Virus record (IMG/VR): IMGVR_UViG_3300030090_002290 | Location: 1 to 56,327 of that record | Strand: one strand, 5' to 3' | Length of the DNA stretch: 56,327 bases | Origin: a virus | Shown: one piece after another, positions 1 to 56,327 of the stretch | How positions within the stretch are numbered: the first letter of the stretch is position 1 | Layout of the letters: each line of letters begins with the position of its first letter | Notes under the pieces: model-generated | Seen by the model: only the letters and a program-made list of their open reading frames with translations | Database searches by the model: none | What the model was told of the DNA's origin: nothing | Position numbers and translations under genes: made by a program

Positions 1-100
1 GCAAACAGCTGCTAAAAGTCCCTTATCACAATAGGAAGTTGAAATATGTCTGAAGCTACTGAAAATACGGAAGCAACCTTCGAAGCAATGCCCGGTGCGG
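1..100. repeat. Left copy of terminal 100-bp overlap
   Basis: Bases 1-100 recur at 56228-56327 with one difference (G at 99, A at 56326). The overlap covers the end of the portal gene and the first codons of the scaffold gene, so it is not a plausible packaging repeat. It is best read as the closure overlap of a circular assembly, giving a unit of about 56,227 bp. Confidence 0.93.
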
Positions 101-1092
101 ATCCTGCAGAAGCAGCAGAAGCGCCTTTAGATTTAAACTTTGGGCTTGGTGAAGAGGAAGCGGAAGAAGAAACTGAAGCAGAAGTAGAAACCGAAGCTGA
201 AGCAGAGGAGGAAGTTGAAGATGCCCCCGACGAGTCGGATAGCGAGGATCAAAGCGAGGGAGAACTTCAAGAAGAAGAGGCAGATTCGGAAACTGAAGAG
301 CAGTCTGACGACGGAGAACAGTCAGAAGACGCCGCCGAAGTAGAAGAACCTACAAAAGAACCCGAAAAAAAGCCGATGGTACCTAAATCACGGCTAGATG
401 AAGTGCTTGCTAAGCAAAAAGCCCTACAAAAACAGCTGGATGACATGAAAGCAGCGCAGGAAGTTGCTGAAGATGCGCCTGAAGAGTACGATTTTGCAGC
501 TAAAGAGGTGGAATACCAGACTTTATTGCTAGATGGAGAGGCAGATAAGGCCGCCGCGCTACGCCAAGAGATGCGAACAGCGGAAAAAGCCCAGATTGCC
601 TACGAAATGCGGCAAGAAATGACGCAAACCGTAACTCAAAGCCAGCAAGCTACAGCTTTACAGACTGCTGCTAGTGAGTTAGAGGCAAGTTTCCCTGTAT
701 TTGACCAAAATGCTGCGGAATACAACGCTGATTACACCCAAGAAGTGATTGATTTGCGTGATGCGTTTATTACACAGGGGTATGGAGCGGTTGATGCCCT
801 TAGTAAAGCAGCAAATTTTGTTATTAAGAGTAATGATTTGGTTGGGGCAACGGCAGAAGAAACTTCTACGTTGGCTTCTAAGAAAGCTCCAGCTGCACAG
901 GATGAAGTGGCTAAGAAACGCGCTGAAGTTACTAAGAAACTCAAGGCAGCGGAGTCTCAACCCCCTGAATTACCGGGAGAAAGTTCTGCTGATCGGGGTG
1001 AAAAGGCTTTAGACATAAGTACTATGTCTGAAGAAGAGTTTAATGCCCTTCCCCCAGACACCTTAAAGCGTCTTAGGGGCGACATCCTGTAA
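46..1092 (+). CDS. Putative capsid scaffolding protein
   Basis: A 348-residue protein directly downstream of the portal gene on the closed circle and upstream of the capsid gene, the usual place for a scaffold. Residues about 1-105 are extremely acidic and low in complexity (Glu, Asp, Ala, Ser). They are followed by a charged helical region, probably coiled coil, at about 115-235, and a Lys/Ala/Glu-rich tail. An internal scaffold that organises coat assembly would fit this composition, but sequence identity to a named scaffold cannot be shown here. The start ATG follows AGGAAG at a good distance. The first 55 bases of the gene recur at the right end of the window. Confidence 0.7.
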   Translation: MSEATENTEATFEAMPGADPAEAAEAPLDLNFGLGEEEAEEETEAEVETEAEAEEEVEDAPDESDSEDQSEGELQEEEADSETEEQSDDGEQSEDAAEVEEPTKEPEKKPMVPKSRLDEVLAKQKALQKQLDDMKAAQEVAEDAPEEYDFAAKEVEYQTLLLDGEADKAAALRQEMRTAEKAQIAYEMRQEMTQTVTQSQQATALQTAASELEASFPVFDQNAAEYNADYTQEVIDLRDAFITQGYGAVDALSKAANFVIKSNDLVGATAEETSTLASKKAPAAQDEVAKKRAEVTKKLKAAESQPPELPGESSADRGEKALDISTMSEEEFNALPPDTLKRLRGDIL

Positions 1093-1095
1093 TGT

Positions 1096-1323
1096 ATGAA
1101 GGGTACGATCCTAGCTTTTATGCTGATAACGGTAATAGAAGGCAATGTTGTTGACGGCGCTCAGCAAATGGTGTTTAAAGACATCCATCGCTGTCAACAA
1201 TTTGCATATTGGATCGAACACAATTGCAGAGATGCGCTTTGTAGGGGCGGAGTTAAGCAGCAGAACATAACAGCGTACTGTAAACCCGTTATGGCTGCAG
1301 CTAATCAGAAATTTTGGGATTGA
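1096..1323 (+). CDS. Small cysteine-rich secreted or membrane-anchored protein
   Basis: A 75-residue protein starting three bases after the scaffold stop. The first about 12 residues are hydrophobic (MKGTILAFMLITVIEG) and look like a short signal or anchor. The rest holds four cysteines (HRCQQ, HNCRDALC, AYC) that could form two disulfides in the periplasm. No family is recognised. Its place among small membrane genes between scaffold and capsid suggests an accessory host-interaction or lysis role, which is inference. Confidence 0.6.
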   Translation: MKGTILAFMLITVIEGNVVDGAQQMVFKDIHRCQQFAYWIEHNCRDALCRGGVKQQNITAYCKPVMAAANQKFWD

Positions 1324-1327
1324 TAAT

Positions 1328-1426
1328 ATGAGTGTATATAACGCTTTATTTTATATTCATGAAGAAAAACGATTTGCAAGATGGCAAGAATATATAGAAT
1401 TTTATAGACAACAGAAATTAAAATAG
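1328..1426 (+). CDS. 32-residue mini-protein
   Basis: A short reading frame from ATG to TAG fills the gap between its neighbours almost exactly, ending one base before the next ATG. The product is aromatic and basic, beginning MSVYNALFYIHEEKRF and ending RQQKLK, and could form one amphipathic helix. A GGGATTG stretch lies just upstream. No family is recognised. Tight packing is the main argument that it is translated. Confidence 0.45.
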   Translation: MSVYNALFYIHEEKRFARWQEYIEFYRQQKLK

Positions 1427-1427
1427 A

Positions 1428-1748
1428 ATGGCTAAAAAATTACAACATGATTCAATTTGGGCTAAGTATGACATCGATAACGATGGCACAGTTAGCGATG
1501 AGGAGCTTGAACGGGCTACTCAAATGATTGAATTAGATCTCAGGGAAGAGAAACAGGACAGTCAGCGACGGATTGCTTGGGTGGCGATGTCTTCTATGGT
1601 CGCATACTCTTTACTTCCTCTTATGCCTTTTGTACCAGAGGCTAGGCTGGATACCCTTTCCTCACTGAGTGACATCTTGTTTTTGAGCCAGGCCAGTATT
1701 ATAGGTTTGTATTTCGGCGCAACGGCTTATATGTCACGTAAACCCTAG
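1428..1748 (+). CDS. EF-hand membrane protein
   Basis: A 106-residue protein with a textbook EF-hand loop at residues 15-26 (D15-I-D17-N-D19-G20-T-V-S23-D-E-E26), which should bind calcium. After a charged helix come two hydrophobic segments at about 50-66 and 80-98, likely transmembrane. The layout is a cytoplasmic calcium-binding head on a small membrane hairpin, similar in size to a holin. The sequence does not settle whether it is a pore former, a calcium sensor for lysis or something else. Confidence 0.65.
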   Translation: MAKKLQHDSIWAKYDIDNDGTVSDEELERATQMIELDLREEKQDSQRRIAWVAMSSMVAYSLLPLMPFVPEARLDTLSSLSDILFLSQASIIGLYFGATAYMSRKP

Positions 1749-1757
1749 AGGTTTATT

Positions 1758-2237
1758 ATGATATTTGAAAGCATTGTGGCCATAACGTCGGCTGTTTCAG
1801 CTATTAATGGTCTTTTCCAACAGGTCGAAGAGGGCACTAAAAACGTCCAGACGTTGTTGGGTCAGCTCGGAGCGATCTCTTCTGGCATTGATAAGTACGA
1901 AATAGAAAGGCGCAACTCACTAACCTCTCCCCTTGATGGGGAGTCGGCCATGAGACTCGCTGCCCAAAAAGCGCGACTCGACAGGTACCATGAGAATTTG
2001 CGATTACTCAGCAATATGAACTCGGATGCGGCGCGTGTAATTGATGCGTACTTTGAGGAGCTGGAGGCTCAGAAGCAGAGGCACAAACAAAGCGTTAAAG
2101 AAGCTATCGAAAAGCAAAAGCGCAGAAAGCAAATGCTTAAAGACATTAGTCAATATGGCATACTGCTCGTTTTGGCTATTGCAGTTGCGGTGGTAACAGT
2201 TACTTTAGTTATCAAATTATTTGGCAAGGGGCTTTAA
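1758..2237 (+). CDS. Coiled-coil protein with C-terminal membrane anchor
   Basis: A 159-residue protein with a weakly hydrophobic start (IVAITSAVSAINGLF), a long charged helical middle rich in Glu, Lys, Arg and Gln, and a clear C-terminal transmembrane segment at about 134-153 (GILLVLAIAVAVVTVTLVI) ending in a short basic tail. It follows the EF-hand membrane gene closely and is followed by a gene that starts one base after its stop codon. The topology would suit a spanin-like or membrane-tethered structural protein. No family is recognised. Confidence 0.6.
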   Translation: MIFESIVAITSAVSAINGLFQQVEEGTKNVQTLLGQLGAISSGIDKYEIERRNSLTSPLDGESAMRLAAQKARLDRYHENLRLLSNMNSDAARVIDAYFEELEAQKQRHKQSVKEAIEKQKRRKQMLKDISQYGILLVLAIAVAVVTVTLVIKLFGKGL

Positions 2238-2238
2238 T

Positions 2239-2532
2239 ATGGCACATGAGAATAGAAGAGCAGCTTTACTTAAAAAACATGGGTTAAAAGGCGTAAATAA
2301 ACCTAAAAGAACGCCCAATCATCCTACAAAGTCACACATGGTGTTAGCGGCTGTAGGACACGAAATGAAGCTAATTCGTTTTGGGCAGCAGGGAGTTAGG
2401 GGTGCAGGTAAAAACCCGAAGAGCGCGAAGGACAAAGCCCGTAAGAAGTCATATTACGCTAGGCATAACGCGCAGGATGCAAAGCCTTCTAAGTTAAGCG
2501 CTCGTTACTGGTCTCATAAAGTTAAGTGGTAG
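2239..2532 (+). CDS. Conserved basic phage protein (RFGQQGV / YWSHKVKW family)
   Basis: A 97-residue basic protein. The chosen ATG lies nine bases after AGGGG; a longer frame that runs into the upstream gene is not needed. The middle holds KLIRFGQQGVRGAG and the end a YARH...SARYWSHKVKW block, a pattern I associate with small conserved phage proteins of unknown function found near head genes. Its charge and position suggest a virion or DNA-associated role, which is inference. Confidence 0.6.
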   Translation: MAHENRRAALLKKHGLKGVNKPKRTPNHPTKSHMVLAAVGHEMKLIRFGQQGVRGAGKNPKSAKDKARKKSYYARHNAQDAKPSKLSARYWSHKVKW

Positions 2533-2539
2533 TACTTAA

Positions 2540-2797
2540 ATGGCTTTAACTTTAGACGGTGACGTTAAATCTATGTTAGATGCCCCCTGCATAGGGTGGT
2601 GTACAACGCGACAGTTTGGCGATGATCGATGTAAAGGATGCGGAAGACAGGAGTGGGAGGTTAGGGACTGGTCTCGACTACCTGATATATACCGCAGACT
2701 ACGAATTATTTCTTTGGCTGAAGAGGGTTTTACTATTAGACATGTTCAGCCACTGGGTTGGAGGCCCACTCCGGGCAAAGATATAGAAGATAAATAG
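2540..2797 (+). CDS. DUF1289-like cysteine-motif protein
   Basis: An 85-residue protein with the cysteine pattern of the DUF1289 family: PCIGWC near residue 16, then CKGCGR and a conserved acidic/Trp stretch (EWEVRDWSRLPD). The four cysteines probably hold a metal or a small iron-sulfur site. Bacterial members are short and of unknown function. Here it is the last gene before a 250-bp structured gap that precedes the capsid gene. Confidence 0.7.
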   Translation: MALTLDGDVKSMLDAPCIGWCTTRQFGDDRCKGCGRQEWEVRDWSRLPDIYRRLRIISLAEEGFTIRHVQPLGWRPTPGKDIEDK

Positions 2798-2859
2798 GCT
2801 TGTTTATTTAATTTTATATAAGTACTATCTAACCTTCGTACGACTATACGATATTAGTC

Positions 2860-2971
2860 CGTGCCGTACACGTTAAAACCGTATATCGCCTGTAAAGGCG
2901 TTAAACCTTCCGAGGTCGAACCTCGTTAAAAACCGCTAATACGTCGCCCTACGATACGGGTAACGGATTAG
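2860..2971 (+). other. Array of hairpins, three followed by TTAAA-CC, upstream of capsid gene
   Basis: The gap 2798-3046 has no gene. Three short hairpins come in a row, each closed by a C-G pair and each followed at once by TTAAA(n)CC. CGTG-CCGTA-CACG (2860-2872) is followed by TTAAAACC, CGCC-TGTAAA-GGCG (2887-2900) by TTAAACC, and CGAGGT-CGA-ACCTCG (2911-2925) by TTAAAAACC. A fourth, larger stem pairs CTAAT (2936-2940) with ATTAG (2967-2971) and contains a GCCC/GGGT inner stem. This looks like a structured leader or processing element in late mRNA. A weak promoter-like pair (TTGTTT, 17 bases, TACTAT) lies at 2800-2828. Confidence 0.5.
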
Positions 2972-2993
2972 CCGCTCCAAAAGTCGGCTTTTT
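2970..2993 (+). terminator. Intrinsic terminator before the capsid gene
   Basis: AGCCG (2970-2974) pairs with CGGCT (2985-2989) across a 10-base loop, followed by a T-run to 2993. The short stem suggests partial termination, so capsid mRNA could come from read-through or from a start within the gap. A second perfect hairpin, CACTGG-CTTG-CCAGTG, lies at 2998-3013, before the AAGGAGG ribosome-binding site. Confidence 0.55.
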
Positions 2994-3046
2994 GTGGCAC
3001 TGGCTTGCCAGTGTGTATTAAAAACAAACGCATAAGGAGGCCTTAA

Positions 3047-4204
3047 ATGGCTCTTACTAACTTTGCGTCTCTGACTTCGAATCAATTGACGGCTTGGAGC
3101 AGAGACTTTTGGCAGGTTGCTCGTAACATGTCATTCATCAACCAGTTCGCAGGAACTGGCCAGAACGCGATGGTTCAGCGCATTACTGAACTGACTAAAA
3201 ATGAAAAGGGTACTAAAGCAGTTATCACGCTATTAGCGGACATGACTGGAGACGGTATCACTGGTGACAACACTCTGGAAGGTAATGAAGAAGCGCTAAG
3301 AGCGTACGACATTACTATCGAGCTTGACCAGCTAAGATTCGCTAACAGAATCTCTGGCCGGTTGGCAGACCAGAAATCAGTCGTAAACTTCAGAGAGAAC
3401 TCTCGTGACGCACTTGCTTATGCAATGGCTGACCGTATGGACCAGCTAGCGTTCTTGACTCTTTCTGGTATTGCTTATACTCATAAGACCAATGGTGCTT
3501 TGAGAAATACCTCAAGTACTAGTGGGCATGAGTTAGCTGACCTTGAGTTTGCTTCTGACGTATCTGCTCCGACTGCAGCTCGTCACCGACGAATAGATGT
3601 GTCTGGTGGTACTTCAACTCTTGAAGCGGGTGACACTACTGCAATAGCAGCCACTGATAAGATTGCTTATCGTGACATCGTTAACCTGAAAGCCTACGCT
3701 AAAGATAACTACATCCGTGGTTTGCGTGGTGCTGGTAACGAAGAAGTGTTCCACATGTTCGTAACTCCTCAGCAAATGGCTGATCTGAAGCTCGATTCAG
3801 ACTTCTTGACCAACGTACGTCAAGCGTCTGCACGAGGACCAAACAACCAATTGTTCTCCGGAACAAGCAGCTTGATGGTTGACGGCGTTATGGTTCACGA
3901 GTTCCGTCACGTATTCAGCACAGAAGGTGCTACCTCTGGTACTTCTTCTAACGCTGGCGCGGCTGGATACAAGTGGGGTGCAAACGCTGACGTTGACGGC
4001 GCACGTGCTCTATTCTGTGGCGCTCAAGCTCTTGCAATGGCCGATATCGGTAACCCTGAGATTGTTGAAGATACTTTCGACTATCAGAATCAGGCTGGTA
4101 TCTCTATTGGTAAGATCTTTGGATTGCGTAAGCCTAAGTACAACAGCGACTACAATGGTAGCGTTCAAGACTTCGGTGTAATCGCTCTTGATACAGCTCA
4201 GTAA
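3047..4204 (+). CDS. Major capsid protein (N4 gp56 / DUF4043-like)
   Basis: A 385-residue protein behind a near-perfect AAGGAGG site, as expected for the most abundant virion protein. It begins with an Ala/Ser/Thr-rich helix and then shows the conserved core of the N4-gp56/DUF4043 group of HK97-fold coat proteins, including LRFANRISGRLADQKSV and a following RDALAYAMADRMDQLAF helix. The length is normal for that family. It is preceded by scaffold-region genes and followed by a small beta-rich protein that may decorate the head. Codons are more regular here than in neighbouring small genes, which fits high expression. Confidence 0.88.
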   Translation: MALTNFASLTSNQLTAWSRDFWQVARNMSFINQFAGTGQNAMVQRITELTKNEKGTKAVITLLADMTGDGITGDNTLEGNEEALRAYDITIELDQLRFANRISGRLADQKSVVNFRENSRDALAYAMADRMDQLAFLTLSGIAYTHKTNGALRNTSSTSGHELADLEFASDVSAPTAARHRRIDVSGGTSTLEAGDTTAIAATDKIAYRDIVNLKAYAKDNYIRGLRGAGNEEVFHMFVTPQQMADLKLDSDFLTNVRQASARGPNNQLFSGTSSLMVDGVMVHEFRHVFSTEGATSGTSSNAGAAGYKWGANADVDGARALFCGAQALAMADIGNPEIVEDTFDYQNQAGISIGKIFGLRKPKYNSDYNGSVQDFGVIALDTAQ

Positions 4205-4223
4205 GGCAAGGAGAATATAGAAA

Positions 4224-4667
4224 ATGGCTACTTTAACTTCTGGCGCAGTATCGGGTAATAGCTCGTTTAAACCCTATCCGCAAGGAAACGTGGGTGTAAG
4301 ACAGGCTACTTATTCTTTAACTGCAGCTTTAGCAGGCTCCGATGTCGTACAAATGGTCGATGTTTTCGCAGGTGAAACTGTTGTTGGTATAGTACTTACT
4401 ACTACTGACCTAGACACCAACGGATCCCCCGCCATTGTACTTGACGTTGGTTATGGCGGTGCAACCGCAGCTTTCATCGATGGTTCAACTATCGGTCAAG
4501 CAGGCGGAACTGCAAGCTCGTTTGCAATTGGTAACGCAACACACGGTTCAACTGCAACCGCTCCCGTTGCTTTTACTGCTGACGACACAATCGATGTACT
4601 TGTTCAGACAGCCCCAGGAACTGGAGCTACTAGCGGTACCATCACTTTGTACGCCTTTATAGCGTAG
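4224..4667 (+). CDS. Putative head decoration protein
   Basis: A 147-residue Gly/Ala/Thr-rich protein with no charged helices, predicted all-beta, 19 bases after the capsid stop and behind AAGGAG. Small beta-rich proteins next to the coat gene are usually capsid stabilising or decoration proteins, and the VLDVGYGGATAAFIDG segment is typical of such sandwich folds. It is the last gene before a strong terminator, so it shares the capsid transcript. No named family is assigned. Confidence 0.6.
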   Translation: MATLTSGAVSGNSSFKPYPQGNVGVRQATYSLTAALAGSDVVQMVDVFAGETVVGIVLTTTDLDTNGSPAIVLDVGYGGATAAFIDGSTIGQAGGTASSFAIGNATHGSTATAPVAFTADDTIDVLVQTAPGTGATSGTITLYAFIA

Positions 4668-4674
4668 AGTTAAT

Positions 4675-4697
4675 GCCCCCTCTTCGGAGGGGGCTTT
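4675..4697 (+). terminator. Strong UUCG-loop intrinsic terminator
   Basis: GCCCCCTC (4675-4682), loop TTCG, GAGGGGGC (4687-4694), then TTT. An eight-pair GC-rich stem with a C(UUCG)G tetraloop right after the capsid and decoration genes should limit transcription of downstream genes relative to capsid. Confidence 0.8.
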
Positions 4698-4714
4698 CAT
4701 ACGAGGTATCCACA

Positions 4715-5203
4715 ATGTCTTATACTAGGAAGTCGAGAAGAAAAGATCGTAAGATCAAAACACAAACAACAGCTGAACGTAGGAGAGGGGGCAACAGCCC
4801 TGCAGCTCGACGGGCAGCAGCAAACGCAAATGTAAGGGTGAGACCTACAGCGTCTAGGTATACTAAGGTTGACAGTACTCCTAAAAATAGACCTACGTCC
4901 CCTACGACTAAACCTAAGGTAACTAAAACTTCTCCAAGTGAACTGCGCGGAGATAAAAAAGTTACTAAGCCCCGTAACGGTAAGCCAGCAAAAACATCCG
5001 TTCCTAAAAGACCAAGAGTAACTGGTAAGGGGAGCAGGAATGTTTCTACGACAAATCCTAATACAGGTAAAAGAACTTTGGCTAATGTGACACGGGAACA
5101 GCTAATAAAAGCTGGTTTAACTACTGGTCCAAAAGGTCTTCGTAAATACCTTAATTTTATGGACAGGAAGGGTAGACGCCCAACCGCTAAAGATTTTAAG
5201 TAA
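4715..5203 (+). CDS. Highly basic, disordered protein
   Basis: A 162-residue protein with very high Lys/Arg content throughout (it begins MSYTRKSRRKDRKIK) and many Pro, Thr, Ser and Asn residues, so probably disordered. The C-terminal about 35 residues (REQLIKAGLTTGPKGLRKYL) may fold into short helices. The start at 4715 follows a GAGG site; a longer frame would begin inside the terminator. It could bind packaged DNA or RNA in the head, an inference from charge and position only. Confidence 0.6.
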   Translation: MSYTRKSRRKDRKIKTQTTAERRRGGNSPAARRAAANANVRVRPTASRYTKVDSTPKNRPTSPTTKPKVTKTSPSELRGDKKVTKPRNGKPAKTSVPKRPRVTGKGSRNVSTTNPNTGKRTLANVTREQLIKAGLTTGPKGLRKYLNFMDRKGRRPTAKDFK

Positions 5204-5213
5204 GGAGAGATAG

Positions 5214-5339
5214 ATGCCGGGAAACAAAAACGGTAATGGTAATGGTAAGGGTAAGAAGGCGAAGGGTACCCCCAAGAGACCTGCTTCACCTTATCCAACA
5301 CGAGCGGCTGCTAAAAAAATGATAAAGAAGGATTATTAA
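5214..5339 (+). CDS. 41-residue basic mini-protein
   Basis: A short frame behind AAGGAGAG, ending three bases before the next ATG. The product has a Gly/Asn/Lys repeat (NGNGNGKGKKAKG) and a Pro-rich, basic tail. It resembles the preceding protein in composition and may work with it. No family is recognised, but the ribosome-binding site and tight spacing make it likely to be expressed. Confidence 0.55.
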   Translation: MPGNKNGNGNGKGKKAKGTPKRPASPYPTRAAAKKMIKKDY

Positions 5340-5341
5340 TC

Positions 5342-5743
5342 ATGAGAATTGTTTCTGACACGGAAGTTAGAATTGCCATGTTAAGTGGCGCGGTTATCTT
5401 ATTGCAGCCTGGGCAAGAGCGAGAAGTCTCAGATGAGATTGGCTTAGTCGCTGTGCAGATGGGCGCTAGAGCTTTGTCTGGTATGCCTTCCCCTGAGGAA
5501 GATCAACCTGTTGAAGACGAAGTTGAGATTGAACTGGAAGAAGAACCAGTTGAAGAAGAACCTAAAGCACCTACGTTACGTGAGGGGCTGGTTGAAGCGT
5601 TTATAGAAATTATAAACGAAGGCAACCCCGATGATTTCAAAGCTGACGGGGGCGTAAAAGCCGCTGTTATAAACAAAAAGATGGGGGATACGATTCCTCC
5701 CGAAGAGCGCGAAGCTGCTTGGCAAGAAGCCTTAAACAGATAG
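5342..5743 (+). CDS. Acidic virion-associated protein
   Basis: A 133-residue acidic protein. Residues 1-45 look like a small beta domain (MRIVSDTEVRIAMLSG then VILLQPGQERE), residues 50-78 are a Glu/Pro-rich linker, and residues 80-133 form a helical domain with a DDFKADGGVKAAVINKKMG segment. It sits at the start of the head-tail adaptor genes. The pattern of small beta head, acidic linker and helical tail is common in minor virion proteins, but no exact family is named. Confidence 0.55.
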   Translation: MRIVSDTEVRIAMLSGAVILLQPGQEREVSDEIGLVAVQMGARALSGMPSPEEDQPVEDEVEIELEEEPVEEEPKAPTLREGLVEAFIEIINEGNPDDFKADGGVKAAVINKKMGDTIPPEEREAAWQEALNR

Positions 5744-5752
5744 AGGTTTGAT

Positions 5753-6472
5753 ATGACTGTAACCGTACAAAGCGTTATAGATCGTGTACAGGTAACACTA
5801 CAGGATACTACTGGTATACGGTGGCCTGTTGTCGGGGAGCTGGTTCTATTCGTAAACGACGCTCAGAGAGAAATAGCATTATTAAAGCCCGACGCAAGTG
5901 CTACAACTGCTAATGTACAGTTAGTAACAGGTACTCGACAGACTATACCAGCTGCAGGTAACCGACTCTTAGCATTGGTTAGAAATATGTCTGATACTTC
6001 TGGCGGTGCTACAGGTGGCAGGGCAATTAGATTAGTTTCTGGTGAGGTACTAGATGCTCAAACTCCTAACTGGCATAACGCTTCTGCGTCAGCTGGTACG
6101 GATGCAGCACATACTACTGTTGTTAAACATTACGTTTACGATGAGCAAAACCCTCGCGTTTTTTATGTGTATCCGGGAGTCGCAGGTAATGCATACGCCG
6201 AGATAGTTTACTCAGCAAACCCTTCTACTGTTGCACAGAACGGTAACTTGGACATACCTGATATTTTTGCAAACGCAGTTGCAGATTATGTTCTGTTCCG
6301 AGCGTATACAAAAGATGCAGAGTATGCAGGTAATGCTACAAGGGCAGGTTTACATTATAACCTTTTTATTAATTCTGTTACGGGTAAAGGTCAAATAGAT
6401 GCGATTACTACACCAAATGCTAATGTATCTGGCAATGTCACTTTACCCTCTCAACAAGCTCAATTAGGGTAG
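5753..6472 (+). CDS. Head-tail adaptor (DUF6682-like)
   Basis: A 239-residue protein. Its opening, with RVQVTLQDTTGIRWPVVGEL and then a FVNDAQREIALLKPDA helix, matches a conserved podovirus adaptor family (DUF6682-like). The C-terminal part has a FANAVADYVLFRAYTKDAEY helix followed by a region resembling neck proteins that dock on the portal. It precedes a second connector gene by eight bases. Together they probably form the ring that joins portal to tail, the job of T7 gp11 or P22 gp4. Confidence 0.65.
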   Translation: MTVTVQSVIDRVQVTLQDTTGIRWPVVGELVLFVNDAQREIALLKPDASATTANVQLVTGTRQTIPAAGNRLLALVRNMSDTSGGATGGRAIRLVSGEVLDAQTPNWHNASASAGTDAAHTTVVKHYVYDEQNPRVFYVYPGVAGNAYAEIVYSANPSTVAQNGNLDIPDIFANAVADYVLFRAYTKDAEYAGNATRAGLHYNLFINSVTGKGQIDAITTPNANVSGNVTLPSQQAQLG

Positions 6473-6479
6473 TTAACTA

Positions 6480-7160
6480 GTGGCCTCCTACGAGTCCTTA
6501 CTTTCTGAAATTATTCCAGTAGTACCGGGCTGTACTGATACTCTTATTGAACAGAATATTCGTGCGGCTGTTATTGAACTGTGCGAGAAAACGGAAGTTT
6601 ATCAGCAAGAGCTGGACCCTGTTTCTACAGTAAAGAATATATTTGAGTATGATTTAGAACCCCCTAGCGGTACAACAGTCCATAAAATTATATGGATGAC
6701 TTATGATGGGGAAGATTTAGAGGCGATAACAAATGCGTTGCTAGAGCAGCGTAAGCCTAAATGGAGGCAGTCTGGTTATGAAGGACGACCAGAGTACTTC
6801 GTTAAGCAGTCGCCTTCTCTTTTTTATGTAGCGCCTGTACCTAATGAAACAAAGGTAAACGGGTTGCTGTTACGGGTAGCGTTAAAACCTACTCATACGT
6901 CCAGTTCGTGTGACACTGACATAATGAACGATTATAGGGACACTATAATTAATGGCACTATCTTCAGGTTGTTAAGACTTCCAGGCAGAGAGTGGACAGA
7001 CTATGCAGGGGCACAAGTTTATGCAGCGTTGTTTGCTGAAGGGTTAAATGCCGCCGAAAAGCGCGGACGACAAACAGCATCAAGAGTAGCTAGAAAGGTG
7101 AGATACAGTGGAACAGGGCCAAGTTATAGGCTTACACGTACCAAATATTCAAAACGATGA
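6480..7160 (+). CDS. Tail tubular A-like connector protein
   Basis: A 226-residue protein starting with GTG. The start is supported by spacing after the adaptor gene and by the MASYESLLSEIIP opening, typical of gatekeeper or adaptor proteins. It has a helical N-terminus, a beta middle (with WMTYDGEDLEAIT) and a C-terminal helix ending in a basic tail. Position and length resemble T7 gp11-type proteins that form the adaptor between portal and nozzle. Its last 53 bases overlap the next gene in another frame. Confidence 0.55.
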   Translation: MASYESLLSEIIPVVPGCTDTLIEQNIRAAVIELCEKTEVYQQELDPVSTVKNIFEYDLEPPSGTTVHKIIWMTYDGEDLEAITNALLEQRKPKWRQSGYEGRPEYFVKQSPSLFYVAPVPNETKVNGLLLRVALKPTHTSSSCDTDIMNDYRDTIINGTIFRLLRLPGREWTDYAGAQVYAALFAEGLNAAEKRGRQTASRVARKVRYSGTGPSYRLTRTKYSKR

Positions 7161-7569
7161 GAAAGTTTTTGAGCCGGTTATTGGTAGCATTCGTGAAGAT
7201 TGGGATAGGGTTCGTCCTCATATTCAGTCTCTTCTGGACGACTGCCCGAACTTATCTTTCCGAGTGGAAGATGTCTATGCGGAAGTGGTTGCGGAAAAAG
7301 CCATTTATTGGAAAGCTCCTGAAGGGTTTGTTATTTCGACTACAGAAGTTAATCGATTTACTAACCAAAAGACTTTCTTTATCTGGATAGCGTGTGCCTA
7401 TAAAAGAGGCGATAGGAACATGTTGAAATATTATCCGTTTTTCCAATCGTTAGCGAAAGAGTTAGGCATGGAGGCTTTAGAAGTACAGACCTCTCATGAA
7501 GCGATTAAGCCTATTTTGTTAGGCGCAGGTTGGGAACTAGATACTGTTGTGTACAGACTCGAGGTATAG
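7108..7569 (+). CDS. GNAT-fold-like protein (T7 gp13-like)
   Basis: A 153-residue protein from a GTG behind AAAGGTGAG, overlapping the upstream gene by 53 bases. The layout (EDVYAEVVAEKAIYW, then an FFIWIACAYKRGDRN strand, a YFPFFQSLAKELG-like helix and an ILLGAGWELDTVVYRLE ending) resembles the GNAT acyltransferase fold. T7-like phages encode such a protein at this position (internal virion protein gp13). Acetyl-CoA-binding residues are not obvious, so it may be structural only. Confidence 0.5.
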   Translation: MEQGQVIGLHVPNIQNDEKVFEPVIGSIREDWDRVRPHIQSLLDDCPNLSFRVEDVYAEVVAEKAIYWKAPEGFVISTTEVNRFTNQKTFFIWIACAYKRGDRNMLKYYPFFQSLAKELGMEALEVQTSHEAIKPILLGAGWELDTVVYRLEV

Positions 7570-7571
7570 AA

Positions 7572-8126
7572 ATGGGAAGACCTAAACAACAAGACTATGA
7601 AGCAAGTGAAGAAGAAAAAGTTTCTGCTTCTGTTGCTAAAGCAAACTATGATTTCTTTAAATCAAATTACGCGCCTTTACTTAAACAGATGCGGGATCAA
7701 AGTCAGTCTGATGACAATCGATTAGCTCTTCGTGGTCGGGCGAGTGCAGATACTATGCAGGCTTTAACGTCGCAACCTACTTATATGGCTACACAAGATG
7801 TGGAAGGGGCAGGCGATATTTCTCAAGCTCTTGCAGGGCAGTTAGGGGTGGCTGATAAAGCTGCTAAAAATATACAGAACACAGCTGCTACAAATGTATT
7901 AGGCGTTGCTAGAGGCCAAGCTGCAGATGCTGCATCTGGTATGGCAAAAGCGTCGAGGCTGGCTACTAGTGATGCGTTAGCAAGAGCGCGAGGTAAACAA
8001 CAAGTTAGATCGGCTAGAACTCAAGCCTTAGGAAAGATAGCAGGCGCTGGCATAATGAAATACGGAGAAGAAACTGGGAATGAAGGCATTGGTAAATTCT
8101 TTGACGCAATGGGAGCAGTTGGTTAA
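7572..8126 (+). CDS. Internal virion protein, Ala-rich helical
   Basis: A 184-residue protein rich in Ala, Gln and small residues, predicted mostly helical. The start at 7572 follows GAGG and lies two bases after the preceding stop; a longer frame would overlap that gene. A region with DKAAKNIQNTAATNVLGVARG resembles the Ala/Gly-rich helices of ejection proteins such as T7 gp14. It is the first of four consecutive genes of rising size that fit a podovirus internal core. Confidence 0.55.
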   Translation: MGRPKQQDYEASEEEKVSASVAKANYDFFKSNYAPLLKQMRDQSQSDDNRLALRGRASADTMQALTSQPTYMATQDVEGAGDISQALAGQLGVADKAAKNIQNTAATNVLGVARGQAADAASGMAKASRLATSDALARARGKQQVRSARTQALGKIAGAGIMKYGEETGNEGIGKFFDAMGAVG

Positions 8127-8128
8127 TT

Positions 8129-8740
8129 ATGGCAAATCCAATGGCAATGCAAAGAAGACGTTCGCGTTTAGGTACAGCGGACGGACTTGAAGGGTACTAC
8201 GAAGCAGATCAGACTATTGATGGGCTACCTGTTGTTTCTGACCCCCAGAAAACATTTGCGGATTTAACCCGTAGAGAGTATCAGGATTATGTTAGGGACT
8301 ATCGTGACTTTGAATTAGATCAGATACAAAAGTCACAAACTGATACTTCTTTAATAGACGCAGCAAGAGAAGACTCTGCTATAGCAAGCCGTCTTGCGGG
8401 GGATTATGCCCAAAGAAATTTAAGTCGTTATGGCGGTCAGTTAACCCCTGCTCAACAACGCGAACAGCAAAGAGGGTTACAGCGCTCGACTACGTTAGGT
8501 TCTATACAAGCTTTAAGTGATGCTAGGATAGCGCAGCGTGAAGCAAACCAAGCCCTATTATCTGATCTTATTAATATTGGACAGGATCTAAATAGGTCTT
8601 CACAGGCTCAATTAGGTAGTGCGGCAGCAGATGCTTCTGCACGTAAACAGGCTTACGACCAAGCTAAAGCTCAATCTAAAGCTCAAACATATTCATTACT
8701 CGGAACGTTGGGTGCAGCAGCACTAATCGCGTTTGTATAG
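8129..8740 (+). CDS. Internal virion protein with C-terminal membrane-like helix
   Basis: A 203-residue protein with a basic start, a long charged helical middle (Gln, Arg, Asp, Ala-rich) and a hydrophobic C-terminus (YSLLGTLGAAALIAFV). A terminal hydrophobic helix on an ejection protein is consistent with insertion into the host envelope when DNA is delivered, as for T7 gp14. The gene lies two bases after its neighbour and nine before the next. Confidence 0.55.
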   Translation: MANPMAMQRRRSRLGTADGLEGYYEADQTIDGLPVVSDPQKTFADLTRREYQDYVRDYRDFELDQIQKSQTDTSLIDAAREDSAIASRLAGDYAQRNLSRYGGQLTPAQQREQQRGLQRSTTLGSIQALSDARIAQREANQALLSDLINIGQDLNRSSQAQLGSAAADASARKQAYDQAKAQSKAQTYSLLGTLGAAALIAFV

Positions 8741-8749
8741 GTAACTCGT

Positions 8750-10990
8750 ATGGCTACAGACTTTATTAAAGGCGTACTTCAAGGGGGCGTGGGGACAAAT
8801 CGATATTATGATGCCCAAACGTCGCGTCGAATTGCGTCAGCAGATTTAGAGCTTCGACAACAAGAGGCGCGGGAAAGGCAAGCTAAAACTGCTGCAGACG
8901 CTAATCAGAAAGAAATAGATGACCTCTATAGAAATATGAGAGGTGAGGAATATATATCTATTTCTGATAAAGGCATCGTGGAGCTATCTCAAAAATTCAA
9001 AGATGATTTAGATGCCGGGAACAAAGTAGCTGCACAGTACGCCACACGTATAGCCCAATACGGTAAGCTAGATTACGTCCCAGAAAATTTTAATATTAAT
9101 CGGTTAGATCGAGGTACTGATCCGTCTGGTAAATCAATATTTGTTGTCGGTGGTAAATATGCTGACGATAAAGAGGCGGGTACGGAAGGTGCTGTTGGAG
9201 TTATAACTCCTGATGGGGCTAGTGATGATGCTTCTCGAGCTAGACCTTTTACTACAGACGATCTTTTTGGGCAACTTAGGTTAGCTTTCCGTGGCGAAGG
9301 CGGGGTGTTGCAATCGCAAAAAGTATATGATCGTGATGACTTTAGGTTATCCGTAGAATTAGCTCGAGTTCAACGTAACATTCTTAAATCAGCGCCTAAT
9401 CAAGAAGTCCAAAGAGAACTGTCTGCAGTTATAGCGTCTGCAAAAAACCCGTCTGAGGAAGTAGAGATCACAAAGACTATAGCCGACGATGTAGGCGTAG
9501 ATTCTTCAAGCCTTGACTCACAGGAGTTTGATGAGGCAGGTAAAAAAGAAAGTTATGTACCTTCAGAGGCAGAAAAGAACGAAGATCCTGCGCGACTGAA
9601 AATATTAAAAGATGACTTCCGCCAGAAATTTGGTTATGAGATGCCAGCTAATTTAGTAGAACAAGCTATAAAAACTGGTAGGTATGACAACCCGAAGAGA
9701 ATGCCCGGTACGGATGCTTTTGGCAAACCGATTGAAGAACAACTTACTGACGAAGATAGAAAGATACAGGGGGCTTTGGATCACTACCGTAGGACACACG
9801 GTGTTGAAATGCCTAAAGAAGCCTTAGAGCAGTATTTGGAAACTGGTAGGTATGACAACCCGAATTATAAAAGAACCCCCGGCAAAGATAACTCTGCTCA
9901 AATTGCTAAATTAGAGGATGAACTAGCTTCTATTGAGAATCGTAAAACAGGTTCTAGGAGAGCTAACGTAGAGGCAGCAAGAAAAAAACGTGCTGAAATA
10001 GAAAGGTTGAAAAAAGAACAGGAGCCTAGTACAGGTCCACAGTGGCTAGGTTTTGAAGAAGCAACGTTTGCAATGCCTGAACCTTTTGAGCCTGAAGCAG
10101 AACAAGTGGTGAAAGACACAATAGAACCTATAGTTAAGGATGAAGAAGGTAAGTTAGCTTCACCGGGAGAGATCGATAAAAAAGTTGATGCAGGTGTTGA
10201 AGTTACCGAAAACGAGCAACGTGCAATAGCCGAAGATCTACAGAAGCAAGGGGTTAAGACTATCCAAGATGTCCGTAACCTTGATGTGTTTAGGCAGGCT
10301 ATGCTTTATGCAATGGTTACTGCAAGGGCACAACCCGGAGCAGTTCGTGAAGCGACCAGGAAAAACTTTATAAGTTTTATTACTACAGGTAGAACTGAAG
10401 CAGAAGCAGAAGATTATAAAGCAGCTACAGCTCGTATGAACGCCCTTACTAATGTAAATCAATATAAACTATCTCTTTCTAGGTATATGGATGAACAAGC
10501 AGATGATGCTGGTGTATATGTAGACGGTGTGTATAAGAGAATTTATGACAACAACTTTGATACTAATACTGGTGAATTAACTGGTGATTGGGCAGCTGTA
10601 AAACAGCTTGCTAACCAAGAGTTACCCCGTTTGTGGGCTAGAGCTGTGGGGGCTGGAGGAACGCCTGCGGCACGGCAGTTATATGCAAATGGGGCTAATT
10701 CTATTATGCATGTAATTCTGCAACAGTTAGCAGAAAGGGGTGAAAGCGGCGGCATAGTAGACAGTTTTATATCTCTATTTAGAAGTGGTGTTGATGGCAA
10801 CATTTCACCTGATTTATCAAGGATTCAAATATCGGGCGATACAATCTATTACCGAAAACTTAGAGAAGATGGCGAAGCTGAACGCGCAGGAGAAGGCGTT
10901 AGTTATAAAGAGCTTCTAAAGGTTAGCCCAGAAGTTGCTGGACTAATTAAAAATATAGCTGAAACAAATGCGCGACGAGAAGGGGCATAA
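8750..10990 (+). CDS. Internal core protein (T7 gp15-like position)
   Basis: A 746-residue, highly charged, mostly helical protein. Residues about 295-390 hold a tandem duplication: two segments ending in TGRYDNP at residues 309-315 and 365-371, 56 residues apart, each with a GYEMP/GVEMP motif before and a PGTD/PGKD after. A Glu/Lys/Arg coiled-coil stretch follows. Size and position between a gp14-like and a giant gp16-like protein suggest the middle component of the ejection core. No catalytic motif was found. Confidence 0.55.
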   Translation: MATDFIKGVLQGGVGTNRYYDAQTSRRIASADLELRQQEARERQAKTAADANQKEIDDLYRNMRGEEYISISDKGIVELSQKFKDDLDAGNKVAAQYATRIAQYGKLDYVPENFNINRLDRGTDPSGKSIFVVGGKYADDKEAGTEGAVGVITPDGASDDASRARPFTTDDLFGQLRLAFRGEGGVLQSQKVYDRDDFRLSVELARVQRNILKSAPNQEVQRELSAVIASAKNPSEEVEITKTIADDVGVDSSSLDSQEFDEAGKKESYVPSEAEKNEDPARLKILKDDFRQKFGYEMPANLVEQAIKTGRYDNPKRMPGTDAFGKPIEEQLTDEDRKIQGALDHYRRTHGVEMPKEALEQYLETGRYDNPNYKRTPGKDNSAQIAKLEDELASIENRKTGSRRANVEAARKKRAEIERLKKEQEPSTGPQWLGFEEATFAMPEPFEPEAEQVVKDTIEPIVKDEEGKLASPGEIDKKVDAGVEVTENEQRAIAEDLQKQGVKTIQDVRNLDVFRQAMLYAMVTARAQPGAVREATRKNFISFITTGRTEAEAEDYKAATARMNALTNVNQYKLSLSRYMDEQADDAGVYVDGVYKRIYDNNFDTNTGELTGDWAAVKQLANQELPRLWARAVGAGGTPAARQLYANGANSIMHVILQQLAERGESGGIVDSFISLFRSGVDGNISPDLSRIQISGDTIYYRKLREDGEAERAGEGVSYKELLKVSPEVAGLIKNIAETNARREGA

Positions 10991-10999
10991 GGACAGGCT

Positions 11000-13900
11000 G
11001 TGGCTGAACCTTTTGATGACCCGGTTTATGATTATCTATACGGTTCTCGAAGCGCAGCACCGACACCTTTAGATGACTATGATCCTTCTTTACCTGAAAC
11101 ATTCCGCAGAGGGATGGTGGCAGGTGCAGAAGGGTTAGGCGCGGATTTAAATTATTTTGCCGCGCTAGGTAATAGTCTTATAGGGGACGAAGAGGGTGTA
11201 GCAAAACGTATACAAGCGGCTCGTGCTGATGAAACGGCTGCTGCTGATACTCTTGGTTCTTTACAGCGTTTTGATGAATTTTGGGATGAACCCACTTTTG
11301 ATGGGTTTATGACGCAGATTTTTAAAGGTACAGGCCAGCTTGTACCTTTTGCAATAACTTCTATAGCAGGCGCGGGTGCAGGTGCGCTTGCAGGTGTAGG
11401 CGTAAAGTTAGGTACTGAAGGTACAAAGTACGCTGCAAAAAAGATAATAAAAGATTCGTTAGAAAATACCGCGAAAGGTATAGCTACCCCCGAAGAAAAA
11501 GATATTGCGGAAGGCGCGTTTAACTTAGCCAAACGTGCTCGTTATGGCGCGTACGGTGGAGCAGGTATATCCGAGTTTGCACCTCTTTCTGGTTCTAATT
11601 TTGCTGAAGCACTAGAGTCAGGTGAAGACCCTAATGACCCTGTAGTTGCTTTTAGGGCAGCGGCTTTAGGCATACCCCAAGCTGCAATAGGCGTTGGGGG
11701 TGAAGCCTTAATGGTGCGGCAGATGGCGAAACGAGCTGGTAAATTAGCAGGAGGCAGAAAAGAAACTGTATACGGACGGCTATCTGAAGACTTAACTAGT
11801 GGCTTTTTAAAAGCGGGTACTACAGAAGCAATCGCAGAAACAGCGCAAGAAGGGCTAGCAGTTTTAAACCGCGCTGAAATGGATGACACTTTTACTGCAC
11901 AAGATGCAAAACTGCGATTAGCAGAATCGGCTTTTGCAGCATTCTTTGGCGGCGGCGCTTTTGGCGCGGCAGGTTCTACGGCTGCAGGTAGCGTACGTGA
12001 AATTAGGAACATCCCAGATAATGTTAGTGCAAAAGCTCGAGATTATTTAAACCAAGGTAAAGAGGCAATTACTGAACAAATTATAAACAATCAGTTTTTG
12101 CGTGGTAAAAAACAAGGTTTTCCTGATCCAGAACCTCCTAGCGCCGTAAATGCACAGCTTGACTTAATGTTCAAAGATCGTCACCCGCGAAAAGCAGTGT
12201 GGGTGGCTGGCCAAGAGGCGATGTTTAAAGCTACAGAAACCCCAAGAAAGGTAATACTTTCATCTCCTTCGGGTAATAGAGAAGCGTGGGTTGCATTTGT
12301 CCCTGGGAAAGGAACAATTGTTTCCCCCTTTGTAGACATTGTAGAAGAAGTTGTAGCGGGTAACGCATCTGAAGATGTATTACAGGCAGCGTTAGGCATG
12401 AGCGGGACTAAACCGCCTGATGCAGATAGAGTTGTCCAAGCTTTTGATGGTAAGGGTAATGAGGTTTTTAGTGAAGTAACTAATGCTGATGGGGAGGCAG
12501 GGGCAAAAGTAGCTGCAGAAGCTCAGCGAACAGAAGAAGGTTCTACACGAACTGTCTCACCAGAACAGGCTCTTTCAGAGCGAGCGGAAAAGTACCGAAC
12601 AGAAGTTCCCCCGGAGGTTCTTGAAAACTTGGCAATGCTAGAGGAAGGTACTCGACAGGCGGGGCCTGATGTAACCGACGCTCAACTTGATGCAACTGAA
12701 ACTGTGCAAGACGCAGTTCAAAGAAGAAGAGATAATATTGAAGCGGATAAAGCAGCTCAGCTAGAACAAAATAAAAATACTCTTAGAGATCAAGCACAAA
12801 CAGGTCAGGTAAATGAGGCTTTACTTAGTGATACTGAGGCTTTAGTAGCGGAGATAGAAACTCCTCTTTCTGACGCGTTAGATAAAATCGATGCTGGTTT
12901 AAGGGAACTACAAGAAAAGAAAGGTGAACCAAAAGAATCACCTATGAGACAACGAACAATTCGTGAAAGAGTAAATGACGTTGTTGAATTGATTGAAGTT
13001 TTAACTCCACGCCAAGAAGTTTTAGAGGGCAACAGGCAAGTAAGACAATCTCCTAGATTACTAGCAAGTGGGTTTTTTACAGATCTAACTACGGGTCTTA
13101 CTTTTAGAAGAGTAGACATGCAGGACCAAGAAAGAGTTAGTTCTGTAGAGGAAATTGAAGCGCAGCGTCGTCGCCCTGAGCCTACACCAGAAGCACCTTT
13201 ACAAGCAGGGCCAGAGCTTAGAGCGCAAGCAAGATTATCGGAAGTACGAGAAGAGTTTGGGACTCGCCTTAATGCTTTAGCTAAAGGGGATTCTGATGTA
13301 GCAGCTGTAGCAAAAGCTTATAACAAAAGGTATCAAGCAACTGATGTTGAGGGTAAGAACCTTATCCTTAAAACAATATTTGATATGAAAGAAGAGCTTG
13401 AACGATCTCTTGGGCGGGGGATTGAAGATCGTTTAACTATGCAGGATCTTGAAGCAGAACAAGAAGCAGGGCAGTTTTCAGAAGATGTAGAAGGAGTAGA
13501 ACAGGAAGTAGCTGATCCGACTTCTGGCATGGAAGAGCAAAACTTACGAGTAGTGTTTGAAATGTCTTTCGAGCAAGCCCCGTTAGTAAAACCAAAGTTT
13601 GAACCTGAGCCATTTAATGAAGATGTTGAGGCGCTACAACGCGAATATGAACAGCTATTTGGTAGCGAAAACCCTGCGGATGCGGCATTTGATGCCGCCG
13701 ATGAGGGGCTTGGTTACACTGAAGAGCAGCTCCAATTTTTAGAGGCTAGGGAAGCTAACGAAGTTACAGTAGGCAGACCACCTAATTTGGACAATCTTTC
13801 TACTGGGACAGAAGAAGGGGTAGGTCAAATTAAACTTTACCCCCGTGATATGCCAGCAGCACGAGCTGCTTTTATGGAAGAGTTTGAGGGCAGGTTTTCG

Positions 13901-16900
13901 CCAAACTGGGAGGACGGCGGGTTTTGGCAGCGTATGACTCCTGCAATGCTTAAACAATTAGTTAATCAAAGACGAGCAGGTAAAGAAGTTGAGATAGATC
14001 CACCCGGACCTCTTAACCCTGGCAGATACCTTATAACAGTCCTTTCATCTGATGCTGAATTGTTTAGGCATAAACCAAGAAAAAAACCTGAACAGCTGTT
14101 AACCCTAGACGAATTTTTGTTGGCTGAAGTAAATGCAGCAAAAAGTAGTAAGTTTGCAGCAGAGAGCGGCGTAAGTATTACTGACCCCGATGGCAACATA
14201 GCAAAAGTAAACTTAGTAGATATTATTTCTGCAGGTAAACGGCTGTTGGAAACAAGACTCCAGCAAGATTTTGTTGCCGCTTCAGATGGGCAGGCTTTAA
14301 TGGAGATGTTTAACGAGTTAATAGTTAATGGCTATGACATTTCTTTTGATCTTGAGGGCAGAGATAGAGCCGGTAAAAAAATAATCAAACCAGTATCTAT
14401 AACTAAACAAACAACTTTTACTGCAAAACATATTGTTGATGAAGACAGTATGGCTACCGATTTAGAACAACAAACAAGAACCCGTAGAGGGGCGCAACCT
14501 AATAGATCTCAACTAGAGTTGTTTACTTTAGATGGTAAAGCAGTAGGCGAACAAACTACCTTTAAAAGTACGATTTTAAGAGAGTTAGCTGCTCATCAGC
14601 AAAGAATTAGTAGATGGTTTGTAAGTAACTCGGACGTAGATCCTAACGACCCAACGAGTAGAATTCTTCGGAAGGACGCAAACAAAACAAGACCTGTAGC
14701 CCCTCGGTATTTAAACCCAATACTTAAAACAGCTGCTTCTTCAAAGAGTGACCCTTATCTTAAAGATGATAAAGGTAAAGCGAGGAAGATTCCTTTAAGA
14801 AAAATTATAAGTAAAAACTTAAAGATGTCGCGCGAAGAAGATTTAGGCACAGTAAAAAGACCTACTTCTTTTGCTACAGTTACTGATGCAAACAGGTCTT
14901 ATCTACAAGACCGTGCAGAGGTAAGGCTAGGACGTGAAATACTCGAAGAAGATTTCGAGGCAGAACTTGAAAAAGAGCTAGGGATTCAGGAAGGACTTTA
15001 TGAACGTGAAGTAGCAGGGGTCCCTGGATTAGATGAAAAGGGAGAACCAGAGGGTAGTGGTAGTAGGCTTCTTGACGAATCTCCTGACGTTCCTTACGCC
15101 TACTACGACACAGAAGTACCAACAGTAATAGAAGGGGAAAGGGCAAAGACTTCGTTGTCTTTTATATTTGGGGAACCCGAGTCTACTAATGCGAATGTAA
15201 ATACTGTAGACGTTGTAAAAAGGATGATTGGAACTTTAAGTATAAGAAAGCCCACGGGTGTTATCTTTGCTTCGCAATTAGATGCTTTATCACCAGATCA
15301 AATTAGACAAAGGTTTCGTGATGCTAGAGTAGCCGATAAAATGATCGAGCTAAAAGATGAAATGGCGGCAAGCCAAGGAAGTGATTTAGGCCGAGCTGTT
15401 ACTTATAAAAATTCTCATTTTATTCTTGTAGACGATGTAAATACTGGTAATGAGCTTGGTACGGCTTTAGTACTTGCTCATGAAATAGGTCATCTTTTTC
15501 TAAACGAACAACAATCTGAGCTGTTAAATAAACCTATCTATAGAAAAATAATCCGTGCTTTTAAAAACCGGGATAAGTCTATAGAAGGCTACAGAGGTGA
15601 ACTTGCTTTTGAAGAATGGTTTGCGGATCAAGTAGCTAAATGGGGTAGCCAAGAGTTTATAAAGTCAAAGCCTAAAAATGTTGTAGAAAGCACGTTTAAA
15701 AAGATTGCAGCTAAACTTAGAGCTATGTTTAAAGCATTAGTGCCCTTCTTGCAACGAAGGTTTAAAGGCCCAGTTGAAGTTTCTGTTGAGACATTTATAG
15801 AACAGGTTGTAGAAGCTAATCGTACTAATAACGCAACACTAGTTGCAGATCCAGCTTCTATAGCAACGTGGGAAGAAAAAGCTTTAGTTAAAGCTATACG
15901 CGAAGAAACTGAAAATACTCCAGGGGCAGTAAGTTTTTCTAAGAACCTATTTGAACAAGCAAAACTTGCAATAAACAATAAGGTTAGAGGGATGCAGCCC
16001 TTACGCAATGTGTTCTTTACTGCTAATAAAAACCTTCGAATGATTGGAGATTTTATTAAAGATGCTAAAGGCAAAGAAACAACAACACGTGTAGGGGAAC
16101 TTATTGCAGATATGTTCTACCGTGAAGCGGGTGCTCGTACAGGTGGTAGTAGAATGGGCATGTTGCAAGAAGCTGACGTACAGAATCGTGAAATTGAAGA
16201 GCGATTTAGAAGGGAGATAGGAGCTTTAGATTCACCAGAAGTTATAACTGCAATGGAAGCTGCCAGTAGTGAAACACCTACCACTCAACTTGAAAACGAG
16301 TTAGCCGTTAAGATTCGGGTTTTCTTAGAAGATCTCCATAAGAATTATATCCAACCTTCACAAAAAGGATTTGGACGAAATCAAAAAGGGAGGATTGATT
16401 TCCAACAGAATTATTTTCCTGTTGTTCTAAATCTGCAGGAAATAGCCCACAACGGAGAAGCATTTGCACAACTTCTTCTTAGGGCAGAAGAGCAAAGAAA
16501 ACCGTTTGCTAGTTCTGAGGACAGAATAAAAGCATTAAACGCAATTAGAAAATCACTTGCAAGAATTGTTAAGTATCAAGATGTAGTTGAGAACTCTGAG
16601 TTAAATATAGACGAAGTAGACCCCGCAAGTGTAAGAGAAGAGAAACGACGTTTAACAGCTCTTGTATCCAGAGAAGAGTTAATACAAAAGGGCTTTGCGC
16701 TTCCACCTGTTGAAGCCTTTATGATGTACAAAAAACAGTTAGTAAAACGTGTTGAGTGGAATAGCTCAACAAAAAGTGCTACAGGTACTGATCGTTTACA
16801 ACCTCTTTTAGACCAACTTGATGCGAAAGATAGAGCGTACGCTCAAGAAATTATTAATGGTTATTTAGGGTACGGTTATGAACCTATGTCAGAGAAACGT

Positions 16901-17950
16901 CGCAAGTGGCAAAGTAGATTACTGGCGGCTCAGTACACATTACTACTACCGTTTGCAGCTATCGGTTCACTTCCCGAATTAGCTGGCCCGATTATATTCT
17001 CTAAAGAATTTAATGGTTTTGAGATGGCCTTTAGACAATTAAAGCAAGGTCTTTCCCAAGAAGAAGCTCGAAAAATGGCAGAAGAAATAGGGCTTGTACA
17101 AGACGGGGCTATATCTAATGCTTGGATGAGTGTTACAGAACGTGAACACATGGACGAAGCATCTCGTGCTTGGACTGATAAATATTTTAAATATACAGGG
17201 CTAGAGTTCTTTACAAACTTTAGTCGTAGTTTTGCTACTGGCATGTCAGTGCAGTTTTTACTTCATCATGCTGATTTACCTAACTCAAGGTCAGCCCGTT
17301 ACTTGGATTCTTTAGGGGTTACACCAGCCCAGATAAAAGCATGGGATGAAGGTGGACGCACATTTGAAAGCCAAGAAGGTAAAGCAGTTAAGTTTGCAAT
17401 ACAGAAATTTGTCGAAAGTTCCATACTTAGACCAAACGCAGCAGAACGACCTGTATGGGCTTCTGATCCTAGATGGGCTTTAGTGTGGCAGTTAAAGTCA
17501 TACTTCTACGCTTTTTATACAAAAATAATCGGAGGTATAAGAAGAGAGATTGGAATAAGAATGGCTGAAACTGAAGGGCGGCAACGTGTGTACGGAGCAG
17601 CAGGTATGTTGGCACTGTCAGCAGTGGCTCTATTACCTCTTGCTATGGTAGGTATGGAGTTACGTGAGTATGCCAAGACAGGTTTGGCGTTCTTTACTAC
17701 TTTAGGGCAAAGCGAAAAAGATTACTTTAGAACCGATAATATGGAGTGGGGCGCATACCTTGGAGAGGCTCTCGATAAAACAGGTGTATATGGGCCTCTT
17801 TCAATTGTTTCTATGGCGTATCGAAGTGGGCAATGGAACGGCCCTGCGGCAGGTTTAGCCGCTTTATTAGGCCCAACCGCTGAATCAGTCGAAGCAGTCT
17901 TCGGGCGCGGAGAGTTTGATAGGCTCGTTCCTGCTGCAGCTATCTTATAA
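11000..17950 (+). CDS. Giant internal virion protein with zincin motif (polyvalent-protein-like)
   Basis: A 2316-residue protein, the largest in the genome, starting at GTG behind AAGGACAGG. Hydrophobic stretches occur at about 111-137, 1974-1995 and 2200-2220. Residues 1494-1498 read HEIGH, the HExxH zinc-metallopeptidase signature, with a likely third ligand in FEEWFAD at about 1537-1542. Between them lie long charged linkers. Large multi-domain phage proteins with zincin and LPD-type domains are known as polyvalent proteins, thought to be injected with the DNA. T7 gp16, with its cell-wall domain, is a functional parallel. The protease may act on host proteins or virion partners. Confidence 0.75.
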   Translation: MAEPFDDPVYDYLYGSRSAAPTPLDDYDPSLPETFRRGMVAGAEGLGADLNYFAALGNSLIGDEEGVAKRIQAARADETAAADTLGSLQRFDEFWDEPTFDGFMTQIFKGTGQLVPFAITSIAGAGAGALAGVGVKLGTEGTKYAAKKIIKDSLENTAKGIATPEEKDIAEGAFNLAKRARYGAYGGAGISEFAPLSGSNFAEALESGEDPNDPVVAFRAAALGIPQAAIGVGGEALMVRQMAKRAGKLAGGRKETVYGRLSEDLTSGFLKAGTTEAIAETAQEGLAVLNRAEMDDTFTAQDAKLRLAESAFAAFFGGGAFGAAGSTAAGSVREIRNIPDNVSAKARDYLNQGKEAITEQIINNQFLRGKKQGFPDPEPPSAVNAQLDLMFKDRHPRKAVWVAGQEAMFKATETPRKVILSSPSGNREAWVAFVPGKGTIVSPFVDIVEEVVAGNASEDVLQAALGMSGTKPPDADRVVQAFDGKGNEVFSEVTNADGEAGAKVAAEAQRTEEGSTRTVSPEQALSERAEKYRTEVPPEVLENLAMLEEGTRQAGPDVTDAQLDATETVQDAVQRRRDNIEADKAAQLEQNKNTLRDQAQTGQVNEALLSDTEALVAEIETPLSDALDKIDAGLRELQEKKGEPKESPMRQRTIRERVNDVVELIEVLTPRQEVLEGNRQVRQSPRLLASGFFTDLTTGLTFRRVDMQDQERVSSVEEIEAQRRRPEPTPEAPLQAGPELRAQARLSEVREEFGTRLNALAKGDSDVAAVAKAYNKRYQATDVEGKNLILKTIFDMKEELERSLGRGIEDRLTMQDLEAEQEAGQFSEDVEGVEQEVADPTSGMEEQNLRVVFEMSFEQAPLVKPKFEPEPFNEDVEALQREYEQLFGSENPADAAFDAADEGLGYTEEQLQFLEAREANEVTVGRPPNLDNLSTGTEEGVGQIKLYPRDMPAARAAFMEEFEGRFSPNWEDGGFWQRMTPAMLKQLVNQRRAGKEVEIDPPGPLNPGRYLITVLSSDAELFRHKPRKKPEQLLTLDEFLLAEVNAAKSSKFAAESGVSITDPDGNIAKVNLVDIISAGKRLLETRLQQDFVAASDGQALMEMFNELIVNGYDISFDLEGRDRAGKKIIKPVSITKQTTFTAKHIVDEDSMATDLEQQTRTRRGAQPNRSQLELFTLDGKAVGEQTTFKSTILRELAAHQQRISRWFVSNSDVDPNDPTSRILRKDANKTRPVAPRYLNPILKTAASSKSDPYLKDDKGKARKIPLRKIISKNLKMSREEDLGTVKRPTSFATVTDANRSYLQDRAEVRLGREILEEDFEAELEKELGIQEGLYEREVAGVPGLDEKGEPEGSGSRLLDESPDVPYAYYDTEVPTVIEGERAKTSLSFIFGEPESTNANVNTVDVVKRMIGTLSIRKPTGVIFASQLDALSPDQIRQRFRDARVADKMIELKDEMAASQGSDLGRAVTYKNSHFILVDDVNTGNELGTALVLAHEIGHLFLNEQQSELLNKPIYRKIIRAFKNRDKSIEGYRGELAFEEWFADQVAKWGSQEFIKSKPKNVVESTFKKIAAKLRAMFKALVPFLQRRFKGPVEVSVETFIEQVVEANRTNNATLVADPASIATWEEKALVKAIREETENTPGAVSFSKNLFEQAKLAINNKVRGMQPLRNVFFTANKNLRMIGDFIKDAKGKETTTRVGELIADMFYREAGARTGGSRMGMLQEADVQNREIEERFRREIGALDSPEVITAMEAASSETPTTQLENELAVKIRVFLEDLHKNYIQPSQKGFGRNQKGRIDFQQNYFPVVLNLQEIAHNGEAFAQLLLRAEEQRKPFASSEDRIKALNAIRKSLARIVKYQDVVENSELNIDEVDPASVREEKRRLTALVSREELIQKGFALPPVEAFMMYKKQLVKRVEWNSSTKSATGTDRLQPLLDQLDAKDRAYAQEIINGYLGYGYEPMSEKRRKWQSRLLAAQYTLLLPFAAIGSLPELAGPIIFSKEFNGFEMAFRQLKQGLSQEEARKMAEEIGLVQDGAISNAWMSVTEREHMDEASRAWTDKYFKYTGLEFFTNFSRSFATGMSVQFLLHHADLPNSRSARYLDSLGVTPAQIKAWDEGGRTFESQEGKAVKFAIQKFVESSILRPNAAERPVWASDPRWALVWQLKSYFYAFYTKIIGGIRREIGIRMAETEGRQRVYGAAGMLALSAVALLPLAMVGMELREYAKTGLAFFTTLGQSEKDYFRTDNMEWGAYLGEALDKTGVYGPLSIVSMAYRSGQWNGPAAGLAALLGPTAESVEAVFGRGEFDRLVPAAAIL

Positions 17951-17964
17951 GGAGTATAGACAAA

Positions 17965-18360
17965 ATGGCTTTAACTGCTTTAATTGGACCTGTAACTGGA
18001 CTACTTGAAAAGGTAATCCCGGACAAAAACGCCAGAGACAAGATGGCGCATGAGATCGCAACCATGAGTGATAGACACGCTCAAGAGATTGCGCTAGCTC
18101 AGATTGAAGTAAACAAGATGGAAGCTCAAGGGAATTGGTTTCAGTCAAGCTGGAGACCACTTTGTGGCTGGACTTGTGCTCTTGCACTACTCTGGCATTT
18201 TCTTGGGCAACCAGTAGCTTTGTTCTTTATTACTATGTTTGGGGCAGAAGTCCCAGCGTTACCTGAGTTTGATATGTCTACGTTAATGACAGTGCTTATG
18301 GGTATGTTAGGTCTTGGTGGTTTACGTTCATTTGAGAAAACAAAAGGTGTAAATAAGTGA
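17965..18360 (+). CDS. Holin, GTA-holin 3TM family
   Basis: A 131-residue protein matching the GTA_holin_3TM family: a helical start with VIPDKNARDKMAHEIA, a charged helix, then the conserved WFQSSWRPLCGWTCALALLW segment leading into two further hydrophobic helices, ending in a basic tail. Three membrane segments would form the hole that releases the endolysin. Its stop overlaps the GTG start of the endolysin by four bases (GTGA), so the two are probably coupled in translation. Confidence 0.82.
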   Translation: MALTALIGPVTGLLEKVIPDKNARDKMAHEIATMSDRHAQEIALAQIEVNKMEAQGNWFQSSWRPLCGWTCALALLWHFLGQPVALFFITMFGAEVPALPEFDMSTLMTVLMGMLGLGGLRSFEKTKGVNK

Positions 18361-18707
18361 ACACGTATAAGTATTTTAAGGTAGAAGATTTTGCCTGTCA
18401 GGAAACAGGTGAGAACGAAATACTATCCGAGTTTATTGTAGGACTCGATCAGTTAAGGGAAGAGTGTGGTTTCCCATTTATTGTTACGTCTGGGTACAGA
18501 TCTCCCCGGCATAGTATTGAGGCTAAGAAAGAAAACCCAGGTACTCATGCCCAAGGGATTGCCGCTGACATTAAAGTTGTTGGCGGAGAACAACGCAGAT
18601 TAATTGTAGAAAACGCCTTAGAACTTGGTTTTAAAGGAATAGGCGTTGCAAAAGACTTTGTCCATGTGGACATACGTCAGACCCGCGCTGTACTGTGGGT
18701 ATACTAA
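18357..18707 (+). CDS. Endolysin, peptidase M15 family
   Basis: A 116-residue zinc peptidase of the M15 (VanY/M15_3) type. It shows the TSGYRSPRH segment, a GTHAQGIAADI zinc-ligand block (His and Asp) and a C-terminal FVHVDI motif with the last histidine. Such enzymes cut D-Ala-containing peptide bonds in peptidoglycan. It has no signal peptide, so release depends on the overlapping upstream holin. The GTG start is set by the GTGA overlap. All expected catalytic motifs are present. Confidence 0.88.
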   Translation: MNTYKYFKVEDFACQETGENEILSEFIVGLDQLREECGFPFIVTSGYRSPRHSIEAKKENPGTHAQGIAADIKVVGGEQRRLIVENALELGFKGIGVAKDFVHVDIRQTRAVLWVY

Positions 18708-18737
18708 TACATATAGCACGAATATAATGAGGGCACT

Positions 18738-19112
18738 ATGGCATACTCTAACACTTTAAACTACGTTGTAGGCGATACGTTACCAGAGCTTACGGTTACT
18801 TTGAAAGATAAGAACGCCGCTGCTTCTGGACAAACGCTAGATGTTGACAATGACGCAACTTGGGCACCCATTAATGTAACAGGGGGCACTGTAAGATTGC
18901 GTATACGTGAGCTGGGTAGCACTACTATAACTGACACTTTAAGCATGACAATTAGTGATGCGGCAAATGGCGTTTGTATCACTGCTTTTACAACCGATTG
19001 TTTTCCTTCTGCCGGGACTTATGAAGGTGAAATAGAAATTACTTTTTCAGGCGGTGGTAAACAAACAGTTAATGACTTGGTGAAGTTTAAAGTTCGAGAC
19101 GACTTTGACTAA
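18738..19112 (+). CDS. BppU-like baseplate/fibre N-terminal domain protein
   Basis: A 124-residue beta-rich protein whose pattern (GDTLPELTVTLKDKN, then GGTVRLRIRE, ending with a FPSAGTYEGEIEITFSGG strand pair) fits the N-terminal domain family of lactococcal-type upper baseplate proteins (BppU_N). Such domains join receptor-binding parts to the tail. Its stop overlaps the next ATG as TAATG. Confidence 0.65.
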   Translation: MAYSNTLNYVVGDTLPELTVTLKDKNAAASGQTLDVDNDATWAPINVTGGTVRLRIRELGSTTITDTLSMTISDAANGVCITAFTTDCFPSAGTYEGEIEITFSGGGKQTVNDLVKFKVRDDFD

Positions 19113-19924
19113 TGACTGACTCTATAATTACGACAAGGGACCTAAAAGCTATATCCTCTGCTAGAGATATGCAGGGGGTTGCGACTGCTCGGCTGCTGAA
19201 AGCTGTTGATGTTAGGTTACTTGCGTCTACTCTTAACAGGTACTTTGACGATGTTCAGAGTATGACAGAAGCCGCAGTTATTTCATTTAGTAAAGGCGCA
19301 GCTGATACGTTTTCTGTTGCGGAAGCAGCAGCTTTTGCTATTAGTAAAGGCGCGGCAGATACGGTAACTCTTTCAGAATCACCGTCTATTGTTACAACTT
19401 ATATCCGTGCCTTTAGTGATGCTTCAAGTTTATCAGAAGCTTCTGCAATAGCTTTTGATAAAGTTGTTAACGATACGAATAACGAAACCATGAATATGAC
19501 CGAATCGTCTGTCATGGCTTTTGATAAAGGTGCAAGCGATACGATCTCTATTGCAGAGTCAGCGGTTCAGGCAGTAGAACTAGCTAAGACCGAATCGTTT
19601 ACCGTCACCGAAGTATTTTCCAGGACCGTAACTTTTACAAGGGCTTTTGCCGATGCGTTTGCTATGGATGACGCAGCAACAGTAGATGCTTTTGTAAAAG
19701 ACTACGATGGCAATAAGGCCAATGTTTTTAGCTTTTCTGATTCCGAAGTAATCGGTTTCGAAAAAGCTGCAACGGACAGTTTCTCTTTTGTAGATACACC
19801 CGGTGTGGGTTTCGACAAAGGAGTTATTGCAGATTCAGTGTCAATGTCTGAAAGTTTCAGTTTTACACTGAGGGGTGGTACAACAATTAATGCTGTAGCA
19901 CTTAACGAAAACACACTTAATTAA
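19112..19924 (+). CDS. Beta-repeat tail protein
   Basis: A 270-residue protein made mainly of imperfect repeats of about 20-30 residues with the pattern (F/A)xKGAxDTxSxxE(A/S), for example SKGAADTFSVAEAA and DKGASDTISIAESA. The repeats are also visible in the DNA (for example TTAGTAAAGGCGC near 19289 and 19342). Such repeats usually build a beta-solenoid or rod. The gene is coupled by TAATG to the BppU-like gene, so it may be a rod or spacer attached to the tail. Confidence 0.6.
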   Translation: MTDSIITTRDLKAISSARDMQGVATARLLKAVDVRLLASTLNRYFDDVQSMTEAAVISFSKGAADTFSVAEAAAFAISKGAADTVTLSESPSIVTTYIRAFSDASSLSEASAIAFDKVVNDTNNETMNMTESSVMAFDKGASDTISIAESAVQAVELAKTESFTVTEVFSRTVTFTRAFADAFAMDDAATVDAFVKDYDGNKANVFSFSDSEVIGFEKAATDSFSFVDTPGVGFDKGVIADSVSMSESFSFTLRGGTTINAVALNENTLN

Positions 19925-19938
19925 TCGAGGAAGCAAAT

Positions 19939-20370
19939 ATGGACATACTACAATCAGGTATGGAAATGAAAGGTCATTTGACCATTGCCTTGAACGGGGA
20001 AGTCGTTCGGGAAGTAGATAACCTTGTCGTTACCGCAGGTAAAGGTTTTGTAGCATCTAGGATGGCAGGGACCAGTGCCAATGTAATGTCACACATGGCA
20101 ATCGGAACCGGCAGTACGGCTGCCGCTGCTGGAGACACTGCACTAGGGAATGAAGCAGCTCGTACCGCATTAACCTCAACTAACGTATCAGGCGCAGTTG
20201 TTACTTATGTTGATACGTTTGCTGCAGGTACTGGCACAGGTGCAATCACTGAAGCTGCAATTTTAAATGCTTCTAGTGGTGGAACCATGCTATGCCGAAC
20301 TGTTTTTTCAGTGGTAAACAAAGGCGCATCAGATTCAATGACCATTACTTGGACAGTAACTGCTAGCTAA
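19939..20370 (+). CDS. Small tail fibre-associated protein
   Basis: A 143-residue beta-rich protein with the pattern GHLTIALNGEVVREVDNLV, then a HMAIGTGSTAAAAGDTALG stretch, and a C-terminal ITEAAILNASSGG segment. I associate this arrangement with a widespread small phage tail or fibre protein in which a glycine-rich loop precedes a beta-sandwich. It starts behind GAGGAAG and lies between the repeat protein and a small membrane gene. Confidence 0.55.
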   Translation: MDILQSGMEMKGHLTIALNGEVVREVDNLVVTAGKGFVASRMAGTSANVMSHMAIGTGSTAAAAGDTALGNEAARTALTSTNVSGAVVTYVDTFAAGTGTGAITEAAILNASSGGTMLCRTVFSVVNKGASDSMTITWTVTAS

Positions 20371-20384
20371 TAGGAGGTTAACAA

Positions 20385-20546
20385 ATGGATATCCTTACTA
20401 TAATAAATATAGCGACATTATTAGTTACAGTAGCATCAGCTATTTGTGCTGCGACACCTACACCTAAGGATGACGCTTTTATCGCTAAATATATTTATCC
20501 AGTAATTGAAGCTATTGCGATAAACATCGGTAAAGCTAAACAATAG
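20385..20546 (+). CDS. 53-residue membrane mini-protein
   Basis: A short frame behind a strong TAGGAGG site. The first 24 residues are hydrophobic with a lone cysteine (LLVTVASAICAATPTPKDD) and look like a signal anchor or lipobox-like segment. The rest is a short amphipathic helix. I have the impression of similar small proteins next to tail fibre genes in marine phages, function unknown. Confidence 0.6.
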   Translation: MDILTIINIATLLVTVASAICAATPTPKDDAFIAKYIYPVIEAIAINIGKAKQ

Positions 20547-20555
20547 GAAAGCTCG

Positions 20556-23243
20556 ATGACTGTAAAATTTACTAACAATGCTAACTCAACTTTAGCGAGT
20601 GGTATTAACTCGTCTGTAACGTCCATGACATTGGCAGACGCTTCCTCGTTTCCATCTCTGTCAGGGGCAAATGATTATTGCTATCTAACTTTGCAAGAGT
20701 CGGGTGGTACTACTCGTGAGATAGTTAAAGCTACAGCACGGTCTAGTAATACTTTTACAATCGTAAGAGGTCAGGACAATACATCAGCGGCTACATGGAG
20801 TAGCGGGATTCTTGTTGAGTTAAGAATAACGTCTGCGTTACTGCAAGATGTAATCGATGGTTTAGGTTCAGGGTCGATGATGGATACCGACATCTTTACA
20901 GGTGACGGGTCCGACACGACCTTTACCCTAAGTCGTCAACCTGACAACGAAAACAATTTGTTGATATTTATCGACGGTGTTTTTCAGGCTCATAATGCCT
21001 ACAGTGTTAGCGGGACTACGTTAACTTTAAGTGCTGCACCTGCAAATGGCCGTGTCATTACAGCCTACCATATGGCTACCACGGTTGGTGGATCTAACTT
21101 AATTAAAGCCACCATGACGGGTGACAACAGTGACACCACTCTTGATGTGGGATCTCAAATTATACATGAGAACAACGTACAAGTTTATTTTGATGGTGTG
21201 TATCAGAGTAAGGGTAACTACTCAGTATCTGGCTCCGTTATCACATTCTCAACTGCACCTCCAACTGGCGTTGCTGTAGAGGCGATTCTTAATACGGCTA
21301 CGAACATAAGTACCGCTGCTCAGGTTTCTGATGCAGATAACGATACCCTGATCCAGGTCGAAGAATCGGCGGACGAAGATACTATTAGAATGGATGTAGC
21401 TGGTACTGAAGTCCTAACACTGACTAATAGTTCTATGACTTTAAAAGGCACTACACCTACTTTAACGATAGGTGATGCTGGAGCAGAAGATACTAAGATT
21501 GTATTTGATGGGAACGCAAAAGATTTTTACGTTGGGTTAGACGATTCAGCCGACAAACTTGTTATTGGAGAAGGTTCGACAGTCGGAACCAACAACATAC
21601 TTACGATCACTGATGACACAGTAACGATTGGCGATGGCGCGGCTGTTGATACATCGATTGTTTTTGATGGCAATGCTCAAGATTACTATATAGGTCTTGA
21701 TGATTCAGCGGATGATCTGGTTATTGGGTTGGGTTCTGCTGTTGGAACTACTCCAGCAATTGTTATAGATGAAAATTTAAACGTGGGGGTAGGCGTAACT
21801 CCTACGGCTCCTTTGCACGTTGACGGTGCTCAAGCCTACGCTTCTTCTGCAACAAACCTTTCTACCACGGTATCTAAAGCTGCTTTCAGAATGCAGGGTT
21901 CAAGTAACGCTTCAACCAGCTTATTTATGGGCGCATTAACTAATGATGCTCAGATGTATGTACAGTCATCAAACGGTGCTGGTGACGCTGCCGACGACAT
22001 AATCTTAAACCCATTTGGCGGAAGCGTTGGCATAGGAGTTGGTAACGCAAGTCCTGACAGAATATTTCATGCTAAAAGATCAGATTCTGGTGGCACTGTA
22101 GCAAAATTCGAAAATAGTGCGGGAACAGTCTATATCGAATTAAATACAAATAATCAAGCCGGTGGAGATGCGGGGTATTTATCTTATGACTCTAATAAAA
22201 AGCTAGGGCTTTGGACGGATGATACACAGCAAGTCACAATAGACACTAACGGCAAGGTCGGTATCGGGATCACTTCGCCGTTGATGAAAGCTCATATTAA
22301 AGGAGCAACGGGGGACGTCCCTTCCAATGATTCAAACCCGCCCGCAAATGGTATTGCAATTTTTGATTCAGGTGGCGGGTACTCGCTGGTCATAGGTACT
22401 GACGATTCAAATACTGGTTCCGCATGGATTCAATCACAGAGCGCAAATGTATCATCATCGGAATATGACCTTTTATTAAATCCCAATGGAGGGCTGGTTG
22501 GCATAGGGACTACGAATGCCTATGACAGATTACATATTTCTAGGACAAGCACGTCGCAAACAGCCGGCATGACTTTAGAAAATTTACAGGCTGGAGGGTA
22601 TGGTACTGGAATAACGTGGGAATCTAAAAGAACAGACTCATCTGCTGTTCAAACAGCGGGTCGGATTTCTGTCCAAGGATATAATTCTTGGAACTCTGAT
22701 GCTACAGCGTCTTCAAAAATGCTGTTTCAACTTCGCCACGGCAATACGCTCTCAGATGTAATAGTACTGCAAAATGGAAATTTAAGATTTGAGCAGTCCG
22801 GTAAAGGAATAGATTTTAGCCAATCGCAGACAAATCATTCTGGTATGACATCTGAGGTTTTGGATTCGTACGAGGAAGGAGATTGGACACCAACTATATC
22901 AGCGGTTAGTGGTACTTCAAATATAAGTTTTACTAATAATCAAGCGAAATACACAAAAATAGGGCGACTCGTTCTTCTCCAAGGGTATTTTACAAATATT
23001 GATATGGCAGATCTAACAAGCGGAAGTTATGTGATTATGGGTGGTTTGCCGTTTACCCCCGCTGACTATGCAGATTTTCACATTGGTTACCATAGAGGTG
23101 GAAATGAATTTACAGGAGGCTATGCCCAAGACGGCGCAGATTACTTGTATTTTGTAAATGCGAGCGGGGTTGAAATAGAGCAAGGAGGCAACCACGCAAT
23201 GACTGCCTTTATGTTGAACGTCACTTACATAACTTCCTCTTAA
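20556..23243 (+). CDS. Tail fibre protein, large, repeat-module containing
   Basis: An 895-residue fibre. The N-terminal about 100 residues follow a common fibre start (tandem beta strands with a SMTLADASSFPS motif). Two copies of a about 55-residue module occur at about residues 305-405, with core IVFDGNAxDxYxGLDDSAD. These are followed by glycine-rich beta segments with repeated VGIG motifs. The C-terminus carries EVLDSYEEGDWTPTI and a beta-rich tip shared by many marine phage fibres. It probably trimerises and binds the host surface. The module also occurs in the fibre gene at 24994. Confidence 0.8.
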   Translation: MTVKFTNNANSTLASGINSSVTSMTLADASSFPSLSGANDYCYLTLQESGGTTREIVKATARSSNTFTIVRGQDNTSAATWSSGILVELRITSALLQDVIDGLGSGSMMDTDIFTGDGSDTTFTLSRQPDNENNLLIFIDGVFQAHNAYSVSGTTLTLSAAPANGRVITAYHMATTVGGSNLIKATMTGDNSDTTLDVGSQIIHENNVQVYFDGVYQSKGNYSVSGSVITFSTAPPTGVAVEAILNTATNISTAAQVSDADNDTLIQVEESADEDTIRMDVAGTEVLTLTNSSMTLKGTTPTLTIGDAGAEDTKIVFDGNAKDFYVGLDDSADKLVIGEGSTVGTNNILTITDDTVTIGDGAAVDTSIVFDGNAQDYYIGLDDSADDLVIGLGSAVGTTPAIVIDENLNVGVGVTPTAPLHVDGAQAYASSATNLSTTVSKAAFRMQGSSNASTSLFMGALTNDAQMYVQSSNGAGDAADDIILNPFGGSVGIGVGNASPDRIFHAKRSDSGGTVAKFENSAGTVYIELNTNNQAGGDAGYLSYDSNKKLGLWTDDTQQVTIDTNGKVGIGITSPLMKAHIKGATGDVPSNDSNPPANGIAIFDSGGGYSLVIGTDDSNTGSAWIQSQSANVSSSEYDLLLNPNGGLVGIGTTNAYDRLHISRTSTSQTAGMTLENLQAGGYGTGITWESKRTDSSAVQTAGRISVQGYNSWNSDATASSKMLFQLRHGNTLSDVIVLQNGNLRFEQSGKGIDFSQSQTNHSGMTSEVLDSYEEGDWTPTISAVSGTSNISFTNNQAKYTKIGRLVLLQGYFTNIDMADLTSGSYVIMGGLPFTPADYADFHIGYHRGGNEFTGGYAQDGADYLYFVNASGVEIEQGGNHAMTAFMLNVTYITSS

Positions 23244-23265
23244 CCCGGCTCACAAGGAGAAAAAG

Positions 23266-24993
23266 ATGGCACTAACCAAAACCCCATCAGAGTTAACCGC
23301 AGCAGATCTTACGATCACAACTGCGGCACAGCCTAATATTACTTCTTTGGGTACTCTTACGGCTTTGCAAGTTGATAATGTCAACATTAACGGTAATACG
23401 ATTTCCAGTACAGATACGAACGGAAATATAGTTCTAACTGCTAATGGAACAGGAAATGTCAATGTAAATACAGATGTTTTGGCTATACAAGGAACGGAGG
23501 GAGAATCCGCCTCTTTAGCATTACAAGCCGATGAATCTGATGATGCCGGTGATGAGTGGAGAATAACAACTAATACAAACCAAACCCTCAGTATACAAAA
23601 TAACATATCAGGGTCTGGGGTAGACCATATGACTTTTACCCCTCACGCCACGGTAGGTAGTTCAACAGTAAATATGCCAGGTATAGTTTTAATAGGTGCA
23701 GATTCTGGAGATGCTTTTAACGCTGATTCAATGCTCAGATTGCAAAGAACTGGTGATAGAGTTTTTGTTCAAATTAAAACAGATGATGACCAAGATTCAG
23801 GAATTTTATTTGGTACTGCATCTGATGACGTACACCATCAGATATTCCACGATGTGTCAGAAGATATGCTTAAATTCAAGGCTCAATCTGTTGAGACTCT
23901 AGTTCTTGATGCGGGTAGTCATGTAGGTATAAAAACTAGTACGGAAACAGACGGTACTGCAATGACTTTTCCTCTTACTATTAGCGGTGCAAACGATGGT
24001 GGAAATATTCTTGAAGCACACAGAACTGCTAATTCAAAATTTCAATTATATATGTCTAACGCAGGGTTATCTGTTATTGATGTCGGTGGAACTACTCCAA
24101 AACTGTCAATTAGGACAAGTGGCACAGACAGAGTAAATATACATGAGGCAAACGGTTATGTTGGGCTTATAGGTTCAGACGATGTGCGTTTAACTTTAAG
24201 CTCTAATGGCACAGAAGGAGACAATAGCGCAAATTGGGTTCGAGGCAACAGTGCTGGCTGTAGTTTTAATGCGCTTACTAGCGGTAAATTCTATTGGGAG
24301 GTTGGCGGAACCGAAAAAATGCGTCTCGATAATAACGCTTTTCTTTCAATAGGAAATGATGAAGCAGCCACTATGAACAATGCAAGCGGCTATGCGGATA
24401 TATGTGTTGGAAAAGGTGCGAGTGATAATGCTGGAGTAACAATCTATTCAGGAACAAACCACGGAGGTGCTATTGCTTTTGCTGATGGTACTTCTGGAGA
24501 CGCTACTTATAGAGGCTTAATTGAGTACGCCCACGGTTCTGATCAAATGAATTTTAGAACCGCTGCGACAGATAGAATGTCACTTAACTCAGCACGGCTT
24601 CACGTTAATGCTAATGTTTCGTTTTCAGCCACCGCGACTGATGCAAATCGTTATAACGTGTATTGGAACAGTTCAACTGGCGGTTTGATTGTTGTGTCTT
24701 CAGATCAACGGTTAAAAAAAGATTTTGATTATGACCTGTCTGGTATTGAAACAATCAAAAAATTAAAACCTGTTCGATTTACTTGGAAAGAAAGCGAAAA
24801 AAGACAGCTAGGATTTGTTGCTCAAGAAGCTATTACAGCCGATGAACATTTAGCTTGGAATGATACTGAAAATGATCAGTGGGGATTAGACGGCTGGGAA
24901 GGTTATGCTGCAATGCTTACCAAAGCAATTCAAGAACAACAAGCCCTAATAGAAACCCTAGAAGCAAAAGTCAAAGCATTGGAGGAGGCGTAA
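23266..24993 (+). CDS. Tail fibre with self-cleaving S74 chaperone domain
   Basis: A 575-residue fibre. Its C-terminal about 100 residues match the peptidase S74 intramolecular chaperone: S479-D-Q-R-L-K484 gives the Ser/Lys dyad with the five-residue spacing seen in endosialidase tails. It is followed by IKKLKPVRFTWKESEKRQLGFVAQEA and a long C-terminal coiled coil. The chaperone folds the trimer and then cuts itself off, so the mature fibre should end near residue 478. The N-terminus differs from the previous fibre. Confidence 0.85.
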   Translation: MALTKTPSELTAADLTITTAAQPNITSLGTLTALQVDNVNINGNTISSTDTNGNIVLTANGTGNVNVNTDVLAIQGTEGESASLALQADESDDAGDEWRITTNTNQTLSIQNNISGSGVDHMTFTPHATVGSSTVNMPGIVLIGADSGDAFNADSMLRLQRTGDRVFVQIKTDDDQDSGILFGTASDDVHHQIFHDVSEDMLKFKAQSVETLVLDAGSHVGIKTSTETDGTAMTFPLTISGANDGGNILEAHRTANSKFQLYMSNAGLSVIDVGGTTPKLSIRTSGTDRVNIHEANGYVGLIGSDDVRLTLSSNGTEGDNSANWVRGNSAGCSFNALTSGKFYWEVGGTEKMRLDNNAFLSIGNDEAATMNNASGYADICVGKGASDNAGVTIYSGTNHGGAIAFADGTSGDATYRGLIEYAHGSDQMNFRTAATDRMSLNSARLHVNANVSFSATATDANRYNVYWNSSTGGLIVVSSDQRLKKDFDYDLSGIETIKKLKPVRFTWKESEKRQLGFVAQEAITADEHLAWNDTENDQWGLDGWEGYAAMLTKAIQEQQALIETLEAKVKALEEA

Positions 24994-26955
24994 ATGTCAA
25001 TAACTAAAATCTCACCTGACTTAGTAGACTTTGATTCGGCTCTTGTTGTTTCGCCCACTCTTACTATTGGCGATGCAACAGCCGAAGACACGAAAATTGT
25101 CTTTGATGGGAATGCCCAGGACTACTACATAGGGTTAGACGATTCAGCGGATGACCTAGTAATTGGGTTAGGAAGCACAGTAGGAACAACGCCAATTATT
25201 TCTATCGATGAAAATAGCGATGTAGCGATCCCTAATGGTGCTATAGCGGTTGGTCAAGCCACCTTTTCAGGTAGTAGCGTTTTAGCTGATTTTCACGGCT
25301 CTGGTAGTGGCGTAGGCGCACAACTTGCGTTCGCTAATGACCACAACACAGATAAGTTTTATGTTGGTATTGAAGGCAATACGACGGGCGATGCTTTTCT
25401 TTATCAACAAGAAGATGCTGATATAAATTTCTATACCAATAATACCTTTAGAGCAAAACTAGATAATTCTGGAAATTTTGGCATAAATGATGCTTCCCCT
25501 TTTGCAAAGTTGCATGTAGAAGATACCAGTTGGAGTAGCGGATCACCTTATGGCGCGGTTGCTTATATACAAGGCGGAGACGTTAACGATTTAAATTGGG
25601 GACACTTATTAGTATCACAATCAGGTACATCAACTGACACAGGCGGAAGAATATCTTTAGGTGCGAATGGTGAAAACCCTATTGCTGGCATCAGAGCTAA
25701 ATATAAAGGTGCTACTTACGGTGACTTAGCATTTTTAACCAGACCGTCTGGCGGCACTAATACTGAGCGTATGGTTATTTCTTCTACTGGAATGGTAACG
25801 ATCACACCAGATTCAGGAGCTACTACCGGCACATTAAGACTCCATAACGGAAATGGAAACGGAACGCTTGGAGCGGTTGAATTCGGATATAGCACTAACG
25901 TAGATCACGGCAGCATTCAATATACGGGTAATATGGATTTCTTTACTGGAGACAGCGACGATTCCAGATTTTTTATTAGTTCGGCGGGACTAGTCGGTAT
26001 TAATACTTCAAACCCAGAACACCATCTTCATGTAACAGAGCCGGGAGACACTAGAGAAGATGGAATTGTTAAAATTGGTGGCAGCACAACCGCTTTGGGT
26101 CTGGAGCTGACATATAACCAAGCAGGGCATACGGTAACAGAAATTGTTGCTAATCCGAGTTATACCAACACGCAATCATTAATGAGGCTTTGCGTTGATA
26201 GAGACGCGAACGCTAATCAACTGTGTCTTCTTGGCGGCGGTTTCAATGGCATGGGAACGGACACGCCGAGAAGCAAATTGGACGTAGTTGTAGATGACGC
26301 GGTTGGCTATGTCATAACTGCTCAGAACGATGGTAATAACCAAAACAGATATGGAATAAAAATTATATGTGGATCTGATGATAGCTCGGGAACTAGCTAT
26401 CTATTAGATTTTTTTGATGGGGATGGTACTAATGTAGGATCTGTGACTAATGCAGGAGGTACGGTTTCTTATGGAGCTTTTACAGCTCATCACCCTTGTG
26501 TAATTCCTGACGAAGATAATAACGAAGAATCAACAGAACCTGCCTATCCCTATGGAACATTGTTAGAAACTACTTCTTTAAGTTATTCAAAGAACAGTGA
26601 TGATTCAGATACCGAAAGGGGAATCATATATAACGTACAAAAATCATCAGGAGCTTATTCAAGAAAAGTATTAGGAGCCTATGGCAATTCTATGAATCAA
26701 GGGCCAGAAGAAGAAACAAATAAACATCAAGCGTTGATATTGGGTGACGGTCATATTCTTTGTAATAACGAAAAAGGAAATATTTCTGTAGGTGATGGAA
26801 TCTGTACATCATCAACGGCTGGTATAGGTATGAAAGCAGACAAAATGGCAATGATTATAGGCATTGCTCAAGAGGACGTAACCTTCTCAGGAAGTGAAAC
26901 AAAGTTAGTGGCTGTTCAATATGGTCTTCAGCAATTCACTCCTTGGGCTGATTAA
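24994..26955 (+). CDS. Third tail fibre or spike protein
   Basis: A 653-residue fibre starting directly after the S74 fibre stop. Residues about 23-75 carry the same IVFDGNAQDYYIGLDDSADD module found twice in the 20556 gene. The middle is glycine- and Asp-rich beta structure. The C-terminal about 150 residues (with YPYGTLLETTSL and a GHILCNNEKGNISVGDGI segment) differ from S74 and recall the other phage autoproteolytic chaperone type (peptidase G2), but I cannot confirm catalytic residues. A 48-bp repeat follows the stop. Confidence 0.7.
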   Translation: MSITKISPDLVDFDSALVVSPTLTIGDATAEDTKIVFDGNAQDYYIGLDDSADDLVIGLGSTVGTTPIISIDENSDVAIPNGAIAVGQATFSGSSVLADFHGSGSGVGAQLAFANDHNTDKFYVGIEGNTTGDAFLYQQEDADINFYTNNTFRAKLDNSGNFGINDASPFAKLHVEDTSWSSGSPYGAVAYIQGGDVNDLNWGHLLVSQSGTSTDTGGRISLGANGENPIAGIRAKYKGATYGDLAFLTRPSGGTNTERMVISSTGMVTITPDSGATTGTLRLHNGNGNGTLGAVEFGYSTNVDHGSIQYTGNMDFFTGDSDDSRFFISSAGLVGINTSNPEHHLHVTEPGDTREDGIVKIGGSTTALGLELTYNQAGHTVTEIVANPSYTNTQSLMRLCVDRDANANQLCLLGGGFNGMGTDTPRSKLDVVVDDAVGYVITAQNDGNNQNRYGIKIICGSDDSSGTSYLLDFFDGDGTNVGSVTNAGGTVSYGAFTAHHPCVIPDEDNNEESTEPAYPYGTLLETTSLSYSKNSDDSDTERGIIYNVQKSSGAYSRKVLGAYGNSMNQGPEEETNKHQALILGDGHILCNNEKGNISVGDGICTSSTAGIGMKADKMAMIIGIAQEDVTFSGSETKLVAVQYGLQQFTPWAD

Positions 26956-26963
26956 TACTTGGA

Positions 26964-27011
26964 GCCAGGTTAATTTGGCCGCAGTTCTGAGTAATGTTAA
27001 CATTAGTGTTT
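26964..27011 (+). repeat. 48-bp direct repeat, copy 1
   Basis: This 48-bp block after the third fibre gene recurs at 27335-27382 with two differences. The first bases, GAGCCAGGTTAA, would encode Glu-Pro-Gly-stop, which resembles the end of the small gene at 27084 that carries copy 2. Copy 1 may therefore be the remnant of a duplicated or replaced small gene. Confidence 0.8.
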
Positions 27012-27041
27012 ACCCAACAGATTCTTAGTAATTTCAAACTT

Positions 27042-27063
27042 ATGCCTATTGGACGGTAGGCAT
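27042..27063 (+). other. Perfect 7-bp hairpin in small intergenic gap
   Basis: ATGCCTA (27042-27048) and TAGGCAT (27057-27063) form a perfect stem with an eight-base loop, 20 bases before the start of the next gene. No T-run follows, so it is not a clear terminator. It could protect or regulate the downstream transcript. Confidence 0.4.
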
Positions 27064-27083
27064 GGACACACAAGGAGAAAGCA

Positions 27084-27344
27084 ATGGCTTTAGAAAAATC
27101 AACAAAAGATGACAAGATAGAAATAGTGGATACAGGTGATTGGAAAGTTCTTCAAGTCCGTACAGCGACAATCGTTACTGATGATGGAACTGAACTATCC
27201 AGAACCTTTCATCGCCATGTGGTAGATCCTAATTCGGATTTAACTAATGAATCAGATGAAATTAAAAAACTAGCTGAAATCTATTTTACAGATGACGCAA
27301 AGGCTAAACACAAAGCAGCTATGGAATCACCGGGGCCAGGTTAA
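27084..27344 (+). CDS. Small fibre-associated protein
   Basis: An 86-residue charged protein behind AAGGAGAA. It begins with a short acidic/basic beta-like section (KIEIVDTGDWKVLQVRTATIV) and ends in a helical KLAEIYFTDDAKAKHKAAME segment. I recognise the general type as a small gene next to fibre genes in marine phages but cannot name a function. Its final codons and stop lie inside copy 2 of the 48-bp repeat. Confidence 0.5.
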   Translation: MALEKSTKDDKIEIVDTGDWKVLQVRTATIVTDDGTELSRTFHRHVVDPNSDLTNESDEIKKLAEIYFTDDAKAKHKAAMESPGPG

Positions 27345-27382
27345 TTTGGCCGCAGTTCTGAGTAATGTTAATATTAATGTTT
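27335..27382 (+). repeat. 48-bp direct repeat, copy 2
   Basis: Second copy of the block at 26964-27011. Within it, GGCCA and TGGCC form an inverted repeat around GGTTAATT that includes the stop codon of the 27084 gene. A further part, TTAATATTAA, is palindromic in this copy. Recombination between the copies would remove the small gene between them. Confidence 0.8.
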
Positions 27383-27405
27383 CGTAACTAACTAGGAAAG
27401 TTCCC

Positions 27406-27669
27406 ATGGCAGAAGAAAGCATAAATACAGGTTCACCCACTATTACTTTGGATGATACTACATACGAGATAGATGGATTATCTGACAAAAGTAAAGAGTT
27501 ATTAGGGTTATACCAGCAAGCTCAACAAGATATGGTTAAACTTCGTAGAGATACAGTCATAGCAGAGATAGCGGTAAACAGCCTAACTCAAATGGTAGCT
27601 CAGTCTATCAAAGAAGAGAAAGAAGAGGCTCCCGCTGATGAGTCAACTAGTGGCGGATCAGAAGTATAA
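27406..27669 (+). CDS. DUF6447-like small helical protein
   Basis: An 87-residue protein with a short beta hairpin (ITLDDTTYEIDGLSDKSKELL) followed by a long helix of Gln, Lys, Arg and Val residues (QQAQQDMVKLRRDTVIAE). This is the layout of the DUF6447-type proteins common in marine phages. The C-terminus is acidic and overlaps the start of the next gene by 32 bases. Confidence 0.55.
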   Translation: MAEESINTGSPTITLDDTTYEIDGLSDKSKELLGLYQQAQQDMVKLRRDTVIAEIAVNSLTQMVAQSIKEEKEEAPADESTSGGSEV

Positions 27670-27853
27670 CAATACTGATACACGTTTAGCTGCCCATGAA
27701 GCTATGTGTGAGGAAAGATCTAAAACGATTTTTAATCGTTTAGATAAAATTGAGTCTGCTTTAGATACGCTCAACAAAAATATATTTGTAGTAGCGTTAG
27801 CTTTAATAAGCGGTATGGCAGGAATAATTTGGGTACTCTTAACGGGGCAATAG
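27638..27853 (+). CDS. XhlA-like membrane protein
   Basis: A 71-residue protein with an N-terminal amphipathic coiled coil (ERSKTIFNRLDKIESALDTL) and one C-terminal membrane segment (VVALALISGMAGIIWVLL). This is the arrangement of XhlA-type haemolysin/holin accessory proteins. It ends one base before the next gene. It may support lysis or be a membrane-linked virion protein. Confidence 0.6.
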   Translation: MSQLVADQKYNNTDTRLAAHEAMCEERSKTIFNRLDKIESALDTLNKNIFVVALALISGMAGIIWVLLTGQ

Positions 27854-29572
27854 ATGACATATTTCAAGTTAGAGCGGTTTTCTGGTATTGCCCCCGGAGT
27901 CTCCCCAAGATTACTAGCTGACCAGTTCGGTCAGGTTTCCGAGAATATAGACTTTGAATCGGGGCGTTTAGTCCCAACCAAAGCTAATGCTGATGCCTAT
28001 ACTTTACAGAATACTGCTCGACGTTCTATCTATTACTACCGTGATACTAACTGGTTAGAGTGGTCAGAGGATGGGGTGGACGTTGTTCCTGGCCCTATAG
28101 CTAACGACACTAACGAACGTTTGTATTTTACGGGTGATGATTACCCTCGTGTGGGTACAGTTACTTCTATGATATCTGGCTCATCGGGTTACCCTGTAAA
28201 CACTTATCGACTAGGGGTACCTGCCCCTAGTGCAGCTCCGGGCGTAAGTAAGAGCGGATCCGCAACCGCTACTGAAACTCCTGAAACAAGGTCTTATGTA
28301 TTTACAATAGTGACAGACTTAGGTGAGGAAGGGCCACCTTCTGCAGCCAGTGCAACTATAGATGTGACTAGCTCAGAAACAGTAACCGTTGCTATGCCTA
28401 CTAGTTCAAATCCAAGCGGTAACTACCTGCTTAGTTCAGCTAAGAAACGTATCTATCGCTCTAATACAGGTTCTAACTTTACGGACTTTCAGTTTGTAGC
28501 TGAAGTAAACCTTGCGACTACTTCTTATGCTGACACAATTGCATCTTCTGCACTGGGCGAAGTACTACCTAGTGGTACATGGATAGGTCCACCTGACGAT
28601 GACAGTAGTACTTATCCTGATGGACCTATGTTAGGGCTAACTGCTGTAGGTAATGGTGTAATGGCAGGGTTTTCTGGTAAGCGGTTCTGTTTATCCGAAC
28701 CTTACTTACCCCATGCTTGGCCTATTAACTATCGAATTACTCTTGAAGAAGACATTGTTGACATAGCTTCTACAGGGAACGGGGTTGTTGCTTTAACTAA
28801 CGGCACTCCGTACTTTATTACAGGTACTGATCCAGCAGCTTTAACACCTATTCGAGTAGACCTTGCCCAGGCATGTGTAAACAAAAAGTCTGTTGTAGAC
28901 ATGGGTGAGTATGTTCTATATGCAGCACCAGATGGGCTAGTTGCGGTGTCAGGACCGTCAGGAGAGGTCGTTTCTCGTGGTCTCATTTCAGTTGAGCAGT
29001 GGAATAGTGACTTCCACCCCACTCTCATAAGAGCGTTTAGGCACGAAGGAACGTATGTAGCGTTCTATAACAATAGCGGAACTCTAGGAGGCTGGGTCTA
29101 TGATCCAAGGTCTAGTGAGTCTGCGTTTTCTACACTAACAGTTGCTGCAGAAGTTAGGGGCGGGTACGAAGATCCTAAGAATGGGCAGCTGTACGTTATT
29201 GTAGGTAACAAGATACAAACTTATAGAGCCACTGCTGGTGCTAATAGTACATTAAGGTTTAAAACTAAAAAGTTTCTTACCCCCAAGCCTACCAGCATGG
29301 CTTGGGTTTCTGTCCATGCAGATGCGTACCCAGTTGTTGTTAAAGTCTATGCGGATGGGACACTGATTGCTCATTACACGTTGTCTTTAAGCGGCAGTAC
29401 TTATACACAAGCTACATCAACACCATCTGGTATTAGTAATGCGACTTTACAAGAACCTGTAATGAGACTTCCTGCAACTGTCGGACAAGAGTGGGAGGTT
29501 GAAGTTTCAGGAGCTACGGTAATTAACGAGATTTGTTTAGCTCAAAGCATGGACGAGATTCGTGGCCAGTAA
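27854..29572 (+). CDS. Tail tubular protein B-like (nozzle, T7 gp12-like)
   Basis: A 572-residue beta-rich protein. It opens with FSGIAPGVSPRLLADQFGQV-type residues typical of nozzle proteins that line the tail tip, followed by repeated beta segments with TYRLGVPAPS and RIYRSNTGS motifs (fibronectin-like) and a propeller-like region (AVGNGVMAGFSGKRFCLSEP). In T7-like phages this protein forms the tail tube opening. Its stop overlaps the next gene by 11 bases. Confidence 0.72.
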   Translation: MTYFKLERFSGIAPGVSPRLLADQFGQVSENIDFESGRLVPTKANADAYTLQNTARRSIYYYRDTNWLEWSEDGVDVVPGPIANDTNERLYFTGDDYPRVGTVTSMISGSSGYPVNTYRLGVPAPSAAPGVSKSGSATATETPETRSYVFTIVTDLGEEGPPSAASATIDVTSSETVTVAMPTSSNPSGNYLLSSAKKRIYRSNTGSNFTDFQFVAEVNLATTSYADTIASSALGEVLPSGTWIGPPDDDSSTYPDGPMLGLTAVGNGVMAGFSGKRFCLSEPYLPHAWPINYRITLEEDIVDIASTGNGVVALTNGTPYFITGTDPAALTPIRVDLAQACVNKKSVVDMGEYVLYAAPDGLVAVSGPSGEVVSRGLISVEQWNSDFHPTLIRAFRHEGTYVAFYNNSGTLGGWVYDPRSSESAFSTLTVAAEVRGGYEDPKNGQLYVIVGNKIQTYRATAGANSTLRFKTKKFLTPKPTSMAWVSVHADAYPVVVKVYADGTLIAHYTLSLSGSTYTQATSTPSGISNATLQEPVMRLPATVGQEWEVEVSGATVINEICLAQSMDEIRGQ

Positions 29573-31547
29573 TAGTAGTATCCGAACTAATGATCCTACT
29601 AAGGTACCTGCACTACCAAGGATACCTACTGATATACCCCCTTCATTACGTCGTTATTTAGAGTTATTAGAACAAACTACTAACATACGATTGGGTAGGC
29701 GAGGTGATCCTCGTGATAGAGCAGTAACTCTTAGAGAACTAATTGATAGTGGGTTAGCTACAGAGTTAGCCGAGAAACCTTTTGATTCAAATAGAGGCGG
29801 AGATCCAGGGTTTGTTCAAGGTGGTAATAAGTTACCCGATCTAGCAGTGCCTCCTGCCCCTACGGGATTTAGTGCGACAGGTGCATATAGTACTATTATT
29901 ATTGCGTTCGCTTTTCCTAGTTATTCAAACCATTCTCATACAGAAATATGGAGTCACAGTTCAGACTCTATTGGCGATGCTACATTGGTGGGTATACAAA
30001 CAGGCCGTGTGTTTACAGACCCTGTAGGGTCAGGTGTTACTCGTTATTACTGGGCACGACATGTAAATACAGATTCTGTGGTAGGACCGTTTAATGCAGC
30101 GGCAGGTACAGTAGCTAATACGGCTACTGATGTTGCTCATCAGTTAAATGTTTTAAGTAATGCGATTACATCAAGTCAGTTGGCAACATCTCTTTCAACA
30201 CCAATTGCAAAAATTCCTGGTATTGAATCATTTACAGGGTATACCAGTGGTTATTCTGGTGATTCTTTAATAACCCGGATTGGGGCTGTTGAAACTACTG
30301 CTGGGAATGCAGCGACTTCAGCGCAACTTACTGCTGAAAGTACCGCTAGAACAAATGCTGATAGCGCACTGGCATCAGATATTACGAGCTTAACCACAAC
30401 AGTGGGAAATAATACAACTTCGATTTCGACAAACGCTACATCGATAAATGGAGTTGAGGCTCAGTACACGGTAAAGATTGATAATAACGGTGCTGTTGCG
30501 GGGTTTGGTTTGGCTAGTACAACAAGTGCTGCTGGCAACATAACTAGTGAGTTTATTGTTAACGCAGATCGTTTTGCGGTTATTAATAGTGGTACTACTG
30601 TTACTAATCCGACAGGTTCTCACAATGCGAGTGTTCCTTTTACAGTTGTAAGTTCTCAAACAACTCTCAATGGAGAAACAGTTCCTGCTGGCGTGTACAT
30701 GGCAGATGCGTTTATTAAGAACGGATCACTTGTAAGCGCAAAGATAGGTAGTTTAGCTGTAGATAAGTTATCAGGAACTATGGCTACGTTTGGCTCTACT
30801 GTTACCGGAACACTTGCTGCTAACAAAATAGCTTTAGATGGCTCAACAATAGAAGCTGCAATTATAGGCGGTGTGTCTACAGTCCAGATTAAAAATCTAG
30901 GGGTAGGTGACGCTAAGATTAGTAATTTAGATGCTGCTAAATTAGATGCAGGATCATTAACGGTTTATAACGCCGCAACTTCTAATACGATGGGTAAGTT
31001 GTTTTCTGTTACATCTGGGTATGTAGCAACAACTGCCTACAATACAAACTCAACTACTAATATGAGTTTTGCTTCGGCAGTTTCAGATTGGACAGGGTCT
31101 GGACCTTACCACTATAATCCTTCTACTTCTTTAAATATGCCGGGAAGATTAATTGGAAATGCTAACGGTACTACCCCTGCATCTTTTGTTATTCCAGATG
31201 TAGACGGTAATCAAACCCATGTTGAAGTAACTATTATGTTTGGGTGCCATCCGATTGGTATTTTTAATGGGGACGAGTCATCATTTTGTACAGTGCATTT
31301 ACAGACAACTAATTCATTAGCTAACACTGGGAGTTACTCTACAAACTCTATGGTGTTTGATGGCACTACGTTTGTAGAGGGATCTACATTTGCTTCTGTT
31401 CCTTTAACTGGTGTGCATACAGTTTCGCTAAATCCGGGTACATGGTATGTCTGGCTATACGCATGGAGCCGCAAAGCAGATTTACCAAGTGGAGGATCGC
31501 ATGGGTTTAGCGATGGTTATGTACATGTGAATTCGTTTTACAAATGA
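29562..31547 (+). CDS. Tail tip / host-specificity protein with DUF1983-like domain
   Basis: A 661-residue protein from a GTG start. Residues about 10-60 are a helical attachment region, then a fibronectin-like section (PPAPTGFSATGAYSTIIIAF). A coiled coil of Thr, Ser and Asn repeats comes next, and then a region with VEAQYTVKIDNNGAVAGFGL and SEFIVNADRFAVI segments, which fits the DUF1983 domain at the end of lambda gpJ-like tip proteins. The C-terminus is a beta domain. It is unusual beside a T7-type tail and probably contacts the receptor. Confidence 0.68.
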   Translation: MASNSSIRTNDPTKVPALPRIPTDIPPSLRRYLELLEQTTNIRLGRRGDPRDRAVTLRELIDSGLATELAEKPFDSNRGGDPGFVQGGNKLPDLAVPPAPTGFSATGAYSTIIIAFAFPSYSNHSHTEIWSHSSDSIGDATLVGIQTGRVFTDPVGSGVTRYYWARHVNTDSVVGPFNAAAGTVANTATDVAHQLNVLSNAITSSQLATSLSTPIAKIPGIESFTGYTSGYSGDSLITRIGAVETTAGNAATSAQLTAESTARTNADSALASDITSLTTTVGNNTTSISTNATSINGVEAQYTVKIDNNGAVAGFGLASTTSAAGNITSEFIVNADRFAVINSGTTVTNPTGSHNASVPFTVVSSQTTLNGETVPAGVYMADAFIKNGSLVSAKIGSLAVDKLSGTMATFGSTVTGTLAANKIALDGSTIEAAIIGGVSTVQIKNLGVGDAKISNLDAAKLDAGSLTVYNAATSNTMGKLFSVTSGYVATTAYNTNSTTNMSFASAVSDWTGSGPYHYNPSTSLNMPGRLIGNANGTTPASFVIPDVDGNQTHVEVTIMFGCHPIGIFNGDESSFCTVHLQTTNSLANTGSYSTNSMVFDGTTFVEGSTFASVPLTGVHTVSLNPGTWYVWLYAWSRKADLPSGGSHGFSDGYVHVNSFYK

Positions 31548-31762
31548 GAACTCCTCCTGCTTTTAATTTTTTACAAGATCTACGGAATACCCGTGATGCT
31601 TTTCTTAGGGAATCTGATTGGACTCAGGTTCCAGATTCTCCGTTATCTGATAGTAAGAAAGCGGAATGGGCTACTTATCGACAGACTTTACGAAATATGC
31701 CTGCTACTTATTCTTCGGAAACCGATCCGTTGAAAGTTGTATGGCCTGACAAACCTGAATAA
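31544..31762 (+). CDS. Phage tail assembly chaperone-like protein
   Basis: A 72-residue protein with the short conserved pattern of phage tail assembly chaperones (APC/XkdW-like): LRNTRDAFLRESDWTQ, WATYRQTLRNMP and a C-terminal VVWPDKPE. The ATG overlaps the preceding stop (ATGA). It probably helps the upstream tip protein fold or attach. Confidence 0.7.
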   Translation: MRTPPAFNFLQDLRNTRDAFLRESDWTQVPDSPLSDSKKAEWATYRQTLRNMPATYSSETDPLKVVWPDKPE

Positions 31763-31771
31763 GGATTTATA

Positions 31772-31873
31772 ATGAAGAATGGACATGGTTGTGGTTTGAA
31801 TGAAAAGCCACGAAAGATTATGAAAATGAAAAAGAAACGTAGAGGGTATACAAAAAAGAAGGAGGCTAAATGA
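31772..31873 (+). CDS. 33-residue Lys/Arg-rich mini-protein
   Basis: A short frame behind AAGGATT. The product has an N-terminal NGHGCGLN segment and a dense basic tail with about half Lys or Arg. Its stop overlaps the next ATG (ATGA). Arrangement and composition suggest a translated nucleic-acid-binding peptide, function unknown. Confidence 0.55.
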   Translation: MKNGHGCGLNEKPRKIMKMKKKRRGYTKKKEAK

Positions 31874-32016
31874 AAGTATCAGCACCTAAGGGTTATCATT
31901 GGATGAAGAAAGGTAAGAGTTACAAACTTATGAAAGACCCTAAAGAGGGTTACAAAAAACATGCTGGTTCTAGTAAGTCTGCTAACTTTGAAGTACAGAA
32001 AGTACATAAGAAGTAA
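31870..32016 (+). CDS. 48-residue basic mini-protein
   Basis: A short frame with ATGA overlap upstream and TAATG overlap downstream, behind GAAGGAGG. It has a MKVSAPKGYHWMKKGKSYKLM opening (first residues only quoted in part) rich in Lys and aromatic residues. I recognise this kind of small protein from marine phages, without a function. Likely co-translated with both neighbours. Confidence 0.6.
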   Translation: MKVSAPKGYHWMKKGKSYKLMKDPKEGYKKHAGSSKSANFEVQKVHKK

Positions 32017-32444
32017 TGGCTAGAACTAATGAAAGACTTTGGAAACGAATTGTTGCTGCTGTAAAAGCAGGTGACAAGGGTGGTAAGAAGGGGCAATGGT
32101 CAGCAAGAAAAGCACAGTTAGCAACTCGTCGTTACCAAAAGTCAGGGGGTGGATATACTAGGTCTAGGAGCGCGGGTCAAAAAGCCCAGGCTAAATGGAC
32201 TAAAGAAAACTGGGGTACTAAATCAGGTAAGCCTTCTACTCAAGGGAAGGATGCAACTGGTGAAAGATACCTTCCAAAGAAAGCTAGGGATGCTTTAACT
32301 AAAAAAGAATATGCTGCAACTTCTGCTAAGAAACGTAAAGATACTAAAGCAGGAAAGCAGGTTTCAAAGCAGCCTAAGAAGATAGCTAAGAAGACTGCTA
32401 AATACAGGCGTGGTGCTACAGGCCGCTACAGGAAAAGGAAATAA
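32016..32444 (+). CDS. DUF5872-like basic protein
   Basis: A 142-residue, strongly basic protein with the hallmark GGKKGQWSARKAQLATRRYQ segment, then SGGGYTRSRS, a KWTKENWGTKSGKPST block and RYLPKKARDALT. This is the DUF5872 pattern, also seen in giant viruses and other phages. The role is unknown, but the charge suggests binding to nucleic acid. It overlaps the previous stop by TAATG and its own stop overlaps the next ATG. Confidence 0.72.
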   Translation: MARTNERLWKRIVAAVKAGDKGGKKGQWSARKAQLATRRYQKSGGGYTRSRSAGQKAQAKWTKENWGTKSGKPSTQGKDATGERYLPKKARDALTKKEYAATSAKKRKDTKAGKQVSKQPKKIAKKTAKYRRGATGRYRKRK

Positions 32445-32611
32445 TGCCGACTATAATGATTGAAGACATGGAACCAGGCACAACGATTACAGTTATATAT
32501 GATGGATTACACGTAACTCCGGAGCCTGATCCAGGGTTGGAGCATGTTGCAGCGGAAACAAAAAGGAAAAAAGTAAAACTTGTAGGGAAAAACGGAACTG
32601 ATAATGACTGA
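32444..32611 (+). CDS. 55-residue small protein
   Basis: A short frame that starts in the preceding stop (TAATG) and overlaps the next gene by eight bases. The N-terminal half is acidic and beta-like (IMIEDMEPGTTITVIYDG), with a proline-rich turn and a basic end. No family is recognised. The overlaps on both sides are the main support. Confidence 0.5.
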   Translation: MPTIMIEDMEPGTTITVIYDGLHVTPEPDPGLEHVAAETKRKKVKLVGKNGTDND

Positions 32612-32813
32612 AATATCTACTGTACCAAATCAATCTTATGTATCTTGGAAACAAATAGCAGTTACTAAGTATGAAAAACTAAGAGGCGTAGAAGAAGGTG
32701 TGCCTATTAAAGAAGTTATTGAAACTATAAAGCCAGTTTTATATATAGCTAAAAATGGGAAAGTTGAAATTGAATCTAAAGGCACAGTTCAAAACATAAA
32801 CATATTAGCTTAG
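32604..32813 (+). CDS. Last rightward gene, 69-residue protein
   Basis: A 69-residue protein with a short helical middle (YEKLRGVEEGVPIKEVIETI) and a beta-like C-terminus (VLYIAKNGKVEIESKG). It is the final gene of the rightward block, and its stop overlaps the stop of a leftward gene on the other strand. No family is recognised. Confidence 0.5.
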   Translation: MTEISTVPNQSYVSWKQIAVTKYEKLRGVEEGVPIKEVIETIKPVLYIAKNGKVEIESKGTVQNINILA

Positions 32814-32947
32814 TCATCGTGTTCCCACATGTAGTCTAAAACTGCGAGTTGAAAAGTAACCATTAAAACCCAGAACAATATAAATGCTATCAATCCAAAC
32901 TCCTGGTAGACGTAGTAGCTATACCCGAATAGTACATAATATTCCAT
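32810..32947 (-). CDS. 45-residue membrane mini-protein at block junction
   Basis: A frame on the minus strand behind AGAGG with six-base spacing. The protein is aromatic and hydrophobic (YYVLFGYSYYVYQEFG, then LIAFILFWVLMVTF) with an acidic end, so it is a single-pass membrane protein. It is the last leftward gene and overlaps the end of the last rightward gene by four bases, with stop codons converging. Function unknown. Confidence 0.6.
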   Translation of the reverse strand: MEYYVLFGYSYYVYQEFGLIAFILFWVLMVTFQLAVLDYMWEHDD

Positions 32948-33152
32948 TTAGAACCTCTGTAAATCTATTGAGTGTAGCAGTAGTTGAATCAATTGCTTGC
33001 ATGTTCTAACTCAACGTATTTTAACCTGCGTAGAAAAAACACGCTGAGCTTGTAGGGACAAGGCTTCATCGATTCTCTTTTTAATTTAGACTCCTAATAC
33101 GCTAGGAGCGGAGTTAGCGCCTGATGCTACTGCTCACCTGGCCATCACTTCC
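32948..33152. other. Gene-free gap in the early block's end
   Basis: About 205 bases without a gene between the 45-residue membrane gene and the DUF3310 gene. One clear inverted repeat, CTCCTA-ATACGC-TAGGAG, lies near 33091-33108, and a short CTTGT-AGGG-ACAAG near 33050. Neither is followed by a convincing T-run on the minus strand. I see no other feature here. Confidence 0.4.
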
Positions 33153-33425
33153 CTACGACTTCGATTCTTTGAATGTAATTTCTCTTACATTAGTTTCTTC
33201 CAAATGACTTATCATTTCTGCTAAGTACCACCCTGCTTTTTTGATACAGGTTACTTGTTCCTGTGTGGTATCGTGCTTGGAATCCCATCGCCATAAGTAT
33301 TTAAGAATGTTTCCTTTGAGGTATCCTAAGTATGCCTCTTCGGTCATGCTTTCTTTTATGGCTTCTATAGCCTCAATGTTTCCACGTTTGTAGTGGTCAG
33401 GGTTTATTTTGTCTTGTGCTTCCAT
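33153..33425 (-). CDS. DUF3310 protein
   Basis: A 90-residue protein with the DUF3310 signature: NPDHYKRGNIEAIEAIKESM, then YLGYLKGNILKYLWRW and an AGWYLAEMI end. This small family is very common in phages next to replication genes and is described as nucleotide-kinase related, although its activity is not settled. It starts behind AGGATGAG and overlaps the preceding HNH gene by 29 bases. Confidence 0.85.
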   Translation of the reverse strand: MEAQDKINPDHYKRGNIEAIEAIKESMTEEAYLGYLKGNILKYLWRWDSKHDTTQEQVTCIKKAGWYLAEMISHLEETNVREITFKESKS

Positions 33426-33798
33426 GTCTCATCCTATCTAAACCTTGTTTCGATACATTACCTTGCCCCCATGTTTCTGTTTTTAGGTGGCAAGTCCCAC
33501 ACATAACCATTAAATTTTCGTAACGGTTATCTCTTCTGTCTCCATTTATATGGTCTATTTGAAATGCTTTAGGATTTGAATCTGTGTACCCGTTAAATGC
33601 GTGACAGGTAGGGGATTCACATCTTAACCCTCTGAGATTAAGTATGTACTTTCTCATTGCATTACTAAACTTAGTGTCAAGTTTAAATTTGCTTTTGAGT
33701 ACAAAGTCTCCTTGGCATCGGTTTGAACAGTAAATTCCTTTTTGATGTGATGGTGTAAATGTAAATTCTTTTTGGCAGTTACGGCATGTTGCTTTCAT
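33397..33798 (-). CDS. HNH endonuclease
   Basis: A 133-residue protein with an N-terminal zinc finger (CRNCQKEF...CSNRCQ) and a C-terminal HNH fold. The fold shows CESPTCHAF, IDHINGDRRDNRYENLMVMC and CHLKTETWGQGN, giving the Asp-His pair, Asn and His. It may be a free-standing homing endonuclease or a replication nuclease. The start at 33798 overlaps the end of the upstream VRR-NUC gene by 20 bases; a longer start is possible but would overlap more. Confidence 0.8.
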   Translation of the reverse strand: MKATCRNCQKEFTFTPSHQKGIYCSNRCQGDFVLKSKFKLDTKFSNAMRKYILNLRGLRCESPTCHAFNGYTDSNPKAFQIDHINGDRRDNRYENLMVMCGTCHLKTETWGQGNVSKQGLDRMRHGSTRQNKP

Positions 33799-34177
33799 TG
33801 ATTGATCTATAAATCCAGTTGGATAGTTGTTTTGTGTCGAGGGCATACTCAAAATCCTTTAGTCTTAGTTTTTTGTACCATTCCTGGTCGGTAAGTATGA
33901 TACCGCCTATAGCGGTTCCAATTATAACAGCTGGTGTTGCGTCATAGTTAAGCATGGTATCCAGCCATTGTAGTTGCAAGGCACTTAATCCTGTTTTTAT
34001 CACAGTTGTTTCCTTTTTTGGCAACTTTAAATACTTGTACTCAACGAACAGAATACGGGCGGGGCCAGCATACATAGCATCTGGTACCCCGCCTGTAAAC
34101 GTATCGTGGATTTTCCAGCGGAAAGTATCAGCTGGTAAATGACGATGCACAGATTTAATAAACCCGTGCTCGTTCAT
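33779..34177 (-). CDS. VRR-NUC-like PD-(D/E)XK nuclease
   Basis: A 132-residue protein with the order typical of VRR-NUC or Holliday-junction-type nucleases: a helical start, WKIHDTFTGGVPDAMYAG (G-x-PD), LFVEYKYLKLP (E-x-K) and then LSALQLQWLDTMLN. These provide the catalytic Asp, Glu and Lys. Such enzymes process branched DNA or mismatches. It starts just after the SSB-like gene and its end overlaps the HNH gene. Confidence 0.78.
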   Translation of the reverse strand: MNEHGFIKSVHRHLPADTFRWKIHDTFTGGVPDAMYAGPARILFVEYKYLKLPKKETTVIKTGLSALQLQWLDTMLNYDATPAVIIGTAIGGIILTDQEWYKKLRLKDFEYALDTKQLSNWIYRSINESNMP

Positions 34178-34183
34178 TATCCA

Positions 34184-34849
34184 CTAGGCGTGAGATTCAT
34201 AAACAGCTTCCGCTGCCTTGTAATCTTCTTCCTGCGCCCAACCTTCCCAGTCGATCTTAATATTAAGATAGGTTGCGCCAGCTCGGTTCTCTACAGAAAC
34301 TGTAGATAGTTTCCATAGCCCGGCAAAACGATCACCGCCTTTGCTGGTTATTTGAGTGTTCCAGTTCTTGGAAACACTTAGCTTTGAGTTAGCAAAGTCA
34401 AAGATCGCAGGCAAAGAAAGTACACCTGTTTCTGGATCCTTAATCATCATTAGATGACTATGGGTTTCTGAAACTTGGAACTTATCAGGCGAGTCCTCCT
34501 GTTCTTCCACAAGTGCATTTGCTGCCGCTGCAGTATCAGCAGTACCTATGTACCCTCCGCCAGCTTCTCGAGTACGCCAAACAACGTGCTCAGTTTTGAA
34601 GTTAACACTGACTACATATAGTACGTCCCCTAACAGTTCATTACTGATACTGTTGATAAACATGCCTGGGTCTGCGCCCTCAACATATTTAGGGTGGTGC
34701 TTGTCCACTTCATCAGACATCTTTTGAAGCTGTTTGATTCGTGGTATAGCTAGGGCCGTAGCAACGTTTTCGTTACCTCGGTTTCCTGGTTTGATGTAGT
34801 CAGGTACATTGCTGCCTGTTAGTGCTAGTTGCGTTTTTTCATTCGCCAT
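34184..34849 (-). CDS. Putative single-stranded-DNA-binding protein
   Basis: A 221-residue protein in the replication block, behind AGAGGTAAA. The sequence has a disordered basic start, a central beta-rich part with DVLYVVSVNFKTEHVVWR and a LWKLSTVSVENR-to-LNIKIDWEG strand region, and an acidic C-terminus (EEDYKAAEAVYESHA). An acidic tail after an OB-like beta core is the layout of phage SSB proteins, but I cannot confirm the fold. Position beside nucleases and helicase supports it. Confidence 0.5.
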   Translation of the reverse strand: MANEKTQLALTGSNVPDYIKPGNRGNENVATALAIPRIKQLQKMSDEVDKHHPKYVEGADPGMFINSISNELLGDVLYVVSVNFKTEHVVWRTREAGGGYIGTADTAAAANALVEEQEDSPDKFQVSETHSHLMMIKDPETGVLSLPAIFDFANSKLSVSKNWNTQITSKGGDRFAGLWKLSTVSVENRAGATYLNIKIDWEGWAQEEDYKAAEAVYESHA

Positions 34850-34870
34850 TGGTTTACCTCTGGGTTATTG

Positions 34871-35233
34871 TTAAAGAGATCGAAAGTTTAGTTTTGTAAG
34901 CTCACGTGTCTGTACCCCTGGCACATCCTGTGTCTGGGCCAGCTCTCGAAAAGCTGTAGCAGACACGCGCTTGTGCAACAATTCAAATGCTTGATTGTCT
35001 GATATGAATGCATAGAACGCATCCCAGTCAGTTACATCAGGCACATTTTCTGTTGCTACGGAGATAGTTGCGTTATCGTTAGCCATTCGTTTTAGGCCAA
35101 CCTCACCCATCTCTCGTATTAAATCACGGGCGATCTCATCCTCCCGCGCTTTAATTTCTTTGAGTGTTTCGTTTAAGTCTTTGATCTGTTGTTTGACTTT
35201 TTTTAGTTCGTCAATTTTTTCATCAAGCGTCAT
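34871..35233 (-). CDS. Coiled-coil replication-associated protein
   Basis: A 120-residue protein. Residues 1-45 form a clear coiled coil of Lys, Glu and Ile/Leu heptads. The rest holds a conserved-looking VPDVTDWDAFYAFISDNQAF block and ends with VPGVQTRELTKLNFRSL. I have seen this type next to phage helicases, but no function is known. The ATG overlaps the helicase stop (ATGA), so the two are coupled. Confidence 0.55.
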   Translation of the reverse strand: MTLDEKIDELKKVKQQIKDLNETLKEIKAREDEIARDLIREMGEVGLKRMANDNATISVATENVPDVTDWDAFYAFISDNQAFELLHKRVSATAFRELAQTQDVPGVQTRELTKLNFRSL

Positions 35234-36585
35234 GCTATTTTCCTGAGTTTGTTTAGGTTATTGAGTATTGTTAATAACTCTTCCATCCGTCCTAGTTTAC
35301 CTTCCAGCTTGGCATACACATCAGGTTCCCATGTACCTTCAGCAGCTATGCGTATTACTTCTGTGCGTTTTGTTTGCCCAGCTCGATAGATTCTACGATT
35401 GAATTGTTGATAGTGTTCAGCATTGTAAGTAGGCGAGGCCCAGATTACAGACGTTGCTGTGGTCATTGTTAAGCCGTGACCTGCAGACTGAGGATGACAG
35501 AACACAACTTGTAGTTGTCCTGCTTGCATCCTATCAACAATATCATTACGTTTATGTCCCGGTGTACTACCGTCTATTACCCCATACTTAATTTTTCTTT
35601 TCTCGCATTCTTGAACCATGTGGTCTCTTTCATGTGTCCAATTAAATGCAACTAAGCTATGCGGTCTTTGTTGTACTAACTCCAGGACTAAGTTGTATCT
35701 ATCCTCATGTACTCCAACTATGTTTCCTTCGTTGTCATACAGTGCGCCTGTACACATCTGTAAAAGCTTTTTAACTTTAGCTCCTGCATGTACAGCATTG
35801 ATTGTTGCTTTATCTGTATGTAGTACTGAGTCGTTAACCATATCTGAGTACTGCTCCATAACTTTTCTGGGGAGCTGTGTAGTTAGGGTAGATACAGTTT
35901 GTTCTGGCATGTCGATGCATTCTTCTAGGCTGTATCGAATGTTTATATCTAGTAATGCACTCGCTACTATTTCTTCAGCATCTTCTTTGTCTACCCATTC
36001 ATTAGCAAAGCCATTGAATCTGCTGGTACATACTGCGTTACGGAATGAGTAGAACCTTCTGCCCAGACGTTCACCATCGTCTATGAGATATGTTGGATGC
36101 CATATATCTACGATTGAATTACTGTTGGGAGTACCTGACATACCTACACGGTAGTCAAAGTGTTCTATAAGTTTTGCAATTGCTTTACTACGTTGAGTGT
36201 CTTTGTTTTTAAACGCAGTAAACTCATCAATGCAGATAGTATTAAAGCCTTCAAGAAACTGTGGGTTTTTGGTTACCCATTTAACTGCATCGTGATTAGT
36301 CAGTACAACAGGCACGTCTTCTTGAAAAGCCTGTTTACGGTTTTTTGCATAAGCAACAGAATACTTTAAATCCGGTTGGAACTTTTCAATGTCATCTCCC
36401 CAACTAGCTTGTAGTATGGAGAGAGGAGCAACCACTAACATACGTCCTTTGTTTGATGGTAACTCTGAGTAAGCGTCAATAACGCTGCGTGTTTTTCCCG
36501 TCCCTGGATCTGAAGTAATTAAGCATTTGTGTTTGTTTAGTATAAATTCTGTTGTCTTTGTTTGGTGTTCAAATGGTTGTTGCAT
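35230..36585 (-). CDS. SNF2-family DNA helicase/translocase
   Basis: A 451-residue superfamily-2 helicase of the SNF2 type. Walker A is SDPGTGKT with K31. The order then continues with LVVAPLSILQASW (motif Ia), a CIDEFTAFKN Walker B (DEFT), MSGTP (motif III) and VIDGST. It ends with the motif V/VI region (SAGHGLTMTTATSVIWASP, then YQQFNRRIYRAGQT). It likely remodels replication or recombination intermediates. Its ribosome-binding site is weak. The following small gene is coupled by ATGA. Confidence 0.88.
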   Translation of the reverse strand: MQQPFEHQTKTTEFILNKHKCLITSDPGTGKTRSVIDAYSELPSNKGRMLVVAPLSILQASWGDDIEKFQPDLKYSVAYAKNRKQAFQEDVPVVLTNHDAVKWVTKNPQFLEGFNTICIDEFTAFKNKDTQRSKAIAKLIEHFDYRVGMSGTPNSNSIVDIWHPTYLIDDGERLGRRFYSFRNAVCTSRFNGFANEWVDKEDAEEIVASALLDINIRYSLEECIDMPEQTVSTLTTQLPRKVMEQYSDMVNDSVLHTDKATINAVHAGAKVKKLLQMCTGALYDNEGNIVGVHEDRYNLVLELVQQRPHSLVAFNWTHERDHMVQECEKRKIKYGVIDGSTPGHKRNDIVDRMQAGQLQVVFCHPQSAGHGLTMTTATSVIWASPTYNAEHYQQFNRRIYRAGQTKRTEVIRIAAEGTWEPDVYAKLEGKLGRMEELLTILNNLNKLRKIA

Positions 36586-36632
36586 AGTTATTTTGTTAAA
36601 GTTGGAAAGCGATTCTACTGTAACCTATTACT

Positions 36633-36890
36633 TTATAGCAAGCGTGAGTTTGCTTTTTTCTTAGGTTTTGTTGTTCTTATGTTTGGCTCGTGTAGAAATA
36701 TGTCATTGAGTATAGCTTCTCTCATTTGAGCTTTTTCAGAACGATCCATAGGAGTTAGAATAACGATGTCAGATTTTTGCAATTTGTATGTGGACCAATA
36801 CGCACCCTCGGGTGGTTCAGTTTTTAAAGTAAACTCAACAATTATTGGTTCCCCAGTGTCGGGGTCGTTGTATCCATAGTACATTTGCAT
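36633..36890 (-). CDS. Small protein of unknown function
   Basis: An 85-residue protein with an N-terminal beta-like section (YYGYNDPDTGEPIIVEFTL), then EPPEGAYWSTYKLQKSDIV, a helix with AQMREAILNDIF, and a basic end. It lies between a coiled-coil mini-gene and the helicase, behind AAAGGT. No family is recognised. Confidence 0.5.
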   Translation of the reverse strand: MQMYYGYNDPDTGEPIIVEFTLKTEPPEGAYWSTYKLQKSDIVILTPMDRSEKAQMREAILNDIFLHEPNIRTTKPKKKANSRLL

Positions 36891-36902
36891 CTGTTTTTAC
36901 CT

Positions 36903-37106
36903 TTATGATTCATCGTTATTTGTAAAATTTCTTTCTGTTTTCTTTAATATCTTTGATAGTTCTTTCTTTTTAATAGCTATGCTATCTATTTTTCCTTGAA
37001 CATAATCCTTTAGATCAATGCCAAAAGCATAACAGGCACTTTTTACAAAGGGATCTAGTTTATCGATTTGTTTTTGTATGCGACGTTGTTTTAATTCGTC
37101 GATCAT
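36903..37106 (-). CDS. Small helical basic protein
   Basis: A 67-residue, Lys-rich helical protein (QRRIQKQIDKLDPFVK, then KKKELSKILKKTERNF), behind a strong AGGAGGGG. It is the first gene after a long terminator-like hairpin. It may bind nucleic acid or a helicase partner; no family is recognised. Confidence 0.5.
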   Translation of the reverse strand: MIDELKQRRIQKQIDKLDPFVKSACYAFGIDLKDYVQGKIDSIAIKKKELSKILKKTERNFTNNDES

Positions 37107-37117
37107 TGCCCCTCCTG

Positions 37118-37184
37118 AAAAATGGCCCCGGTTAGTTTGGTGCCTTAGGGGATGAGGGATATAGAGAGTAAACTAACCAGGGCC
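37118..37184 (-). terminator. Long hairpin with T5 between nuclease and next gene
   Basis: On the minus strand two 15-base arms (37170-37184 and 37124-37138) pair with one C/A mismatch around a 31-base loop, and five T follow. The downstream gene's ribosome-binding site begins right after the T-run. It can act as an intrinsic terminator or attenuator, or keep the next start accessible. Confidence 0.65.
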
Positions 37185-37193
37185 GAAGACTTA

Positions 37194-37940
37194 TCAAGAA
37201 ACTCCCCAAGCGCATTCAGGGAAGTCCCCTTTCCTATATGAACACCATTTACAGTTATTTTTACTTGGTTTAGGTTCATAGTCAACACAAGTTGTCATAG
37301 CTACTGCACGTTTGTAAAACCCTGGGGCAAACGTCATAGCTTCTTCTCGCGTAAATTGTTTCTTAGTTGTTAGTCCTTTATCTAAGTACCACAACTCTGT
37401 CTGTACAAACTGTAGTTCTGAATATCTAAAGAAGCTACCTATTGCATAGAGTAAACATTGCTGTGAATGTCCTATTTCGTTACCCCACTTCTGTCCTGTC
37501 TTGTAATCAATGACTCTTGCGGAGTTATCATCCTCATGTACGAGAGCATCTAGTTTGATTCGTGCCCAGGTTTGTGGAGTCATCCATCCAACTGGCTGCC
37601 AATCTAAGTCAAACCCCCATTCACCTTCGAGTTCAACTTTAGCATCAGCATACAGGGTTCGTAGTTCTTCGAACTCATCTTCAAATTTTTTAAGAGTCTC
37701 GGGCATCTCTCCTAATACACCTGCTACATAGTCTTCTGCTTGTTGGTGTATCTCAGAACCGCGACTTGCTGCTGGGCTAGAAGGCTCAGCAATTTTTTTG
37801 ACACGGCTGATGTATGTTCTGTATGGACATTCTTCAAAAACTTTTAATGCAGAGTAAGACCATGCAGGAGTTAAACCTAACTTCTCTGGTTTCATTGTAA
37901 GCTTTTCTAAATCAGGTCGATCTTTTTGGGTTAATTGCAT
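37194..37940 (-). CDS. Cas4/RecB-like PD-(D/E)XK exonuclease
   Basis: A 248-residue nuclease of the PDDEXK_1 group. It shows WSYSALKVFEECPYRTYI near residue 28, RGSEIHQQAE, RIKLDAL (Asp), VIDYKTGQKW (E/D-x-K core) and QQCLLYA. The C-terminus has CKWCSYR...C, and together with Cys in the first block this suggests an iron-sulfur cluster as in Cas4/AddB. It likely resects DNA ends in replication or recombination. A perfect CTTAAATATTTAAG palindrome lies just upstream of its ribosome-binding site, at 37954-37967. Confidence 0.85.
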   Translation of the reverse strand: MQLTQKDRPDLEKLTMKPEKLGLTPAWSYSALKVFEECPYRTYISRVKKIAEPSSPAASRGSEIHQQAEDYVAGVLGEMPETLKKFEDEFEELRTLYADAKVELEGEWGFDLDWQPVGWMTPQTWARIKLDALVHEDDNSARVIDYKTGQKWGNEIGHSQQCLLYAIGSFFRYSELQFVQTELWYLDKGLTTKKQFTREEAMTFAPGFYKRAVAMTTCVDYEPKPSKNNCKWCSYRKGDFPECAWGVS

Positions 37941-37962
37941 AAAGCTAACCCTCCTTAAATAT

Positions 37963-40464
37963 TTAAGCGGTTAATGCTTGTTTGTCTTTATCGGAAAAAT
38001 AAGTGTTGACTAACTCTCGCTGTATATCTTCTTCTACTTGCCACTTAATTTCAATGCCTCTTATGGCGTTAGAATCTCGACCTGCGTTTAGTTCCCGCTT
38101 ACGAACTTTAGCTAACCCGTTACGACCTAATCGTTTAGAAAATTCTTTTGAGTTTATTCTTGGAGTTTGTTCTGTTAATGCATGAAACACTGTACGCAAA
38201 TGCTCAGTAGGTACAATTGAATACTCTTCATGGGCATTAGCTATCCAGTTCTTTACGAATCGTTGTGCGTTCATTATCTCTCCGCTACCCATTAATGCAG
38301 TAGCATCTATCTGTAGTACATCAGCAAAGAAGTTTACATCTCCTTCTTTAATTGCCTGGCAGAACTCTTCAAATACTGACATAGATACATGTCGCATTTC
38401 TGTCTTAGCATCATTGTTGAATGAGGTTCTTACTAAGCGTTCAACTACTTTGTATGTACTTAGTACACCTGCAAATTGTTTAAGTTCTTCTTCTACTTTA
38501 TCTAAGTTGTCTAGGACTTCGGGATGAGTTTCTTCGATCTTGAACTCTTGTCTAGGGGCTATGTTGTATCGTCTATCTCCATCTTCTATTTTCACCGCGT
38601 CAGGTCTGTTAGTTAAGAAGATGAAGTTAGTAAAGCTTTTTACTTCCGCCTGGTTACTACGCATTGCCCGGATAGTCATTGTGTTTTCTGTTATCTGATT
38701 CTTTAATTTGTCGGCAATCTTAATAGTTCCTTGCTGAGCAGAACCCATGTGGAACTCATCAACAATCAGGAATAAAGCAGTACGCATGTAAAGATTGAAC
38801 TGTTCTTCTATATTCTGTAGCGCCTTCATTGGTACGTGTGACTCTCCGAACAAAGGTCTAAGGATTCGACTATAGAATAAACCTTTACCTGTTCCCGGCA
38901 CTCCAGTTAGTACCCAAGCTGTCCCTGCTTTGCGTTTGGTTTGATATATGTATGCAAGCCAGTTTACAAAACGCTCTAGTTCTTCGTCTCCGTTGCCCAG
39001 GATATGATGCATAAGTGTGTATGTTATTGGGCATATGTCCTTTAGCTTTATGCCATCGCCTAAGGTCAAGGGTCTAGGGGGTGGCGTAGCTTCTAACATG
39101 TAGGGCGTTTGCCTATACATGTTTATGTAATATGGAGGAGAGTTAAGTTGTATAGGTTCTTTGTCCTGCGTTGGATCAAAGATTACACTAGCGTCCGGGA
39201 TAAAATCTGGCACTGGTCTACCGTGGCTTAACATAAAGGATTCGATTGAACCTTTTGCTAGTGGTGTTAACGGGAAGTCATCAGCAAACTGGTTTAAATT
39301 TGGGTCGAACACACCGCAATAATATATGTCGGTGTAGAAATCTCGTATTGCTATGGGTCTTCTTGCTTGGCCTGATTCACTTATCTCTTCTTCAAACATT
39401 TCAAAGATGCTTAGATAGAAATCAGGATCTGCTTTTTCTATTTCAAAGATAGGTTCGTCTTTGAAGTTGTACATATAAGTAGGAGCTTGCAGATTAAAGT
39501 AGTAAGCGTTGCTATCTCCTCCATTTATATTGCATCGAATGAAAGGGGTGGAGCTGTCATCAGATACAGTAATTGAAACTTTATCTGGGTTAGTAAGTAT
39601 CTCTTCGTTTGAGTATCCAACTTGCGCTATCTGTATGCGTTCTTTCTTTGATGACATACCTGCTGTTTTACGCAGCTCATTCTTTTTAGTTCTCGATATC
39701 TCAAAGCAAACTTCTCTGCTGATACCGCCCATTAAAGCAGCTAGATCTAATTGATTATGTTCTTTCTTGATTAGAGTTGTTCGTTCGTCATCATTTTTAA
39801 AAGGATTAGTTGCTCCGTTTATAAAAGTTGGCGGAGCAATAAATATTAATTTACCGTTGTCTGCTACTGAAGTGTCCAGGACATACTTCAGTGAGTGCCC
39901 GTTAACTGATAGCTCTATCTGTTCTTCAAAAAGATCACACGTATGATTTGTATGTTGCAGCCATAACTTAATTGTTTTGGGCGGCATGGGCACAGCAAGC
40001 ATAAAAAATATATGTAAAGAGTAAGTGGGCTTTAGTCCAAAAGAAGAAGAGGCTTGTACTATGTGGCTTACTTTCTGTAGAGGTTCAGGCAGTTGGGATA
40101 AGATCATATTAGATATATGTTCTACGTGGAGTTTTGTTAATCCTCCATTGTCTGAGGTGACTCCAAAAGGCATTTGAGGTAGCGACAAGTTGTCTATGTC
40201 TAATACCAACAAATCACTATATGCATTACGATCTGTTTTTCCTTTTCGGGATTCGTCTTCTAGTTCTTTTTTAAGTGAACCTTTGAGTAGGCAATGACCT
40301 TGTGTTGATTGGTTTTTAATTAGGTCAAACAGATCTTCAATTGTTTGTACTTCGAAATGGTGGCTGCTTACTTCTTTGACTAGGGGATAAGGTTTAGAGC
40401 TATCTTTACTAAAAGTTTTGGACAGGGACAGTCCATTACTTGCAGATAAAAAGTTTAGCTGCAT
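37963..40464 (-). CDS. PrimPol-SF3 helicase fusion (primase-helicase)
   Basis: An 833-residue replication protein behind AGGAGGATGAG. The N-terminal half has an archaeo-eukaryotic primase-like pattern: LVLDIDN with D89 and D91, and YSLHIFF with H151. The C-terminal half is an SF3/DUF5906-type helicase: GVPGTGKG (K527), FLIVDEF Walker B, FTNFIFLTNRPD sensor and GDRRYNI. It would make primers and unwind the fork, working with the family-A polymerase. Fused PrimPol-helicases are known from phages and plasmids. Confidence 0.85.
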   Translation of the reverse strand: MQLNFLSASNGLSLSKTFSKDSSKPYPLVKEVSSHHFEVQTIEDLFDLIKNQSTQGHCLLKGSLKKELEDESRKGKTDRNAYSDLLVLDIDNLSLPQMPFGVTSDNGGLTKLHVEHISNMILSQLPEPLQKVSHIVQASSSFGLKPTYSLHIFFMLAVPMPPKTIKLWLQHTNHTCDLFEEQIELSVNGHSLKYVLDTSVADNGKLIFIAPPTFINGATNPFKNDDERTTLIKKEHNQLDLAALMGGISREVCFEISRTKKNELRKTAGMSSKKERIQIAQVGYSNEEILTNPDKVSITVSDDSSTPFIRCNINGGDSNAYYFNLQAPTYMYNFKDEPIFEIEKADPDFYLSIFEMFEEEISESGQARRPIAIRDFYTDIYYCGVFDPNLNQFADDFPLTPLAKGSIESFMLSHGRPVPDFIPDASVIFDPTQDKEPIQLNSPPYYINMYRQTPYMLEATPPPRPLTLGDGIKLKDICPITYTLMHHILGNGDEELERFVNWLAYIYQTKRKAGTAWVLTGVPGTGKGLFYSRILRPLFGESHVPMKALQNIEEQFNLYMRTALFLIVDEFHMGSAQQGTIKIADKLKNQITENTMTIRAMRSNQAEVKSFTNFIFLTNRPDAVKIEDGDRRYNIAPRQEFKIEETHPEVLDNLDKVEEELKQFAGVLSTYKVVERLVRTSFNNDAKTEMRHVSMSVFEEFCQAIKEGDVNFFADVLQIDATALMGSGEIMNAQRFVKNWIANAHEEYSIVPTEHLRTVFHALTEQTPRINSKEFSKRLGRNGLAKVRKRELNAGRDSNAIRGIEIKWQVEEDIQRELVNTYFSDKDKQALTA

Positions 40465-40499
40465 CTCATCCTCCTAAGTTTCTAAAGCGGTCTTGGATA

Positions 40500-40691
40500 T
40501 TATCGTTGGTTGTTTGTCGGGTCAACTTTTTGTCGTTCGGGGCGCTCAATTTTTACTTCAGTTGGCGCATCAAAGAGTAAACGTACTTGGTTCCTATCAA
40601 TACGAGCGACTGTAACTAGCACAGTTGTATCGTCATCTAATGACACAGATACCTGTTCATTAAGTTTTCTTGTTAAGACTAGCCTGCTCAT
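40500..40691 (-). CDS. csrA: CsrA-family RNA-binding protein
   Basis: A 63-residue CsrA/RsmA homologue. It begins MSRLVLTRKLNEQVSVS, with the Leu-x-Leu-x-R-K start of the family (normally MLILTRR), has a middle TVARIDRNQVRLLFDAP (normally GxxxNQVRIGVxAP) and keeps the EVKIERPE end with the key arginine that contacts GGA motifs. CsrA dimers block or protect mRNAs. In a phage it could rewire host carbon and translation control or regulate phage mRNAs. It starts directly at the polymerase stop (TAG-ATG). Confidence 0.88.
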   Translation of the reverse strand: MSRLVLTRKLNEQVSVSLDDDTTVLVTVARIDRNQVRLLFDAPTEVKIERPERQKVDPTNNQR

Positions 40692-42491
40692 CTATTTACT
40701 ATAGCATTTATCCCATCCACCTTCTGCATCTAAAGGTAAACCGAGCGCCCAAGATGGAGGTTCTCGCATCATAAATAGCATTTTGTCTAATTTACTTTTG
40801 GGATTGTCTTCATCACTTATAGCAATGATCTCATCATGTACTGTAAGCACAACTTCAAAATCTTTTTCTTGTTGTATGGCAAGCATTTGTTCACATATAA
40901 CAATTCTTGATAGTGCTTGAATAATATTCTCTGTTATTTTTCCACCGTAGGTATACTCAATTTTATTATTTGATTCGTATTGAAGTTTACCGTCGCCTAA
41001 TAAATTAAGGTTGTGGTATTTGAGGGCCATGCCATTTGGCAAAGTGATTGAATTAGGTGCAGCTTCCAGACACTTATAGGAATAGGTAAAACGATCCTCA
41101 TATCCCAGGGATAAAGCCTGTCTAAGAATACGTTCTGATCTTTCCCAAAGTGCTGGGATAGCTGCGTAAGTGCTACGGTAAGTGTTTACTGCCGATAAAC
41201 ACTCTTCAAAGGGGAGTTCAATTCCAGCCGCTTTTAGTGTGGCTTTAAATTTATGCGCCCCCATGCCGTAGCCCAAACCTAATATAGCAGTTTTTCCAAC
41301 GAAGCGTTCTGTTTCATCTTCTTTTGTTATGGTACGCCCGTATAAATTACTGGCGAAGGATGAATAGACATCCGCTCCATGTGAATACAACTCTAATAAA
41401 TTATCTTGATCTGCTAGCCACGCTAACATTCTTGATTCAATGTTAGATAAGTCAGCTACAAACATTAACTTACCTTCTGGTGCTTCTAATACTTTACGAA
41501 GCTCACTGTTCCTGGGCAGGTTTTGTAGGTTTATCTTTTCAGTACCGCCGAAACGTCCTGTGTGGGCAGCATAATATTTAAGGGGAGCAGGGATGCAGCC
41601 TTCGGCATTGACACTATCGATGAAGCGTTGTGCCCGAGTCTCATTCAGACGGCTCTTAACTGCCTCTCGTCCAGCAAACACATGGGCATACTCTGGGTGT
41701 TGCTGTTGCCATTGCCGATAGGCCGCATCATTTTTACCAAAGGCAGGAATGGTTTTGCCTGTGGTAGGACTGGTCTTGGTTGGTATAACCAGCCCCTCCC
41801 CTTCCGCCCAAGCGGAAAACTTTTGGTTGCTTGCAAGCACACTGCGTTCTAATCCAGAAGCTTCTATGGCTTCTTTGCTTTTTCTTTTCTCTTCTTCGAG
41901 GAACTGTTTTGTTTTACTGATGTTAACTTTGATCTTGGGTTCACAAAACATACGGGTCGTCATGTCAATGATTTCCCATTCAACTTCAGGTAGTTCCAGG
42001 CACAACTTCATGTAGATTGCATAAGTTAGCTCAACATCTTGTATGCAGTAACGGGCTATAGCATCTTCAATATCAGGTGGAAGTTCGTATATACCTTTAG
42101 CAGTTATTAGCTCCTCGCCTTTACGCATTGTTTCATCGTTAGGGAAACATCTTTCTGCTGTGTTCTTTAAGCTGGCAGATTGCCCAGGCCAAAGTCCACG
42201 AGATATAGCAGCGGTATCTAAGTAACGCTTGGGTGTATGTCCGTAGAGTTGGGTAAGTAAGTACCCATCAAAGGGTGTGTTATGGCACAACAGTTCTGCA
42301 TTGTCCCAATCTATATCATCGAGAGCATCTTCGACTTCATATTCACCGAACCATTCTGTTTCTTCGCCTTCGACTTTTATACCTACTCCCCACACTTTGA
42401 ACAGTGGGTCCTTGATATACTCCATAACGGTGAGTTTTGTTAGAGATACTTTGCTGTCAAAGTAAGTCTCAAAATCGAGGGTTATTAACAT
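40692..42491 (-). CDS. Family A DNA polymerase with 3'-5' exonuclease
   Basis: A 599-residue polymerase, start chosen at 42491 behind AAGGAC. The exonuclease domain has DFET (D6, E8), CHNTPFDGY and YCIQDVELT. The polymerase domain has motif A VADLSNIESR (D347), motif B ERFVGKTAILGLGYGMG and motif C LTVHDEI (H552, D553, E554). All catalytic residues are present, so it should be the replicative enzyme of this phage. The stop abuts the CsrA start, so the two share an mRNA. Confidence 0.92.
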   Translation of the reverse strand: MLITLDFETYFDSKVSLTKLTVMEYIKDPLFKVWGVGIKVEGEETEWFGEYEVEDALDDIDWDNAELLCHNTPFDGYLLTQLYGHTPKRYLDTAAISRGLWPGQSASLKNTAERCFPNDETMRKGEELITAKGIYELPPDIEDAIARYCIQDVELTYAIYMKLCLELPEVEWEIIDMTTRMFCEPKIKVNISKTKQFLEEEKRKSKEAIEASGLERSVLASNQKFSAWAEGEGLVIPTKTSPTTGKTIPAFGKNDAAYRQWQQQHPEYAHVFAGREAVKSRLNETRAQRFIDSVNAEGCIPAPLKYYAAHTGRFGGTEKINLQNLPRNSELRKVLEAPEGKLMFVADLSNIESRMLAWLADQDNLLELYSHGADVYSSFASNLYGRTITKEDETERFVGKTAILGLGYGMGAHKFKATLKAAGIELPFEECLSAVNTYRSTYAAIPALWERSERILRQALSLGYEDRFTYSYKCLEAAPNSITLPNGMALKYHNLNLLGDGKLQYESNNKIEYTYGGKITENIIQALSRIVICEQMLAIQQEKDFEVVLTVHDEIIAISDEDNPKSKLDKMLFMMREPPSWALGLPLDAEGGWDKCYSK

Positions 42492-42699
42492 CTTGTTCGT
42501 CCTTAGCATCCTGCTCTTGTCGGTGTGCGTACACACTTGCTTCGATCTGCTGAAAGTTTTTGACTATATCATTGTGCAGCTCGGGCATTCTACTTTTTAA
42601 CCAGACAAATGTGTACTGCAGTTTTTCGTAAGAGTTAGAATCCTGGTCAAGATGAGGTTCAATCTTGTTAGATTCTTCTAGGTATTCTTTTTTGTCCAT
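42469..42699 (-). CDS. Small helical protein before polymerase
   Basis: A 76-residue acidic helical protein. The ATG at 42699 overlaps the upstream stop as TAATG, and its last bases overlap the polymerase start. It has a QDSNSYEKLQYTFVWLKSRM helix and a C-terminal Glu/Gln/Asp-rich end. No family is recognised. Tight coupling with the polymerase suggests an accessory role. Confidence 0.55.
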   Translation of the reverse strand: MDKKEYLEESNKIEPHLDQDSNSYEKLQYTFVWLKSRMPELHNDIVKNFQQIEASVYAHRQEQDAKDEQDVNNPRF

Positions 42700-43190
42700 T
42701 AGTAATCGCTTCTCCAATAAGTGTTGTTGTAATCCGGGTCTTGTATTTCTGTTGTATCGATGTCTCCGATAGTGAAAGCTTCATCGGTACATTCTAAATC
42801 GTATGAAAATATTTCAAGCCCTCCTCCTTCTTCCCCTGTGTCTATGTAAACCAGGAGTGTATCTACACCTTGTAGCTCCCATGTTTCCACATCCTCTGGT
42901 GAATAACCTTCTGGCAAAGTGATCTTTGTTGTGGCGTAAGATGTTGCTCGATGCTCAACAATAACTTCATAGTTCCTGGATCTGTCAGTAGGTGTGCGTA
43001 TAGCAAACATCGAATGATTAGTTTGCTTTGATGGTATGAATGTTGATTCACAATCCGGGCATATTAAGAATCCATCCCGGCTGAAAAAATCTAAATCACA
43101 CTCAACAAATGTTGGACCCATATCGTAGCCGCATTCACGGCACATCCATTCAGATAGTTCTTTGACTGCTACTGTTCTACCCACATCCAC
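42699..43190 (-). CDS. Zinc-ribbon protein
   Basis: A 163-residue protein with an N-terminal zinc ribbon (MCRECGYDMGP and then FLICPDCEST: CxxC twice, about 25 residues apart), a beta-rich middle (YEVIVEHRATSYATTKITL) and an acidic C-terminus. The ATG sits very close to the AGGAGG site; a GTG two codons later has better spacing and may be the real start. It follows the conjugation cassette and membrane genes. Function unknown. Confidence 0.6.
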   Translation of the reverse strand: MDVGRTVAVKELSEWMCRECGYDMGPTFVECDLDFFSRDGFLICPDCESTFIPSKQTNHSMFAIRTPTDRSRNYEVIVEHRATSYATTKITLPEGYSPEDVETWELQGVDTLLVYIDTGEEGGGLEIFSYDLECTDEAFTIGDIDTTEIQDPDYNNTYWRSDY

Positions 43191-43453
43191 CTCCTATATG
43201 GAAACTTTTTGATTTTAACTAGCTCAAGTTTTTGATGTCGCATCGTACGTTTCATAATGAACAGTACAATGGACACGATTAATCCGCCGAATAATGCAGC
43301 CATCATGCCGCTGAATGTACCTGCTAGTGCAAGCATTAGTAGTACAGTAATAACTACATCAAAGAATATGTCGTAGGTTATTACTTTGCGTACGCCGAAC
43401 TTGAACAACAGGAACAACATTCCTGCTGCTGCAACAAGGCCTGCTGTCATCAT
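43169..43453 (-). CDS. Small multi-pass membrane protein
   Basis: A 94-residue protein with three hydrophobic segments: AGLVAAAGMLFLLFKFG, then FFDVVITVLLMLALAGTFSG and MAALFGGLIVSIVLFIM, and a basic C-terminus. It starts behind AGGAGG and its ATG overlaps the stop of a 45-residue frame upstream (ATGA). It could be a holin-like or membrane-remodelling protein. No family is named. Confidence 0.6.
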   Translation of the reverse strand: MMTAGLVAAAGMLFLLFKFGVRKVITYDIFFDVVITVLLMLALAGTFSGMMAALFGGLIVSIVLFIMKRTMRHQKLELVKIKKFPYRRWMWVEQ

Positions 43454-43587
43454 GGTTTATCCTCCTCTTCAATTTGGGTTAGTATTTTTTCCATCTTCTC
43501 TAACAGATTCTGGATGTTTGTGAAGATCTCCAGGTATGTGTTGATCTCCTCCTCGTCCAGAGTCAGTTTCAGTTCTAACTGTTTCAT
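43450..43587 (-). CDS. 45-residue leucine-rich coiled-coil mini-protein
   Basis: A short frame with GAGGA at a good distance and an ATGA overlap with the membrane gene downstream. The product is a Leu/Glu/Lys heptad helix (MKQLELKLTLDEEEIN, then NIQNLLEKMEKILTQI). It overlaps the larger 43469 frame in another phase, so one frame may be spurious; codon heptads and coupling favour this one. Confidence 0.55.
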   Translation of the reverse strand: MKQLELKLTLDEEEINTYLEIFTNIQNLLEKMEKILTQIEEEDKP

Positions 43588-43657
43588 CTTTAACTTCCTC
43601 AATTATTCTTCGTATAGTCAAAAAGGTGACTATGAATTCAACTAGTTTCATGAACAT
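43469..43657 (-). CDS. Small protein with N-terminal membrane segment
   Basis: A 62-residue frame, ATG behind AGGTTAATT two bases after the E2-like gene. It opens with a hydrophobic helix (MFMKLVEFIVTFLTIRRI) and continues into a charged, low-complexity tail with poor protein character where the 45-residue coiled-coil frame runs in another phase. It may really be a short membrane peptide. Confidence is modest. Confidence 0.4.
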   Translation of the reverse strand: MFMKLVEFIVTFLTIRRIIEEVKDETVRTETDSGRGGDQHIPGDLHKHPESVREDGKNTNPN

Positions 43658-43659
43658 AA

Positions 43660-44610
43660 TTAACCTGCTGCTTGTTGTGGTTCAGCCCAACTCTCTTCGT
43701 TACGATCTTTGTCGTACCATCGAAACCAGTAATAGCCTGCGCCATCTTGAGAATCGACTTGCTTGAGGAACAACTCAAAGATCGTAACTGCTGTTGGTAT
43801 ATCAAAGTCTGTTATAGCTTCGATTACCGGGCCTTCGAAATCACCAAGACAAGGTACAGTCATACTAGTTTGATGAGGATGTAGTTGACCTCGTGATACA
43901 TAACCTGCCACGCGGTCTGCACTGTCTACGGCACGAAACCTAATTACTATAGATCCGCTTGCGTACCGTGTCATATCGATGTACATCGCAGGTATGTTGA
44001 TGAATACTTCTTCACCGTACTCATCAACAGGGTATCGTTCTTCATCGATGTTGTTTACTCGTGCACGAGTTGGTTTGGTTTTGATAGAGAACTTGTATCT
44101 GTTGCCACCCTGGTCAGGGAACTCTCTGACTTTTAGGCTGTTAGATACATACAGCTCACTGTTACGCATTTGATGATCCCAGACGTCAGTAGCATAGATA
44201 GTAGATTCGTTGGCTTTTGCTCGGAGCCGTTCAAGATTCTTTTTAACAAAGAATAATTGTTGTTTGTATTTTGCTTGTTCGTTTTCTATCGAGCTTATGC
44301 GTCTGATTGTATCTGCTAGATCATCTGAGACGTTATGAACATTACGTTCTAAACAGGCTTCTAATGATTCAGCAAGCTCTGCGTTTCCGCCTGCTATTTG
44401 TAATAGCTGCCAACGTAAACGATTGTTAGTTTGGAAAGTTTGAGCTGCAATAATCTCCCTGTTTAGCTGCCGTCTTTGTATACGTTCAAAACGTACATTG
44501 TTGTGCAGTCTTGTATAAGATCGTTGCGCTGCTTTAAGTTTTTCTTCTTCAGTAGTTATCAAAGAAGCATTGGGAAAAATCTCAAAAGTTTTTACTAGTC
44601 TGCCAGCCAT
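43660..44610 (-). CDS. Coiled-coil protein with E2-like (UBC) C-terminal domain
   Basis: A 316-residue protein. Residues about 15-135 are long helices (coiled coil). Residues about 190-300 are beta strands (EVFINIPAMYIDMTR, then GSIVIRFRAVDS) leading into H244-P-H246, seven residues, C254-L-G, and then two helices (AVTIFELFLKQV). HPx-x7-C matches the spacing around the active cysteine in E2 ubiquitin-conjugating enzymes, and order and strands fit the UBC fold. It starts in the stop of the JAB gene (TAATG). I infer a conjugating enzyme for the cassette; it could also be an inactive adaptor. Confidence 0.5.
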   Translation of the reverse strand: MAGRLVKTFEIFPNASLITTEEEKLKAAQRSYTRLHNNVRFERIQRRQLNREIIAAQTFQTNNRLRWQLLQIAGGNAELAESLEACLERNVHNVSDDLADTIRRISSIENEQAKYKQQLFFVKKNLERLRAKANESTIYATDVWDHQMRNSELYVSNSLKVREFPDQGGNRYKFSIKTKPTRARVNNIDEERYPVDEYGEEVFINIPAMYIDMTRYASGSIVIRFRAVDSADRVAGYVSRGQLHPHQTSMTVPCLGDFEGPVIEAITDFDIPTAVTIFELFLKQVDSQDGAGYYWFRWYDKDRNEESWAEPQQAAG

Positions 44611-45512
44611 TATCTAAAACCCCCTTTGTTTTCTAAATGGTGTTGTCTGTTGTACTCCTCTTCGAAGAGTGTTCTTTCTTCAGTGTCCATCTCATCTATC
44701 TCAGTTTGAGTTATCTCAATGACATCTCCTGTTGCAGGGTTTCTGAAGATCAGATCCTCTTCATCTGCTGCGCCCCAGTAGCTGCTGTAATAATCTGAAG
44801 TATCTATGAGAGTTGAACCAGGAGTATTCTGATTGTTGAACGTCATGTTTACTTGCTGGTTTAGTGCAGGCTTTTTTACAGTAGAGAAAGATGCTTTCTT
44901 TACGTTGGCCTTTACCAGTTTGTCTATGCGTTTGCGTAGTTCTTTATTTACCGGAGCAGGCATAGGTCCGTTCCATACACACTGATGAGAGCAGTTGTTA
45001 TCTACGTCATATACATCAACCTTGGAATGTCCTTGCTTGTTGTATATGCCACGGATAAATAACTTACAGCCATTGTCCAGGAACTCTTCTACTTGCATTT
45101 CGTCCTGGGCCGAGGGGCTAACGCTCATGTTTACATGTGAGTGTCCCCAATAGATTAGCTTCTCTGATTCTTTACCTGATTCTTCCAGCTCAACAGCTAG
45201 ATCACATAAAGTTTCAGCAGCTATATCGGTCTCTGCTCCATGTACCTTTTGCTTAGGTATGTAGATGTTAGTGATAGTAAAGGAAGTAATTACTCCTTTG
45301 TCGTTTGTTTCAGTCTCAACCAGACCGAGCCAACCAACTTCTGTAGATACAGAATCTACAAGGTATCGAATAGTTTCCCAGGCACTGTCTGTGTAAAACA
45401 CTTTCGGTGCTTCCGGGTATTGGTATTCGAACAGTTGCTCAGTCTCAGGAGAGTCTGAAGTTGTATCAAAGCTAGCGCGTTTGGAAGCTTTGTATTGAGT
45501 ATAAGAAATCAT
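44610..45512 (-). CDS. JAMM/JAB-domain isopeptidase
   Basis: A 300-residue protein. The JAB1/MPN metalloprotease core has E58 (STEVGWLG) and H124-S-H126, seven residues, S134-x-x-D137. This is the exact HxH-x7-S-x2-D zinc motif of deubiquitinases such as RPN11. Residues 38-175 form the domain; the rest is a linker and an acidic tail ending at 300. It would cut an isopeptide bond or trim the Ubl C-terminus. The ATG overlaps the E1 stop (ATGA) and its own stop overlaps the E2-like ATG, so all three are coupled. Confidence 0.88.
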   Translation of the reverse strand: MISYTQYKASKRASFDTTSDSPETEQLFEYQYPEAPKVFYTDSAWETIRYLVDSVSTEVGWLGLVETETNDKGVITSFTITNIYIPKQKVHGAETDIAAETLCDLAVELEESGKESEKLIYWGHSHVNMSVSPSAQDEMQVEEFLDNGCKLFIRGIYNKQGHSKVDVYDVDNNCSHQCVWNGPMPAPVNKELRKRIDKLVKANVKKASFSTVKKPALNQQVNMTFNNQNTPGSTLIDTSDYYSSYWGAADEEDLIFRNPATGDVIEITQTEIDEMDTEERTLFEEEYNRQHHLENKGGFR

Positions 45513-46201
45513 ATGTTGTCCTTAGTCGAAAACATCATAGGTTTAAAGAACACATCCAGTTGAGCTGTGGCACACCCGTCATCCAATAGGAAGTTCATGA
45601 ACTCCCATACTGCTAGGTTTGCAATGAGCGATGCGGTAGGGCCAACTGATATGCTGGTTCCACATGGAGACATTTCCCCTTCGTCATCGCTGATTAGTGA
45701 GTCGTACCACCGTTGTAACTGAACGCTGTTTGTAGGTGAGAAGTGATATACGTTACCGTGCGTCGATGCCATGCGAGTCTCAAAGATTTGAAACAGCTCA
45801 CTGTTTGGTCCTTTGTCCTGTGCATCTACAATCTGACGGCGTGATGCCATTGTGTCAGTCAGCAGGAAAAGGAAGCCATTGAACTTGCGTTGATCTATAC
45901 GCTCGTTGACGAACTGCATTGGCAGCTGGTCTTCGGCTATGCCTAGTTTCATAGAAGCCAAACTCTTGAGAGCTTGAACTTTAGGCACACCGATATGCTC
46001 ATGCATGTATGCCTGGTTAGCTAGGTTGTGTGCTTCTACTTTGTCGTAGTCATACACGCTGATGTTAGTCAGACCTAGCTCGATAAGCGACATGAACACT
46101 CGTGACCCAGTTGCACCTGCGCCAACGATATGTATTGGGTAGTTGCTGTACTCCCCAGCACGGAATACGGAATCGTGTCGAATGGTCGAGAGTAAAGTCA
46201 T
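45509..46201 (-). CDS. ThiF/E1-like adenylating enzyme
   Basis: A 230-residue E1-like enzyme. It has the nucleotide loop IVGAGATGS (G27-x-G29-x-x-G32), YDYDKVEAHNLANQ (D51, D53, N59, Q63: the ATP and magnesium-binding pattern) and K74, then LLTDTMASRR (Asp and Arg). One Cys lies in SPCGTS near the C-terminus and could take a thioester. The start ATG at 46201 follows GGAGG with ideal spacing. An in-frame extension upstream to a TTG at 46360 stays open for 53 codons and contains CPDC, so a longer form is possible but less likely. Confidence 0.85.
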   Translation of the reverse strand: MTLLSTIRHDSVFRAGEYSNYPIHIVGAGATGSRVFMSLIELGLTNISVYDYDKVEAHNLANQAYMHEHIGVPKVQALKSLASMKLGIAEDQLPMQFVNERIDQRKFNGFLFLLTDTMASRRQIVDAQDKGPNSELFQIFETRMASTHGNVYHFSPTNSVQLQRWYDSLISDDEGEMSPCGTSISVGPTASLIANLAVWEFMNFLLDDGCATAQLDVFFKPMMFSTKDNI

Positions 46202-46343
46202 ATAACCTCCGTTTGTTATTGGGTTGAAAAACAAACCTTCCCCGCACAGAAGAAAGAAAGATTGGATTCCCTGTACTACAGTTGATAGGAGTCTAGGCCT
46301 GCAGTCAGGGCAGTCTAACTTCTGTACGAAGAAGGCTTGACCT

Positions 46344-46392
46344 CCCCATGCACCTTGCAAAAGAGGGAGATGAATACCTCTTGTGCATGGGG
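46344..46392 (-). other. Long bipartite hairpin between Ubl and E1 genes
   Basis: CCCCATGCAC (46344-46353) pairs perfectly with GTGCATGGGG (46383-46392), and an inner AAGAGG (46361-46366) pairs with CCTCTT (46377-46382), leaving a seven-base bulge. Sixteen pairs in a gene-free 213-bp gap between the Ubl stop and E1 start point to an RNA element: processing site, attenuator or protein-binding hairpin. No T-run follows. Confidence 0.6.
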
Positions 46393-46414
46393 AAGGAGAC
46401 GGTACGGTCAGGTC

Positions 46415-46630
46415 TTAGTTACCCTTGGCACCTTGCGAGATAACTACTCGGTCTCCATCAGTCAGGGTATAACCCTGGTCAACGGTTTCAGCGCCGACTT
46501 TGATGGCTTCCGAACCAGTTGGCTCGATGCTTGCTGCACTAAGTGCATCAGCAACCGTAGCCCCCGCAGACAGAGCAACCTCTGTCACCGCACCTGGGAT
46601 GCGGATTACTTTGACGAATATTTCGTCCAT
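46415..46630 (-). CDS. Ubiquitin-like (ThiS/MoaD-type) small protein
   Basis: A 71-residue beta-grasp protein. The start at 46630 follows AGGAGG at seven bases; an upstream in-frame start would run into a hairpin. The pattern (FVKVIRIPGAVTEVALSAGATVADALSAA, quoted in part, then IKVGAETVDQGYTLTDGDRVVIS) is that of ThiS/MoaD-like ubiquitin relatives: GaTVadAL and a late GDRV strand. It ends in GAKGN rather than a bare GG, so it may need trimming, perhaps by the JAB protein, to expose a C-terminal glycine for activation by the downstream E1. Confidence 0.72.
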   Translation of the reverse strand: MDEIFVKVIRIPGAVTEVALSAGATVADALSAASIEPTGSEAIKVGAETVDQGYTLTDGDRVVISQGAKGN

Positions 46631-46668
46631 GGTGACACCTCCTGTGTCTTGTGGCAGGTTGAAGGACC

Positions 46669-46696
46669 CATAGCTAGTTGCCACGGACTAGCTATG
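46669..46696 (-). other. Perfect 10-bp inverted repeat at end of upstream gene
   Basis: CATAGCTAGT (46669-46678) and ACTAGCTATG (46687-46696) around an eight-base loop, containing the stop codon of the 46688 gene and lying about 40 bases before the Ubl start. There is no T-run, so it is not a simple terminator. It could be an operator or an RNA stem that sets how much Ubl is made. Confidence 0.55.
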
Positions 46697-46912
46697 AATG
46701 TTTTGGTTTAGAAATAATCTTGCATCTTTTAGAGCATCTTTCATGTCATTGGTCATTTCTTTTTCAGGTATATCTGCCATGGTTTGCATGACTACATCAG
46801 ACAGTCTAACGATTGCTTTCTTTTTTATTTCTTCAGAACGAATGAGTTGTGAGTTAGATATATCCAACTTACGATTAAAATAGTCCAGCATAAATTCAAA
46901 CGGTTTGTTCAT
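46688..46912 (-). CDS. Small helical protein
   Basis: A 74-residue helical protein (MNKPFEFMLDYFNRKL, then RSEEIKKKAIVRLSDVVMQT, DMKDALKDARLFLNQ), behind AGGATT. It precedes the Ubl gene and its stop lies in the palindrome there. No family is recognised. It may be transcribed with the cassette. Confidence 0.5.
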   Translation of the reverse strand: MNKPFEFMLDYFNRKLDISNSQLIRSEEIKKKAIVRLSDVVMQTMADIPEKEMTNDMKDALKDARLFLNQNIHS

Positions 46913-46920
46913 AATTAATC

Positions 46921-47085
46921 CTATATCTTATGAGCACGTTGTCTTTTCGCTACTAATGACACAACATTAGCTGCTACAGGGATATGTTTCTGTATGTCAG
47001 AGAACGCTACGTTTTCAACGCTTAGGTGTTCGCACTTTCCATTTAGTTTAAACACTACTTCAATGTTGAATAGTCCTCTTTCCAT
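46921..47085 (-). CDS. 54-residue small protein
   Basis: A short frame behind GAGGGAGATG. It begins MERGLFNIEVVFKLNGK, has one cysteine, and ends in a basic stretch (AKRQRAHKI). Its start overlaps the end of the upstream gene by 26 bases. No family is recognised; the strong ribosome-binding site supports it. Confidence 0.5.
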   Translation of the reverse strand: MERGLFNIEVVFKLNGKCEHLSVENVAFSDIQKHIPVAANVVSLVAKRQRAHKI

Positions 47086-47287
47086 GTTCATCTCCCTCGT
47101 TTACAGTATGGAACTGCCCCGTTGCTGACCACAGGTGGGGCTGACCTGTAGAACGAGTGACTAGCTCGCTCTGAGAACTAAGAATTTGGAGCGTTTCAGT
47201 CCAAAACTTTCTTGACCACGTCCTCAAGTTTCTTTGGTCTAGTATTTTCTTTACGTTTTCTATCCGTCGCTGATTATTAAAAGTCAT
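47060..47287 (-). CDS. Small basic protein
   Basis: A 75-residue protein with an N-terminal helix (MTFNNQRRIENVKKILDQ) and a Trp/Arg-rich middle (RTWSRKFWTETLQIL). The ATG overlaps the upstream stop by 11 bases. No family is recognised. Confidence 0.5.
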   Translation of the reverse strand: MTFNNQRRIENVKKILDQRNLRTWSRKFWTETLQILSSQSELVTRSTGQPHLWSATGQFHTVNEGDEHGKRTIQH

Positions 47288-47642
47288 AGCTCTGTTTCTC
47301 CCAGTGTTCGTATGCTTCCTCTGGTGTTACGAAGGTTATTAACCTTTTCAGATAGTCTAAATGTATCCAAGGTGAAGTTAATTCACCAGTGTCTATGATT
47401 GTACCGAGGCACAACGCTTTGCCTGGCACAGGATCTGCTTTGTGTTCAAGCACGAAGAAACTTTGTCCTTCGTTGTATAGGCCTTCGTCTTCAACGAATA
47501 ACGTATCCCACTGACTGTTGAATACCACACCTTCTACTCGCTCGAACCCTAATAGATTCTTTATGTCTTCTAACGAAGGGTTCTCTGGTGCAAGTACACT
47601 GTCAATGGTTCTTTGACTAGGGTCTATCAGGAATGCTTTCAC
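47277..47642 (-). CDS. DUF3846-like protein
   Basis: A 121-residue protein that starts with GTG, overlapping the upstream stop (GTGA), behind GGGAGA. It has a helix-strand N-terminus (MKAFLIDPSQRTIDSV), then LGFERVEGVVFNSQWDTLFVEDEGLYNEG and GKALCLGTIID, resembling DUF3846-type small phage proteins. Function unknown. Confidence 0.5.
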   Translation of the reverse strand: MKAFLIDPSQRTIDSVLAPENPSLEDIKNLLGFERVEGVVFNSQWDTLFVEDEGLYNEGQSFFVLEHKADPVPGKALCLGTIIDTGELTSPWIHLDYLKRLITFVTPEEAYEHWEKQSYDF

Positions 47643-47833
47643 TTCTTGTCTCCCTCTGGATTTAACACAATCTTTTCTTTGTGAAATCCTGGTCTGTTTC
47701 TACTGGTTAAACCAAACAGTTTTGTTTTTTCGCTGAGTGGTCGTTCAGTACTGAGTCCACCAGGGATCCGTTTTATTTTGCCGCCTTTCTTTAAGAAAGC
47801 CTTGATGTCTTTGTCGATGTCGTCAGAGTTCAT
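47639..47833 (-). CDS. Small conserved-type protein (GGKI motif)
   Basis: A 64-residue basic protein starting behind AAGGACAAT. The opening, DIDKDIKAFLKKGGKIKRIP, follows a short motif that recurs in small phage and bacterial proteins. The rest is basic with KTKLFGLTSRNRPGF. It overlaps both neighbours by a few bases. Function unknown. Confidence 0.5.
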   Translation of the reverse strand: MNSDDIDKDIKAFLKKGGKIKRIPGGLSTERPLSEKTKLFGLTSRNRPGFHKEKIVLNPEGDKK

Positions 47834-48020
47834 ATTGTCCTTCCTCTTCTTTCTTTACTAGCATGGCTAGCATTTGAGTACGACTTAACTGTATACCAAG
47901 TTCGGCTTCTTTTTTATTCCTTAATGCATCGAACCTAGCTATCAATTCTGCTCCCACTGTAAAGCCGTAGTAGTGAACGTCATCGTTTGTTCTTGGGCGT
48001 CCCGGTCTATTTCTAGGCAT
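47823..48020 (-). CDS. Ribbon-helix-helix-like regulator candidate
   Basis: A 65-residue protein. It opens with a basic GRPR segment (AT-hook-like) and then has a strand and two helices (YYGFTVGAELIARFDAL and LSRTQMLAMLVKKEEE), the order of a small ribbon-helix-helix DNA-binding protein. It overlaps the upstream stop by eight bases. It could control early genes. Confidence 0.5.
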   Translation of the reverse strand: MPRNRPGRPRTNDDVHYYGFTVGAELIARFDALRNKKEAELGIQLSRTQMLAMLVKKEEEGQYEL

Positions 48021-48237
48021 TTTTAGTCTCCATCCATTGTCTAAGATCATCGGTATCCGGGGCACATCGTAAGAACTTTTCCAATGCCCCCCAGCTATCG
48101 CATGTGAATTTAACAACTACTAAGTTGTCTCCTGAAGTTCCTCCTCGTGGGTCATACAACACTTCTGCTTTATCCAATGCATCGATTGCCTGGTCGATGT
48201 TCTGGAAGTCATCCATGTTTAAGTATAGTCCTGACAT
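48013..48237 (-). CDS. Small acidic protein
   Basis: A 74-residue protein, start chosen at 48237 behind AAGGAGG. It has a helical N-terminus (MDDFQNIDQAIDALDKA), then LYDPRGGTSGDNLVVVKFTC and a helix with ALEKFLRCAPDTDDLRQW. It is the first gene after a strong terminator, so a promoter probably lies in 48238-48392, although no clear -35/-10 pair is visible. Function unknown. Confidence 0.5.
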   Translation of the reverse strand: MSGLYLNMDDFQNIDQAIDALDKAEVLYDPRGGTSGDNLVVVKFTCDSWGALEKFLRCAPDTDDLRQWMETKNA

Positions 48238-48392
48238 TCTCAGCCTCCTTTGTTGATGGGATATGTAGGTGCACAGTTCCCCAGCTGGAAGAACCATGCT
48301 CCGTTGTAAGTATGATACGTCGGGTGGCTCCTGCATCGTGTTACTACAGGACGCCTATTTATTTGTACGGCACAACGATTCCCCCTCCGGGG

Positions 48393-48436
48393 AAAAAAAT
48401 AGAGACTCTCAACAACCTAAGTCGTCGAGAGTCTCT
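48393..48436 (-). terminator. Strong intrinsic terminator
   Basis: Minus strand: AGAGACTCTC and GAGAGTCTCT (10 pairs) continue inwards through GACGAC/GTTGTT (with wobble pairs) to a TTAG loop, a 16-pair stem, followed by A then seven T. It ends the unit 50067-48452. Confidence 0.9.
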
Positions 48437-48451
48437 TTGGGCTAGAAGAGC

Positions 48452-49054
48452 CTACATGCCACGTTGATCTTTCATACGTCGAAGATTCTCCAGAACGTTG
48501 GACGGCTTCGCTGCATTGAGCTGCTCTGCTATCTCGTTCATATGGATCTCTGCATCACCGTATGTGTCTGCTCCGTGGATGTTCACCCACTCCCCACTAT
48601 CGTTCTTGGATGATGGGTTAAAGAAGCGGAACTCCCAATCCCATGTGATGTTTTGCTCTGGATCAAAGTTCATCATCATGGAAGTGAGTATGTATAGCTC
48701 GTCATACTCTTTGGTGATCTGCTCTACGACATGCTCGGCTTCCATGCTGAACCCGAACTCCTCGACGATCTCTGCTGCAGGGTCAACACCATAGATGGGA
48801 GACTCTGCATCCAGTGCCTTGCGATAACGCCTGGCTAACCAGCAGCTACGATCCATCAGCGTCTGGCAGAAGCTCAAGAACTGGATCGGCTTATACACCG
48901 GCTCGTCTTCGAATCCTGTCGAGAAAGCCTCGATGATCTTGTCGTCCAGCTCACCGCCGAACTTGTCGATGTATCGAGCGACGTTACCGAAGTAACCCTT
49001 GCTCTCTTTTGCAGTCAGTCTTTCGAACGCAACGTTTACGAATTGATAGGTCAT
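48452..49054 (-). CDS. Unknown early protein
   Basis: A 200-residue protein, start at 49054 behind AGGAGG eight bases away. It is mainly helical: FVNVAFERLTAKESKGYFGN, KPIQFLSFCQTLMDRSCWLA and an acidic mid-part, with a DWEFRFFNPSSKND strand near the end. No family is recognised. It is GC-richer than its neighbours, and its leader carries two unusual hairpins. It is the last gene before a strong terminator. Confidence 0.6.
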   Translation of the reverse strand: MTYQFVNVAFERLTAKESKGYFGNVARYIDKFGGELDDKIIEAFSTGFEDEPVYKPIQFLSFCQTLMDRSCWLARRYRKALDAESPIYGVDPAAEIVEEFGFSMEAEHVVEQITKEYDELYILTSMMMNFDPEQNITWDWEFRFFNPSSKNDSGEWVNIHGADTYGDAEIHMNEIAEQLNAAKPSNVLENLRRMKDQRGM

Positions 49055-49089
49055 GTTTTGGTACCTCCTGTACCTGTAGTTAAATAAAT

Positions 49090-49129
49090 GTTTGGGTGTA
49101 GACTTCCACAATCGGCAGCCCACCCAAAC
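49090..49129 (-). other. Leader hairpin with 9-bp perfect stem
   Basis: GTTTGGGTG (49090-49098) pairs with CACCCAAAC (49121-49129) around a 22-base loop, in the leader of the 48452 gene. A T-rich stretch follows on the minus strand (ATTTATTT). It may act as an attenuator or translational switch. Confidence 0.55.
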
Positions 49130-49132
49130 AAA

Positions 49133-49161
49133 ACCGACAATTATGCCCGACTTTGGAGGGC
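49133..49161 (-). promoter_or_regulatory. Leader hairpin motif, copy B
   Basis: On the + strand the hairpin is GCCC-GACTTTGGA-GGGC (49145-49161), with ACCGAC 6 bases away at 49133-49138. The loop and flanking element match copy A at 51533-51560, while the stem bases change in compensating pairs. Likely an RNA or DNA regulatory element used by two early units. Confidence 0.55.
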
Positions 49162-49192
49162 AAGCATGTCGTATCTAAGCTGATCTTTTAAA

Positions 49193-49336
49193 CTAATCAG
49201 CGTCGAATATGAATACCTGGTCAAACCATTTTGTGTCAGATACCTGCTCATCGTTGTCGAAGTATGCATGAGTATCTTCCTCGGGGGCAAACCAAGTTGA
49301 ATCATTAAAGTCTAGTTCCTGATGGTCATCTGTCAT
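49193..49336 (-). CDS. 47-residue acidic mini-protein
   Basis: A short frame behind GAGGAG, overlapping the upstream mini-gene by 11 bases. It is very acidic (16 Asp/Glu) with a repeated STWF/TKWF pattern. It resembles acidic decoy or DNA-mimic proteins in composition only. Function unknown. Confidence 0.55.
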   Translation of the reverse strand: MTDDHQELDFNDSTWFAPEEDTHAYFDNDEQVSDTKWFDQVFIFDAD

Positions 49337-49451
49337 ATTGACTCCTCGATAGTCTTTTGTCTAAGGTTCTTTGCTTAGTTTTACGAATCTTTTTATTGAC
49401 TCGTTTCTCTCCCAAGCTGAGAGTTTCAACGTTATATCTAATCTCTCTCAT
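49326..49451 (-). CDS. 41-residue basic mini-protein
   Basis: A short frame behind AAGGAGTGG. It is basic (IRYNVETLSLGEKRVN, then KKIRKTKQRTLDKRLSR). It overlaps both neighbours in the same operon. Function unknown, possibly nucleic-acid binding. Confidence 0.5.
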   Translation of the reverse strand: MREIRYNVETLSLGEKRVNKKIRKTKQRTLDKRLSRSQYDR

Positions 49452-49605
49452 CTCCACTCCTTCGTAGTCGAAACCAGATAACGGCAGATCCTACCAGTAG
49501 TAAGACCGTGCCTATGTAGAAAGCTGCTGTTAAAACACCAGCTAGTAGGGGTAGTAACAGTATTGAAACTGCTACTACAGTGATAAACACAAGGGCTTGT
49601 TTCAT
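49438..49605 (-). CDS. 55-residue membrane mini-protein
   Basis: A frame behind GGGAGAAGAG whose ATG overlaps the upstream stop (ATGA). Two hydrophobic segments (ALVFITVVAVSILLLPLLAG and AAFYIGTVLLLVGSAVIWF) are followed by a basic-acidic tail. It is a small inner-membrane protein of unknown function. Confidence 0.6.
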   Translation of the reverse strand: MKQALVFITVVAVSILLLPLLAGVLTAAFYIGTVLLLVGSAVIWFRLRRSGDERD

Positions 49606-49862
49606 GATCGTCTCTTCTCCCTGTTGTCAGTTAGTTTAGCTGCTCCGAATGTCGTACCAATAAGTAGCATGATGGGTAATACAAACATCCCAAGTACTTT
49701 AACTATTGATACGAACATGTCGTAAGCATTTGTGATCTCCACGTATGGGTCATGACTCATGAGAGACACGCCCATTAGTAAGGTTGCAGCAGCCATTAGC
49801 CAAATGCCTGCAAGTAAGGTTAAGACGCCAAGGTCTATGTAAGAGTATCTATTTAGTCTCAT
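49602..49862 (-). CDS. 86-residue membrane protein
   Basis: A two-helix membrane protein (DLGVLTLLAGIWLMAAATLLM and then IVKVLGMFVLPIMLLIG), start at 49862 behind CGGAGAC. The first helix is followed by a short polar loop and the C-terminus is basic. It sits between a small soluble gene and the 55-residue membrane gene; these may act together at the host membrane. Confidence 0.6.
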   Translation of the reverse strand: MRLNRYSYIDLGVLTLLAGIWLMAAATLLMGVSLMSHDPYVEITNAYDMFVSIVKVLGMFVLPIMLLIGTTFGAAKLTDNREKRRS

Positions 49863-50067
49863 GTCGGTCTCCGAAAGTTTGTTTAAGCCAGTCGATATGC
49901 TTCGCAATATCTATAAGTGTTGGCCAAGTAGTGTTGTCATGTGCCATCAACTTCAATACATCTTGAATGGTTGAGGCGGATTGTCCTACCCGTAACCATG
50001 TACGGATACGAGTAGGGGTTAGGTAGTAATACGCAATGATGAATGCGTAACGTAGTCTTGTGGTCAT
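49849..50067 (-). CDS. Small early protein
   Basis: A 72-residue protein behind AAGGAGGGC, first gene downstream of the iteron region. It begins MTTRLRYAFIIAYYYL with basic/aromatic residues, then LRVGQSASTIQDVLKLMAHD and ends basic. No family is recognised. Its promoter probably lies in the repeat region. Confidence 0.5.
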   Translation of the reverse strand: MTTRLRYAFIIAYYYLTPTRIRTWLRVGQSASTIQDVLKLMAHDNTTWPTLIDIAKHIDWLKQTFGDRHETK

Positions 50068-50087
50068 GTTGCCCTCCTTAGGCAGAT

Positions 50088-50404
50088 TGTGTGTCAGATA
50101 TGGGCATGTGTGTCAGATTCTTCAGCCTGTGTGTCAGATTGTGTGACAGGTAAAAAAGTATCTAAGTCATTGATCCATAAATGAATAGTTAAATGTGTGT
50201 CATGTGTGTCAGGTAATTTAAGGTTCTCTAAAAAAGAACTGTTAATCTTTGTTTAAGGTCTAGTGTAAAACAAAGGTAGGTTTTACCTGGCACACATGGC
50301 ACACAAGGTTAAGATGTAAGCAATTGTTTAAGGAAATCAAATGCTTAGGTGTGTGTCATGTTTGGAGATAGTAGCTGGCACACACGTGGCACACACGGCA
50401 CACG
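50088..50404. repeat. Iteron-like array, putative replication origin
   Basis: The gap 50068-50508 has no gene. It holds about 12 copies of a 9-mer TGTGTG(T/C)CA or its complement. TGTGTGTCAGAT is present three times exactly, at 50088, 50107 and 50128, and a variant lies at 50140. Two abutting 9-mers occupy 50194-50211, two abutting TGGCACACA 50288-50305, one forward copy 50350-50358, and inverted copies lie at 50376 and 50387, with a diverged one at 50396. A central AT-rich part at about 50212-50280 contains inverted repeats CTTTGTTT/AAACAAAG (50247-50275) and GTTCT/AGAAC. This is the usual look of an origin or a multi-site operator. Confidence 0.7.
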
Positions 50405-50476
50405 CATGGCGTTGGGTTGAGGGCGAAGAGCACCTCGTCAAGGCACTGGGGCACTACGCACCCTGGCCCTTGGGAG

Positions 50477-50501
50477 AAAAAAAGGAGGCCCGAAGGCCCC
50501 C
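50477..50501 (-). terminator. UUCG-loop intrinsic terminator
   Basis: Minus strand: GGGGGCC, TTCG, GGCCTCC (seven pairs, one wobble) followed by seven T. It ends the first leftward unit, directly before the iteron-rich gap. Confidence 0.9.
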
Positions 50502-50508
50502 TAATCGC

Positions 50509-50790
50509 TTAGTAGCGGTGATTGATGTATGCATCTGCATCTACGAGTGCTGATACTGCTGTTGCGTCTTCGATGGATTCGATTGAGTCGTCCATGTCCA
50601 TTACCATGAGGGTGATGAGACCTACCATGATGTCGGATGGATTGTCCTTGGCGTACTGAAGGGCTTGTTTGCCGTATTTCTTCGCGTTGTCCATGTTGAT
50701 GTCGGGCATGTTGCCTGCAGTATTGACTACTGTTTCGATGGCCTTGCCGGTTAGTACGTTTGCTTTTGCTTTTAGTTCTTCGAATTTCAT
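50509..50790 (-). CDS. Early unknown protein
   Basis: A 93-residue protein behind AAGGAGAA. The N-terminal half is helical and basic (FEELKAKANVLTGKAIET), the middle has MDNAKKYGKQALQYAKDN, and the C-terminal part is acidic (MDMDDSIESIEDATAV). It is the last gene of the first early unit. Function unknown. Confidence 0.6.
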   Translation of the reverse strand: MKFEELKAKANVLTGKAIETVVNTAGNMPDINMDNAKKYGKQALQYAKDNPSDIMVGLITLMVMDMDDSIESIEDATAVSALVDADAYINHRY

Positions 50791-50793
50791 CGG

Positions 50794-50973
50794 TTATTCT
50801 CCTTCACACATGTAGATGTTGTTCATTGGATTGTGGACACAGTGTAGATTGGCCGGGATGTCTTGTGACTGAAGCTCCGTTTGTAGGATGACTTCTGCGA
50901 AGACTGATCCAATCATCAGAACCGCCATAATGATGACGGGGATTGCTATTTTGTTAGGTACTAAGTCGTTCAT
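50794..50973 (-). CDS. 59-residue membrane mini-protein
   Basis: A frame behind CGGAGAAAC. The first helix (IAIPVIIMAVLMIGSVFAEVI) is a membrane or signal segment and the exterior part has two cysteines (LHCVHN, YMCEGE) that could form a disulfide in the periplasm. It ends three bases before the next ATG. Function unknown. Confidence 0.6.
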   Translation of the reverse strand: MNDLVPNKIAIPVIIMAVLMIGSVFAEVILQTELQSQDIPANLHCVHNPMNNIYMCEGE

Positions 50974-50987
50974 ATGTTTCTCCGTTG

Positions 50988-51176
50988 TTAAATTAGTTTG
51001 CCGTCTGAAGTTCGTAGAGCTTGTTCATGCTCTCTCATCTCGAATTCGTCGAACATGTCTTGGACTGCTCGGTTGGATACGATTTCCTGGATGTAAGGGA
51101 CCAAGGCCAGTAGCTCTTCCGATGAAAGAAGAGCCAGTGTGATTGGTTGATATTGCGTGTTGTATGTCAGTTTCAT
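50988..51176 (-). CDS. Small acidic early protein
   Basis: A 62-residue protein behind AGGAGAG. It opens with MKLTYNTQYQPITLAL and continues with LLSSEELLALVPYIQEIV and an acidic MFDEFEMREHEQ. It is coupled closely to the genes on both sides. Function unknown. Confidence 0.5.
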   Translation of the reverse strand: MKLTYNTQYQPITLALLSSEELLALVPYIQEIVSNRAVQDMFDEFEMREHEQALRTSDGKLI

Positions 51177-51179
51177 GCA

Positions 51180-51497
51180 TTACTCTCCTGAGTAGATTGA
51201 AGTTATGGTCTGGATTGCTGTTGGAGCAGCGGCGATTGCCTTTCCGGAGTAGACAGCGTGGATCTTCTGGAAGATATTGCTTGTCTTGGGAGCAGGCTTG
51301 GATTTGGAAGGAAGCTTGGTCCAATGTCGGACGTCGATCTTCCCTCGTTTTTTGATAGCCATCAGTCGGCTTCGGGCGTCGGTCGGGTTGTGGCACTCGT
51401 TGTTCCAGCGGTAACGATTACCGGAGGAAGAGAGTACATATACCTGAAGGGGGTTGAGTTTGCCAAGGCCAACTGTTAGTACGTTTGCGTATGCCAT
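51180..51497 (-). CDS. First leftward (early) gene
   Basis: A 105-residue protein behind AAAGGAGAT, the first gene of the leftward block. It has a beta-rich start (VLTVGLGKLNPLQVYVLSSS), a basic middle (DARSRLMAIKKRGKIDVR) and a Lys/Pro linker before an Ala-rich end. Its leader carries the copy A hairpin. A DNA- or RNA-binding regulatory role is possible; no family is recognised. Confidence 0.55.
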   Translation of the reverse strand: MAYANVLTVGLGKLNPLQVYVLSSSGNRYRWNNECHNPTDARSRLMAIKKRGKIDVRHWTKLPSKSKPAPKTSNIFQKIHAVYSGKAIAAAPTAIQTITSIYSGE

Positions 51498-51532
51498 CGT
51501 TTTATCTCCTTTTGTTTAATGACACAAATACC

Positions 51533-51560
51533 ACCGACTCTTAGGCCGACCTTGGAGGCC
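51533..51560 (-). promoter_or_regulatory. Leader hairpin motif, copy A
   Basis: On the + strand the hairpin is GGCC-GACCTTGGA-GGCC (51544-51560), with ACCGAC five bases away (51533-51538). It lies 36 bases upstream of the first leftward gene. Copy B is at 49133-49161 with loop GACTTTGGA; eight of nine loop bases match. Confidence 0.55.
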
Positions 51561-51586
51561 GTTGCTTAGGTTAGAAGGATGATTTT

Positions 51587-51626
51587 GAATACAAGGTTCC
51601 TGTTTCTAATTCGAAAACAAGGTTCC
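51587..51626. promoter_or_regulatory. Direct repeats in divergent control region
   Basis: GAATACAAGGTTCC (51587-51600) and GAAAACAAGGTTCC (51613-51626), 26 bases apart, between the divergent gene blocks. The spacing is about 2.5 helical turns. This looks like a pair of protein-binding sites for a regulator. Confidence 0.6.
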
Positions 51627-51730
51627 AGTCTGGGATTCCGGGGATGGGGGGAATGCAGTCTGTAACCGGGGAGATAGTGCCTCAGCGATTCTGAAGTGTT
51701 TTTTCAAAAAAATTTCTGTAAAAAATTTTC

Positions 51731-51773
51731 GGCAAAAATTTGCCCCTTGTGATTGGCTACCACAAGCTATACT
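51731..51773 (+). promoter_or_regulatory. Rightward promoter with operator-like repeats
   Basis: GGCAAA-AA-TTTGCC (51731-51744) and CTTGTG-N9-CACAAG (51746-51766) are perfect inverted repeats just before TATACT (51768-51773), a good -10 element. CTTGTG is 16 bases before the -10 and could serve as a weak -35. Transcription would begin at about 51780, next to the first ATG. A very T/A-rich stretch (about 51696-51730) lies upstream. Confidence 0.55.
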
Positions 51774-51781
51774 ATTCCGCA

Positions 51782-52033
51782 ATGAGTTATACCAAGATGT
51801 TGTCCATTGATGGCCTGGAATACGCAATACTCGGCACAGGTCACAGAGGCGAAGGCCCCGAAGTATTAGTCTATGATGGTTACAAAGTTGAAGAGATATG
51901 TTCTTTAGAAGAGTACCGAGAAGAATTAGAGGGTGCAGGGTTATTACACATGGCACCCATATTCGTTTACTTAGACGACACTGTACGTGACGAAATTGGC
52001 AGAAGCAGAAAACAAGAGCGAACCATCCACTGA
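51782..52033 (+). CDS. First rightward gene, small protein
   Basis: An 83-residue protein, start chosen at ATG 51782. There is no ribosome-binding site and the promoter -10 ends only eight bases before, so the mRNA may be leaderless. The protein begins MSYTKMLSIDGLEYAILGTGH, has a beta-rich acidic middle, and ends basic. It overlaps the terminase small subunit frame. Function unknown, possibly packaging. Confidence 0.5.
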   Translation: MSYTKMLSIDGLEYAILGTGHRGEGPEVLVYDGYKVEEICSLEEYREELEGAGLLHMAPIFVYLDDTVRDEIGRSRKQERTIH

Positions 52034-52505
52034 CGTACTGGAGTTCCAATCTCATATGCCCTACATGGGCTTGAGTTTAGGGGACTTAACAGTACAACAA
52101 GAAAAACTGGTTATGCTGGTTTTGAGCGGCATGAGTATCGCTGCTGCTGGTAGGGGCGCAGGCTATTCCAATACAAACGCTGTATATGACGCAATTAAGC
52201 GTCCGAAGGTCGCCCAGGCCTTAGAATACTTCCGTGAACAAATGCGAGAGGACGTTAAGTTCACCCGCTCGAACGCTCACCTTATGTATATGGACGCTTA
52301 CCAAGCATCCGCGACGGCTACCGAGATGAAGAACACTGTCGATAGTTTAGTCAAACTGCATGGGCTAGGAACCCCCGACAACGCAACACAGGTTAATATC
52401 AATATAGATACCACCCCCAAACAGTTAGAAAGAATGTCTGACGAAGAACTATTAAAAATTGCTGGCAAGGACGCTGAATATTTAGAACCTACGTCAGATG
52501 GCTGA
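51987..52505 (+). CDS. Terminase small subunit
   Basis: A 172-residue protein just before the large terminase gene and overlapping it. Residues about 33-80 look like a helix-turn-helix that binds DNA (LTVQQEKLVMLVLSGMSIAA, then GYSNTNAVYDAIKRPKVAQAL), as in phage small terminases. A long helix and acidic C-terminus follow. The GTG start used here overlaps the preceding gene; ATG at 52056 is an alternative with weaker spacing. It recognises phage DNA for packaging. Confidence 0.72.
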   Translation: MTKLAEAENKSEPSTDVLEFQSHMPYMGLSLGDLTVQQEKLVMLVLSGMSIAAAGRGAGYSNTNAVYDAIKRPKVAQALEYFREQMREDVKFTRSNAHLMYMDAYQASATATEMKNTVDSLVKLHGLGTPDNATQVNINIDTTPKQLERMSDEELLKIAGKDAEYLEPTSDG

Positions 52506-54141
52506 AGTAGCCCAGATCCAATGCAAGCGTTGTAAGAACCTTCACCCCGAAACATTATATTCAGGGAAGGATGGTTTCTGTGTATACTGCAAGGCAGATG
52601 AAGCAGAGTCTATTCCTGCACCTGCATCACCCGTGGTAGAAGAAGCACCACAACAAACAGTAGAAGAAAAAGCACGAGCCGAGTTAGCTTTACGGTTTTT
52701 AACCCGCAAGAGGCTGCTGCCTTTTGTGGAAAGATTTAACGCAGATTATCAAGCAGGATGGGTACATAAAGATGTTTGCAAAAGACTTGAAGAATTTAGT
52801 AAAAGAGTTGTGGCGAAAGAGTCGCCTCGACTTATGCTATTCCTACCTCCGAGACACGGTAAATCGACTCTCGCTTCAGTGGCGTTCCCAGCATGGCACC
52901 TTGGGCGTAATCCCCAACATGAATTTATTTCTTGTTCGTATTCAGGGTCACTGGCTATGGGATTTAGCCGTAAGGTACGCGGACTCCTTAGGGAGCCAAC
53001 CTATAAGACTGCATTTGAAACTAGGCTCGATCCTGAATCTCAGTCAGCGGAAGCTTGGCTTACTACTAATGGCGGCGGGTTTGTTGCTGCTGGTGTGGGT
53101 GGTGGTATTACTGGTAAAGGTGCTCATATACTTGTCATCGATGATCCTGTAAAAAACCGTGAAGATGCTGAAAGCCAGAATAACCGTGATGCTAACTGGG
53201 ATTGGTATACGTCTACGGCGTATACGAGACTCGCTCCCGGTGGCGGTGTATTGGTTATTCTTACTCGTTGGCATGATGATGATCTCGCAGGCAGGTTATT
53301 AAAAGCCACTACTGAAGGCGGCGATGAATGGGAAGTAGTTCGATACCCTGCTATTGCCGAAGAACCAGAAGAATTTAGAAAAGAAGGCGAAGCCCTTCAC
53401 CCTGAACGCTACAGCTCCGAGTCCCTAGACCGTATACGAAAGGCGGTTGGCCCTAGAGATTGGTCAGCGTTATACCAGCAAAACCCTGTGGCAGATGACG
53501 GTGAATACTTTACCAGAGACATGATTCAGTACTACGACCCTGAAGATGTTGATATGGATGAGATGCGTTACTACTGTGCGTGGGACTTAGCCATCGGTAA
53601 AAACGACAGAAACGACTATTCAGTAGGCATGGTTATTGGCGTTAACGAGTGGGACGAACTGTTCATTGTTGACGTGGTTCGTGGTAGATTTGACGGTTTT
53701 GAGATCGTTGAACGGATACTAGACCTTTACGAAGAGTGGAAACCTTCGATGATCGGCATAGAAAAAGGACACATTGAAATGGCTCTAGGGCCATTTCTTG
53801 AAAAACGTGTACGAGAAAGAGGGCTTTATGAGGCTTACATAAAAGACCTCCGTACCGGAAGGAGAGACAAAGAAGCCAGAGCAAGGGCCATTCAGGGAAG
53901 GATGCAGCAAGGCATGGTTTACTTCCCAAGGGATGCGATATTTACCGGGCCGCTGGTAGCTGAATTACTGCGGTTCCCCGGCGGTGTTCACGATGACCAA
54001 GTGGATGCTTTGGCATGGTTAGGTTTGATGATGACTGAGTTTGCGACTTATCAAGCGCCCGTTATCAGAGAACCCTCATGGAGAGACAGGTTAGACTATT
54101 TAACGGCCACTCCTAAAAATAAATCTGCAATGAGCGCGTAA
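52498..54141 (+). CDS. Terminase large subunit
   Basis: A 547-residue packaging motor. It has Walker A LPPRHGKST (K122), Walker B ILVIDDP (D215-D216), coupling motif LVILTRWHDDD and nuclease acids at CAWDLAIGKND (D363) and GGVHDDQVDAL (D499). The N-terminus carries two CxxC pairs (CKRC near residue 9 and CVYC near residue 28), an added zinc knuckle ahead of the ATPase that is not part of the usual core. The ATG overlaps the small-subunit stop. Confidence 0.92.
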   Translation: MAEVAQIQCKRCKNLHPETLYSGKDGFCVYCKADEAESIPAPASPVVEEAPQQTVEEKARAELALRFLTRKRLLPFVERFNADYQAGWVHKDVCKRLEEFSKRVVAKESPRLMLFLPPRHGKSTLASVAFPAWHLGRNPQHEFISCSYSGSLAMGFSRKVRGLLREPTYKTAFETRLDPESQSAEAWLTTNGGGFVAAGVGGGITGKGAHILVIDDPVKNREDAESQNNRDANWDWYTSTAYTRLAPGGGVLVILTRWHDDDLAGRLLKATTEGGDEWEVVRYPAIAEEPEEFRKEGEALHPERYSSESLDRIRKAVGPRDWSALYQQNPVADDGEYFTRDMIQYYDPEDVDMDEMRYYCAWDLAIGKNDRNDYSVGMVIGVNEWDELFIVDVVRGRFDGFEIVERILDLYEEWKPSMIGIEKGHIEMALGPFLEKRVRERGLYEAYIKDLRTGRRDKEARARAIQGRMQQGMVYFPRDAIFTGPLVAELLRFPGGVHDDQVDALAWLGLMMTEFATYQAPVIREPSWRDRLDYLTATPKNKSAMSA

Positions 54142-54143
54142 CT

Positions 54144-56261
54144 ATGAAAAACACCCTACACAAGAAAAGATCGATGTCCCCTGAAGAAGAAGGCCGCATT
54201 GCTTCTAACCAGTGGGATCGGTATGAACGCGCTAGAGATAACGGACATCTTGAGTATATCGAGATGGCTAAAAAATGTGATGCGTACTATCAAGGCGATC
54301 AGTGGGAGATAGAAGACGTTTCTATTCTTGATGCAGAAGGACGACCTGCATTAACGGTTAATACAATACTTCCAACTATTAATACGGTGCTGGGGGAGCA
54401 GTCCACCCGCCGTGCAGATATTCAGTTCAAGCCCAGAAGGGGCGGGAATGAAGAGGTAGCAGATACGTTAAACAAGTTGTACATGCAGCTTGCCGACAAT
54501 AACAAGCTGGATTGGGTTGAGCAACAGGTGTTCAGCGACGGTTTGATTATGGATGGGCGTGGGTATTTCGATGTGCGTATGGATTTTTCAGACCATGTTG
54601 AAGGTGAGATACGGATCACGGCTAAAGATCCTTTGGATATATTGATCGACCCTGATGCAAAAGAGTACGACGTAAAAACGTGGAACGAGATATTTGAAAC
54701 TAAATGGATGACCTTAGACGATATCGAAGAACTATACGGAAAGGACAAGGCTGAAGATCTAAGGTTTATATCCGAGAACGGTAATTCATTTGGGCGGGAT
54801 TCAGTTGAGTATGAAGAAACTCGATACGGTGACACAGAATCTACGGACGATTATCTAGGGGGTGCGTATGACTCTGACGAGTATAAGTCGGTACGCGCTT
54901 TACGAGTTATAGAACGTCAGCATCGTAAGTTGACCAGAGTTCAGTGTTTTGTCGATCCTAATACTGGAGACTCTCGCCCAGTGCCTGAAGCATGGGGTGA
55001 TCGAAAGGTTAAGAAGTTTGCGAAGGACTATGGCTTAGAGCTTATTAGCAAGATGTCCAAGCGAGTCAGGTGGACAGTAACCTGCGATAAAGTGGTACTC
55101 CATGATGATTGGAGTCCCTATGCCAACTTTACCATCGTTCCTTATTTTGCATACTTCCGAAGGGGCAGACCTTTTGGAATGGTTAGGAACTTATTATCTC
55201 CACAAGAGCAGCTCAACAAGATCAGTTCCCAAGAGCTGCATATTGTAAACACTACAGCTAATAGTGGTTGGATGGTTGAAAGCGGATCCTTAGTTGGTAT
55301 GACCACTGACGATCTGGAAGAGCATGGAGCCGAAACAGGTCTGGTCGTTGAGTATGCCCGAGGTACTACTCCACCTATGAAGATCAGCCCTAATACGATA
55401 CCTACTGGTTTGGATCGAATTGCCCAGAAAGCAGCGGCAAACATCCAGTCTATTAGTGGTATCAATGAGTCGATGCTCGGTACAGATAGTGCCGAAGTAT
55501 CTGGTATAGCGATACGGGCTAAACAGAATCGTGGCGCGATAATGATCCAAGTTCCCTTGGACAACTTGCGTAAAACTAGACATTACTTGGCTGAGGCTAT
55601 ATTGAGCCTTATTCAAACTTTTTATACCGAGCAGCGGGTTATTCAGGTTACTAACGAAGCTGATCCAATGAAACCTAGAGAGCCGATGGTTATAAACCAG
55701 ATGACTCCAGAAGGAACAATTGTTAATGACTTAACACTTGGTGAGTACGATGTAGTGGTATCGACTGCACCCGCTCGTGATTCATTTGACGAAGTTCAGT
55801 TTGCTGAAGCCCTTAACCTGCGGCAGGTGGGCGTGGCAGTTCCTGACGATGCGATCATTGAGTACAGCCACCTCGCTAGAAAAGGTGAGTTGGCCAAACG
55901 TATTCGTATGATGACGGGCGTTGAGAAAACACCGCAACAGATGGAGGCTGCAGCAATGGTCCAACAAATGCAGATACAAGAAGCGCAACTTGAGCTTGAA
56001 AAGCTGCAAGCTGAAGTACAAAAGATTAGTTCAGAAGCGGCAGTAAACATGGCTAAGGCGCAGACAACTGCTACTGGCCCTGATATTCAAATTGCTGAGC
56101 TTCAAGGTAAGATCGAAATGAAGATGCAAGAGTTGCAGCTTCGAAGAGAGTTGGCAGATTTGACTAACGAGACTAGGGCAAATCAGCAACAAACCCAGGC
56201 GGCAGCTAAGATTGCTTCTACAGCAATGCAAACAGCTGCTAAAAGTCCCTTATCACAATAG
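54144..56261 (+). CDS. Portal protein (P22 gp1-like)
   Basis: A 705-residue portal. The order fits P22-like portals: a helical start (YIEMAKKCDAYYQGDQWE), a conserved RPALTVNTILPTINTVLGEQ segment, a beta-rich region, ending with a long Gln/Lys/Glu coiled-coil barrel (about 570-690). It starts three bases after terminase and precedes the scaffold on the closed circle, the normal order for this lineage. It forms the dodecameric ring for DNA entry. Confidence 0.9.
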   Translation: MKNTLHKKRSMSPEEEGRIASNQWDRYERARDNGHLEYIEMAKKCDAYYQGDQWEIEDVSILDAEGRPALTVNTILPTINTVLGEQSTRRADIQFKPRRGGNEEVADTLNKLYMQLADNNKLDWVEQQVFSDGLIMDGRGYFDVRMDFSDHVEGEIRITAKDPLDILIDPDAKEYDVKTWNEIFETKWMTLDDIEELYGKDKAEDLRFISENGNSFGRDSVEYEETRYGDTESTDDYLGGAYDSDEYKSVRALRVIERQHRKLTRVQCFVDPNTGDSRPVPEAWGDRKVKKFAKDYGLELISKMSKRVRWTVTCDKVVLHDDWSPYANFTIVPYFAYFRRGRPFGMVRNLLSPQEQLNKISSQELHIVNTTANSGWMVESGSLVGMTTDDLEEHGAETGLVVEYARGTTPPMKISPNTIPTGLDRIAQKAAANIQSISGINESMLGTDSAEVSGIAIRAKQNRGAIMIQVPLDNLRKTRHYLAEAILSLIQTFYTEQRVIQVTNEADPMKPREPMVINQMTPEGTIVNDLTLGEYDVVVSTAPARDSFDEVQFAEALNLRQVGVAVPDDAIIEYSHLARKGELAKRIRMMTGVEKTPQQMEAAAMVQQMQIQEAQLELEKLQAEVQKISSEAAVNMAKAQTTATGPDIQIAELQGKIEMKMQELQLRRELADLTNETRANQQQTQAAAKIASTAMQTAAKSPLSQ

Positions 56262-56327
56262 GAAGTTGAAATATGTCTGAAGCTACTGAAAATACGGAAG
56301 CAACCTTCGAAGCAATGCCCGGTGCAG
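56228..56327. repeat. Right copy of terminal 100-bp overlap
   Basis: Matches bases 1-100 at 99 positions, with a mismatch at 56326. It covers the portal stop and the start of the scaffold gene, confirming the closed circle. Confidence 0.93.
56273..56327 (+). CDS. Partial start of scaffold gene (duplicate of 46-100)
   Basis: The first 55 bases of the scaffold gene, cut by the window end. This is the same gene as 46-1092 and should not be counted twice. It shows the true upstream context: portal stop, AGGAAG site and ATG. Confidence 0.9.
   Translation, partial: MSEATENTEATFEAMPGA

Follow-up and report, generated by a model that had tools for sequence, protein, structure and literature searches.

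A four-gene cassette of a tailed phage predicted to carry out ubiquitin-like protein conjugation and deconjugation

The window analysed in this work, a stretch of 56,327 nucleotides of tailed-phage DNA (IMG/VR record IMGVR_UViG_3300030090_002290), contains at 46630-43660 four minus-strand open reading frames. They encode a ubiquitin-like protein (Ubl), an E1-type activating enzyme, a JAMM (JAB) protease and a protein in which a coiled coil is joined to an E2-like domain. The genes and motifs of the operon that had been predicted at 43660-46630 were confirmed. It is highly probable that the four genes form a complete, self-contained phage pathway of Ubl conjugation and deconjugation. The fourth protein represents a divergent E2 family within a phage-borne variant of prokaryotic Ubl-conjugation operons, and this variant is new. 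The original prediction of a compact tagging and untagging system is supported by the motifs, a UBC-like fold, a conserved glycine with a variable tail, tandem Ubls of relatives and the lasting linkage of the genes, from which we infer the chemistry. The features of the cassette are the following.

46415..46630, minus strand: Ubl, beta-grasp modifier precursor, 71 aa (46418-46630), with SAMP2 profile match and invariant Gly70
46421-46423, minus strand: codon of Gly70, after which the Ubl is predicted to be cut (K69-G70, then the single residue N71 to trim)
45509..46201, minus strand: E1, minimal ThiF/UBA5-like activating enzyme, 230 aa
45662-45664, minus strand: codon of Cys180 of E1, predicted thioester cysteine
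44610..45512, minus strand: JAMM/JAB protease, 300 aa, with E58 and H124-S-H126-x7-S134-x2-D137
43660..44610, minus strand: E2-like conjugating protein of 316 aa, in which a UBC-like domain follows a coiled-coil hairpin
44212..44574, minus strand: N-terminal coiled-coil hairpin (residues 13-133), the fast-diverging part of the E2-like protein
43663..44211, minus strand: UBC-like domain (residues 134-316) with H244-P-H246-x7-C254, from a fold model
43849-43851, minus strand: codon of Cys254 of the E2-like protein

As had been noted before, start and stop codons of the last three genes overlap (ATGA for E1 and JAB, TAATG for JAB and the E2-like gene). A further gene begins 2 nt downstream of the stop codon of the E2-like gene, and a gap of about 216 nt separates Ubl from E1. 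The Ubl gene has the ribosome-binding site AGGAGGTG; the start codon of E1 is the ATG at 46201 with GGAGG upstream. A longer version of E1 (TTG start at 46360, 283 aa) was rejected because the relatives begin at the ATG. Genes for a DNA polymerase, a primase/helicase and an exonuclease are neighbours of the cassette, which is thus part of the replication region and on the strand opposite to that of the head and virion genes.

By its beta-grasp similarity and conserved C-terminal glycine, the first protein is predicted to be a ubiquitin-like modifier. Among solved structures its profile matched SAMP2 (E 4.6e-6), and it also matched MoaD, RnfH and ThiS; in Pfam the match to ThiS was weak. The C-terminus reads ...QGAKGN. 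Gly70 is the sole invariant column in an alignment with 21 relatives, which dispelled the concern that homologues might lack a conserved C-terminal glycine, and Lys69 is nearly invariant. The residues following K-G are N, NG, NA, NR, NC, A, longer extensions or another Ubl domain; in two loci (L071 and L074) Ubls are arranged in tandem with the junction K-G-N, like polyubiquitin. As the invariant glycine is followed by variable residues or a further Ubl, the tail is probably that of a cleavable precursor, in agreement with the trimming step that had been anticipated. That the Ubl ends in K-G and not in G-G counts against a role in conjugation.

E1 matched Pfam ThiF at 6.9e-20. Its best solved relative in profile searches was UBA5 (6e-19); Cap2 and, distantly, BubCD (7e-11) matched as well. 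The motifs GAGATGS, DYDKVEAHNLANQ and TDTMASRR are present, and G27, G29, D51, D53, K74, D116 and Cys180 are invariant in 19 sequences. The Rossmann adenylation domain and its GxG/D/K/D residues place the protein, as judged by alignment, in the MoeB/ThiF/UBA superfamily, and Cys180 appears to be the conserved cysteine found in the crossover-loop region of thioester-forming E1s. It would be equivalent to the catalytic Cys250 of UBA5, which sits in the crossover loop (PMC12355090). The assignment as an E1/ThiF enzyme and its GxG motif stood, with one correction: the canonical NLxRQ motif is altered, Asn or Gly taking the place of its Arg in 19 of 19 sequences of the family. This change and the absence of a separate E2-recruiting domain from E1 count against the pathway.

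The protease motif HxH-x7-SxxD was found intact as predicted (HSH-VNMSVSP-SAQD), with H124, H126, S134 and D137 invariant in 16 sequences. Together with E58 it points to a JAMM/MPN+ metalloprotease. Profile matches included CSN5 (1.6e-5), Pyrococcus furiosus JAMM1 (2.5e-5) and Rpn11; the match to Pfam Prok-JAB remained under the cut-off. The enzyme is predicted to cut the Ubl precursor and to take the Ubl off its targets.

The fourth protein was not recognised by Pfam, NCBIfam, PHROGs or PADLOC. Its C-terminal domain was modelled alone because the coil dominates fold searches with the full-length AF2 model, and the resulting model was confident (pLDDT 91.9, pTM 0.86). In VIA-align, 11 of the 12 top rows were plainly UBC, UEV or RWD chains (Z 4.4-6.4). 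A subunit of the BRCA1-A complex, 6gvw_C, ranked first (Z 6.4); Rad6 scored 6.2 (rmsd 4.0, 125 residues), UBE2F 5.6, UBC9 5.4 (120 residues) and Cdc34 5.4, and non-UBC folds began at about Z 4. Z values of 5-6 are modest, which counts against an E2. Foldseek returned no match of the domain in the PDB at E<=0.001, which likewise counts against an E2; assignment as an E2 is based on the VIA-align ranking and the active-site motif. When the full E2 alignment was used as a profile against the sequences of the PDB, the hits were mostly coiled coils and helical chains, with no E2 among them.

The motif reads HPH-QTSMTVP-C254-LG, in which the spacing of H-P-x, seven residues and C is that of UBC9. 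HPH and the cysteine are invariant in 23 aligned relatives, several of which are only ~17-25% identical, and belong to nine invariant columns of the E2 domain (H, P, H, C, G, F, D, A, G). The motif exceeds chance expectation: when the protein sequence was shuffled, the pattern HP[HN]-x7-C-[LFWYM] occurred in 1 of 20,000 shuffles. In a profile comparison HPH..C aligned weakly on HPN..C of E2 sequences. The protein departs from canonical E2s (UQ_con) in that the catalytic Asn of HPN is His in all 23 sequences, which counts against the pathway, and it has no match to Pfam UQ_con. The model suggests the UBC fold of the E2 superfamily, and the alignment suggests a conserved cysteine at UBC spacing after H-P-x. 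Two expectations of the original prediction were hence borne out: that the C-terminal half is UBC-like, given the confident AF2 fold and best VIA-align rows of nearly exclusively UBC, UEV or RWD type, and that Cys254, His244 and His246 are conserved in homologues. Identity to the relative L001 is 28% for the coil, 68% for the E2 domain and 97% for the Ubl; the coiled-coil hairpin is possibly a target- or partner-binding arm.

In VIA-align, UEV and RWD folds scored nearly as high as active E2s. This, and the His in place of the Asn of HPN, would also suit an inactive UEV/RWD-like scaffold in a cassette limited to adenylating and trimming the Ubl, which might serve as a decoy sequestering E1 or E2 enzymes of host Bil, Bub or CBASS systems; opposition to Ubl-using defences is known in phages. 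We regard this explanation as unlikely, given that a mere scaffold would need neither HPH nor the invariant cysteine and that the cassette has an E1 and a JAMM protease of its own.

The ThiF matches of E1 and the weak ThiS match of the Ubl would be in line with a sulfur-carrier set in which a ThiS/MoaD-like protein, ThiF and JAMM provide thiocarboxylate for a cofactor or tRNA and the fourth protein is an accessory scaffold. Pairs of JAMM and ThiS/MoaD are known from sulfur assimilation operons (PMC1779556). Such a role is nevertheless very unlikely: the HPH..C protein is retained in nearly every cassette that is not truncated by a contig end, tandem Ubls and extended tails fit conjugation better, and ThiG, MoaE or rhodanese were not noticed on inspection of the genes shared between neighbourhoods. 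Moreover, SAMP2 and UBA5, to which Ubl and E1 are closest among solved structures, are conjugation proteins, although SAMP2 also functions in sulfur transfer. A tail-assembly pair of Ubl and JAB peptidase as in lambda TAPI/TAPK (PMC1779556) is scarcely credible, given the location in the replication region opposite to the head and virion genes, the lack of a Pfam NlpC/P60 match in the JAB protein and the presence of E1 and E2.

The cassette was compared with known systems. BilABCD/Bub likewise combine Ubl, E1, E2 and JAMM in one operon, and some of their Ubl precursors are tandem. They are, however, bacterial (Bil being an anti-phage defence), whereas the cassette of the window is phage-borne, its Ubl ends in K-G plus tail, and its E2 belongs to a coiled-coil family unmatched by Pfam, NCBIfam and PADLOC. 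No Bil-named model was among the NCBIfam and PADLOC matches listed (the best 25 for E1). PRTRC/type 6d plasmid operons, likewise carried by mobile elements, resemble the cassette in having all four components, each as a protein of its own. The 6d E2 lacks a His upstream of its Cys (PMC1779556), in contrast to the HPH of the window's protein. E1 reached 32 bits with the NCBIfam model PRTRC_ThiF (cut-off 145), and the Ubl, JAB and E2-like proteins had no match to PRTRC models. CBASS Cap2/Cap3 share E1, E2 and JAMM chemistry, with weak E1 similarity; Cap2 is an E2-E1 fusion that conjugates the CD-NTase, whereas the window encodes separate proteins and a true Ubl, and no CD-NTase was seen. The archaeal SAMP2/JAMM1 system provides the best Ubl match and a match of the protease. 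Archaeal sampylation is not known to involve an E2, unlike the cassette with its linked E2-like protein. In UBA5/UFM1, too, the E1 is minimal and lacks a separate Cys domain, and the trimmed Ubl ends in one Gly. The trimming enzyme of UFM1 is a cysteine protease, whereas the cassette has a JAMM protease, and the C-terminal extension by which UBA5 binds UFM1 and UFC1 is absent from the window's E1.

To find related cassettes, sequence collections were scanned with JAB alignments, the E2 alignment of 23 sequences being too diverse for this use. The same four genes recurred in other phages: all of them were present in 38 of 48 records, some of which are near-duplicates, and they were arranged in five different orders. 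Across 22 loci the pairwise distance matrices of these proteins agreed (Mantel r 0.59-0.90, p 0.001), for which shared phage ancestry could suffice. In some relatives Cys clusters are fused to the E2-like protein (E2-zinc-cluster fusions). In crAss-like, Flavobacterium and Xanthomonas phages there are related sets that bear the annotations "thiamine biosynthesis" or "hypothetical". Ten uncharacterised viral proteins in BFVD share the predicted fold of the E2-like protein (Foldseek probability at least 0.97); one of them is 420 aa long, as is the E2-like protein of the Flavobacterium phage. The relationship of the crAss-like E2-like proteins to the family of the window is only a lead because hhalign gave a probability of 39%, and the BFVD structure matches help it. 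The plasmid collection yielded one distant ThiF match and no JAB match, and a DNA-level search of cultured phages yielded no match. In four bacterial genomes neither PF14460 nor the controls gave a match, so this result is uninformative. Ubiquitin is not mentioned in the main texts of two papers on crAss-like phages.

In the pathway that we propose, the JAMM protease would cut the Ubl precursor after K69-G70. The exposed glycine would then be adenylated by the minimal, dimeric E1 and loaded onto Cys180, from where the Ubl would be handed to Cys254 in the UBC-like active-site loop (HPH-x7-C) of the E2-like protein. The latter may transfer it to amines of target proteins without a separate E3, or in some relatives with the aid of the fused Cys clusters; targets might be chosen by the coiled-coil arm, and the tag would be removable by JAMM. 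Both the order of these steps and the targets are thus proposals. Because of the position among replication genes and because the coil is the least conserved part of the cassette, host proteins are tentatively favoured as targets, which the tag may mark early in infection in order to disable or redirect them. Replication proteins of the phage are a second-best and rather doubtful guess.

Bacterial Ubl conjugation is already known from CBASS, Bil and Bub defence and from plasmid operons; for phages, only the tail-assembly Ubl/JAB pair was found in the literature searched. That dozens of phages keep the four genes together suggests that phages tag proteins in bacteria during infection. We consider it fairly probable that several unrelated tailed-phage lineages, including culturable crAss-like gut phages, encode their own pathway of tag, E1, E2 and JAMM, in some cases with polyubiquitin-like precursors and E2-zinc-cluster fusions, and use it for this purpose. 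Related genes are held by culturable crAss-like and Flavobacterium phages, in which the targets could be found by proteomics. As a natural minimal set of E1, E2, JAMM and Ubl, with tandem Ubls and E2-zinc fusions among its forms, the cassette is relevant to the question of how the ubiquitin pathway came together. If selection keeps the full cassette in many phages, protein tagging would be used by bacterial viruses too, and this would be a viral ubiquitin-like system directed at bacteria.

The window, an IMG/VR virus record of 56,327 bases, encodes, among others, terminase, portal, major head protein, DNA polymerase, primase, helicase and exonuclease. The cassette lies on the minus strand, flanked by small ORFs on one side and the DNA polymerase gene on the other, and comprises the following genes:

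46630-46415, minus strand, Ubl
46201-45509, minus strand, E1
45512-44610, minus strand, JAMM protein (JAB)
44610-43660, minus strand, coiled-coil and E2-like protein

Ubl and E1 are each preceded by a good ribosome-binding site, while E1 and JAMM overlap in ATGA and JAMM and E2 in TAATG. Directly 3' of the E2 gene, two small ORFs overlap in different frames (43450-43657, minus), one encoding a 62-aa protein with a hydrophobic start and the other, embedded in it, a 50-aa protein; this layout is kept in relatives. The genes for a 94-aa membrane-like protein and a zinc-ribbon-like protein with two CxxC motifs (weak DUF7479; 42699-43453, minus) are also located downstream of the cassette in close relatives. 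A CsrA-like regulator (40500-40691, minus; Pfam CsrA, 1e-11) adjoins the DNA polymerase gene and is likewise kept in relatives. A small protein encoded near the head genes (1428-1748, plus) combines hydrophobic segments with a calcium-binding loop resembling that of an EF-hand.

The E1 protein matched Pfam ThiF (6.9e-20) and is minimal, having no separate Cys domain or Ub-fold domain. Its best profile match was human UBA5 (6e-19), and BubCD and Cap2 were also matched. GxG, D51, D53, K74, D116 and C180 are invariant among 19 sequences; the lack of the arginine of NLxRQ is a real deviation. UBA5, a similarly small E1, forms its thioester via Cys250 in the crossover loop (PMC12355090), to which C180 would be equivalent by position. 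The JAMM protein stayed below Pfam cut-offs; its profile matched CSN5, JAMM1 and Rpn11, and HxH-x7-SxxD is kept in 16 sequences.

Ubl was also below Pfam cut-offs, and its profile matched archaeal SAMP2 best (4.6e-6), followed more weakly by MoaD, RnfH and ThiS. Among 21 relatives Gly70 is the sole invariant column and Lys69 is nearly invariant. The short tails after Gly70 vary (N, NG, NA, NR, NC or A), and longer ones read NCPLHLSRD or form a Lys/Pro/Ala-rich stretch of more than 20 residues. In L071 and L074 (L-numbers denote related loci compared with the window), two Ubl domains stand head to tail with the junction K-G-N. The single fixed glycine, the variable tail and the tandem units sharing a junction motif match what a precursor cleaved after Gly should look like, and the JAMM protein is the natural candidate for the trimming protease. 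Multi-Ubl ORFs with two or three domains each were seen in L071 (7848-8294), L074 (7536-8009), L067 (9433-10434) and L068 (10078-10815); these resemble polyubiquitin precursors, and in several of them K-G or Q-G, then N or A, stands at the junction between domains or at the end. Additional Ubl-like ORFs, some without a K-G tail, are located upstream of the main Ubl in L013 (6996-7211), L044 (3286-3504 and 3516-3770) and L043 (4545-4934).

No Pfam match above cut-off was obtained for the E2-like protein. Its full-length predicted structure consists of a coiled-coil hairpin (residues 13-133) and a C-terminal alpha/beta domain. Modelled alone from an alignment with 22 relatives, whose identity to the window protein is as low as about 18%, this domain (pLDDT 91.9, pTM 0.86) shows a helix, a sheet, a long loop bearing HPH..C, then helices. 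Foldseek gave no significant PDB match for it. The top VIA-align ranks were almost exclusively UBC, UEV and RWD chains (Rad6, Z 6.2; UBE2F, 5.6; UBC9, 5.4; Cdc34, 5.4; TSG101 UEV, 4.7); the best row (Z 6.4) was a chain of the BRCA1-A complex, and other folds appeared from about Z 4. As Z values of 5-6 are modest, the UBC case depends on fold and motif coinciding. The motif, H-P-H, seven residues, C-L-G, has a spacing identical to H-P-N-x7-C-L of UBC9 and arose once in 20,000 shuffles of the protein. H, P, H, C, G, F, D, A and G are invariant across the window and the 22 relatives; in more distant members the loop often reads xPH[IVL]xxxGxxC[LFWM]G, including the glycine of the eukaryotic signature. 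Relatives fused to Cys-rich CxxC clusters, which might be built-in E3-like modules, are encoded in L053 (6940-8703), L062 (4098-5885), L018 (2247-4925) and L074 (4839-5960). One protein of L066 has two E2 domains, and L074 has two E2 genes side by side.

Relatives were gathered from IMG/VR by single-protein and alignment scans and from one scan of bacterial genomes, yielding about 40 distinct contigs, some near-identical (e.g. L001-L003). Profiles of all four proteins detected the complete set in 38 of 48 records; of the other ten, some are cut at contig ends, and the rest represent cultured-phage or gut forms in which the profiles no longer reach Ubl or E2. Five gene orders were found (Ubl-E1-JAB-E2, E1-JAB-E2-Ubl, Ubl-E2-JAB-E1, E2-JAB-E1-Ubl and E2-Ubl-JAB-E1), and the linkage is therefore not solely inherited synteny. 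When neighbourhoods were compared most widely, with antisense ORFs shadowing cassette genes set aside, only the cassette's four families recurred across nearly all loci; DNA polymerase came second, at 13 of 29. Distance matrices of the four proteins were concordant (Mantel r 0.59 to 0.90, p 0.001), for which shared phage ancestry alone could suffice. The MAG contigs L064, L065 and L067 carry the set in the order E2-JAB-E1-Ubl beside neighbours that look bacterial by eye from sequence (TrmD, GspE, TrmB-like), and the set is therefore probably not confined to phages.

Adjacent genes for an E2-like protein (HSH..CxG), JAMM and E1 were found in the Crassvirales phages DAC15 and cr85_1, gut virus bajarodcaudo 1, Flavobacterium phage Fpv3 and Dulem virus 41, mostly near uracil-DNA glycosylase and with a Ubl-like precursor upstream:

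L077 (Bacteroides phage DAC15), 1531-5708, related set
L079 (cr85_1), 1957-5672, related set
L019 (Flavobacterium phage Fpv3), 1616-5627, related set
L020 (Dulem virus 41), 2197-5627, related set

Genes of this type are annotated only as thiamine biosynthesis, metalloprotease or hypothetical. The E1 and JAMM proteins of these five viruses clearly belong to the window families. Their E2-like proteins are only weakly tied to the window family, through profile comparison and through structural similarity to unnamed viral proteins; one of these is 420 aa long, like the Fpv3 protein. The jumbo Xanthomonas phage PhiXhv-12 (L018, 1745-6497) encodes E1 and an 892-aa E2-like protein with HPH..CLG; no JAMM was seen near these genes, and an upstream ORF ends in KASGG with Gly-Gly already terminal, as if trimming were unneeded. 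In L017 (MT835544), E1 of a gut phage cassette is directly followed by a gene (6834-8171) whose product bears a reverse-transcriptase-like YADD motif.

Bacterial Ubl/E1/E2/JAB operons, and the TAPI/TAPK pair as a phage case, were described by Iyer et al. 2006 (PMC1779556), and Bil operons in PMC11354881. No description of a phage-borne four-gene cassette was found in the searchable open-access literature. We classify the cassette as a new variant of the prokaryotic Ubl-conjugation operons with its own divergent E2 family. In the proposed pathway, JAMM would trim Ubl, E1 would adenylate it and form a thioester, Ubl would move to Cys254 of E2 and from there onto target proteins, and JAMM would later take the tag off. 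Identity between the window and L001 is 97% for Ubl, 90% for E1, 75% for JAMM and 68% for the E2 domain, but only 28% for the coil; recognition of changing targets by the coil would fit this low value, although coiled coils also drift fast.

Follow-up and report, generated by a model that had tools for sequence, protein, structure and literature searches.

The window analysed here is the whole of IMG/VR virus record IMGVR_UViG_3300030090_002290 (56,327 bases), which encodes a P22-type portal, a terminase, a capsid protein, a family A DNA polymerase and a DUF5906 protein, a gene content that indicates a podovirus-like phage. Between about 34000 and 50000 the genes turn to the minus strand and the AT skew is reversed; this block houses both the DNA replication genes and a compact gene set in which a ubiquitin-like protein (Ubl), an E1-like adenylating enzyme, a JAB-like metalloprotease and an E2-like protein are encoded in this order (Table 1). 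The plus strand opposite the E2-like gene is riddled with stop codons. Overlaps of 1-4 bases join the E1, JAB and E2 genes (ATGA at E1/JAB, TAATG at JAB/E2) and resemble, at the sequence level, those of a translationally coupled operon; a ribosome-binding-like stretch, AAAGGGGG, precedes the E2 start. The JAB and E1 context on which the first-pass annotation had relied is real, and a Ubl belongs to it as well, with the qualification that the Pfam match of the JAB protein to Prok-JAB (E 0.06) and the ThiS-type Pfam matches of the Ubl are weak. The 94-residue hydrophobic protein downstream lies directly after the E2 region in all 13 close relatives, at 80-94% identity, and has no Pfam family above cut-off; the adjoining 163-residue protein is fast-evolving and begins with a zinc-ribbon-like CxxC...CxxC arrangement. 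Rfam gave no match in the module region, and the window contains no tRNA.

Table 1. Features of the Ubl-E1-JAB-E2 module and its downstream neighbours in the window.
Feature	Position	Strand	Evidence
Ubl, beta-grasp, 71 aa from M19 (89 aa ORF), C-terminus GAKGN	46415..46684	-	
E1/ThiF-like adenylating enzyme, 230 aa from ATG	45509..46201	-	Pfam ThiF E 1e-19 and alignments
Conserved Cys of E1	45662..45664	-	alignments
JAB/JAMM metalloprotease-like protein, 300 aa	44610..45512	-	motif kept in homologues
JAMM motif HSHVNMSVSPSAQD	45102..45143	-	
E2-like protein, 316 aa, ATG start	43660..44610	-	homologues in 13/13 E1-selected loci
N-terminal antiparallel helical hairpin, residues 13-133	44212..44574	-	AlphaFold2 model and VIA-align
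UBC-like C-terminal region, residues 137-316	43663..44202	-	separate model, pLDDT 81.4
HPH motif, H244-P245-H246	43873..43881	-	alignments; H246 near-invariant
C254, predicted catalytic cysteine	43849..43851	-	alignments
D289-G-A-G292 motif	43735..43746	-	D289 97%, G292 95% conserved
Hydrophobic protein, 94 aa	43169..43453	-	
Zinc-ribbon-like protein, 163 aa	42699..43190	-	

The E2-like protein had been put forward, from its letters alone, as the candidate for a new family in which a coiled coil is fused to a UBC-like domain. The translated minus-strand frame bears out the motif behind this proposal: HPH is followed by seven residues and then by C254-Leu-Gly, exactly the spacing of HPN-x7-C. 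A full-length AlphaFold2 model, built on an alignment of 11 sequences only (pLDDT 88, pTM 0.65), predicts a helical hairpin, a beta-meander, a motif loop and three helices; the predicted strands (160-164, 171-178, 181-186, 202-206, 209-215 and 221-227) precede the motif and the predicted helices (256-267, 271-282 and 291-314) follow it, as had been expected. The long N-terminal coiled coil stood in part: the model has two long helices (13-60 and 77-133), but their structural matches are antiparallel helical hairpins (VIA-align Z up to 12.4). Within the family such a helical arm is not the unusual addition that it had been taken for, since coiled-coil-like stretches precede the UBC part in several distant relatives too.

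A search that started from the E1 recovered 13 viral contigs in which the genes stand in the same order, and 11 E2-like sequences were aligned. They share 25-51% of their residues with the window protein and keep H244, P245, H246, C254, G256, D257 and F258. The E1, by contrast, is 74-89% identical; the E2 is therefore fast-evolving, and its motif is not. Because invariance within the pattern-selected (A7) and regex-trimmed (A12) sequence sets would be circular, conservation was assessed on viral contigs picked by JAB similarity alone (180 confirmed, 80 kept). Among these 80, E1 is present in 77, the Ubl was recovered by profile in 72, and the E2-like gene occurs in 76 (73 by profile and 3 by inspection); in the four loci where it was missed (L100, L135, L139 and L160) the contig ends beside JAB. 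At the E2 position L163, L169 and L174 carry a PH-x4-C-x-G protein (x5 in L163), and all loci with JAB, E1 and full flanks contain either a PH...C.G protein or a YLHFG...C.G variant. Counted over 64 non-redundant profile hits, conservation is 98% for H246 and G256, 97% for C254 and D289, 95% for G292, 84% for P245 and 64% for H244; three of the hits are secondary ORFs or fragments, and C254 is kept in all 61 primary homologues, a count made without use of the motif for locus selection, with the caveat that motif-selected members formed part of the profile's training set, so that a cysteine-less relative could in principle be missed. The cysteine thus does not vary freely among homologues. Of the three residues put forward for an invariance check, H246 and C254 are essentially so and H244 is not, the wider phage relatives having APH, GPH, LPH or YPH in place of HPH; H244 was accordingly rejected as the key histidine, which is then H246; it occupies the place of the Asn in HPN, an arrangement shared with eukaryotic UBE2W.

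Relatives of the E2-like protein were reached solely through E1, JAB and the motif: neither a tblastn search of 50,697 phage records nor a single-sequence scan of the viral contigs found a match, and a scan of genome contigs with profile A1 recovered no relative. Several of the more distant loci have features of their own. HSH...C-x-G proteins near JAB and E1 in Flavobacterium phage Fpv2 and two faecal phages (L020:2536-3798, L021:3352-4653 and L022:3877-4998) apparently form a further E2 branch. The E2-like proteins of L040:241-2004 and of Xanthomonas phage PhiXhv-12 (L019:3247-5925) carry C-terminal Cys-rich repeats that resemble zinc-binding repeats and are possibly a fused E3-like or target-binding part. 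Gut-phage loci with the short PH-x4/5-C spacing have a reverse transcriptase gene directly downstream of E1 (L163:6452-7579, L169:6757-7926 and L018:6954-8291; also L173 and L174), assigned to Pfam RVT_1 with E-values of 1e-15 to 1e-32 in the three that were scanned.

The specificity of the motif was examined blind, with a DNA pattern encoding HPH-x7-C[LF]G[DN]F that was run on viral contigs and on 84,980 bacterial and archaeal genomes. The viral contigs contained 33 pattern loci (13 known and 20 new), and every one of them lay in frame in a homologous protein. E1 and/or JAB accompanied the pattern in the stretch examined at 16 of the 20 new loci; the exceptions were L040, L053, L056 and L060, two of which lie in contigs where longer stretches (L114 and L123) show both E1 and JAB. 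The cellular genomes yielded 15 matches, about the number estimated for chance from the pattern; a single one, in Allochromatium humboldtianum, was real, its motif region matching that of viral locus L051 without a difference, and the remaining 14 fell in unrelated proteins without E1 or JAB.

As the first-pass annotation had anticipated, the protein would otherwise be called hypothetical: no family in Pfam, PHROGs, NCBIfam or PADLOC claims it, and no Pfam E2 family (UQ_con PF00179, Prok-E2) scored above cut-off for any member, the best UQ_con value being E 0.16 for one member. A search of the window's own record for UQ_con and Prok-E2_A likewise gave no match, but the controls were equally silent. 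When profile A7 was compared with all PDB sequences, only one chain passed E<=10, that of the E2 UBE2W (E=1), and the alignment lay on HPHvxSxGxxCL (HPHvySNGhiCL); the wider profile A12 recovered neither UBE2W nor any other E2. Bacterial UQ_con and Prok-E2_B proteins were also gathered from genomes as target profiles for hhalign, where, with A7 and A12, Prok-E2_B (23.1) and bacterial UQ_con (18.3) headed the list of 34 targets in this order, their His and Cys aligned in register (P 0.007-0.05); Prok-E2_B and UQ_con compared with each other score no better (P 0.25), which indicates that hhalign has low power here, and no single sequence comparison with known E2s reaches statistical significance.

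Other expectations for an E2 can be set beside the sequence. Classical E2s have a conserved Trp downstream of the catalytic Cys, and no counterpart was identified in the E2-like family; no His downstream of C254 is found among the 14 best-conserved columns. The catalytic Cys is conserved, and HPH-x7-C is present in the window and its close family; in some gut phages the spacing differs. UBE2W-family enzymes themselves carry HPH, with the second His taking the role of the HPN Asn (PMC4630614). An acidic or Ser residue at the CES/D site marks active E2s, for example Asp127 of Ube2I, which is Cys93+34 (PMC4604453); D289 lies at Cys+35, near this acidic position, an equivalence judged by position alone.

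Fold comparison with the full-length model was rejected, as it was dominated by matches to the hairpin. With the isolated C-terminal domain, Foldseek returned nothing below 1e-3 and no E2 in its first rows; after its best 1000 matches had been realigned with VIA-align, the E2 domain of Cap2 came first among them (Z 5.0, rmsd 4.2, 111-115 residues), the UEV domain of Tsg101 second (Z 4.9), and RWD domains together with UFC1 (Z 4.4) stood within the first 14 rows. The Z values themselves are low, about 5, a level at which chance arrangements occur; what counts as evidence is that members of a single superfamily gather at the head of the list. The best alignments of the model thus point to UBC, UEV and RWD domains, at low Z, instead of to an unrelated fold, and together with the retained cysteine they support the proposal of a new E2-like family.

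The same residues could suit a different chemistry. No polar residues of the family are better conserved than H, C and D, and the PH-x4-C spacing of some gut-phage members is unlike that of E2s. An alternative weighed on these grounds is an enzyme that binds metal or is a hydrolase of Cys-His-Asp type (a Ubl hydrolase or an acyltransferase, for instance); it would use H246, C254 and D289 and be linked to the Ubl pathway without being a UBC-type E2. It is considered improbable; the structural list is headed by UBC and RWD domains, E2 profiles come first among the hhalign targets, and JAB already provides a hydrolase in a set of Ubl, E1 and JAB that would otherwise be without an E2. Still less credit is given to an inactive UBC/RWD-like scaffold that would bind Ubl or E1 without forming a thioester: RWD and UEV domains do rank high in the structural comparison, and inactive E2-like domains are described in some bacterial operons (PMC1779556), yet the motif Cys, His and Gly are kept in essentially every member, whereas inactive UEV/RWD domains are without the cysteine (PMC1779556, PMC4604453). 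The protein is, with considerable confidence, regarded as a phage-encoded E2-like Ubl conjugating enzyme that completes a Ubl-E1-JAB-E2 module, and the family is best read as a new, mainly viral one of such enzymes.

The Ubl partners bear on how this module may work. The C-terminal GAKGN is invariant in close relatives, and distant Ubls typically end in [K/R]-G-[N/A] followed by zero to a few more residues; a single Asn or a tail after the Gly suggests, from these sequences, a precursor that would be matured by JAB trimming. Variants occur: the Ubl of L098 has a Lys/Pro/Ala-rich tail after AKGN, some Ubls are without the Gly (for example L129, ending AKSA), and two tandem Ubl genes at L051:6075-6591 end in AKSAA and AKSAS, the usual Gly being absent. 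A ThiS/MoaD-type sulfur transfer set, with the present protein as a sulfur-handling cysteine protein, would fit the ThiF-like E1 and the weak ThiS matches of the Ubl; it is nevertheless judged very unlikely, for no sulfur-metabolism gene is evident by eye among the recurrent, partly identified neighbours, the Ubls end in KGN and not in a free GG, and JAB and the E2-like protein indicate conjugation.

For the favoured conjugation module, the firm part consists of the four genes, their recurring linkage, the near-invariant H246, C254, G256 and D289, the predicted fold and the C-terminal pattern of the Ubls; all of the chemistry is inferred from there, as is what H246, D289 and the hairpin do and any target. 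In the best-supported order, which is drawn by analogy with Cap2/Cap3, JAB would cut off the Asn, or a longer tail, at the end of the Ubl and expose [K/R]-Gly; E1 would adenylate the exposed Gly using ATP; the Ubl would move onto C254 of the E2 as a thioester, where H246, at the place of the HPN Asn, may stabilise the oxyanion and D289 may position the incoming amine; the Ubl would then be joined to an amine of a protein of the phage or the host, from which JAB could also take it off again. As no E3 gene was recognised with the module, a probable role of the helical hairpin is dimerisation or the recruitment of E1 or of the substrate. In the Cap2/Cap3 system a thioester, Lys conjugation and deconjugation by JAB have been reported (PMC10449767).

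Among known systems, Prok-E2_B/Cap2-type E2 domains (CBASS type II and 6A-type operons) have PH-x7-C in register (wPHVESDGvLCL); that of Cap2 is the best structural match, and their operons also contain E1 and JAB. Their E2 is fused to E1 (PMC1779556), whereas the phage E2 stands alone, has a helical hairpin and lies beside a beta-grasp Ubl, and the similarity between them is not significant. The UBE2W family shares HPH for HPN and the identical spacing to the catalytic Cys; the sequence similarity is again not significant, and UbcA1, an enzyme of the UBE2W type, consists of one UBC domain and has no extensions (PMC4630614). BilABCD and PRTRC-type (6d) operons resemble the module in having Ubl, E1, E2 and JAB as separate genes; the His of BilB and 6d E2s, however, lies downstream of the Cys (PMC11354881, PMC1779556), in contrast to the upstream H246 of the phage family, and in these papers the operons are described from bacteria and not as phage modules. 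The lambda-type tail-assembly proteins TAPI and TAPK are likewise phage-encoded Ubl and JAB proteins; they are tail genes without E1 or E2 (PMC1779556, a survey of 2006), whereas the present module adjoins DNA polymerase A. That survey covers bacterial E1/E2/JAB operon types 6a-6e and the phage Ubl and JAB tail genes, and its available part holds no description of the present Ubl-E1-JAB-E2 phage module (PMC1779556). No description of phage E1-E2-JAB modules was found in the open-licence literature, to which the search was limited, so that prior description elsewhere is possible.

We rate the type of pathway as known and the E2 family in phages as new. To our knowledge, the prokaryotic ubiquitin-like conjugation systems studied to date belong to bacteria, and some of them are directed against phages; a conserved cascade that is the phages' own, if true, would mean that viruses apply the same chemistry to their own or to host proteins. 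The wider picture, somewhat favoured by us, is that of a widespread, nearly phage-specific Ubl cascade with its own PH...C E2 family and [K/R]-G-[N/A] Ubls, by which proteins of the phage or its host would be tagged in the course of infection, perhaps with no E3 involved. The E2 family added here, whose predicted HPH/PH-C active site resembles that of UBE2W, is missed by current libraries, and dozens of small four-gene sets are available for reconstitution; cultured phages of Xanthomonas and Flavobacterium carry related sets. As the four-gene set recurs in dozens of other phages, phages may tag proteins much as human cells do.
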